DNA of 43,389 bases from contig JANQFI010000194.1 of NCBI GenBank assembly GCA_028277905.1, positions 1-43,389 of the forward strand. Reading direction: 5' to 3'. Origin of the DNA: Chromatiaceae bacterium. Its GTDB lineage: Bacteria; Pseudomonadota; Gammaproteobacteria; Chromatiales; Chromatiaceae. A program made the position numbers and the translations under genes. The notes below the pieces were generated by a model that saw nothing but the letters and a program-made list of their open reading frames with translations, was not told the origin of the DNA and did not search any database. This document shows positions 1 through 43,389 of this stretch, piece after piece; position 1 is the stretch's first letter; each line of letters starts with the position of its first letter.

Positions 1-1
1 A

Positions 2-3000
2 GCTTCAATGAGGCCGCGGCGCAATGGCCGCGGAAATCAGGCGTCCCCGGCGAAGTAGTCGCCGAGCGCCTAGCTTCAATGAGGCCGCGGCGCAATGGCC
101 GCGGAAATACAGTCACAAATTTATTACGCCACGCCTCTCCCCCCGCTTCAATGAGGCCGCGGCGCAATGGCCGCGGAAATGGACCTTTCGTCGCGGCGCT
201 GGAACCGCAGCCTCTAGCTTCAATGAGGCCGCGGCGCAATGGCCGCGGAAATTGGAGCTGGTGCGCGGCATCCCGCGGGTGCCGCCGCAGCTTCAATGAG
301 GCCGCGGCGCAATGGCCGCGGAAATATGTGCACGAGGCCGCCGAGCAGCTCGGCTTCCGCGCTTCAATGAGGCCGCGGCGCAATGGCCGCGGAAATATAT
401 GGAACCTTATGGTCAGGTGTAGCTCTGATTGAGCTTCAATGAGGCCGCGGCGCAATGGCCGGGGAAATATTGTGCCACTGGCGGATTTCGGGGAACACAG
501 AGAAGGCTTCAATGAGGCCGCGGCGCAATGGCCGCGGAAATATACTTATCGTAGAATTCTGCAACAGCGCCAGCATGCTTCAATGAGGCCGCGGCGCAAT
601 GGCCGCGGAAATCTACGACCGCGTGTTGTGGCGCACGACGTATCAGGAGCTTCAATGAGGCCGCGGCGCAATGGCCGCGGAAATCAGGCGGAGCATATAA
701 GGAGGCGCGTGCGCGCGTAGGCTTCAATGAGGCCGCGGCGCAATGGCCGCGGAAATTGGGGTGCAAACGGTGGGAGAGTGAGGGCTATCCACTGCTTCAA
801 TGAGGCCGCGGCGCAATGGCCGCGGAAATAGGTCGAGACCGAGACCGAGACCGAGACCGGGATAGACTAGCTTCAATGAGGCCGCGGCGCAATGGCCGCG
901 GAAATCCCGGGGGATCGCTATCTCCAACCCCCGTCCAGGGGGCTTCAATGAGGCCGCGGCGCAATGGCCGCGGAAATAGGCTGCCGCCAAGGCCGGGCGA
1001 GACCTCCCGACTCAGCTTCAATGAGGCCGCGGCGCAATGGCCGCGGAAATGCGCCTTGGCACTCCCCAGCCTAGGAGACACAAAATGCTTCAATGAGGCC
1101 GCGGCGCAATGGCCGCGGAAATCGTTGAGTGCCCGCGCCTTGGCACTCCCTAACCAGGGCTTCAATGAGGCCGCGGCGCAATGGCCGCGGAAATTGCGAG
1201 TTCCAGCGCAGCTACACTCTCGGAAAACTGCTTCAATGAGGCCGCGGCGCAATGGCCGCGGAAATCTATTGTCACCGCCAGGCCATGACCTACCGCCTCC
1301 CGCTTCAATGAGGCCGCGGCGCAATGGCCGCGGAAATTCCCTTCCACAATCAACCACCTGCTCTACTTCGCCACGCTTCAATGAGGCCGCGGCGCAATGG
1401 CCGCGGAAATAGGATGACCTGCCTGATGTAGCCTTCCTTGGCTTCGGGCTTCAATGAGGCCGCGGCGCAGTGGCCGCGGAAATAGGCGCGTATCCATCCA
1501 TCCCAGCACCGTGGGTGTTGCTTCAATGAGGCCGCGGCGCAATGGCCGCGGAAATAGATGCGGCAGAAATTCAGCGCCACAGGCTGTGGTGCTTCAATGA
1601 GGCCGCGGCGCAATGGCCGCGGAAATCTTCAACGAACGCCAACTAACAGAGCTGGTCCAGGCGCTTCAATGAGGCCGCGGCGCAATGGCCGCGGAAATTC
1701 TACGGAATGGGGCGAAGGTTTTTGGGCACCTCGTTGCTTCAATGAGGCCGCGGCGCAATGGCCGCGGAAATATCGACGGCTCAACCCGACACTGAGCCCG
1801 CACTGCCGCTTCAATGAGGCCGCGGCGCAATGGCCGCGGAAATCCGGCGACGGGTAGGAGGTGAGAAATGAATAGCGGCGCTTCAATGAGGCCGCGGCGC
1901 AATGGCCGCGGAAATACACAGACGTTCAAGCAATTACGGCTGCTCGTCTTGGCTTCAATGAGGCCGCGGCGCAATGGCCGCGGAAATCCAGGCAAGTGCT
2001 TGTTTTGCAAGGGAGCCGAGGAAAGCTTCAATGAGGCCGCGGCGCAATGGCCGCGGAAATGGCTCAGCTTGCTCGCTGCGCGTCGGCTCGGCAATCGCTT
2101 CAATGAGGCCGCGGCGCAATGGCCGCGGAAATCACGGAAGTATGTAGGCACCTCGGCATTGAGATCGAGCTTCAATGAGGCCGCGGCGCAATGGCCGCGG
2201 AAATAAGGCGCCTGAGAAAGGGCAGAACGTTACCGCTGAGCTTCAATGAGGCCGCGGCGCAATGGCCGCGGAAATCTCTCACCCGCTGCCATACATGTGA
2301 AAAAACATCACGCTTCAATGAGGCCGCGGCGCAATGGCCGCGGAAATACGCTCGCGGAGAAACTGTTCGTGGCTGTTCGTGGAGCTTCAATGAGGCCGCG
2401 GCGCAATGGCCGCGGAAATCCTCCTCTTCCCAGGAGTCCGCGAACTCGCGGACCTGCTTCAATGAGGCCGCGGCGCAATGGCCGCGGAAATTGTCTCTAC
2501 ATATCCACCAGCTCCGAGCATCGACTTGCTTCAATGAGGCCGCGGCGCAATGGCCGCGGAAATCCCCACGGTTCTACGAACAAAAGGAACGTGGGTTCCT
2601 GCTTCAATGAGGCCGCGGCGCAATGGCCGCGGAAATAGCGCAGGTGCGAAACGCCATGGTGGCCGCGTTTGCGCTTCAATGAGGCCGCGGCGCAATGGCC
2701 GCGGAAATGCCGATCTTGGGATCGACAGCGTGCGGGTCCAGACGATGCTTCAATGAGGCCGCGGCGCAATGGCCGCGGAAATATCCGTGCAGCTAACACT
2801 AGCTAGCAGATTTCCTCACGCTTCAATGAGGCCGCGGCGCAATGGCCGCGGAAATTGTGAGGAAACCCACGAACTAACATGTGTTCCTGTGGCTTCAATG
2901 AGGCCGCGGCGCAATGGCCGCGGAAATCGTGGTGGTGGGGGGTGGTCATAGTCTTCTCCTGCCCTGCTTCAATGAGGCCGCGGCGCAATGGCCGCGGAAA

Positions 3001-6000
3001 TCGGCGCGGACCCAGGAAGAACAGCAGATTGCCGATGCGCTTCAATGAGGCCGCGGCGCAATGGCCGCGGAAATGCATGCGTTCCAGCATGGGCGGGCAA
3101 GGTTGGCTGAAGCTTCAATGAGGCCGCGGCGCAATGGCCGCGGAAATATCGCATTGCGCGATATGTTGTGGCGCGCGGAGGTTGCTTCAATGAGGCCGCG
3201 GCGCAATGGCCGCGGAAATCCAGGAGGGAGGCGATCGGGTCGTCGCCGCCCCGGTGCTTCAATGAGGCCGCGGCGCAATGGCCGCGGAAATTAGCCGACG
3301 ACATTCCTGACGAGCGGGCCGAGCCGGCTTCAATGAGGCCGCGGCGCAATGGCCGCGGAAATGCAGCGCATCGCTAAATACTCAGCTTAGACCCACTAGC
3401 TTCAATGAGGCCGCGGCGCAATGGCCGCGGAAATTTCTGGCTTGTCCTATCCCATGTCGCGGTTGCCCGCGCTTCAATGAGGCCGCGGCGCAATGGCCGC
3501 GGAAATGGCTGAGCTACGCCGAGTCAAAACTTGGACCGCCATGCTTCAATGAGGCCGCGGCGCAATGGCCGCGGAAATGGGGATGCCGGGTCGCCCGTGC
3601 AAGCTAACAACAGGCTTCAATGAGGCCGCGGCGCAATGGCCGCGGAAATCTGAAGCCGCCGCCGGAACCGTCGCTGAAGCCGCCGCTGCTTCAATGAGGC
3701 CGCGGCGCAATGGCCGCGGAAATCACCATCATCCTTTTTTCGCGAGCGTCTACTACCAGTGCTTCAATGAGGCCGCGGCGCAATGGCCGCGGAAATAACG
3801 CTGAAAGCTGGTGCGACGGTGTACAACACCAGGCTTCAATGAGGCCGCGGCGCAATGGCCGCGGAAATTTGCATAATTGATGTTTTTTCGCGCGGTCGGC
3901 AAGTGCTTCAATGAGGCCGCGGCGCAATGGCCGCGGAAATCGGTGGGACAAGGAGAAACGACGATTCTTCTATCAGGCTTCAATGAGGCCGCGGCGCAAT
4001 GGCCGCGGAAATGTGCAGGGGCCAGACCCACGTTACAAAAAAGGCACGGCTTCAATGAGGCCGCGGCGCAATGGCCGCGGAAATCGCGAGGCGCTTGTGG
4101 GGATGGACGCCCCAGCTAGGGCTTCAATGAGGCCGCGGCGCAATGGCCGCGGAAATGAAGCAGTGACTACGTACAAACGATCCAAAACACTGCTTCAATG
4201 AGGCCGCGGCGCAATGGCCGCGGAAATGGTCTCGGGGCGCTGTTGCGTTGGAATACGGAGCAGCTTCAATGAGGCCGCGGCGCAATGGCCGCGGAAATGC
4301 AGTTGCCCGAGATGTTCGCGCACGAAATTCCCAACGCTTCAATGAGGCCGCGGCGCAATGGCCGCGGAAATCGCTTCCTCTTCCGTGAGGAAGATGGCTG
4401 GGCGGCTGCTTCAATGAGGCCGCGGCGCAATGGCCGCGGAAATCTGACTTTAGTCGGCGACTCGACTCCCATCGACTCGCTTCAATGAGGCCGCGGCGCA
4501 ATGGCCGCGGAAATTTGCCCTTGGGGAGCTTTCAGCACGCTCACAAGTCCGCTTCAATGAGGCCGCGGCGCAATGGCCGCGGAAATTCACGCCCTTCGAC
4601 GATGCACGACAGGCCTTGTGGTAGCTTCAATGAGGCCGCGGCGCAATGGCCGCGGAAATGTGGGCAGGTACCCGCATGATAATCTCCGTGAAAATGCTTC
4701 AATGAGGCCGCGGCGCAATGGCCGCGGAAATGCATGCATTCATTCACGGGCGCGCGACGCTCGCGGAGGCTTCAATGAGGCCGCGGCGCAATGGCCGCGG
4801 AAATTCTGAGGATCGTGCGCACCGGCCCTCTCACACAGACGCTTCAATGAGGCCGCGGCGCAATGGCCGCGGAAATCAGCTTGGTTGTCGGTTCAGCCTG
4901 TGCAGCACTCGCTAGGCTTCAATGAGGCCGCGGCGCAATGGCCGCGGAAATAAAGGGGTAATCGATCGCCGCTTGTGCAGCGGCAAAGGCTTCAATGAGG
5001 CCGCGGCGCAATGGCCGCGGAAATCGCAAAAGCGATAAGGAAAGCGCCCGAAAAAGGGCAGCTTCAATGAGGCCGCGGCGCAATGGCCGCGGAAATTCAA
5101 CCGCGGTTACTGGCCGATGCGAGAAACAGGTTAGGCTTCAATGAGGCCGCGGCGCAATGGCCGCGGAAATGTCAAGGGCATTGGTCCCGTTAAGCGGGCG
5201 TCATGGGCTTCAATGAGGCCGCGGCGCAATGGCCGCGGAAATGCATGCATTCATTCACGGGCGCGCAACGTTGGCTGAAGCTTCAATGAGGCCGCGGCGC
5301 AATGGCCGCGGAAATATCGAGCTACCATCCCTTGCGCTCTCAATGGCGCCGCTTCAATGAGGCCGCGGCGCAATGGCCGCGGAAATGTTGAACAAGGGCA
5401 TCAGGATCTCATCAGCCTCTCGCGGCTTCAATGAGGCCGCGGCGCAATGGCCGCGGAAATTACAACGGGATGCAGTACTGCACCCTGCGAGGGACCGCTT
5501 CAATGAGGCCGCGGCGCAATGGCCGCGGAAATGGAGCTGCTGGTCGAGATTGCGGCCTGGCCAGGCACCGCTTCAATGAGGCCGCGGCGCAATGGCCGCG
5601 GAAATGATATTGGGGTGGACTCACCCCCGCGGATCGTTATGCTTCAATGAGGCCGCGGCGCAATGGCCGCGGAAATCACCAAGAAGGCGGCCGTTGCAGC
5701 GGCCGTCGGTTTGCTTCAATGAGGCCGCGGCGCAATGGCCGCGGAAATGTTGTAAGAGAACCCCTATGCAAAACAAGCACTTGGCTTCAATGAGGCCGCG
5801 GCGCAATGGCCGCGGAAATGGGCATTGCCGAAAGGTGCTGCGAGGCATCGCAGCACGCTTCAATGAGGCCGCGGCGCAATGGCCGCGGAAATGGGTAGCA
5901 CAGTCCGTGCGGCACGCAGCGGACAAGGCTTCAATGAGGCCGCGGCGCAATGGCCGCGGAAATCCGCCGTCAGTGTGGCTTCACCACAACCTGTGGCGCT

Positions 6001-9000
6001 GCTTCAATGAGGCCGCGGCGCAATGGCCGCGGAAATAGCGAGGAATCCCGTGGGGTGCCGACGGTGGGACAAAGCTTCAATGAGGCCGCGGCGCAATGGC
6101 CGCGGAAATCGAGGCAGAACTGATTGAACTGGAGTTTGAGGAGAGAGCTTCAATGAGGCCGCGGCGCAATGGCCGCGGAAATGAGAAAACCATGTACGTC
6201 AGTGCTAGTACCCCAGACGCTTCAATGAGGCCGCGGCGCAATGGCCGCGGAAATCTCGGACTGTCCGAGATTCCCTTCTCAACCGGTGGAGCTTCAATGA
6301 GGCCGCGGCGCAATGGCCGCGGAAATCCTTTGGGCTCGGCGGATCCTAAGAGGTCTCGCCAAGGCTTCAATGAGGCCGCGGCGCAATGGCCGCGGAAATC
6401 TACGACCGCGTGTTGTGGCGCACGACGTATTAGGAGCTTCAATGAGGCCGCGGCGCAATGGCCGCGGAAATGCGCCTTGGCACTCCCTAACTTAGGAGAC
6501 GCAAGATGGCTTCAATGAGGCCGCGGCGCAATGGCCGCGGAAATGTCGAGGTTACCCAGCGCCGTGGCTAGAGCGCAAACGCTTCAATGAGGCCGCGGCG
6601 CAATGGCCGCGGAAATCAACCGGCAGCGCCCACCTCAACAAGATGAGGTTCCCGCTTCAATGAGGCCGCGGCGCAATGGCCGCGGAAATCGTCTCGTCAT
6701 CATAGCCGCGCTCATCGCCCATCAGGCTTCAATGAGGCCGCGGCGCAATGGCCGCGGAAATGCTGGGATACCTTAGCTGATGTCCCTCCGAACGGAGAGC
6801 TTCAATGAGGCCGCGGCGCAATGGCCGCGGAAATGCACCCGCTGGCTGGGCTAGGCGGCTGAGCCGCTGCGCTTCAATGAGGCCGCGGCGCAATGGCCGC
6901 GGAAATCCGCTACATGGGGCCATGTCTACCCCACTGAGTTCCGCTTCAATGAGGCCGCGGCGCAATGGCCGCGGAAATCCAGGAGGCCACCACTATGACC
7001 ACATCCCTGACTTCGCTTCAATGAGGCCGCGGCGCAATGGCCGCGGAAATCACCGAGCCCAAGCCGATGCTAGTCGCCCACAACATGCTTCAATGAGGCC
7101 GCGGCGCAATGGCCGCGGAAATCCGGCGACGGGTAGGAGGTGAGGAATGAATAGCGGCGCTTCAATGAGGCCGCGGCGCAATGGCCGCGGAAATAGCGCG
7201 CGGCCTATGGGCGAACCACCCATGATCTGCGCTTCAATGAGGCCGCGGCGCAATGGCCGCGGAAATCGGATCTCAGCCTGGTGTTCTGGCCGGCGGCCTT
7301 CCGGCTTCAATGAGGCCGCGGCGCAATGGCCGCGGAAATGACGGAACGGAGGTAGTGCCATGCCCACGCAGTTGCGCTTCAATGAGGCCGCGGCGCAATG
7401 GCCGCGGAAATAGGCCCGCGATGAGTGCCCGCGCCTTGGCACTCCTGCTTCAATGAGGCCGCGGCGCAATGGCCGCGGAAATCCCCCAGCCCTGACATCT
7501 TCACATCTTGCCTATTGGCTTCAATGAGGCCGCGGCGCAATGGCCGCGGAAATTGCTCGATGCCCGAGTTGGTTGACCTGGTGTGGGCCAGCTTCAATGA
7601 GGCCGCGGCGCAATGGCCGCGGAAATTGTTGTCGGTGGAAGGTCCACGCATTCGTCAGTGCTGCTTCAATGAGGCCGCGGCGCAATGGCCGCGGAAATCC
7701 AATCCACCTAGCGCGGTAATCTTGAGTCAGTCCAGAGCTTCAATGAGGCCGCGGCGCAATGGCCGCGGAAATGTGAGGACCAGGGGCTCAGGCATCGTTG
7801 ATCGCCGCGCTTCAATGAGGCCGCGGCGCAATGGCCGCGGAAATACCTGGACCAACCCGCCTCATCGTCGGCGGGCTGGTGCTTCAATGAGGCCGCGGCG
7901 CAATGGCCGCGGAAATTGGGTAGAAGTAGAGAACGCAAACGGGTACACCGCATGGCTTCAATGAGGCCGCGGCGCAATGGCCGCGGAAATACCGAGAACT
8001 GCTCCAGCTCCAAGGCAAACCGTCGCTGCTTCAATGAGGCCGCGGCGCAATGGCCGCGGAAATCTCCCCTCTATGTAAGTAGCGAATCGCCGCCACCCGG
8101 CTTCAATGAGGCCGCGGCGCAATGGCCGCGGAAATCTCGACGTCTTCGGATGGACCGAAGAGACACCTGAGCTTCAATGAGGCCGCGGCGCAATGGCCGC
8201 GGAAATGGAGCTTTTCTCTCTTATACATATACAAGTAAGTATGCTTCAATGAGGCCGCGGCGCAATGGCCGCGGAAATCGGGCACTTTTGTTATTAAGGA
8301 TAATCGTCGTGGTCGCTTCAATGAGGCCGCGGCGCAATGGCCGCGGAAATCGGTCTACGACGACACATTCCGAGAGCACCACATTTCGCTTCAATGAGGC
8401 CGCGGCGCAATGGCCGCGGAAATGCAAGGCATGAAGATGTCAGGGCTGGGGGATGGACGCTTCAATGAGGCCGCGGCGCAATGGCCGCGGAAATAACGGC
8501 AGCGTCACCAGCGGGATCTGGTTGATGTTGCTTCAATGAGGCCGCGGCGCAATGGCCGCGGAAATAGCGAGGAGCCCGTCTGGGTGTAAACGGTGGGAAC
8601 GCTTCAATGAGGCCGCGGCGCAATGGCCGCGGAAATTATCCAACTGGAGTTCCATATTGCGTCTCCTAAGTCGCTTCAATGAGGCCGCGGCGCAATGGCC
8701 GCGGAAATCCTCACCAAGGACGGGGAGGCGGCGTGGGCTTGGCTGCTTCAATGAGGCCGCGGCGCAATGGCCGCGGAAATGCCACCGAGACGGTGGATGT
8801 TAGGCTCCGGCTCCGGCGCTTCAATGAGGCCGCGGCGCAATGGCCGCGGAAATACAAGCCCCGTTCGGAGTGACAATAAAAATGGAAGTGCTTCAATGAG
8901 GCCGCGGCGCAATGGCCGCGGAAATGCCAGGGTGCACGTTGCCGAGGTCTCGCCGCCCCTCAGCTTCAATGAGGCCGCGGCGCAATGGCCGCGGAAATGC

Positions 9001-11017
9001 CGACACGCTCCGGCGAGAGCGATAGATAGGTGATGCTTCAATGAGGCCGCGGCGCAATGGCCGCGGAAATCGGCACCAGCTTGAGCGGCTGCCGCTCCTC
9101 GTCGGTGCTTCAATGAGGCCGCGGCGCAATGGCCGCGGAAATCACCGGGTCGTGGCCGCCACTGCCGCCGTCGTAGTGCTTCAATGAGGCCGCGGCGCAA
9201 TGGCCGCGGAAATCCGGCGGGCCACGGTCATGGCTCGGCGGCAGGACCGGCTTCAATGAGGCCGCGGCGCAATGGCCGCGGAAATCGCGGCGTCACGCCG
9301 ACCACCCCCTATCGGTTCCGCGAGCTTCAATGAGGCCGCGGCGCAATGGCCGCGGAAATACCCTTGAGCTGTTAGCGCGTTTTTGCCCAAAAAGTGCTTC
9401 AATGAGGCCGCGGCGCAATGGCCGCGGAAATGCCGCGTTGCACGACGCTCCCGGCTGGACGGAGACCTGCTTCAATGAGGCCGCGGCGCAATGGCCGCGG
9501 AAATCGTGCTGCTCCACGTGGCCGCGGTCGCGCAGGTAGTGCTTCAATGAGGCCGCGGCGCAATGGCCGCGGAAATGGGAAAGCGGCACGCGTGCCGCTG
9601 CCGCCGCTGCTTGCTTCAATGAGGCCGCGGCGCAATGGCCGCGGAAATACCGCACCAATTGCAGTCTCGGCTTCGGTCATGTTGCTTCAATGAGGCCGCG
9701 GCGCAATGGCCGCGGAAATGATTTGGTCCGAGTGCCGCGGGGCCTCCTCGATCTCGCTTCAATGAGGCCGCGGCGCAATGGCCGCGGAAATGCCGGCGTC
9801 GCCGGCGTCGATCAGCGCGCGCGGGTCGCTTCAATGAGGCCGCGGCGCAATGGCCGCGGAAATGCAGGTCATCGACCCGGAGACCGTCGATGTCGGCCAG
9901 CTTCAATGAGGCCGCGGCGCAATGGCCGCGGAAATCCGGCGGCAGTGCACCAGTGAATACAAGCTGGAGCCGCTTCAATGAGGCCGCGGCGCAATGGCCG
10001 CGGAAATCGCTCGTGCGCTTGCTCGCGCCCTCGCGGCACCAGGGCTTCAATGAGGCCGCGGCGCAATGGCCGCGGAAATGGCCCGCACGCCAACCGCACG
10101 CTGTTTGACCGGCTGCTTCAATGAGGCCGCGGCGCAATGGCCGCGGAAATGCAGATACCATAGGGTACAATGCCGTTATCTACACCGCTTCAATGAGGCC
10201 GCGGCGCAATGGCCGCGGAAATTGGTGCAATTGGGTGCAACGGTGAACCTCGGCAACTAGCTTCAATGAGGCCGCGGCGCAATGGCCGCGGAAATGATCT
10301 ATGAGGAGCATGGCCACAGTGTCGAGTTCGTGCTTCAATGAGGCCGCGGCGCAATGGCCGCGGAAATCAAGCTTGGCCTGGCCACCCACGCCAAGCAGCT
10401 CATGGCTTCAATGAGGCCGCGGCGCAATGGCCGCGGAAATGGCAACAAGTTCTACGAGCTTGCCAGCGGCAAAAGCGCTTCAATGAGGCCGCGGCGCAAT
10501 GGCCGCGGAAATGATGGACCGGTGCATCGCCGCCCGCGCCGGCGGGCTGCTTCAATGAGGCTGCGGCGCAATGGCCGCGGAAATAGTATTCGTGTGCGCT
10601 GTACACCGGTTCCATCGACGGGCTTCAATGAGGCCGCGGCGCAATGGCCGCGGAAATCCCGGCGGAAGCACCGTCGTACAGGTTGACCTTCTCGCTTCAA
10701 TGAGGCCGCGGCGCAATGGCCGCGGAAATGAACGATTTTGCCCTTCGGTCCATTCCGGTAGATTGGCTTCAATGAGGCCGCGGCGCAATGGCCGCGGAAA
10801 TGCATCGGCGACCGAGCGGCCGAGTACAGCCCGTTGGCTTCAATGAGGCCGCGGCGCAATGGCCGCGGAAATCGAAGTGCTGGAGCGCAACGGCTACGCC
10901 AAGCGCGGGCTTCAATGAGGCCGCGGCGCAATGGCCGCGGAAATCGATGATGTAGGAGTCCGCGCTGCCGGTCAGCTCCAAGCTTCAATGAGGCCGCGGC
11001 GCAATGGCCGCGGAAAT
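2..11017 (-). CRISPR. CRISPR array, 153 repeats / 152 spacers counted by hand; repeat on + strand GCTTCAATGAGGCCGCGGCGCAATGGCCGCGGAAAT (36 bp), spacers 35-40 bp; probably transcribed on the minus strand as ATTTCCGCGGCCATTGCGCCGCGGCCTCATTGAAGC
   Basis: Direct reading: repeat starts at 2, 73, 145, 217 ... 10909, 10982 with mean period ~72.2 bp. Orientation inferred from the ATTGAAGC-type 3' end, the 7-bp stem CCGCGGC-gcaatg-GCCGCGG, and the cas2/leader side at 11018-11276. Confidence 0.99.
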
Positions 11018-11276
11018 AGTTGGCGCGCTGCGCCGTGCGCGAGAGGGGTTTCCCGGCTTTTTGCGAGGGGTGAAGATACAGATGCGCATGGCGCGGGCCA
11101 TCTTGCTAGATGCTGGCAACATCGTAGCACAAATGTTGGATTGTTAAAGATCTGTGTTTTGCGAGGCCTCACAGGGAATGGGGCGGCACTGGAGCCCTCG
11201 CAGCGGGGCGGCGGACTTATGACTGGAGACGGGGCACTAGCAGTAGGAAGTATAGTGCGACCGTGCGCGTTACAGG
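11018..11276 (-). promoter_or_regulatory. Putative CRISPR leader with candidate minus-strand promoter (TTTAAC at 11148-11143, 16-bp spacing, TACGAT at 11126-11121)
   Basis: Non-coding, locally AT-richer 259-bp stretch between the last repeat and the cas2 stop; promoter boxes read by eye. Confidence 0.6.
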
Positions 11277-11570
11277 CTAGACGATGATCGGGGCTTGCTC
11301 AATGGGGGTGAATTCCGCCTTGCCGAGACTGACGACGTTAGGGGTCACGTGGTCGGCGTTACCAAAGTCGAGGAGCAGCACATGGTCCTCGGCGTGGTGG
11401 ATGATGCCGTCGAGGAGGCTGACGAGCTCGGCGTGCTGTTGGCGCGTGAGGCGGCACTGGAACACGGAGAGTTGGAGCCATTCGCCGTAGCCTTTCATGA
11501 GCTTGAAGATGCGCCGCCAGCGGCGCTGGTCGGAGATGTCGTAGGCGACGATATAGAGTCGTTGGTCCAT
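11277..11570 (-). CDS. cas2: CRISPR-associated endoribonuclease Cas2
   Basis: 97 aa, MDQRLYIVAYDISDQRRWRRIFKLMKGYGEWLQLSVFQCRL: typical Cas2 N-terminus; adjacent to the array. Confidence 0.95.
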   Translation of the reverse strand: MDQRLYIVAYDISDQRRWRRIFKLMKGYGEWLQLSVFQCRLTRQQHAELVSLLDGIIHHAEDHVLLLDFGNADHVTPNVVSLGKAEFTPIEQAPIIV

Positions 11571-11785
11571 GATGATGCCTGGCGAGTTGTCCGTGTCGCA
11601 TCAGAACTTGGGCCTGGGGTCTCCGCTACACCTGGATCGACAACGCAATCGGAGCACGGCTTGGACGCTGGGTCGGGGCCTATGTGGCCTATGGCCTTGA
11701 GCACGCTGGTCCGCGAAGGACATTGGTGTCCTGACGATCTTCGAGATCGGGTTCAGCATGACGGATAACTTGCAGCAGCATCCAC

Positions 11786-13537
11786 TCAGCGTGGGGTGAA
11801 CTGCGGGAAGTGGTCCAACTCGTCGTCCAGGTGCCGTGCGAACAGTCTTGCCTGCACTTGAAGCAGGCGCCGGTAGCTGAGCCTGTAGCCGAGCAGTGGG
11901 TGTGTGACCTCCTGGCTCAGGCGGCGCTCGAAGGTGGCGATGAAGCGCTTGCGCCCGTCGGGGTGGAGGGCGACGCTGCCGGCGGCTTGGATGAAGTCGG
12001 TCGGGCGCACTTCGCCGTTGTTGATCGCCTGGAGGACGACAGAGTCCGCGAGCAGGGGGCGGTAGGGCTCCATCATGTCCAACGACAGGGCAGGGCGGCC
12101 ATACCTAGGCTGGTGGTAGTAGCCGAGGTAGGGGTCCAGGCCGATGGCGGACAGGATATTGGTCCAAGTGCGCGTCAGCAGACCGTATGCATAGGAAAGC
12201 AGGGCGTTGACCGGGTCCGTTGGCGGGCGCCGGTTGCGCTTGCGAAAATCGAACGTCAGCGAAGCGCTGTCGCCCGGCGCGCGGATGAGGTTGGCAAATT
12301 GTCCGAAGTAGCGGGCCGCGGCGCTGCCTTCGATGCCGAGCAATGCGCCCAGATCGCCGGCCTTCTGCGCGCGGCGGATGTCGCTGTTGAGGTCTTCCAG
12401 CAGTGCAGGCGGGGCGCCGCCGTCGGCCTTCCAGTTGCGGCGCAGCAGGGTGCGCGCGTTCTTGATCTTGGCCTCGACCAGGGTCTTGGCGAGCCGCAGG
12501 CAGAAGGCCTGGTCGTCGGCGGCCCGAAACTGCGCCCGCCGTAGCTCGATGTTCTTGTGCCCGGTGCCGATGGTATGGCCCATGAGCCAGCCCCCATGGC
12601 TGTGCCAACTGATGGGGATGTTGCGCGACATCAGCTCCTGCATGGCCGGTGTGGTGACGTAGACGTTCCCGAATAGGGCGAGCTGCGAGACGTCGATGAG
12701 GCGTACCTCCTGCACCTTTTTGTCGTCGATGAAGATCTCGAGCCGCTCGCCAGATTTGCTCACCTTGGCGTGCCAGGCCTGCACATAGAGGGGCAGGGCG
12801 GTATCGAGCCCGACGGCAAGCGGGCGGGGTGCAATGTCGGCACCGCGGAAGAAGGCGGTCTCGTCCGGCAGACAGATGCCGACGAGCGAGCAACGGGGAC
12901 ACTTGGGGCTGTCTTCCAGCGGCGGCGGGATCTGCCCTCCGGCCGCCACGAAGCGCAGCCCATCGATGGTCTGCTTGGTCAGCGCGTGCAGCTCGTCGTC
13001 AAGGGTGACGCGCACGCGCTCGCGGCTACCGGCGTAGTAGATGACGCCTTCGGTGCAGGTGTAGCCGTGCTCGGCGAGGATGACGCCCTGGACGCAGAGC
13101 TGCACCCGCTCAGGGTCGTAGGCGCCGCGAGGCACGTGGGGGCGCTTGCCGCGCTTGTAGTCCACGGGCGTCACGGTGTTGCCGCTGCCCTCGATCAGGT
13201 CCATGCGGGCGATCAGCCCCAGACGGTTCGACGACAACTGGATGGAACGGGCGTGTATCTTCTCCGCGCCCTCGTCCTTGGCGGTCTCGCCTTTGGCTCT
13301 GTCCTTCTCCGGCGGCGGCAGCTTGCCGCCGGGCCGGTCGACGCGACGGTGCACCCAACGGCCCTCGACAGTGTCCGCGGAGTCGTCCCATTCGCCCTGG
13401 ACCCATTCCAGGTAGGCCAGGCGCGGACAGTAGCAGTACTCGTTGATCATCCGTGCCGGCAGCAATGGCACGTCGTTGTGGAGCTCGGGAAAGGGGAGCT
13501 CGAGATCCTGTTGGCCGGTTGTGGATGCGTCGCCCAT
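11786..13537 (-). CDS. cas4-cas1: Cas4-Cas1 fusion (type I-G adaptation protein)
   Basis: 583 aa; Cas4-like N-terminus (ARMINEYCYCPRLAYLEWVQGEW; CPRCSLVGIC cysteines) followed by Cas1 (PLYVQAWHAKVSKSGERLEIF...NALLSYAYGLL...GLDPYLGYYHQPRYGRPALSLDMMEPYRP). Confidence 0.96.
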   Translation of the reverse strand: MGDASTTGQQDLELPFPELHNDVPLLPARMINEYCYCPRLAYLEWVQGEWDDSADTVEGRWVHRRVDRPGGKLPPPEKDRAKGETAKDEGAEKIHARSIQLSSNRLGLIARMDLIEGSGNTVTPVDYKRGKRPHVPRGAYDPERVQLCVQGVILAEHGYTCTEGVIYYAGSRERVRVTLDDELHALTKQTIDGLRFVAAGGQIPPPLEDSPKCPRCSLVGICLPDETAFFRGADIAPRPLAVGLDTALPLYVQAWHAKVSKSGERLEIFIDDKKVQEVRLIDVSQLALFGNVYVTTPAMQELMSRNIPISWHSHGGWLMGHTIGTGHKNIELRRAQFRAADDQAFCLRLAKTLVEAKIKNARTLLRRNWKADGGAPPALLEDLNSDIRRAQKAGDLGALLGIEGSAAARYFGQFANLIRAPGDSASLTFDFRKRNRRPPTDPVNALLSYAYGLLTRTWTNILSAIGLDPYLGYYHQPRYGRPALSLDMMEPYRPLLADSVVLQAINNGEVRPTDFIQAAGSVALHPDGRKRFIATFERRLSQEVTHPLLGYRLSYRRLLQVQARLFARHLDDELDHFPQFTPR

Positions 13538-13727
13538 GAATCATCTCCCAATGCCTTGATGTCGGGTCAGTCCTCGGGGCAGCTTGGCGGACGCCTTCCT
13601 CGCCGGTACCCCGTCGTGTACAAGATGGAGTATAGCTAGGATTTTGGGCAAAGCGAGACGGGGCACACGTGCCTGGATGCGGCGCGCATGATGGAAGACC
13701 CTGCGGCATTTTGCTACGCCATCCTGG

Positions 13728-15431
13728 CTACCTGTCTTCGTCTACGGCCCTGAACAGGCCGAGTCCGAAGTGGCTGCCGTAGCCGAGGCAGATCGGCCCC
13801 TGTACAGGCTTGGCGAAGCGCAGTCGCAGCGGAGAGCCGAAGTTCACCGGAGGTGCGGGGCCGTTGCCCCGCACTCGTATGAAATGCCTTAGACGATTCA
13901 GTTCGACGTCAGCCGCGGCGGGCTGTTCACCTGAACCGGATTCTCCTGGCGCGAGCAGCCGGATATCGGCAACATGCCCAAGATGGGCCATCGGCTCAAT
14001 GCCCACGTCTGTAGCGCATCGCCGGACCATGAGCTCCGCCCGGATCTGCCCATCGAGACTATTCTTGCCGCGCGGTTTCAGGTAGCGTGGAGCAACGAAC
14101 GGCGTCCAACTCACCCATTCACGAGCGCCCTCGCTCGGGCCGAGCAGCGCGCCGACCCGTCGGCCCAGCTCATCTGGCAGGCGGCGAAGGTCCTCAAGCC
14201 TTCCCGCGGCCTCCAGCGCGACTTTCAGCTCCCCGACGCCGCCTTTCGTGTACGTGCCGCGCACGGCACGGATAGCCTTCTGCGCATCCTGATCCAGCCC
14301 CATGCGCGCCCAGATGAGGATGTGCTCGATGTGACCGTCGCCGTCCAGGTCGAGCGGCAGAATGTGGGCGTGCTCATGTGAGCCGGTTAGAGGCTTGCCA
14401 TTTACGTCGCATCCGGACAGCACCCGTGAATAGCCGGTGAACCGCTTGACGGCCAGTCCCAACTGCTTGTGCAGCATCTCGGCCTGCGGAAGGGTTCGCG
14501 TCACCGGCGGCAGGGCATGGTCGTTGCCGCTGTCGGTTGCCAGCGACAGCAGCATGCATTCTACGGGTGCCACCCGCTGGGACGCGGAGCGCGGGCGTGG
14601 CGAGGACGGTTCTAACAGGTCAACCGGACGCCAGTAGAAGACTCGGCGACTGCCCGGCGGTTGGCTCCAGCCGTACTGGCGCAGCCAGCTGGTGTCCGCT
14701 TGCAGGCAGGCGAGCAGGTCGGGTGGGTAGGGCATCAACGCCTTGGCCTGTTTCTCGCGCAGGGCCTTGGTGAGCCGTTTACTAGGTGGCGGTTGGAGCG
14801 GCGCGAGGGCCGCGGCAACCGCTGTCTCGCGCCAGCGGTCGTAATCCGTGGGCGCTTGAGGAGCCAACACGGCCACCTGCTCCCAACCGGTCCCAGGTGG
14901 TGCCAAATCCTGCTCTGCCACGCAATTCGGCACTGGGATCTCGTCATCGGGCGTGGCTAAGCGGGCTTCGATCCAGCTTTCAGACCGGCCGAGGTAACCT
15001 AGCCGCGCGACGAGCTCTGCCAATAGGGCGCTTTCATCAGTGGTCAGTACAAGATCCCAGATCACAGCGAGGGTGGCATCGTCGAGTCGGGCCCAGGTGT
15101 CAAAAACCAGGCTGGTGCGCTCACGGCCGCGGTCGAGGCTCGCCAGCGGCATGTAGTGGCGCGAATGTGTGCTTAGCCCTTCGGGCAGCCAATAGCTCGG
15201 CAGGGACGCCGACAGCTTGAGTATCAAATCGCGAGTGAGGGCGGGTGGCCGACTGGCCCATGGCGTGTCGAGGCCTGCCTCCCAGTCGAGCGTGTTGTAG
15301 CCTGCTGCGAGCAGCGCTCGCAGCAGGCGCCAGGGTGAGGGCGGCCATTCGACTTGACCTTCGTTGACGTGGTGGTCCGGCGGGGTGGCGTGATAGCGCC
15401 CCGCCGGGAAGCGGACAAGTATTGCGACCAC
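13728..15431 (-). CDS. csb2: Type I-G Csb2 (Cas5-Cas6 fused, GSU0054 family)
   Basis: 567 aa, GTG start; MVAILVRFPAGRYHATPPDHHVNEGQVEWPPSPWRLLRALLAAGYN is characteristic of the family; 3 bp from csb1. Confidence 0.93.
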   Translation of the reverse strand: MVAILVRFPAGRYHATPPDHHVNEGQVEWPPSPWRLLRALLAAGYNTLDWEAGLDTPWASRPPALTRDLILKLSASLPSYWLPEGLSTHSRHYMPLASLDRGRERTSLVFDTWARLDDATLAVIWDLVLTTDESALLAELVARLGYLGRSESWIEARLATPDDEIPVPNCVAEQDLAPPGTGWEQVAVLAPQAPTDYDRWRETAVAAALAPLQPPPSKRLTKALREKQAKALMPYPPDLLACLQADTSWLRQYGWSQPPGSRRVFYWRPVDLLEPSSPRPRSASQRVAPVECMLLSLATDSGNDHALPPVTRTLPQAEMLHKQLGLAVKRFTGYSRVLSGCDVNGKPLTGSHEHAHILPLDLDGDGHIEHILIWARMGLDQDAQKAIRAVRGTYTKGGVGELKVALEAAGRLEDLRRLPDELGRRVGALLGPSEGAREWVSWTPFVAPRYLKPRGKNSLDGQIRAELMVRRCATDVGIEPMAHLGHVADIRLLAPGESGSGEQPAAADVELNRLRHFIRVRGNGPAPPVNFGSPLRLRFAKPVQGPICLGYGSHFGLGLFRAVDEDR

Positions 15432-15434
15432 GGA

Positions 15435-16439
15435 TCAACCCCCGCTTGTGGTGGCCTCGCCGGCGCCTTTGTCTTCGTCGTCGCGCTTGGCCTTGATCTT
15501 GTCTGCGTAGACGGCCGAAGTGACGACCATGTCGTTGCGGCAGGCGCCGATCGCATCGCGCAGGTCGGGCAGAATCTCTGTATGCATGGGTAGCGAGAAG
15601 TCCGCCGGCCTACTGGCGCAGATGACCCTATCCTTGACGGTCAAGTCGCAAGCGGTGCGCAACCGTAAGCCCGCGTCGAGCAGAGCCCGGAGCTTGAACA
15701 GAGCCAGCAGGACCAGCATCCGCTCGACAGACTCGTCAAGACCGAAGCCGCGAATCTGCGCCAGGTCGAGGTTGACGTAGAGCGTCAGGCTTGCGGCCGT
15801 GTATTCATCGCGCGCGAAGGGCACATTGCCGAAACCGATCTTTGTGTCGCCTTGTGGGTTCACGTGATCGTTCTTCACACCCCCGGACGGCGCGACCTCG
15901 ACGCCATCCGCTTCGATGAAGGCAGACAAGCTGCGTGCGACACGGAGTCGTCCTCCAGCGAGCTCTTTCTTGGCGAGAAACACCCCGTGCAGCAGGCTGC
16001 CGACGTCATACTTGAGCAGTACCTCGGCCAGCTTCCGGCGGTTGATCGGTCCCGTCTCCATGACGCCGAGCTCGCTCTGTAACTGGTGGAAGAACACCTT
16101 CTTCGAGTCCTCCAACAGGTACGGGCTATTCAAGCGATGGGACTCGAGGATGGTGTCGGTCAAGAAGCTGCCGTCCTTGCGGTTGATGCGCACGTGGGAG
16201 ATGCCTTCCAGGTCTGTCTTCACATCCTGCCGGGCGTCGTCCCAAATCATAAGCTCCAATCGGTTGGCCATGCTCTGCGCACTCTCGACCAGCAGTGAAT
16301 CGCCGTCTTTGGTGCGGTAGGTTGCGGCACCAAGCGCCGGGAAGCCGGTGGGCTGGAAGCGATGCCCTTGTACGGGCTCGAGCGGAATCGCGAAGAGCAG
16401 CCGATGAGTGGCGCCGAGGCGGTTGAGATCGATAGCCAT
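15435..16439 (-). CDS. csb1: Type I-G Csb1 (Cas7, GSU0053 family)
   Basis: 334 aa; HRLLFAIPLEPVQGHRFQPTGFPALGAATYRTKDGDSLLVESAQSMANRLE typical of Csb1; position in operon. Confidence 0.94.
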   Translation of the reverse strand: MAIDLNRLGATHRLLFAIPLEPVQGHRFQPTGFPALGAATYRTKDGDSLLVESAQSMANRLELMIWDDARQDVKTDLEGISHVRINRKDGSFLTDTILESHRLNSPYLLEDSKKVFFHQLQSELGVMETGPINRRKLAEVLLKYDVGSLLHGVFLAKKELAGGRLRVARSLSAFIEADGVEVAPSGGVKNDHVNPQGDTKIGFGNVPFARDEYTAASLTLYVNLDLAQIRGFGLDESVERMLVLLALFKLRALLDAGLRLRTACDLTVKDRVICASRPADFSLPMHTEILPDLRDAIGACRNDMVVTSAVYADKIKAKRDDEDKGAGEATTSGG

Positions 16440-16442
16440 GCG

Positions 16443-18737
16443 TCAGTCCTCCGTGGTGGCCTCGTTCCGAGCCGGATCGAGGCGGAAAAGAAAGCGGGTT
16501 GCGGTACGCTCGTCGATCGGAAAGGCAAGCGCTGCGGCCCACCGCCGGGCCGTCGATGCCGGTAGCGCGGCGGCGCGCACCGCGGTGCGAATGCCGCTTG
16601 CGCGCAGGCGCCGCAGTGCGATGTCGACGGCGCTGGCAGCATCGCCAGACGCCAGGCGGCGGAAGACGGCGGGATCGCTGCGTATATCGAGCACATTCGA
16701 TGCTCCGCGACGGGCCGGCGGCAGTAGGGCGAGGCGCACCACGAGCCAGGCGTCGTCGGGGATTTCTCGATCAGGCGGCGGCTCGACGGCTGACGGGGAT
16801 TCTCGCCATTGGCGTCGATCAATGGCCATCAGGGCGCGAGCGAGGGCCAGGGTATAGTCCAGGTCAACGGCGCCCGCGATCAGGGCTGCGAGATCCGCCG
16901 CCTGGGCGGAAACACCGAAGCCGGGTTGGAGGGGCAAACGGCGCTGACCGCGCTGCGCGCCCTCTACGAGGCGTCGTGCTACGAGGGCAATCGCATCGGC
17001 TTCGCCGCCGCGCCCCGCCATGACCACCTCGGGTCCGGTCAGCAGTTGGGTATTGCCCATGGTCCCCGACTGGGCGAAACGGTCGATTTGTCGACGGTCG
17101 AGAGGCAGCCAATGGCGGCGCAGGCTGTTCCACCAGCGCGCATCCGCACCTTCGAACGTGCCCTGTTGAAGCGCGAGCGCCAGGGCAAGGCGCAAGGCCG
17201 GCTTGCCGTCGTCCGCGGCTGCGATCCAATCTGGCCGGAGTGGCGGAATGGGACCAGCCTTGAATCCTGTGCCGGAAACCATGGCGCGCTCGATCGCTGC
17301 CAGCCCGAGGAGCACACGTTGCCAGCGGCACGGCTCGTCGGGATGCTGGCTGAGCGCCAGCAGGACATCACCGAGTTGGCGCTCCGCAATTGTCAACCGG
17401 GCCGGGGCATGTTGCGTCCGGGTCTCGCGTCGGAGCCGCGCGAGCCAAGCGTCCAGATCGTCCAGGCAACTGAGGCTGGCCACCGCCCGGTTCGGTACGC
17501 TGAAGCGTCCCAAGGGTACGGCAAGATTGGATTGTCCGTTGCGCTCGATGTACCCGTAACGCTGGAAAGCTCCGATTCCACGTGCCGTGCCGAGTCTGGC
17601 GATGGCGCGGGCCAGGTCCAGCGGTTCCCGGGCCGAGCGGGCGCCGAGTTGGGCGCGGCCTTCAGCGAGGAGGCGCTTCAACTCGTCGAGTCGCAGCGGA
17701 CGGTCCCAGAGCGGCATCCATTGCTCGCCGCGAGGGCTCTCGTCCGAGTCGGCGGCGCTACCGTAACCGGCCCCACGGGCCGATAGCGTGAAGGGTGCTG
17801 CGGCGCGCACGGCTTGGCTTTCACCCAGTCGCCGGGTCGCGTGTGCAGCAAAAGGAATCACGCCTTCCAGCATCAGGATGAAATCCACCGGGTTGATCAT
17901 GCTGTCGCCTTGAGGGCCATTGGCATTGTTTGCACCGCCAGCGCCAAAGGGCAGGAACTGACCGATCGGTGCCTGGTGCCGATACGCGGTGCTCGGGCGT
18001 GACCAGAGCGCAGCGCGCAGCCATTGCTCGGCGGGCGCACGCGGCACTCCGATGTGGGATTCCAAGTCGAAGATGTCGCCCAGGCGCTGCAGGAAGTTGT
18101 TGGTGAAGTCCAGCTTGCCGTCGGCACCACCTGTGCCGAGCAAGGCCGGATAGGTCGCGTTACCCTCCTCCGTCAGGACCAACGCCACGTCGATCCAATC
18201 CCGGTGTGCGCCGCGCCAGGTGAGCCGTAGGTTCGGAATCAGCTCGGCCTTGAGCTTCTTGAAGTGGCGCTCTGCCGCGGCGAGTCGCGCCTTGTATTCA
18301 GGTGCCTGGCGCAGGGCGTCGCGCTGGGCACGAGAGAGGCCCTTGACCTTGGTCTCATCTTTGATGAGACGGACGGCCTGATCGGCGTCCGCGATGTCCT
18401 CGAGCAGTGTCCGTGCCGCACCGATCCCAGTTCTTAGATTCGCAAAACGCTCTGCCTCGGAGTCCATGATCGGGTCAAGGCCTCGATCCTTGGTCGCGAA
18501 GAAACCCGAGCCACGGTTCCAGGGCGACAACATCGGCGTTGGCGCGTACCGGTGCAGGAAGAACTGCTCCAGCTGTTCGGCATCGAGCGAGGTCGCCAAG
18601 CCGAACCGCTCACTATTCCACCATCCCCGCGCCTCGGGATCAGCCTGCTCTGCAACGAGCCGCAGGACGCCGATGGCCTTCAGGTAGTGGGCAAGGGGCC
18701 TGGGTGCGCAGCCGTCGAAATGGTGAATATGGATCAT
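16443..18737 (-). CDS. csx17: Type I-G Csx17 (Cas8g)
   Basis: 764 aa; MIHIHHFDGCAPRPLAHYLKAIGVLRLVAEQADPEARGWW...; ATG overlaps the upstream stop (4-bp overlap); synteny with csb1/csb2. Confidence 0.92.
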   Translation of the reverse strand: MIHIHHFDGCAPRPLAHYLKAIGVLRLVAEQADPEARGWWNSERFGLATSLDAEQLEQFFLHRYAPTPMLSPWNRGSGFFATKDRGLDPIMDSEAERFANLRTGIGAARTLLEDIADADQAVRLIKDETKVKGLSRAQRDALRQAPEYKARLAAAERHFKKLKAELIPNLRLTWRGAHRDWIDVALVLTEEGNATYPALLGTGGADGKLDFTNNFLQRLGDIFDLESHIGVPRAPAEQWLRAALWSRPSTAYRHQAPIGQFLPFGAGGANNANGPQGDSMINPVDFILMLEGVIPFAAHATRRLGESQAVRAAAPFTLSARGAGYGSAADSDESPRGEQWMPLWDRPLRLDELKRLLAEGRAQLGARSAREPLDLARAIARLGTARGIGAFQRYGYIERNGQSNLAVPLGRFSVPNRAVASLSCLDDLDAWLARLRRETRTQHAPARLTIAERQLGDVLLALSQHPDEPCRWQRVLLGLAAIERAMVSGTGFKAGPIPPLRPDWIAAADDGKPALRLALALALQQGTFEGADARWWNSLRRHWLPLDRRQIDRFAQSGTMGNTQLLTGPEVVMAGRGGEADAIALVARRLVEGAQRGQRRLPLQPGFGVSAQAADLAALIAGAVDLDYTLALARALMAIDRRQWRESPSAVEPPPDREIPDDAWLVVRLALLPPARRGASNVLDIRSDPAVFRRLASGDAASAVDIALRRLRASGIRTAVRAAALPASTARRWAAALAFPIDERTATRFLFRLDPARNEATTED

Positions 18738-19281
18738 TGCCGGTCCTCTTCTGCGAAACGCTCGATCCAGATGTCTGCGAGCGGCTCCCAGTCGGTGCGG
18801 TCGGCCGCCTCGAGCGCGGCTAGGTAGCGGTCCGTGTCAGCCCCCGGAGCCGGGGTCGGGTCGATTGCCGGCAACCCGAGCCGCCGGAGCAGCTCGGCGA
18901 GCAGCAACCGTGTCGCGCGTCCATTGAAGTCTGCAAACGGGTGGATGCTGAGGAGGCGCCCTTCGGCGAAGGCGAGCAGCTCCGGGAGACAGGCGTCACC
19001 GGTAGCCGCAACTGCATCGATGCGCGCTTGGAGCTCCCGGCAGTAGTCTCGCATCAAGATCGGAACCTGAAAGCCTGGCGGTGCCTGGTGATGGCTGACT
19101 CGGACGTTGATGCGTCGCCATTGGCCGGCGATGTCCGGGATCAGATCGGCGCAAATCGCAGTATGCAGATCCCGGATGAGCGCTTCGTCCGGGAGACGGT
19201 CCGCATACTCGTCCAGTGCGATGGCCGCTTGCGTACGCTGGACGTTCCGCGCGAGGTGTGGGGCCAGCTCGATGCAGGTCA
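18734..19281 (-). other. Fic/Doc domain region at the 3' end of the cas3 frame
   Basis: HPFADFNGRATR matches the Fic motif HxFx[D/E]xNGRxxR except that the usual G before NG is F; upstream AGQWRRINVRVS fits the Fic fold. No in-frame ATG/GTG near the domain start; a CTG overlaps the antitoxin stop (CTGA). Confidence 0.85.
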
Positions 19282-22159
19282 GTCGTCCAAGCGTTGTATC
19301 GATAGACCGAGTGGCGCGAGGAGGCGCTCCAACTCGGCTTCGAGCATCCGTTCGTCCACCGGCTCCCCCTCGAATGCCATGCTCCGGGCGACCATCCGCG
19401 GGATCCGGCTCAGACTGATTCGGCGCTGCCGTTCCGGCGGCAGTTGTCTCCAGCGCCGGATGCACTCTTGCCAATGGGTCTCGGGCATGGGGCTTCTCCA
19501 GTAACGGGTCCAGGGTGTCGAGCCGCGAGGCGCGCTGGTCGGCGGCCCGCAACAGGGCTTCAAGCCAGGCCAGGGTGAATGGGCCGTAGCGCTCGAGTAG
19601 ACCGAGCACTCGGTCGGTCCAGCCGGCGCCGGTGGTCGGGCCGATGCCCGCCGCGGCGGGGCCGAGGTCGATCAGGGTTTCCGGCAGCTCGTGCACGGCG
19701 CCCTGCGCGTCCGCCAACGGCACCGGCGGCAGTCGCTCGCCGTCGCGGATGCCGCGGATGCGGAGCAGCCTGTCCTGGGCGGATTGATCGCCTTTGCCGG
19801 CGTGCCAGGCTAAGCGGAGCTTGCCGTGGTGGGTGCAGACCAAGTAGGCGAGCAGATCGAAATGGTGCGCCGTCAGATCCAGCACCTCCTGTTCCAGCGG
19901 CGAGGGCGGCTTGCGATCGGCGGTCAGCGACGGCTTCGACGGCGCGCCGATCGCGGAGAGCAGTTCCCGCCAGGAACCGAGCAGCGCCCCATGGTCCGGG
20001 TTGTGGCACCGCAGCACGCCGAACAGTGCCAGCGTGCTGGCCAGCTCGTGGCGCAAGCCGGGGCGCCGGCTGCCGTCGGGCATTCGGTACAAGGCTTGGC
20101 GCGACCGCCAAGCGGTGGCGGGCGCCTTGGCGAGGTCGTCCCGAGGGGCCCCCTCCGGGTCGCCGTCGATGGAGCCACGGAAGGCTGGGTGGACTTTGCC
20201 GGCGTCGTGCCAGCGCCCGCCCAGGTCGAACAGGTCGGCAAGACCCGCCACCAGGACCTCCGCGATGGCACGTGCAATCGCGCCGGTCTCTCGCCCGTGG
20301 CTGGCAATGGTCTTCCACGGGTACTCGGACAGGGTCTCATCGTCCAAGGCATCGTCGGCCAGCGCGTCCGCCGGGAGGGAAGGGCCCGAGACCGGCCGTA
20401 CGGGCTTGATGCTCTTCGGATCGAAGCCGCGCGTGGGGTCATAGCCACCGGTGTCGGCGGCGACGAGCACGATATTGCCGGGATACAGGTCGCGCCGGGT
20501 GGCCCACCGCCAGGCGCCGTCCTGCCAGTCCCAGACCCAGGCGCGCTTGCCTTTTGTGAGCCCCTCGGTCTTCTCGCAGAGCCACTGCCGTGCGCGCAGG
20601 AAGGGCACCGGGCAGAGTGCCTCCCGCGTCGGGCGGACACCGGGCTCCGGCGAGCGCCTCGGCTCGACCGCGTGCCAGAAGACGTAGAGGTCGCGCTCTT
20701 CGCCACTGCGGATGAAGCGGCTGATGTCCACATCGGCACCGGACAGGTCGGGCGTCGTATCGAAGAGCTCGTCCAATTCGTGCCGCAGCAGCAGCTGCCG
20801 CGGCTCGAACGGGTACAGCGCAGGAAGGAGCTCCCGGTGCCGCTCCTCGAGCAGGACCAGCGGCAACGGGCCGACATCTGCGCGACCCTCCGGCGCATCG
20901 GCGGCGAGCCTTTCCAGGGCGGTTTGTGCCGCGTCGAGCTCCTCTTGCAGGTAGGGCGCCGGGCTCTTCAGCGGGTCGAAGCGTACGACGGCGACATCGG
21001 CCTTGCCGCCCCAGCGGGCAGATCGCCCGAAGCGTTGGACCAGACTGGCCCAGGGGGCCAACTCGGTGACCAGGAGACCCGCGGAAATGTCGACGCCTGC
21101 CTCGATGATCTGTGTGCTGACGATGATCCGATCGGTACCTGGTGTGCATGCGCTGCGGTGCAGGAAGTCCTCGGTCCAGTTGGCACGCTCGTGGGGACGG
21201 AAGCGGCTGTGTATCAGTCGCAGATCGGTGGCAGCCATGGACTTGTCCTTGGACAGCGCCCTGCTCAGTGCCTGCCACAAATCAACCGCTCGATCTACGG
21301 TATTCAGCACCACCAGCGTCGGACCTGCCGCGCCTCGCCCACCGGCAAGGTGTCGTTCAAGCACCAAGGGTGCCAGCGCCTTCGCGTTCTTTGCCCAAAG
21401 CTGCTCACAGGGCTTAGCCACATCGTCCCAGAGTGGGCCCGTGCGCGCCTCGGGCGCAATCTCGGTTGCGGCGAGACCCGCAACGAGCGCCTGAGTGTCC
21501 GGGCTCTTGGCGAGCCATGCCGTCTGCAAGGTCGCGCTCATCCACCAGGTGACGGAGGGCCGCAGGGTGCGGCCGGCGGCACTATCCTCATCGCGGAAGG
21601 CCTGCAACTGCGCCGAGGTCGCGAGCCCGACGTCCATCAACTGAATCTCGTCCATGACCCATAGGCAGTCCTGGCTCAGCAGGCCGAAGTCCATCGGCCA
21701 GCGGGCGCGGGGCGCCGCGTAGCCGCGGTTCAGCGCTCGGGACAGCAACATGTCCTGCGTGCCGATGATCACGGCGCAGTGCTCGGGGTATTGGTGCCAA
21801 GGTCCGGCCTCGCTGCCGCCCATTAGCGCATGCACGCCGACCTTGCCGGTATGGCCGGCATTTCGGTCCCAAAGCAGATCGAGCCGCTCAAGCGCTGCCG
21901 ACAGCTCTGTTTGCGTCTGCTCCACCAGCACGCGCATGGGCAGGCACCAGATCAGTCGTCGCGGCCAGCCATTGTCGTTGCGCAGCAGCCGATGCCAGAT
22001 CCAGGCGGCGGCCACGCCATAGGTCTTGCCGAAGCCCGTGGGAATGCGGGCGGTGCGGTTGATACACTCTGGCTCATCCGCGAGTGATCGTTGCCAGTCC
22101 CGCGGTTCATGGCCGCCCGATAAGGTCCGAAAGGCATGGTCGTAACGCATCGGCTGCAT
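18734..22159 (-). CDS. cas3: Cas3 helicase with C-terminal HD nuclease, whose open frame continues into a Fic domain
   Basis: 1141 aa: RIPTGFGKT (Walker A), VMDEIQLMD (DExH), QRFGRSARWGG (motif VI), then GRWHDAGKVHPAF and CTHHGKL (HD), an Ala/Pro/Gly/Arg-rich linker, then AICADLIPDIAGQWRR...HPFADFNGRATRLLLAELLRRLGLP (Fic). Confidence 0.93.
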   Translation of the reverse strand: MQPMRYDHAFRTLSGGHEPRDWQRSLADEPECINRTARIPTGFGKTYGVAAAWIWHRLLRNDNGWPRRLIWCLPMRVLVEQTQTELSAALERLDLLWDRNAGHTGKVGVHALMGGSEAGPWHQYPEHCAVIIGTQDMLLSRALNRGYAAPRARWPMDFGLLSQDCLWVMDEIQLMDVGLATSAQLQAFRDEDSAAGRTLRPSVTWWMSATLQTAWLAKSPDTQALVAGLAATEIAPEARTGPLWDDVAKPCEQLWAKNAKALAPLVLERHLAGGRGAAGPTLVVLNTVDRAVDLWQALSRALSKDKSMAATDLRLIHSRFRPHERANWTEDFLHRSACTPGTDRIIVSTQIIEAGVDISAGLLVTELAPWASLVQRFGRSARWGGKADVAVVRFDPLKSPAPYLQEELDAAQTALERLAADAPEGRADVGPLPLVLLEERHRELLPALYPFEPRQLLLRHELDELFDTTPDLSGADVDISRFIRSGEERDLYVFWHAVEPRRSPEPGVRPTREALCPVPFLRARQWLCEKTEGLTKGKRAWVWDWQDGAWRWATRRDLYPGNIVLVAADTGGYDPTRGFDPKSIKPVRPVSGPSLPADALADDALDDETLSEYPWKTIASHGRETGAIARAIAEVLVAGLADLFDLGGRWHDAGKVHPAFRGSIDGDPEGAPRDDLAKAPATAWRSRQALYRMPDGSRRPGLRHELASTLALFGVLRCHNPDHGALLGSWRELLSAIGAPSKPSLTADRKPPSPLEQEVLDLTAHHFDLLAYLVCTHHGKLRLAWHAGKGDQSAQDRLLRIRGIRDGERLPPVPLADAQGAVHELPETLIDLGPAAAGIGPTTGAGWTDRVLGLLERYGPFTLAWLEALLRAADQRASRLDTLDPLLEKPHARDPLARVHPALETTAAGTAAPNQSEPDPADGRPEHGIRGGAGGRTDARSRVGAPPRATRSIDTTLGRLTCIELAPHLARNVQRTQAAIALDEYADRLPDEALIRDLHTAICADLIPDIAGQWRRINVRVSHHQAPPGFQVPILMRDYCRELQARIDAVAATGDACLPELLAFAEGRLLSIHPFADFNGRATRLLLAELLRRLGLPAIDPTPAPGADTDRYLAALEAADRTDWEPLADIWIERFAEEDRQ
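19279..19488 (-). CDS. Putative VbhA-like Fic antitoxin, nested in another frame within the cas3-fic linker
   Basis: 69 aa: MPETHWQECIRRWRQLPPERQRRISLSRIPRMVARSMAFEGEPVDERMLEAELERLLAPLGLSIQRLDD. RBS-like GGAGAAG just upstream of ATG (tGGAGAAGccccATG); SMAFEG fits [S/T]xxxE[G/N]; stop is next to the Fic domain start. Confidence 0.72.
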   Translation of the reverse strand: MPETHWQECIRRWRQLPPERQRRISLSRIPRMVARSMAFEGEPVDERMLEAELERLLAPLGLSIQRLDD

Positions 22160-22181
22160 CCTCGCTTCGAATGTGCGCGTT

Positions 22182-22628
22182 TCAAGTCAATCCGGTTCTT
22201 TGCGGTGTTTCGGCGGATCCTGCGTCCAGGAAGACCTCCAGCTCGATCCGGCCCCAGGGGTCGGGTACATGGTGCAGCGCGCGGATGCGTGCGCTGAGTG
22301 GCTGCTCGCGGTCCATGAGCTGGGCAATGGCTGCGTTGTCCCGGCGGGGGATATACCCGAGCTTGTGTCCGCGCCAGTCGACCCGGACCGCGCGACAGTC
22401 GTAGGGGTTCTGTCGCTCTCGGGTGAGCCGCACTGCCTGCCCGACTGCCAGCCGTGGCCAAAGCGTCGGTCCATCATGGTACTGATAACCTGCGAGCGGC
22501 ACCTGTTGCAGCAGCACAGGTGCTCGGCGTATCGGGCGAGGTCGCGCCGAGGCAATCGCCGGGATGCTCGCGCCGGTCAGCACGCCGATGCCGGCCAGGG
22601 TGCGGGCGAGGAAGCATCGTCTCTGCAT
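22182..22628 (-). CDS. HIRAN-domain protein with Tat/Sec-like N-terminal signal
   Basis: 148 aa from the inner ATG: MQRRCFLARTLAGIGVLTGASIPAIASA + LAGYQYHDGPTLWPRLAVGQAVRLTRERQNPYDCRAVRVDWRGHKLGYIPRRDNAAIAQLMD (HIRAN-like). Stop is 22 bp upstream of cas3. Confidence 0.8.
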   Translation of the reverse strand: MQRRCFLARTLAGIGVLTGASIPAIASARPRPIRRAPVLLQQVPLAGYQYHDGPTLWPRLAVGQAVRLTRERQNPYDCRAVRVDWRGHKLGYIPRRDNAAIAQLMDREQPLSARIRALHHVPDPWGRIELEVFLDAGSAETPQRTGLT

Positions 22629-22676
22629 GCTGAGCTCCGGGCAGTTCTGTTGATGAGTCGCCATTCTCCACGGGTA

Positions 22677-22697
22677 TCCTGTCAAAGCGTGACAGGA
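22677..22697. promoter_or_regulatory. Perfect inverted repeat TCCTGTCA-aagcg-TGACAGGA, candidate operator
   Basis: 8-bp arms, 5-bp spacer, 49-69 bp upstream of the HIRAN ATG that heads the cas operon. Confidence 0.6.
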
Positions 22698-23046
22698 AGA
22701 ACCTACAGGCAACAGGCTCGCGCTTGGACATGGCGGAAGGCGGACTCCCTGCCGCTGCGGCGATGCGGTGATTCCGAGACCCTTCTTGATCCGATGCTTG
22801 GCCGCGATGCCCGGGAGCACAGGCCGCCACGGCGAAACCTAGCGGCTTTGCGCAGGGATTCGGGAGCGGCCTCCGCGCTTAGACACTATTGCACTGGCAC
22901 GCTTGCACCGCATTCTTGCTGCCGGCGACTGTGGCTACCATGGACCCGTCGGGATCGAAATCGGGATCGCGGTCGATGTCGATGCCGAACCCGATTGCGA
23001 TTGCGATCGGAAGAAGGCCATGCATCGCATTTCGGCGCAGCCGTAC

Positions 23047-23209
23047 TAAGGCGATTTCTGTCAACAAACATACCGCCTGGCTTGTCTTTTCGCCCGCCTT
23101 CTGCGTCGCGGCAGCGTGCACAGAGCTCGACTATGCGCCCGCTGCCGCTCCTTGAAGGCGAGCGAAAATCCTGCGCCATTCGGTATGTTTGTTTCTGGCA
23201 ATCGCCTAA
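23047..23209. repeat. Palindromic MITE/BIME-like element, copy A (~163 bp)
   Basis: TAAGGCGATTTCTGTCAACAAACATACCGCC ... GGTATGTTTGTTTCTGGCAATCGCCTAA; inverted ends plus inner GC-rich palindrome; shared with copies B, D, E, F. Confidence 0.9.
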
Positions 23210-24201
23210 CAGGAAGGCTGCCCGACATAGAGGTGCAGCGCCGCACGCAGCCGTTCCAAGACGGCCGCACGCAACTCCGCCGGCGCCACTACCTCGCAGT
23301 CGGCCCCGTACTTCAGGATCTCGAGCAGCAGCTCTTCGGGGTGGGAGTAGGGCACGCTGAGCTGGTAGCGGCCGTCGGGCAGCCAGCTGCCTTGTTGCTT
23401 CTCGTGCCAATGCTCTTCGGCGACCCATTGCGCGCGCTCGGAGCTGACGCGTAGGACCGCGGTATGGGCGGGGGTGCCCGTGTAGCTGCCGTAGGCTTCG
23501 TCGCAGTGGGCGGCGATGTCTTCCGGCGTCAGCTCGATGGCGGCCTCGTCCAGCAGGTCGGTGCTCTGCACGCGCTCGACGGCGAAGCGGCGTAGCCCTT
23601 GGGCGCGGTGGCACCAGGCGTCGAGGTACCAGTTGCCGCGCTGCCAGGTGAAGCGCTGTGGGGAGATGTCGCGGCTAGGCTCGTCGGGGGTGCTGGAGCG
23701 GCTGCGCGGCGTGTAGCGGATACGCAGGCGGCGGCACTCGAACAACCCTTGGGCGAGGGTCGCGAAGGTCTCGGGGGCGCATTCGCGCATACCGGGTGCT
23801 TGCAGGCGGATGCGCTGGGGGAGGTCCTTGATTGTGATACCGCGCTGGGCGAGGATCCGCTCGATGCGCTCGGCGATGGGTGCGGTCTGTGCCGTGATCA
23901 GGCTGGGCTGGAGCTGGCGCAGCAGCTCGCGCGCGGCGAGGAGTGCGTGGAGCTCGGTGGTGGTGAACCAGAGTCCGGGGACCTCGTCGGCGGCATCGGC
24001 CACTGGGCCCGCCAGGTACCAACCGCCGCGGCGGCGGTCGAAAGCGAGTGGGGCGCCAAAGTCGTCGCGATAGCTGTGCAGTATGCGCCGGGCGGTAGAC
24101 TCGGAGCATTCCATGCGGTCCATGAGCTGGCGCAGCGTGATGGGAGTACGCCGCCCGCTGAGGATTCGCTTGAGCTGGGTGATGCGGTGCAGTTTGTCCA
24201 T
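23206..24201 (-). CDS. HTH/WYL-domain transcriptional regulator
   Basis: From inner ATG: MDKLHRITQLKRILSGRRTPITLRQLMDRMECSESTARRILHSYRDDFGAPLAFDRRRGGWYL...; WYL region QRFTWQRGNWYLDAWCHRAQGLRRFAVERV. Confidence 0.9.
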   Translation of the reverse strand: MDKLHRITQLKRILSGRRTPITLRQLMDRMECSESTARRILHSYRDDFGAPLAFDRRRGGWYLAGPVADAADEVPGLWFTTTELHALLAARELLRQLQPSLITAQTAPIAERIERILAQRGITIKDLPQRIRLQAPGMRECAPETFATLAQGLFECRRLRIRYTPRSRSSTPDEPSRDISPQRFTWQRGNWYLDAWCHRAQGLRRFAVERVQSTDLLDEAAIELTPEDIAAHCDEAYGSYTGTPAHTAVLRVSSERAQWVAEEHWHEKQQGSWLPDGRYQLSVPYSHPEELLLEILKYGADCEVVAPAELRAAVLERLRAALHLYVGQPSC

Positions 24202-24458
24202 GGGGCTGATCGGTCCTTGGTCCGGGAGTGCCTGCACCGGATTATGCCGAATCGACCGGGATGGCGACGTTTTGTGTGTCCCCCAGGCTCCGAGCGGCGG
24301 GCGCTTGTCCACCCTGGGCCGCGCGGGGGCAATTCTCGGTTGGCGGTTGTGGGGTCGGGTCGCTACACTTTCGGCCTTCGGGTTTGTCCCGACCCTGCCG
24401 GGCCGGCGCTGCCGGTTCCGCTTTCCTCCTGCTGTACTCCGCTTTCGAGACAATTTCC

Positions 24459-25127
24459 ATGGCGAACGACACGAACGTGACCTGGCATGAGCACCAGGTG
24501 ACTCGGGGGGCGCGTGAGCGCCTGAATGGCCACAAGGGCTGTGTGCTCTGGTTTACGGGGCTGTCCGGCTCCGGCAAGAGCACGGTGGCCAATACGCTGG
24601 ATCACCTGTTGTGGGGCTATGGCTGCCACAGCGCGGTGCTGGACGGGGACAACGTGCGCCATGGGCTGAATGCGGGCCCAGGGCTCTTGCGGCAGGCGCA
24701 CGGGGACGATTTCGCCGCGCGCTTCGGGCTCGGTTTCTCGGCGGTGGACCGGGAGGAGAACATCCGCCGTATCGGCGCGGTGGCTGGGCTGTTCTGTCAG
24801 GCGGGGGTAATCGCGCTGACGGCCTTCATCAGTCCCTACCGGGTGGACCGGGACCGGGTGCGGCGGACCCTCCCGGATGGGGAGTTCATCGAGGTGTTCG
24901 TGGACACGCCCTTGGAGATCTGCGAGCAGCGCGATCCGAAGGGGCTGTACAAGAAGGCCCGGGCCGGGGAGATCAAGCAGTTTACGGGCATCGACGACCC
25001 GTACGAAGCGCCGGAGGCACCGGAGCTGGTGCTGCATTCTTGGGATCAGACGCCGGAGGAGTTGGCGCACCAGGTGATCGACTATCTGGCGGAGCGGGAG
25101 ATCATTCCGCGGCCGCAGCAGCGCTGA
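24459..25127 (+). CDS. cysC: Adenylylsulfate kinase
   Basis: [45 protein letters not shown]...[11 protein letters not shown]...FISPYR: classic APS kinase. Confidence 0.95.
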
Positions 25128-25221
25128 TGGGGAACCTGGCCGGCGGCGGTTGATGCGCCTCCGTCGGGCAGTTGGACATGATTCGGACGGAAATCGACGT
25201 CGAGAATTGACAGAAATCGCT

Positions 25222-25384
25222 TTAGGCGATTGCCGGAAACAAACAGACCGAATGGCGCAGGATTTTCGCTCGCCTTCAAGGCGCGGCAGCGGGCGCAGAG
25301 TCGAGCTCTGTGCCCGCTGCCGCGACGCAGAAGGCGGGCGACAAGACAAGCCAGACGGTATGTTTGTTGACAGAAATCGCCTTA
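25222..25384. repeat. MITE/BIME-like element, copy B
   Basis: TTAGGCGATTGCCGGAAACAAACAGACCGAATGGCGCAGGATTTTCGCTCGCC ... GACGGTATGTTTGTTGACAGAAATCGCCTTA; reverse orientation to copies A and D. Confidence 0.92.
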
Positions 25385-26713
25385 GCTGGCGGCGATGCGC
25401 CCACTGCCGAGCCCGGCGACGACGTCGCGGGTGACCCTGCAGAGCAGCTCGAGCTGGGTGCTGCTGATGACGTAGGGCGGCATCAGATAGATCAGTCGGC
25501 CGAAGGGCCGCACCCAGACGCCGTGCTCGACGAAGCGCCGCTGCACCGCGCGCATGGGCACTGGGGCGTCCAGCTCGACGACGCCGATGGCACCGAGCAC
25601 GCGCACGTCGGTGACGCCGGGGAGCGCACGGCAGGGGGCGAGCCCCGCTTGCAGGCCGGCCTCAATGGCCGCCACCTCTCCTGCCCAGTCCCGTGACAGC
25701 AGCAGGTCGATGCTGGCGTTGGCAATGGCGCAGGCGAGCGGGTTGCCCATGAAGGTGGGGCCGTGCATGAAGGCACCTGGACTGCCGGCGGAGATGGTGC
25801 TGGCGACGTCGGCGGTGGCGAGCGCCGCGGCACCGGTGAGATAGCCACCGGTGAGGGCTTTGCCGACCGTCATGATGTCCGGGGCGATGCCGGCATGCTC
25901 GCAGGCGAAGAGCCGCCCGGTGCGCCCGAAGCCGGTGGCGATCTCATCCAGGATCAGCAGCAGCCCGTGGCGGTTGCAGAGCCGGCGCACGCGGGCGAGG
26001 TAGTCGGCGGAATAGAAGCGCATGCCGCCGGCGCCCTGGACGATCGGCTCCAGAATCACGGCCGCCAGCTCGTGCTCGTGATGGTGCATGAGCGAGGCAA
26101 GCTCGGCGATGTCGGCATTGGTACAGGGGCTGCCGAAGGGTGTTGCCGGCGCGGCGGCAAAGATCTGCTTGGGCAGCACCCGTTCGAACAGCCTGTGCAT
26201 GCCGGTGATCGGGTCGCAGACGGACATGGCGTGGAAGGTGTCGCCATGGTACCCGCTGCGCAGGGTGAGAAAGCGGACGCGCGCGGGGCGGCCGGCGGCT
26301 TGGTGGTATTGCAGGGCCATCTTCATGGCCACCTCGACGGACACCGAGCCCGAGTCGCATAGGAACACCTGCTGGAGCGGCGCCGGCGTCAGTCGCACCA
26401 GGCGCTCCACCAGGCCGACCGCCGGCTCGTGGGTCAGCCCGCCGAACATGACGTGGGCCATGCGGCTGAGCTGGTCGGTGGCGGCGGCGTTGAGCACGGG
26501 GTGGTCGTAGCCGTGGATGGCGCACCACCAGGAGGACATGCCGTCCACGAGGCGGCGGCCGTCCATGAGCTCGATCTCGCAGCCGGATGCTCCGCGCACC
26601 GGGTAGACCGGGTCGCGGTTGCTGGTGGTGGTGTAGGGGTGCCAGGCGTGGGCGGCGTCGAGGGCGAGCAGTCGCTCGGGGTCCATCGGCTGTGCACCGG
26701 TGGGGAGCGTCAT
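25382..26713 (-). CDS. bioA: Adenosylmethionine-8-amino-7-oxononanoate aminotransferase
   Basis: 443 aa; AWHPYTTTS...[16 protein letters not shown]...[13 protein letters not shown]...[38 protein letters not shown]. Confidence 0.96.
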
Positions 26714-27066
26714 CCGAGCACCTCGAGCAGGCGGACCAGGGCCTTCAGGTCGGGCTCTTCGTCGAGCGCGCCCTCCCAGAAGCGGTAGTGACGCACCGAG
26801 GGGCCATCGCCGACGGTGAGCTCGGCGACGAATCCGGTGGCGTCATCGGGGGCGGAATGCTCGCGCGGCTCGCCGAGCGCCGCCAATGCATTGGCGAGCT
26901 GCTTGGATTGCGTGCGGTCCAGCTTGCCATGGGTCGGCTTGTGGCTGGTGTAGTCGCCATAGTCGATGGTGAAGGCGCCGTCGTCGGTGATATCGATGTG
27001 CAGCATGTAATCGTCCTGGCCGACGCAACGGTAGCGGATGCGGGGGATGGGTACGGGCTTGGACAT
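26710..27066 (-). CDS. Hypothetical protein (118 aa), ATGA overlap with bioA
   Basis: [57 protein letters not shown]; coherent acidic protein, translationally coupled to bioA. Confidence 0.7.
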
Positions 27067-27109
27067 GACGGGGGCTCCGGTCTGCTTTGCTGGCAAAGGC
27101 TTCTTGGTT

Positions 27110-27315
27110 GACTTGGCCGCGAAATCCTGCGCCATTCGGTCTGCCTTGCTCCGGCAATCGCCTTGAGGCGATTGCCGGAGATCTTCATCCCAGATTGCGC
27201 CGGATTCTCGTCTGCCTGCAAGGGGTGCCAACAGGCGCATGGTCGCGCTGGGCAAGTGTTGGCGGGACCCAGCGGGCGGGCGAAAAGACAAGCACGCCGG
27301 CATGAAGATCGACAG
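27110..27315. repeat. Divergent/composite MITE-like copy C with 28-bp palindrome CCGGCAATCGCCTTGAGGCGATTGCCGG (27151-27178)
   Basis: Shares AAATCCTGCGCCATTCGGTCTG and CCGGCAATCGCC ends with the other copies, but the interior differs. Confidence 0.65.
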
Positions 27316-27532
27316 CCCAACCCGTCGCACCAGCCAGGCCTTGCCTCGGACCAAGGCGTCATGACTTCAGTGCACCGCACACAACTTGCCCCATCTGCAA
27401 GCCCTTGGTGCCCTCACGGATTCGAGGTGGATGCCGGCGGCGCCACGCATGTCGGCGCCAGGACGCCGCTCCCATGGGGCGGGCGGCCGGCGTCGCGCGA
27501 GGGAAGCCGCTCCGACGCGCGCGGAGCGCCGG

Positions 27533-28426
27533 TCAGTCCCTCGCCGCCAGTCGCTCTCGACCGGCGCGGTCACGGGAGAACTGGTATGCGGTGCGTCCGC
27601 TGCGCGAGCCGCGGCGTAGCGCCCACTGCAGTGCCGCGCGCTCGACCTCGGCGCCGTCGACCCGCGCGGCGCCGAGACGCGCCAGCCAGTGCCGGCAGAG
27701 GGTCAGGTACTGTCCCTGGGTGAACGGCTGAAAGGATAGCCAGAGCCCGAAGCGGTCGGAGAGCGAGATCTTCTCCTCGATGCTCTCGCCGTGGTGGATC
27801 TCGCCGTCCACCACCCGCGCCTCGCGGTTCTCGCGCTGGAGCTCGGGCAGCAGGTGGCGGCGGTTGGAGGTCGCGTAGATGAGCAAGTTGTCGGGTGGCG
27901 CGCTGATGGAGCCGTCGAGCGCCGCCTTCAGGGCCTTGTAGCTGCCTTCCCCGGCCTCGAAGGAGAGGTCGTCGCAATAGAGAATGAAGCGCTCGTCGCG
28001 GCCATCCAAGAGCGCGAGGATGCGCGGCAGGTCGCAGAGCTCGTCCTTGTCCACCTCGATGAGCCGCAAGCCCAGCGTCCGGTAACTGTTGAATAGTGCC
28101 TTGACCAGCGTCGACTTACCGGTGCCACGGGCGCCGGAGAGCAGTACGTTGTTGGCGCCGGCGCCGGCGAGAAACTGACGGGTGTTGCGGTCGATCTCCG
28201 CGCGCTGGGCATCGACGCAGCAGAGGTCCGAAAGCTGAACGGCATGGGGGTGATGCACCGGCTCGAGCCAGCCACGCTCGCCCGGGCCGCTAGTGCTGCG
28301 CCGCCAGCGCCAGGCATGGGCGCTCCAGTCGGGCGCGGCGGGCGGGGGCAGGTGGTGCTCGATCCTGTCGAGCAGGTCCTCGGCACGGTGGAGCAGACCG
28401 TGCAGGCGGTCATCGAGATCAGGCAT
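27533..28426 (-). CDS. DUF815-family AAA ATPase
   Basis: 297 aa; NNVLLSGARGTGKSTLVKALFN (Walker A), FILYCDDLSFEAGEGSYKALKAALDGSISAPPDNLLIYATSNRRHLLPE typical of DUF815. Confidence 0.88.
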   Translation of the reverse strand: MPDLDDRLHGLLHRAEDLLDRIEHHLPPPAAPDWSAHAWRWRRSTSGPGERGWLEPVHHPHAVQLSDLCCVDAQRAEIDRNTRQFLAGAGANNVLLSGARGTGKSTLVKALFNSYRTLGLRLIEVDKDELCDLPRILALLDGRDERFILYCDDLSFEAGEGSYKALKAALDGSISAPPDNLLIYATSNRRHLLPELQRENREARVVDGEIHHGESIEEKISLSDRFGLWLSFQPFTQGQYLTLCRHWLARLGAARVDGAEVERAALQWALRRGSRSGRTAYQFSRDRAGRERLAARD

Positions 28427-31052
28427 GGGTGGAATCGGACGTGGCGACGCCGGGTATGCCGTCCCTGAGCTTGGGGTCGTCGTTGACGACCGGCGACGGC
28501 GGGCCGATGGCGAAGCCTTGGGCGAAGTCTACGTTGAGGGCGCGCAGCTGGTTGATGATGGAGTCGTGCTCGGCCCACTCGGCGATGGTCTTCAGGCCCA
28601 GCACATGGGCCACTTGGTTGATGGACGCCACCAGCGCATAGTCGACCGGGTCCTCGTGCATGTTGCGCACGAAGCTGCCGTCGATTTTCAGGTATTGAAC
28701 CGGTAGCTCGCGCAGGTAGGCATAGGACGACAGCCCGCTGCCGAAGTCGTCCAGCGCAAAGCTGCAGCCGAGCGCCGTCAGCGCGCCGATGAAGCCGCGC
28801 GCCTGCACGACGCTGCGGAAGGCGGAGGTCTCGGTGACCTCGAAGCAGATGCTGGCCGGCGGGATGTCGTGCGACTCCAGTTGGCGCTTGACGTAGGGCA
28901 GGAAGCCTTCATCGCTGACCGAGGTGCCGGAGATGTTGATGGCGAAGAGGAAGTGCTCCGGATGCTCCAGGTGCCATCGGCGCAGGCGCTCACGCTGGGT
29001 GCTGAAGAGCTGCTGGATCACCCAGCGGTCCACCGCGGGCATGAGAATGTAGCGCTCGGCGGCGGCGATGAAGGTGCTCGGCGTCACGGGTCGTCCCTGC
29101 TCGTCGAGCATGCGCACGAGGACTTCGTAGTGGGTTGCCTGCGCGCCGGCCTGGGCGGCGATCCCCGTACCCCCGAGCGGAATGATGGGCTGGGCATAGA
29201 GACAGAATCGCCCGGCGCTCAGCGCCCGAGAGATGGCCGAGACCAGGTGCATCTCGCCGTGGTGGCGAGCCAGCGAGACATCGCTGTCGCGGTACACGTG
29301 CACGCGGTCGCGGCCCTCGCGCTTGGCCATGTGGCAGGCGACGTCGGCCTTGGCCAGCTCCATCTCGGGGCTTTCGTGCTCGGGCAGGAAGGCGGTCACG
29401 CCGATACTGATGGCGACGTCATAGGAGCGCTCGCGCCATGTGAACAGGAAGTTGCGCACCGTCTGCATCAGGTCCTCGCAGATGGCCAGCACTTCGCCCT
29501 CGGTGCGCTCGGCGAGCAGGGCACCGAACTCGTCGCCGCCGAGCCGTGCAACCAGCATTGCCGTCTCCAGCTTCACCTCGATGATCTTCGCGAGCTGGCC
29601 GATCAGCGCATCGCCGGCGGCGTGTCCGACGGTGTTGTTGATGACCTTGAAGTGGTCGATGTCGATGTAGCACAAGGCATATGGCGTCTCGCTGCCCACG
29701 GCCTCCGCCAACAGCCGCGCCATACGCCGCTCGAACTCGGTCCGGTTGAGCAGGCCGGTGATGACATCGCGCTGCTCCAGGAAGGCCATCTGCTCCGCCT
29801 GGTGGTGCTGCTCGGTGAGGTCCTGCACCAGCAGCAGCCGGCGCGGACCGTCGTCCAGCAGCAGCCGACGCTCGGCGATGCGTGCCGGAAAGGGGTCGGC
29901 ACCGCCACGCAGCGCCTGGGTGTCATAGACGCCGGGCAGCGCGTGCTCGGCTGGCGCCAGCGAGTGCTCCATGACGGCGAGGTCTGGCAGCAGGGTCGTT
30001 GGCTTGGCACCCACGACGTCGGTCTCCAGGCGGCCGAACATCACCTCTGCCACCGGGTTCATCAGCTCGATGCGGCCCGCTGTGTCGAGCATCACGATGC
30101 CGTCGGTGGCGCTGTCCAGGATCGCTTCCAGCTTGCGCTGGTAGGCACCGAGGCGTTGCTGCTCGCGCAGCAGGTCCGCCTCGCGCCGGCAGCTCCCGCG
30201 CCACAGGCGCTGGCCGGCAACCGCAAGCAGCACGACGAGTAGCGGAATCGGCAGCAATGCCGGTACAGCGAGGGCAAGGGGAGCCTGCACCGCAACCGCC
30301 CAGCCTGCCGCCGACGGGTGCGGCACGGGTACCTGTGCCGCCCCCTCTGAGGCTGGCGCTGAGGCTGGCGTCCCCGCCGCGACGGGCGCAGGCCCTAGGC
30401 CGGGCGCTCGCACCGGCAGTGCCTCCGCGGCCGCGCCATGGGTCGCTTGCGCTGCGGACGCGTCCGGCAGGGGCAAGGGCCAGCCCCGTCCCGCGCGGAT
30501 GAGCCAGACCTTGGCATGGCTGGTCGTCACGGGCGTGCAGACCTCCCCACAGGACAGGCGCAGTTCCAATACCGCGGAATCGAGAAGCAGCCGGTGCGCC
30601 AGCACCGGTGCCGTGGCGCCCTCCAGCAGCAGGGTTTCGGGTCCTTCCGCCGCATCGGCGGCCCGGCGCAGGTCCATGGGGCGGAGGTCCAGGAGCCCAG
30701 GCAGCCGTGCGCGCAGCACTGCCGCGGCGCTGGCGCGCCATGCCTCGGAGCCGGGCACGCCGGGCAGGGCGGCGAGCCCAGCGCGCTGCGCGTCCAGCAC
30801 GCGGCGCAGGCGGGCGTCTGCACGGTCGAGGGCGAGCGCCAGCGCCGCTGCAATACCGCGCGCGCTGCGCTCGGCTTCAAGCTTGCGCTCCAGCGTCGCG
30901 ATGCGCAGAGCCTCGACAACCCCGAGTCCGCAGATGCCAAGCATCAGTGTGCCGATGAAGAGCAGCCAGACGCGCAGCCGGCGGCGCTCCGGCGCGCCGC
31001 TGCCGGTGGCCATATCGGCTGGGCGCTCCGGGCCGGCGTGATCGCGATGCAT
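28419..31052 (-). CDS. PAS-GGDEF-EAL signalling protein (c-di-GMP)
   Basis: 877 aa; TM segment, PAS-like ILDSATDGIVMLDTAGRIELMNPVAEVMFG, GGDEF-like ARLGGDEFGALL, EAL-like YEVLVRM...FALDDFGSGLSSYAYLRELPVQYLKIDGSFV. Confidence 0.93.
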   Translation of the reverse strand: MHRDHAGPERPADMATGSGAPERRRLRVWLLFIGTLMLGICGLGVVEALRIATLERKLEAERSARGIAAALALALDRADARLRRVLDAQRAGLAALPGVPGSEAWRASAAAVLRARLPGLLDLRPMDLRRAADAAEGPETLLLEGATAPVLAHRLLLDSAVLELRLSCGEVCTPVTTSHAKVWLIRAGRGWPLPLPDASAAQATHGAAAEALPVRAPGLGPAPVAAGTPASAPASEGAAQVPVPHPSAAGWAVAVQAPLALAVPALLPIPLLVVLLAVAGQRLWRGSCRREADLLREQQRLGAYQRKLEAILDSATDGIVMLDTAGRIELMNPVAEVMFGRLETDVVGAKPTTLLPDLAVMEHSLAPAEHALPGVYDTQALRGGADPFPARIAERRLLLDDGPRRLLLVQDLTEQHHQAEQMAFLEQRDVITGLLNRTEFERRMARLLAEAVGSETPYALCYIDIDHFKVINNTVGHAAGDALIGQLAKIIEVKLETAMLVARLGGDEFGALLAERTEGEVLAICEDLMQTVRNFLFTWRERSYDVAISIGVTAFLPEHESPEMELAKADVACHMAKREGRDRVHVYRDSDVSLARHHGEMHLVSAISRALSAGRFCLYAQPIIPLGGTGIAAQAGAQATHYEVLVRMLDEQGRPVTPSTFIAAAERYILMPAVDRWVIQQLFSTQRERLRRWHLEHPEHFLFAINISGTSVSDEGFLPYVKRQLESHDIPPASICFEVTETSAFRSVVQARGFIGALTALGCSFALDDFGSGLSSYAYLRELPVQYLKIDGSFVRNMHEDPVDYALVASINQVAHVLGLKTIAEWAEHDSIINQLRALNVDFAQGFAIGPPSPVVNDDPKLRDGIPGVATSDSTHA

Positions 31053-31164
31053 CTGTCGTGGCTCTTAAGGTAGCTGTTCCGGCGTGTCCCGACGCAGGCG
31101 CGGCGCAATCGGGTGCGCCCGATCAGGCGTCCCGGATCAGCCGTGCCCGATCAGGTACATCGGA

Positions 31165-32832
31165 TCATCCGTTCAGGGCCCGGAAGCGCAGCCGATGGGG
31201 CTGGTCGGCCGCGTCGCCGAGTCGGCGGCGGCGGTCGGCCTCGTAGTCGGCGTAGTTGCCCTCGAGCCAGGTCGCCTCCGAGTCGCCCTCGAAGGCGAGG
31301 ATGTGCGTGGCGATCCGGTCCAGAAACCAGCGGTCGTGGCTGATGACAGCCACGCAGCCGGGGAAGCTGAGGACGGCCTCCTCCAGCGCGCGCAGGGTCT
31401 CCACGTCGAGATCATTGGTGGGCTCGTCGAGCAGCAGCAGGTTGCAGCCGCGCTTCAACAGCTTGGCCAGGTGCACGCGGTTGCGCTCTCCGCCGGACAG
31501 ATCGCCGATGCGCTTCTGCTGGTCTCTGCCCTTGAAGTTGAAGCGGCTGACATAGGCGCGCGAGGGCATCTCGAACTTGCCGACGATGATGTTGTCGGCA
31601 CCGCCGGAGATCTCCTCCCAGACGGTCATGCCGTTGTCAAGCGCGTCGCGGCTCTGGTCGACATAGCCGATGTCGACGGTCTCGCCGATGCGCAGCTCCC
31701 CTGCATCCGGCTGCTCCTGCCCAGTGATGATGCGAAACAGCGTGGTCTTGCCGGCACCATTGGGGCCGATAATGCCGACGATACCGCCCTTGGGGAGGTT
31801 GAAGGACAGGTCCTGGTACAGCAGCCGCGCGCCGTAGGCCTTGCGCAGGCCGCTGGCCTCGACCACGAGATCGCCCAAGCGCTCCCCGGGCGGGATGTAG
31901 ATGGCGTTGGTCTCATTGCGGCGTTGGAAGTCCTGCGACTGCAGCTCGTCGAAGCGTGCCAGGCGCGCCTTGCTCTTGGCGTGCCGGCCTTTGGGGCTCG
32001 AGCGCACCCACTGGAGCTCATGCTTCATGGCCTTGATGCGGGCCTGCTCGGTCCTCTCCTCCTGCTCCAGGCGCTGCTCCTTCTGCTCCAGCCAGCTGGA
32101 GTAGTTGCCTTGCCAGGGGATGCCGTGGCCGCGGTCCAGCTCCAGGATCCAGCCGGCGACATTGTCCAGGAAATACCGATCGTGGGTCACGGCGACGACG
32201 GTGCCGGGGTAAGCGTGCAGGAAGCGCTCCAGCCAGGCGACGGATTCGGCGTCCAGGTGGTTGGTGGGCTCGTCGAGCAACAACATGTCGGGCTTGGAGA
32301 GCAAGAGCCGGCATAGGGCCACGCGGCGGCGCTCGCCGCCGGAGAGCTTGGTCACCTCGGCGTCCCAGGGCGGCAGGCGCAGCGCATCGGCGGCCACGTC
32401 CAGGGTGCGGTCCAGGTTGTGGCCGTCGGTGGCCTCGATGAGGTTCTCGAGCTCCCCCTGCTCCTTGGCCAGGGCGTCGAAGTCCGCGTCCGGCTCGGCG
32501 TAGGCGGCGTAGACGGCATCCAGGCGCTCGAGCGCCTGCTTGATGTGGGCGACGGCCTCCACGACGTTGGCGCGCACGTCCTTCCCCGGGTCCAGTTGCG
32601 GCTCTTGCGGCAGGTAGCCGATGTTGATGCCAGGTTGTGGGCGGGCCTCGCCGTCGATCTCGGTGTCGAGACCGGCCATGATCTTGAGCAGCGTGGACTT
32701 GCCGGCGCCGTTCAGGCCTAGCACGCCGATCTTGGCGCCGGGGAAGAAGGACAAGGAGATGTCCCGCAGAATGAGCCGCTTCGGCGGCACGACCTTGCCG
32801 ACGCGATTCATGGTGTAGATGTATTGCGCCAT
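31165..32832 (-). CDS. ettA: Energy-dependent translational throttle protein EttA (ABC-F)
   Basis: [54 protein letters not shown]; two ABC cassettes. Confidence 0.95.
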
Positions 32833-33112
32833 AGTCAAAACTTGCCGTGACTGTTGCCGTGGATATGGCCGCGCATATCGCGGGGCTATGGGGCTCGTGG
32901 CTGGGTTGGCGGTGCTATCTGGCCTGGCGTCAGGGCGAAGTGCGGACCGCGGCCCGGATCGCGATGCTCCGCGCGCGGCGTCCTAAGGCGGGGCAATAGC
33001 GCCGGCGCGGCCCAGGCACAGCCGGAATTTTGCGGGTTGGACAGACAAATGTCCAAGCAGCGCAGTCGCCATATCGCCGCCGCTCGGCGTGTCGAGCGGC
33101 CCGGAGGAGATC

Positions 33113-34225
33113 ATGACCAGACGATTCGTCCCGCTGGTGGGTTTTGTCGCCCCCAGCGGCAGCGGCAAGACGACGCTGCTGCGCAAGCTGGTGCCGCTGC
33201 TGCGCGAGCGCGGGCTGCGTGTCGGTTACCTCAAGCGCTCCCACCACCGGCTCGACCTGGACCAGCCCGGCAAGGACAGTCACGACCTGGCCGAGGCGGG
33301 CGCCGAGCAGGTGCTCTTGGCCGCCGCCAATGGCCGGTGCTTCATGGACTATGCACCGCGCCGCGGCGAGGACGGCCCACCCCAGCTGGTGGAGCTGGCC
33401 GCGCGCTTCGACGCCGAACGGCTCGACCTGGTGCTGGTCGAGGGCTTCCACCGGGAGCCCTACCCGAAGATCGAGGTCTATCGCGCCGCGAGCGGCGAGG
33501 CGCCGCTGTATCCGGATGATCCGGACATCATCGCCGTGGCCACCGACAGCCAACTGCCGGCGGACGCCCTGCCAGTGCGCCTGCCCATCGCCGACCCCGC
33601 CGCCATCGCCGATTACCTTCAGGAAGGGCTCGCAAACGGACGCTTCAGCCGCGAGGACCCGCGCGACGAGCTGTTGCGCCGCTGCCGGGAGCTGCGCCAT
33701 GCCGGCGCCGAGCCCCGCGCCGGCTGGCTCTCCATCCGCGCCGGTGAGCACTGCTGGCTGGCGCGTATCGCGCTTGCCGGCGACGACCCGGACGCCGATG
33801 CCATGCTTGTTCCTAGGGTCGCGCCCACTCCCGACGAAGGCCTGGCCGAGGCCGCGGACATCGCCGACATCGAGGCGGCCGTCCACTGCCACATCTACGC
33901 GGCGCAGCCGGCGGCCCGGGCCATCATCGGCGCGCGCATGCCCTACACGGCGGCGGTGGGCTTTCAGGGCCGCAGCTTCCAGCCGCTGGACCCGGACGGG
34001 GCGGTGCTGCTCGGCCCTGTGCCGGCACTTGGCCTGGACCTGGACAAGCTCGCCGCCGAGGCGCCGGCGGCGGTCGCCGAGCGGCTCGTGGAGGCACCCG
34101 CCTGTATCCTGGCGGGGCAGGGTGCCTATGCCTGGGGCCGGGACCTCAGGCAGGCGCTGGAGCGCGCGGCACTGCTGGAGCGCGCGGCGGAGATCTACGC
34201 GCTGGGGCGGCAGACATCGGTGTAA
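33113..34225 (+). CDS. mobB: MobB-like GTPase domain fused to a class II aldolase/adducin-like domain
   Basis: MTRRFVPLVGFVAPSGSGKTTLLRKLVPLLRERGLRVGYLKRSHHRLDLDQPGKDSHDLAEAGAEQVLL (MobB); C-terminus AAVHCHIYAAQPAARAIIGARMPYTAAVGFQGRSFQPLD...APACILAGQGAYAWGRDLRQALERAALLERAAEIY (class II aldolase-like). Confidence 0.82.
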   Translation: MTRRFVPLVGFVAPSGSGKTTLLRKLVPLLRERGLRVGYLKRSHHRLDLDQPGKDSHDLAEAGAEQVLLAAANGRCFMDYAPRRGEDGPPQLVELAARFDAERLDLVLVEGFHREPYPKIEVYRAASGEAPLYPDDPDIIAVATDSQLPADALPVRLPIADPAAIADYLQEGLANGRFSREDPRDELLRRCRELRHAGAEPRAGWLSIRAGEHCWLARIALAGDDPDADAMLVPRVAPTPDEGLAEAADIADIEAAVHCHIYAAQPAARAIIGARMPYTAAVGFQGRSFQPLDPDGAVLLGPVPALGLDLDKLAAEAPAAVAERLVEAPACILAGQGAYAWGRDLRQALERAALLERAAEIYALGRQTSV

Positions 34226-34386
34226 GGCGATTTCTGTCAACAAACAGACCGCCTGGCTTGTCTTTTCGCCCGCCTGCTGCGTCGCGGCAGCGGGCACGGA
34301 GCTCGACTCTGCGCCCGCTGCCGCGCCTTGACGGCGAGCGAACATCCTGCGCCATTCGGTCTGTTTGTTTCCGGCAATCGCCTAAG
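34223..34386. repeat. MITE/BIME-like element, copy D
   Basis: TAAGGCGATTTCTGTCAACAAACAGACCGCC ... CGCGGCAGCGGGCACGGAGCTCGACTCTGCGCCCGCTGCCGCG ... GGTCTGTTTGTTTCCGGCAATCGCCTAAG. Confidence 0.93.
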
Positions 34387-34496
34387 TGGGTCCGGCCGGT
34401 TGGGCAGGTCGCGGCGGTCGCTGGGTGCACTTCGCTGATCCACCCTAGATCCGCTGCGTTTCAGTTGTTCTTGAATGGTTCCGAGGCGCGGTGGGC

Positions 34497-35357
34497 CTAC
34501 TGCTCGGCGCTGATGTAGCAGATCCAGCCGGCATCGGCTGCGGCCTGCTCGGCGGGCTCGAAGCGGCCGTCCGGCTCGCCCTCGGTGTCCCAGCCCTGCC
34601 AATAGACGGTGACATGCCCGAAGCCGGCCTCCGCCAGCAGCTCGCGGATCTCGGGCAAGGTCCAGAGCCGCCAGCGGTAGCTGAAGGCGCGCTGCAGCTC
34701 CGAGCCGTCCGGGAAGGCGAAGTGGATGTGGCAGTCCATGGCGCCGTCGATCGGGTTGTAGCTGGCCTGCTCCCACCGGTAGGTGAAGCTGCCGGCATGG
34801 TCCTCGACCATGCGCTCCTCGACGATCTCGCGGAAGGCGTCGTAGCCGCCGTAGGCGTCCAGAAAAAGCACGCCATCGGCGGCGAGTGCGCGGCGAACTG
34901 TGCGGAAATAGTCCCGCAATTGTCCGCGCTCCCGAAACAGCCAATAGCTGAAGTTCATGGCCGCCACCAGATCCAGATGGCCGGCGGCCGGAGGGGTCCG
35001 CACATCGGCTTGCCACAGCCGGACGCGGCGTCGCTGATCGGCGGCCAGCGCCGGCAGGTTGTGCCTCTGCGCCCAAGCCAGCACGGTCGGGTCCAGGTCC
35101 AGGCCCAGAGCGGTGTTGTCGGGGTGGCGGCGCACCCACTCGCAACACACAGCCGCGCTGCCGCAGAAGTCCTCCCTGAGGTGGCGCGCGTCGCGGTGGC
35201 GCAGCTCGCGGTAACGGCCGGTGAGGAAATCGACCTCCGCCTCCGGGCACTGCACGGACCGCTCGTAGAGACGCCGTGGATCGGCCCGCTCGGCCAGGGA
35301 GCGCGGCACACCGCCGCGCAAGGGGTCAGAGCAAGCTGGGAGCAGGTCTCGGGGCAT
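34497..35357 (-). CDS. Class I SAM-dependent methyltransferase
   Basis: 286 aa; HLREDFCGSAAVCCEWVRRHPDNTALGLDLDPTVLAWAQRHN..., DLVAAMNFSYWLFRERGQLRDYF, FLDAYGGYDA. Confidence 0.85.
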   Translation of the reverse strand: MPRDLLPACSDPLRGGVPRSLAERADPRRLYERSVQCPEAEVDFLTGRYRELRHRDARHLREDFCGSAAVCCEWVRRHPDNTALGLDLDPTVLAWAQRHNLPALAADQRRRVRLWQADVRTPPAAGHLDLVAAMNFSYWLFRERGQLRDYFRTVRRALAADGVLFLDAYGGYDAFREIVEERMVEDHAGSFTYRWEQASYNPIDGAMDCHIHFAFPDGSELQRAFSYRWRLWTLPEIRELLAEAGFGHVTVYWQGWDTEGEPDGRFEPAEQAAADAGWICYISAEQ

Positions 35358-35450
35358 GGAGCAGTTTGAAAAGACTGGGCCGATGGCCTATTCTAACCAC
35401 TCGGCGGTTGCGTCTCCCCGCGCGGCGCCATAGGCGTCGCCCGCACTCGC

Positions 35451-35541
35451 GGAGAGGTGTCCGAGTGGCTTAAGGAGCACGCCTGGAAAGTGTGTATAGG
35501 TTAATAGCCTATCGTGGGTTCGAATCCCACCCTCTCCGCCA
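35451..35541 (+). tRNA. tRNA-Ser (GGA anticodon), with encoded CCA
   Basis: Acceptor GGAGAGG/CCTCTCC, discriminator G + CCA, anticodon loop CTGGAAA, long variable arm, GGTTCGAATCC T-loop. Confidence 0.95.
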
Positions 35542-35672
35542 TCCATGCCCAGCCCGCCCGCACTGGCGCTCGCCTCCTCTCGGCATGCCTGTCCCCTCGG
35601 CGTCCCTCCCCTAGGTATCTCTGACCTAATCTGGCCCCTGCCCGCGGCGGCCGGAGGGTGCGCCGGCCGGTC

Positions 35673-35836
35673 TTAGGCGATTGCCGGAGCAGGACATGCC
35701 GAATGGCGTAGGATGATCTGCGCCTTCAAGGAGCGGGAGCGGGCGCATGGCCAGACGATGTACCCGCTGTCCCCAGGCAGAAGGCAGGCGAAAGAAGAAG
35801 CCAGGCGGTCTGTTTTTCTGACAGAAATCGCCTTAA
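35673..35836. repeat. MITE/BIME-like element, copy E (more diverged)
   Basis: TTAGGCGATTGCCGGAGCAGGACATGCCGAATGGCG ... GGTCTGTTTTTCTGACAGAAATCGCCTTAA. Confidence 0.85.
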
Positions 35837-36106
35837 ATGGCAGGGTCAACCGAGGTCTCACCTGCGCGACCCTTGGATCCGGGCTCCGTGCATCGCATTG
35901 CTCGTCCCTGCGCAGGCCGGCCTGACCGACCTCAATGCCGCACCCGAGGGCAGAAGCCGTCTGTTGCGCTGCGTCATTTCCAAACCCCGCATGTCACTGC
36001 GACTCCGCTTGCGTTGCAGTATGCTCGCCAGTCGGGCTGGACCCCTGGGGGGCGACCGAGAGTCCGATTCACGACAACGACCTGACACCAGAATCGCGGA
36101 GGCGCT

Positions 36107-37099
36107 ATGCAACGCATCCTCGCCCTGGCGGCCGCCGGGCTCGCCGCCTTGACGCTCTATGCCCTTGCACTGGCCGACGAGCCGGTGGTGATCAAGTTCT
36201 CCCACGTGGTGGCAGAGAACACCCCCAAGGGCCAGATGGCCAACAAATTCAAGGAATTGGTGGAAGAGAAGACCGGTGGCGCCGTGGTCGTCGAGGTCTA
36301 CCCGAACTCGCAGCTGTTCGGCGACGATAAGGTGCTGGAGGCCATGCTGCTCGGCGACGTGCACATGGCGGCACCCGCGCTCTCGAAGTTCAGCCGCTAC
36401 ACCGACGTGCTGGCGCTCTATGACCTGCCGTTCCTGTTCGAGGACATGGATGCCGTGGATCGCTTCCAGCAGAGCGAGCAGGGCCAGGCGATGCTGAGCT
36501 CGGTCAGCAAGAAGGGGCTGATCGGGCTGGGTTATCTGCACAACGGCATGAAGCAGCTCAGCTCCAGCAAGCCGCTGCGAGTGCCGGAGGATGCCAAGGG
36601 GCTCAAGTTCCGCATCATGTCGTCCGAGGTGCTGGAGGCACAGTTCGAGGCCATTGACGCCGCACCGCTGAAGAAGCCCTTCTCCGAGGTATTCACGCTC
36701 TTGCAGACCAGGGCCATTGACGGCCAGGAGAACAGTTGGTCCAACATCTATTCAAAGAAGTTCTTCGAGGTGCAACCCTACATCACCGAGTCCAACCACG
36801 GCCTGTTGGACTACATGGTGGTGACCTCGAAGGAGCTCTGGATGGGTCTGAGCGATGAGCAGCGTGCGCAGATCAAGGAGGCGCTGGACGAGTCACTGGC
36901 CTTCGGCAACGAGGTCGCGGCACAGAAGGCGATCGAGGACAAGCAGAAGATCGCCGAGAGCGGACGCAGCGAGATCATCGAGCTGACGCCCGCGCAGCGC
37001 GCCCAATGGGTGGAAGTGATGAGGCCGGTCTGGAAGCAGTTCGAGATGGAGATCGGTCCCGAGCTGATCGAGGCGGCTTACCAGGCAAATGAGGGTTGA
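36107..37099 (+). CDS. dctP: TRAP transporter substrate-binding protein, DctP family
   Basis: 330 aa with signal peptide; VVIKFSHVVAENTPKGQMANKFKELVEEKTGGAVVVEVYPNSQLFGDDKVLEAMLLGDVHMAAPALSKF. Confidence 0.95.
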   Translation: MQRILALAAAGLAALTLYALALADEPVVIKFSHVVAENTPKGQMANKFKELVEEKTGGAVVVEVYPNSQLFGDDKVLEAMLLGDVHMAAPALSKFSRYTDVLALYDLPFLFEDMDAVDRFQQSEQGQAMLSSVSKKGLIGLGYLHNGMKQLSSSKPLRVPEDAKGLKFRIMSSEVLEAQFEAIDAAPLKKPFSEVFTLLQTRAIDGQENSWSNIYSKKFFEVQPYITESNHGLLDYMVVTSKELWMGLSDEQRAQIKEALDESLAFGNEVAAQKAIEDKQKIAESGRSEIIELTPAQRAQWVEVMRPVWKQFEMEIGPELIEAAYQANEG

Positions 37100-37285
37100 T
37101 CGGCGGGCGGAAGAAGGGTTTCAAGCGTATCGCCAACAGCATGCCCGATTGATTTTGGCCGCTGACCGTCAGCTTATCCAATCATGGCTTTGGGGGCGGC
37201 ATCGTTGCCCGCGTTGCTCGCTGCGCCTTGCGTGAAACCCTTCGACATCCAGCGCCAGCCAGACAGCTCCAGAAGAGGAGCCAAG

Positions 37286-37975
37286 ATGATGGGCCGCATC
37301 GTCGACAAGGCCGAGGAGGCGGTCATCTCGCTGCTGTTGGTGGCGATGACGCTCTTGGTATTCTGGGAGGTGATCCTGCGCTTCGGCTTCGGGACGGGGG
37401 TGAGCTGGGGTCAGGAGGCGACGCTGCACCTGTCCGCGTGGCTGGTGCTGTTCGGCGCGTCCTACGGGCTCAAGACCGGGGCGCATATCGGTGTGGATGC
37501 CTTCGTGCGGCTGTTCCGGCCCTTGGGGCAGCGTATCCTGACGGGCATCGCCGTGCTCCTGTCGCTGGCGTATTGCGGACTCTTCATCTACGGCTCCTGG
37601 GTGTATCTCGAGAAGATGCACATGATCGGCATCGAGCTGGAGGATATTCCCGTCCAGACCTGGATCGCCCACAGCATCTTGCTCGTCGGACTGGTGCTGC
37701 TGAGCTTACGGCTGCTGGGTCTGCTGTGGCGGGTGATCCGGGGCAGGGCGACCGGCTTCCAGCACCTGGACGAGGTCGAGGAGAGCATGCACCTCGCCCG
37801 CGAGCTGCGTATGGAGCGCGCGCCGAATGCATCGCCATCGGGATCGGGATCGAGATCGGGATCGAATTCGGGATCGACATCGAGCGCGAAATCGGCATCG
37901 AATTCTGGATGGATAGCGCAGCGAGTGCCTGAGCAGCGCGGCCCAAGTGCGCCTTCTGGCGGCGACGAGCCATGA
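37286..37975 (+). CDS. dctQ: TRAP transporter small permease, DctQ family
   Basis: MMGRIVDKAEEAVISLLLVAMTLLVFWEVILRFGFGTGVSWGQEATLHLSAWLVLFGASYGLKTGAHIGVD; ATGA overlap with dctM. Confidence 0.92.
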   Translation: MMGRIVDKAEEAVISLLLVAMTLLVFWEVILRFGFGTGVSWGQEATLHLSAWLVLFGASYGLKTGAHIGVDAFVRLFRPLGQRILTGIAVLLSLAYCGLFIYGSWVYLEKMHMIGIELEDIPVQTWIAHSILLVGLVLLSLRLLGLLWRVIRGRATGFQHLDEVEESMHLARELRMERAPNASPSGSGSRSGSNSGSTSSAKSASNSGWIAQRVPEQRGPSAPSGGDEP

Positions 37976-39372
37976 CGACCGCGACGCTGTTCCTGCTGCT
38001 GTTCGGCTGCATGCTGCTAGGCATGCCGATCGCGCTCGCGCTCGGCTTCTCCAGTATCGTCACCATCCTGCTCTTCTCCAACGACTCGCTGGCGTCGATC
38101 GCGCTCAAGCTGTTCGAGGCCCTGTCGGCGCACTACACGCTGCTGGCCATCCCCTTCTTCATCCTGTCCTCGCAGTTCCTGTCCACCGGCGGTGTCGCCA
38201 AGCGGCTGATCCGATTCGCCGTCGGCGTCGTCGGGCACATCAAGGGCGGGCTCGCGATGGCCTCCGTGCTGGCCTGCATGCTGTTCGCGGCGGTGTCCGG
38301 CTCGTCACCGGCGACGGTCGCCGCCATCGGTACCATCGTCATTGCCGGCATGGTGAAGTCCGGTTATCCGAAGGCTTTCGCGTCCGGCGTCATCACCAAT
38401 GCCGGCACGCTGGGCATCCTGATCCCGCCCTCCATCGTGATGCTGGTGTACGCGGCGGCGACGGAAGTGTCCGCGGCGCGCATGTTCATGGCGGGCTTCA
38501 TCCCCGGCATCATGATGGGCGGGTTGTTGATGATCGCCATCTATATCGTCGCCCGGATCAAGAAGCTGCCCTCACAGCCCTGGCCTGGATTCCGCGAGGT
38601 GGCCGCCGCTGGGTTCAGCGCCTCCGGCGGCATCCTGCTCATCGCCATCGTGCTGGGCTCCATCTATGGCGGCATCGCGAGCCCGACCGAGGCGGCCGCT
38701 GTGTCGGCGGTCTATGCCTTCCTGGTGGCCGTGATCGGCTACCGGGACATAGGCCCGCTGAAGGCGACGCCTTGGCACCGGGCAGGGGAGGGTGCCGGGG
38801 CGATGCTGGTGCGCAACAGCTGGCAGATCCCACTGGCCCTGGTGCGGAGCCTCGGCAACCCGGAGGTCCGCAAGACCGTGGTCGATGCCGCCAAGATCAG
38901 CATCATGCTGCTCTTCATCATCGCCAACGCGATGCTGTTCGCGCACGTGCTCACCACCGAGCGCATCCCACACCAGATCGCCGAGACCATCGTCGCTTAT
39001 GGGCTCACGCCCTGGATGTTCCTGATCGTCGTAAACCTGCTGCTGCTCGCGGCGGGCAACTTCATGGAGCCGTCGGCGATTCTGTTGATCATGGCGCCGA
39101 TCCTGTTCCCCATCGCCACCCAGCTTGGCATCGATCCGATCCATCTCGGCATCATCATGGTCGTGAACATGGAGATCGGCATGCTCACCCCACCCGTGGG
39201 CTTGAACCTATTCGTGACGGCCGGCATCACCGGCGAGTCCATCGGCTGGGTCATCAAGGCGGTGCTGCCCTGGATGCTGCTGCTGTTGCTCTTCCTGATC
39301 CTGATCACCTACATTCCGCAGATCTCGCTGTTTCTGCCGGAGTATCTCGACAAGCTGCAGGGGTACCAGTGA
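37972..39372 (+). CDS. dctM: TRAP transporter large permease, DctM family
   Basis: 466 aa; LGMPIALALGFSSIV...GVAKRLIRFAVGVVGHIKGGLAMASVLACMLFAAVSGSSPATVAAIG. Confidence 0.95.
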   Translation: MTTATLFLLLFGCMLLGMPIALALGFSSIVTILLFSNDSLASIALKLFEALSAHYTLLAIPFFILSSQFLSTGGVAKRLIRFAVGVVGHIKGGLAMASVLACMLFAAVSGSSPATVAAIGTIVIAGMVKSGYPKAFASGVITNAGTLGILIPPSIVMLVYAAATEVSAARMFMAGFIPGIMMGGLLMIAIYIVARIKKLPSQPWPGFREVAAAGFSASGGILLIAIVLGSIYGGIASPTEAAAVSAVYAFLVAVIGYRDIGPLKATPWHRAGEGAGAMLVRNSWQIPLALVRSLGNPEVRKTVVDAAKISIMLLFIIANAMLFAHVLTTERIPHQIAETIVAYGLTPWMFLIVVNLLLLAAGNFMEPSAILLIMAPILFPIATQLGIDPIHLGIIMVVNMEIGMLTPPVGLNLFVTAGITGESIGWVIKAVLPWMLLLLLFLILITYIPQISLFLPEYLDKLQGYQ

Positions 39373-39373
39373 T

Positions 39374-39901
39374 ATGGCTAAACAGGTCGCCAAGGCACCA
39401 CCGCCCATGACGGCGCAGCAGATCAAGACCATCCTCTATGCGACGGACCTAGGCGACCACATGCGCCCCGTGTTTCGTCTCGCCATTCACCTTGCGCAGG
39501 CGCACGATGCACGCATCATCATGCTGCACGTGATGGAGCCGCTGACCGGCACCGGACAGACGGTGATCGACATCTATCTGTCGGAGAAGGAACGCCAGCA
39601 GGTGCAGGACGACGGCATGCGCAGGGTGCTAGATACCATGCGAGAGCGAATCGCCCGGTTCTATAAGGAGGAACTGGGCGAGCCCCCGGAGGAGTCCACA
39701 CTGGTATCCGACGTGGTCGTGCGCACCGGCCGTCCTGGCGACGAGATTCCGTTCCAGGCCGAGGACAAGGGCGCCGACCTCGTGGTCATGGGCACCTGCT
39801 CACACGGGCTGCTCGGCCGCGGGTTGGTAGGCTCGACGGCGGTGCGCGTCATTCAGGCCTGCCGAGTGCCTGTGGTCGTGGTGCCGAACTGCCAGGGCTG
39901 A
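39374..39901 (+). CDS. Universal stress protein (UspA family)
   Basis: IKTILYATDLGDHMRPVFRLAIHLAQAHDARIIMLHVME...DLVVMGTCSHGLLGRGLVGSTAVRVIQACRVPVVVV. Confidence 0.94.
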   Translation: MAKQVAKAPPPMTAQQIKTILYATDLGDHMRPVFRLAIHLAQAHDARIIMLHVMEPLTGTGQTVIDIYLSEKERQQVQDDGMRRVLDTMRERIARFYKEELGEPPEESTLVSDVVVRTGRPGDEIPFQAEDKGADLVVMGTCSHGLLGRGLVGSTAVRVIQACRVPVVVVPNCQG

Positions 39902-40225
39902 TTGGAGGCCCTTGCAGGACGCCCCGAGCTCGAAGCTGGTTCTGGGTCGCCGACATGTTCGAGCGGGCACCGGCCGTCGGGCTGGCGTCGTCAACGAGAA
40001 TATTGACGCCCACGACTCGATCGCCGAGCAGGCTATGCCCTGTCGCCCCGCAGGCAACTGGACCACGGCCACATCCGGGTACCTAGCCGCAAAATGGTGC
40101 CGCGCCCGCAGCCTTGTTGCCCTCAATGACGGCATCGAGCCGGGAAATCGCTCCGCGATCGAGGCCACGCGCCCCTGCTTGTAGGCCAGCAGCCGCGCTA
40201 GGCCGGCTCGGAATGCCGCTGCGCC

Positions 40226-40594
40226 CTAGAGTCCCGCGGCCGTCAAGGTCTGCAGGTCGGCGTGGCTTGCGATGGACTTGGCACTGCAGACCCGGAGCAC
40301 CTCGTCGTCGTCCAAACCCACGAGGGGTGCGCCTGAGGCCATGTCGAGTACAGAGTGCGGCGCCGCCAGCAGCCGGCTCGACGCGTTCTTGGCTGCGATG
40401 CGGGTACCACCACGCTCCGTGCGTTTCTGGAGCACGGCGCCGAAGCGATCGTCTGTATCCCCGGTCCCGTGCTCCAGCGCCGCACTCGGAGCCGCAGACG
40501 AGGGTGCCGCCAAACCCAGGAGAACCGCCAGAACCAAGGCAAACAGGGTAGGGGGGATCGGCGCAGCGCATCCGCCATTCGGGCGATCGGTCAT
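40226..40594 (-). CDS. Possible small secreted hypothetical protein
   Basis: MTDRPNGGCAAPIPPTLFALVLAVLLGLAAPSSAAPSAALEHGTG...; signal-peptide-like N-terminus; other frames overlap, so uncertain. Confidence 0.4.
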   Translation of the reverse strand: MTDRPNGGCAAPIPPTLFALVLAVLLGLAAPSSAAPSAALEHGTGDTDDRFGAVLQKRTERGGTRIAAKNASSRLLAAPHSVLDMASGAPLVGLDDDEVLRVCSAKSIASHADLQTLTAAGL

Positions 40595-40671
40595 GAAGCG
40601 AGATACCCTGCAGGGCGCCGGCGTGGATGCATCCGGCCGGCAGCGTGCACGGGAAGGGGTTACGCGCCCGC

Positions 40672-42192
40672 TCAGGCTCGCCTTAGCCCACGCGGCACCA
40701 GCCGCTGCTCGGCCTGCTCGAAGCCCCACTGCACCGCCAGCGCGAACAGTGCGGCCGGGATGGCACCCTCTAGGATCAGTGCGGTATCGTCCAACCGGAT
40801 GCCGGTCAGGATCGGCTGGCCGTAGCCACCGGCACCGATGAGTGCCCCCAGGGTGGCGGCGCCGACATTGATCACCGCGGCGGTCTTGATGCCGGCCAGG
40901 ATCATCGGCAGCGCCAACGGCAGCTCGATGCGCCAGAGCCGTGCCCGCGGCGGCAGCCCGATGGCCTCCGCAGCCTCCTGTAGCGCCGGTGCGATGCCGG
41001 TGATGCCGGCGTGGGTATTGCGCACGATCGGCAGCAGGCTGTAGACGAACAGCGCCACCAATGCCGAGCCGGTGCCGATGCCGAAGAACGGGATCATGAA
41101 CACGAGCAGCGCGAGTGCAGGGATGGTCTGGGCGATACCCACCAGGGCGATCACCGCCTGCCCCAACCGGGGCCGGTGGGCGGCGAGGATCCCGAGCGGA
41201 ACGGCCATCAGCACCGCCGCCGACAGCGACAGGCCCACCAGCAGGGCATGGACGGCGGTATACCTGGCGAGCCGCGCCGCCAGGCCCTCCGCCAGGACCT
41301 CAAGGTCGATGTCGCGCTTGTCGGCGAGCAGTTGCGCTGCCGCTGCGACCTCCGACTCGCCGCCGATCTGCACCGCAGCGTTGAGCGCCGTCATCCGGGC
41401 GCCGTCGATGAGACCGATGCTGCGCCCTAGGGCATCGACGGCCTCAGGCACGCGCTCGGCGAGGTCGGCCCGGTACAGCAACAGCGCGTCATAGCGGCGG
41501 AAGAAGCCCTGGTCGTCGGCCAGGGTCACGAGGTCGTAGTAGGCGATCTCCGCGTCTGTCGTGTAAAGCTCGGTGACGTCCGCACCGCCGGTGGCCAGCG
41601 CGCGGTAGGCCAACTCGTGCGCCACGCCGAGCACGTCCTGTTGCGGTAGACCGTAGGCGGCCTGCAACGCCGGCCAGCCATCGTCGCGCTCCATGAACTC
41701 GTTGGCGAAGCGCAGGCGCAGCTTTGGATGCCGGCGCAGGTCGGAGACGCTCGCGATGTCCAACTCCGCCGCCCGCGGCTTGGTCATGCCGAGCGCATAG
41801 TTGTTCTCGAAGCCGATAGAGCCGCCTAGAACGATGCCGTCCCGGCGCAGGCGCTCGGCGAGCCGGTGCCGTTGCTCGACCGGATCGGCGACCTCGTATA
41901 GCGCCGTATCCCGCAGCAGCTCATGGATCAGGGTGCCGGAGTACTCGACATAGGCGTCGATGTCGCCGCTCGCCAGTGCGTTGTAGACGAGGCGCGTGCC
42001 GCCAAGGGCGCGCCGGTGGCGCACCGGCAGCCCCGCGTCCGCGATCAGCCCGGCCAGCACCTCGCCCAGGATGACCGACTCGGTGAACTTCTTGCTGCCG
42101 ATCCGAACCTGCTCATCTGCGCGCTGGCAGCCGGCGAGGATCAGCGCCGCAAGGATCACCAACAGGATTGCGCGCGGTACCAAGGGCGACAT
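40672..42192 (-). CDS. Osmoprotectant ABC transporter, substrate-binding lipoprotein fused to permease
   Basis: MSPLVPRAILLVILAALILAGCQRADEQVRIGSKKFTESVILGEVLAGLIADAG (lipobox, OpuCC/ProX-like), then permease ...IALVGIAQTIPALALLVFMIPFFGIGTGSALVALFVYSLLPIVRNTHAGI. Confidence 0.9.
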   Translation of the reverse strand: MSPLVPRAILLVILAALILAGCQRADEQVRIGSKKFTESVILGEVLAGLIADAGLPVRHRRALGGTRLVYNALASGDIDAYVEYSGTLIHELLRDTALYEVADPVEQRHRLAERLRRDGIVLGGSIGFENNYALGMTKPRAAELDIASVSDLRRHPKLRLRFANEFMERDDGWPALQAAYGLPQQDVLGVAHELAYRALATGGADVTELYTTDAEIAYYDLVTLADDQGFFRRYDALLLYRADLAERVPEAVDALGRSIGLIDGARMTALNAAVQIGGESEVAAAAQLLADKRDIDLEVLAEGLAARLARYTAVHALLVGLSLSAAVLMAVPLGILAAHRPRLGQAVIALVGIAQTIPALALLVFMIPFFGIGTGSALVALFVYSLLPIVRNTHAGITGIAPALQEAAEAIGLPPRARLWRIELPLALPMILAGIKTAAVINVGAATLGALIGAGGYGQPILTGIRLDDTALILEGAIPAALFALAVQWGFEQAEQRLVPRGLRRA

Positions 42193-42317
42193 AGGGTGTG
42201 CGGAGCAGGGCGCCTGCGGCGCACGGGGTAGGGGGCTTGCTCGTACCAGGTCCCGGCCGCGCACCGGCACATCGCGGCGGGGACGCCGGTCCCACAACCC
42301 CCAGGAGCCTGGCTCGG

Positions 42318-43115
42318 TCATGTGCGGCCAACCACGGCATGGCTGTTGGCTACCCATGTCGCCGGCGTTGCCAGGTGCTCCAAATGGCCGCGCTGTGCCT
42401 GCACGAAGCGCTCGACAAAGGGCTCTGCGGGCCGTTGCAGCATGTCTCCAAGCGCGCCCGATTGGACCAGGCGACCGGCGCGCATCAGCACGATGCGGTC
42501 CGATAGATAGGCTGCCTCGGCGAGGTCATGGGTCACCAGCACCACGGTCTTGTGCAGGCTCGCGAAGATCTCCTTGAGCTGCTCTTGCAGCTCGCTGCGC
42601 ACCATCGGGTCCAGCGCCCCCAGGGGCTCGTCCAGCAGCAGCACCTCCGGATCCAGCATCAGCGCTCGCATGAGGCCGACCCGCTGATTCTGCCCGCCCG
42701 ACAGCTCCCTTGGATAGCGCTCCAACCCATCGAGCGGAAAATGCGTCAGCGCCGCCAGCTCGTCCACCCGCGCCGCGATGCGCTCCCGCGGCCACCGCAG
42801 ATGCTCCGCCATCAGTGCAACATTGCCGCGGGCGGTCAGGTGGGGGAAAAGCCCCCCTTGCTGGATCACATAGCCCATGCGCGGCCGCGTCTCCGGCAGC
42901 CGCGCCGGCGTCAATGGCTCGCTGTCGAACAGCACCTCGCCGGTGTCGGGTTTCACGAGGCCGATCAGTGTGCGCAACAGGGTCGACTTGCCGCAGCCCG
43001 AGGGGCCGATCAGCGCCGTGGTGGTGCCCTGCGTGATCGACAGCGACAGCCCATCCAACGCCGGCCGCCCGCCGTAGAGCTTGGTGATTCGCCGGAGCTC
43101 GAACAGGGTGTGCAT
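42318..43115 (-). CDS. Osmoprotectant ABC transporter ATP-binding protein (OpuCA/ProV-like)
   Basis: 265 aa; LIGPSGCGKSTLLRTLIGLVKPDTGEVLFD...LSGGQNQRVGLMRALMLDPEVLLLDEPLGALDPMVRSELQEQL. Confidence 0.93.
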   Translation of the reverse strand: MHTLFELRRITKLYGGRPALDGLSLSITQGTTTALIGPSGCGKSTLLRTLIGLVKPDTGEVLFDSEPLTPARLPETRPRMGYVIQQGGLFPHLTARGNVALMAEHLRWPRERIAARVDELAALTHFPLDGLERYPRELSGGQNQRVGLMRALMLDPEVLLLDEPLGALDPMVRSELQEQLKEIFASLHKTVVLVTHDLAEAAYLSDRIVLMRAGRLVQSGALGDMLQRPAEPFVERFVQAQRGHLEHLATPATWVANSHAVVGRT

Positions 43116-43265
43116 CCGATTTGGCGCTTCGGGCTTGCCGCTTGGGGATCCTGTCTTCGCCGGTCGTGCCCCTCATGCACCAGGGCAGAGATTGCGAGAC
43201 CCTTTCCGGTCGTTGTCGTCGCATTCGTAATCCTAAACGACCTAGACGAGGCTCGGTTACCGGCC

Positions 43266-43389
43266 TTAGGCGATTGCCGGAAACAAACACACCGAATGGC
43301 GCAGGATTCTCGTCCGCCTTCGCGAAGCGGCAGCGCGTGCATAGTCGTTCTCTGTGTGCGTTGCCGCGACAACGAAGGTGGGCGAGAAG
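43266..43389. repeat. MITE/BIME-like element, copy F, truncated by window end
   Basis: TTAGGCGATTGCCGGAAACAAACACACCGAATGGCGCAGGATTCTCG... Confidence 0.88.

What the first reader, a model, noticed from the sequence alone, without database searches (positions are those of the whole stretch)
18734..19488. Fic AMPylase in-frame behind Cas3, with a VbhA-like antitoxin ORF nested out-of-frame in the linker
Seen directly: the cas3 frame has no stop until 18734 and its last ~180 aa carry a Fic motif (HPFADFNGRATR). The ~65-aa segment between HD and Fic looks like out-of-frame protein (TTAAGTAAPNQSEPDPADGRPEHGIRGGAGGRTDARSRVGAPPRATRS). Another frame over the same DNA encodes a coherent 69-aa protein with its own GGAGAAG RBS and ATG (19488), containing SMAFEG. 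Established: class I Fic toxins are inhibited by small antitoxins (VbhA type) through an [S/T]xxxE[G/N] helix. Inference: a Fic toxin-antitoxin module is built into a type I-G effector operon, so that Cas3 production is coupled to an AMPylase and the antitoxin is made separately. It could act as an abortive-infection or anti-loss guard of the CRISPR system.
Basis: partly seen in the sequence, partly recalled or inferred. Interest (0 to 1): 0.93.

Follow-up and report, generated by a model that had tools for sequence, protein, structure and literature searches.

The report
Antitoxin gene nested inside Cas3–Fic fusion
In a widespread branch of type I-G CRISPR systems the DNA-destroying enzyme Cas3 carries a toxin-like Fic domain on its tail, and the DNA coding for the linker also encodes, in another reading frame, a small protein that looks like the matching antidote, so the immune system seems to have a poison-and-antidote lock built into its own effector gene.

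Summary
On the minus strand the cas3g frame (1141 aa) runs without a stop into a Fic domain. The linker is an out-of-frame by-product of a real 69-aa gene (19488-19279).

The layout is not an accident of one genome. I found cas3, nested small ORF and fic in about 25 type I-G loci, including two Thiocapsa isolates. The Cas3 frame is stop-free across the small gene in 24/24. Non-CRISPR relatives mostly have their own fic ATG inside the antitoxin gene; that ATG is gone in the I-G loci, so Fic is most simply made as a Cas3 fusion.

The small ORF is under strong purifying selection and carries the SxxxEG inhibitory motif. Some relatives carry it fused to Fic in one frame, and that protein folds like self-inhibited Fic enzymes. 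The antitoxin reading is therefore well supported, despite no sequence match to YhfG or any Pfam family.

In at least six loci Cas3 and Fic were lost or replaced but the nested antitoxin was kept, as expected of an addiction module. Anti-loss guarding is my preferred function; abortive infection remains open. No wet-lab test exists, and the Fic motif (FNGR instead of GNGR) leaves AMPylation unproven.

The parts
18734..22159 (-). cas3g-fic fused ORF, 1141 aa: helicase/HD Cas3g (aa ~1-880), disordered linker (aa 889-951), Fic domain (aa ~945-1141)
19279..19488 (-). nested antitoxin gene, 69 aa, stop included; the Cas3/Fic frame is the +2 frame relative to it
19493..19499 (-). GGAGAAG ribosome-binding-site-like sequence of the antitoxin gene, lying in the Cas3 codons for LLEK
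   Evidence: a GGAG is seen at this place in several homologues; expression not tested
19366..19383 (-). SMAFEG inhibitory motif of the antitoxin (Glu40 at 19371-19369)
   Evidence: motif meaning from PMC3667792
18737..19327 (-). Fic domain in the Cas3 frame (aa 945-1141); its first residues ATRSIDTTLG overlap the antitoxin 3' end
18908..18943 (-). Fic signature HPFADFNGRATR (canonical HxFx[D/E]GNGRxxR with F for the first G)
16443..18737 (-). csx17/cas8g1, start codon overlapping the cas3-fic stop
   Evidence: TIGR04113, 3e-169
15435..16439 (-). csb1/cas7g
13728..15431 (-). csb2 (cas5/6)
11786..13537 (-). cas4g-cas1g fusion
   Evidence: NF049935, 7e-243
11277..11570 (-). cas2
   Evidence: TIGR01573, 2.5e-10
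23206..24153 (-). putative WYL-type regulator upstream of the operon; the orphan antitoxins of several relatives lie right behind its homologue
   Evidence: WYL assignment by eye, no NCBIfam match

Best explanation
A class I-like Fic toxin-antitoxin module has been built into the effector gene of a type I-G CRISPR system. The toxin domain is made as the C-terminal part of Cas3 (Cas3-linker-Fic). [quoted passage not shown] While the operon is expressed the antitoxin is in supply and Fic is silent. If the locus is deleted or replaced, antitoxin is no longer made and the remaining Cas3-Fic harms the cell, so loss of the CRISPR system is punished unless the antitoxin is kept. Shown here by comparative sequence analysis: the fusion frame, the nested gene, selection on both, the motif, the natural antitoxin-Fic fusion and its modelled fold, and the relic pattern. 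Inferred: toxicity, neutralisation, antitoxin lability and the guarding role.
For: Fusion: 16 loci have an intact 1052-1173 aa Cas3-Fic ORF with HPFxDFNGRxxR. The Cas3 frame is open through the antitoxin gene in 24/24 loci, against 7/16 non-CRISPR antitoxin-Fic pairs (Fisher p 4e-5) and 2/9 orphans (8e-6) (relatedness ignored). In most non-CRISPR pairs the Fic frame has its own ATG inside the antitoxin gene; in the 20 I-G loci inspected there is no ATG/GTG/TTG at that place, except a GTG at the antitoxin stop in Thiocapsa. The conserved Fic N-terminus lies upstream of the antitoxin stop and folds as part of the domain. One locus is a 1866-aa Cas3-Fic-Cas8g ORF (L161). Antitoxin: dN/dS 0.04-0.26 in its own frame. 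The SxxxE motif is kept in all Fic-linked copies read. In-frame antitoxin-Fic single proteins occur in three genomes. The AlphaFold model of one (pLDDT 89, pTM 0.84) matches self-inhibited class II Fic structures over about 255 columns (FICD TM up to 0.72, also SoFic). Guard: orphan antitoxins remain after loss or replacement of Cas3-Fic in L097, L098, L101, L114, L119, L121; L101 and L121 keep decayed Cas3 tails. Five orphan genomes hold no Fic relative at E<=1e-6. Loci with broken Fic but intact antitoxin exist (L103, L107, L116). An antitoxin-independent search with Fic over 369 class genomes found no case lacking the antitoxin, apart from one cut off by a contig end. Related pairs sit on conjugative Rhodococcus plasmids.
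Against: No experiment exists. The Fic motif has F at the first G of GNGR, so the activity may not be AMPylation, or may be weak. Two orphan antitoxins (L097, L114) have lost the inhibitory Glu (SMAFAG), so long-term retention of orphans is not always retention of inhibition. Antitoxin and toxin lie on the same DNA, so guarding needs a labile antitoxin, which is not shown. The window itself has TTG and GTG codons in the Fic frame near the antitoxin start, so a separate, extended Fic product cannot be excluded.
Confidence: 0.6

Rival explanations
1. Same toxin-antitoxin module, but acting mainly as an abortive-infection effector: Cas3-Fic rides on Cascade, and when a phage shuts off host expression or Cas3 is engaged, the antitoxin is lost or displaced and Fic arrests the cell.
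For: Cas3 is a stable subunit of the type I-G effector (PMC9638904), so the fusion would tether the toxin to the target-recognising complex. Fic proteins act in abortive infection elsewhere (Sofic, PMC12249575). The domain is kept fused rather than merely adjacent.
Against: Does not by itself explain orphan antitoxins where Cas3-Fic was deleted or replaced. No phage or viral-contig relatives that might point to counter-defence were found.
Confidence: 0.25
2. The Fic domain is not fused in practice: Cas3 is read through only as a by-product, and functional Fic is started separately (non-AUG start, re-initiation at the antitoxin stop, or frameshift), giving an ordinary TA operon between cas3 and csx17.
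For: Thiocapsa loci have a GTGA overlap at the antitoxin stop, and most others have CTGA. The window has TTG and GTG in frame near the antitoxin start. Non-CRISPR relatives do start Fic separately.
Against: No conserved canonical start in the I-G loci. Residues upstream of CTG/GTG are conserved and structured. 24/24 loci keep the Cas3 frame open. A Cas3-Fic-Cas8g ORF exists.
Confidence: 0.15
3. The Fic domain is a regulator rather than a toxin: it modifies Cas3, Cas8g or another Cas protein to hold the effector off, and the small protein sets that switch.
For: Covalent placement on Cas3; non-canonical FNGR motif. A Fic-antitoxin complex can act as a deAMPylase (PMC13327609, abstract).
Against: About half of the type I-G loci of the same family lack it and keep otherwise complete effectors (G022, G025 C119, G086, G219, G220). 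The same antitoxin-Fic pair exists without any CRISPR.
Confidence: 0.08
4. Artefact: an assembly frameshift joined cas3 and fic, and the small ORF is a chance frame.
For: The window genome is a 711-contig draft at 86% completeness.
Against: Same layout in isolates and in about 25 loci across several classes; dN/dS of the small ORF 0.04-0.26.
Confidence: 0.01

Closest known systems
Class I Fic toxin-antitoxin modules (VbhT/VbhA, EcFicT/EcFicA YhfG)
   Same: Small antitoxin gene upstream of fic (overlapping it in E. coli yhfG-fic), SxxxE[G/N] inhibitory helix, Fic fold with conserved catalytic His and both Arg
   Different: Toxin is fused to Cas3 and has no conserved start of its own; antitoxin is fully nested out of frame in the fused ORF; antitoxin family has no sequence match to YhfG or to any PDB chain; motif FNGR instead of GNGR
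Class II Fic proteins (FICD/HYPE, SoFic)
   Same: The single-chain antitoxin-Fic relatives (L088-L090) fold like them, inhibitory helix N-terminal
   Different: In the window the helix is a separate protein
CreTA (CRISPR-regulated toxin-antitoxin RNA pairs guarding type I CRISPR-Cas)
   Same: A toxin-antitoxin pair placed in a CRISPR locus that would make loss of the system costly
   Different: CreTA is an RNA pair whose toxin is repressed by Cascade with a crRNA-like guide (PMC9458426, PMC10097628, abstracts); here toxin and antitoxin are proteins and the toxin is part of Cas3
Fic/DOC genes in type I cas loci and the Geobacter mobile mystery protein A/B pair (PMC3936711)
   Same: A Fic gene, in Geobacter with an antitoxin, inside a type I cas locus; the window Fic resembles TIGR02613 below its cut-off (36 of 124 bits)
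   Different: There separate genes with a TIGR02612 partner; no Cas3 fusion or nested antitoxin was described in the passages read

Membership tests
Type I-G CRISPR-Cas | Cas3g, Cas8g (Csx17), Cas7g (Csb1), Csb2, Cas4-Cas1 fusion, Cas2 in one locus with a CRISPR array | tested here: met
   All six families found; array-like repeats at about 8.7-11 kb visible (read by eye, not run through a repeat finder)
Fic (PF02661) domain proteins | Pfam Fic domain over gathering score | tested here: met
   37.8-42.2 bits against 24
Canonical AMPylating Fic | HxFx[D/E]GNGRxxR motif | tested here: not met
   HPFADFNGRATR, F for the first G, in the relatives read; His, Asp, Asn, Gly, both Arg kept
Class I Fic antitoxin (VbhA type) | [S/T]xxxE[G/N] in a helix of a small protein encoded just upstream of fic | tested here: met
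   SMAFEG, helix 18-39 in the L088 model; directly upstream of this Fic
Class I Fic antitoxin (VbhA type) | Sequence homology to VbhA/YhfG families | tested here: not met
   No Pfam family shared by members, no antitoxin hit in the PDB sequences, hhalign to YhfG probability 0.5%
Class I Fic antitoxin (VbhA type) | Neutralises toxicity through the inhibitory Glu | not testable with these tools
   Needs expression assays
CRISPR guard (CreTA-like function) | Loss of the CRISPR locus is harmful unless the antidote is kept | tested here: inconclusive
   Orphan antitoxins in at least six loci agree; no direct assay
CreTA | Small RNA toxin repressed by Cascade with a crRNA-like CreA guide | not tested
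   Different components here; not searched for

The most novel reading that the evidence does not exclude
A protein toxin-antitoxin lock that is part of the CRISPR effector itself: Cas3 bears the toxin, the antidote is a fully nested overlapping gene in the linker, and the cassette was taken up by more than one Cas3g lineage as a protein counterpart of CreTA, leaving antidote relics where the system was lost.
Probability: 0.5. Interest if true: 0.93.

Novelty: new variant of a known kind. Interest (0 to 1): 0.87.

Why it matters
It would show that a CRISPR system can be made hard to lose by a protein toxin welded to its nuclease, with the antidote hidden out of frame in the same gene, and it makes that idea directly testable. 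It gives a rare bacterial case of a small gene fully nested in a conserved protein fusion, with selection visible on both products. It also warns that a type I-G Cas3 taken from such a locus for genome engineering would carry a Fic toxin-like domain, and that its antidote may be missed by annotation.

Tried and rejected
Sequence homology of the antitoxin to Pfam, NCBIfam, PADLOC or PDB entries: nothing usable. hhalign to E. coli YhfG: not significant. Viral contigs and phage records: no relatives. Two joint alignments for folding failed because MAFFT put the short antitoxin rows on the Fic part; trimming the rows gave A4. A phylum search centred on a Desulfocapsa locus was not accepted. An assembly frameshift was considered and rejected (isolates, dN/dS). 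Mobile mystery protein A/B was considered as the identity of the pair: the Fic is below its cut-off and the small ORF did not match the NCBIfam library at all.

Full report
What is there. The window is a complete type I-G CRISPR locus on the minus strand: cas3g, csx17/cas8g1, csb1, csb2, cas4-cas1, cas2, then array-like repeats. The cas3 frame (22159-18734, 1141 aa) does not stop where Cas3g models end (aa about 880). It runs on into a Fic domain. Between the two, another frame encodes a 69-aa protein with its own GGAGAAG and ATG at 19488; its TGA overlaps the Fic frame.

Is the small ORF a gene? Yes. Homologues were found in the family and in 52 named loci. In four pairs of loci dN/dS is 0.04-0.26 in its frame and, where measurable, 1.45-3.2 in the Cas3 frame over the same bases. 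The core RWRxLPPEExxRIRLxRIPRKVARSMAFEGEPVDExML is conserved. Over the last 24 codons the pattern reverses: the Fic frame (ATRxxxTTLGxLSY) is more conserved than the antitoxin frame (57% against 43% mean identity).

Is the fusion real? The Cas3 frame is stop-free through the antitoxin gene in 24/24 I-G loci, with a chance of 0.04-0.34 each under synonymous recoding. Sixteen loci hold an intact Cas3-Fic ORF with the full motif. The informative contrast is with Verrucomicrobia antitoxin-Fic pairs that have no type I-G genes beside them. There the Fic frame usually meets a stop and then an ATG inside the antitoxin gene, as in MAGETTPPDGATRFIETTRGVLSY of L128. In the I-G loci both are gone and no canonical start replaces them, apart from a GTG at the antitoxin stop in Thiocapsa. 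A model of the 1141-aa protein gives pLDDT below 50 over aa 889-951, the linker, and an ordered Fic domain beginning with a hairpin at 952-961. One locus is Cas3-Fic-Cas8g in a single 1866-aa ORF.

Is the small protein the antitoxin of this Fic? Three findings say so. It is directly upstream of this Fic family, including in an antitoxin-independent search of 369 class genomes with Fic as query; the one exception is cut off by a contig end. In three genomes the two are one protein in one frame. The model of that natural fusion (pLDDT 89, pTM 0.84) matches FICD and SoFic, enzymes that carry their inhibitory helix N-terminally. The SxxxE motif is the one whose Glu competes with the gamma-phosphate for the second motif arginine in VbhA/VbhT, SoFic and NmFic (PMC3667792). 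Sequence homology to known antitoxins was not found.

What is it for? In L097, L098, L101, L114, L119 and L121 the antitoxin survives although Cas3-Fic is gone. L098 shows no CRISPR genes in the stretch held, which ends with its contig. In L097 and L121 the neighbouring genes are a different I-G operon (in L097 Csb1, Csb2 and Cas3g were identified), and L114 and L119 have a distant Cas3 downstream. L101 and L121 keep decayed Cas3 tails. Five orphan genomes, four of them 99-100% complete, contain no Fic relative at E<=1e-6. Keeping a 200-bp gene that lies between and overlaps two lost genes, six times over, is what an addiction module predicts. Broken Fic with intact antitoxin also occurs (L103, L107, L116). 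Two orphans have lost the Glu (L097, L114), so some relics are probably no longer active. Related pairs on conjugative Rhodococcus plasmids fit the same role.

Evolution. On the Cas3 tree the fused state occurs in two deep Cas3g clades and is interleaved with plain Cas3g; well-supported branches force at least three changes of state. The I-G Fic domains also do not form one clade (weak deep support). I read this as repeated gain or exchange of the cassette at the cas3-csx17 junction, though losses would also fit.

Known context. Fic genes in type I cas loci, and a Fic plus antitoxin partner in Geobacter, were reported in 2013 (PMC3936711). CreTA RNA guards are known. Searches of the open library found no report of a Cas3-Fic fusion or of a nested antitoxin; most subscription papers and preprints are not covered.

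Limits. All functional claims are inferred. The FNGR motif means that the modification, if any, may not be AMPylation. The number of independent loci is smaller than the number counted, because several are close relatives, and some come from metagenome-assembled genomes whose taxonomic labels may be off.

Noticed in passing
L161 2251-7851 (-): A single 1866-aa ORF joins Cas3, Fic and Cas8g (Csx17) with the antitoxin nested inside.
   Followed up: partly
L088 6311-7150, L089 5990-6829 (-), L090 4960-5697: Antitoxin and Fic are one protein in one frame, placed just upstream of a Cas3g; in L088 the next genes are Cas8g2 and Csb1. L088 and L089 also carry a separate orphan antitoxin beside the WYL-like gene.
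   Followed up: partly
L097 and L114, antitoxin: Orphan antitoxins carry SMAFAG, the inhibitory Glu replaced by Ala.
   Followed up: no
L141 about 9000-9190: An antitoxin relative upstream of an I-G operon that has no Fic.
   Followed up: no
own genome contigs C442 and C640 (L030): A second csx17 and a second cas3 without Fic: the organism seems to hold another type I-G system.
   Followed up: no
L031 7704-8555 (Rhodococcus plasmid): A distant antitoxin-Fic pair on conjugative plasmids, genes not overlapping.
   Followed up: partly
L029 935-2035 (-): Match to NF049934, 'Cas3-extension family', next to the replacement I-G Cas3.
   Followed up: no
window 22182-22820 (-): A 212-aa ORF between the WYL-like gene and cas3 that resembles HIRAN-domain proteins by eye; relatives lie upstream of cas3 in L103/L166 too; no NCBIfam match.
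   Followed up: no
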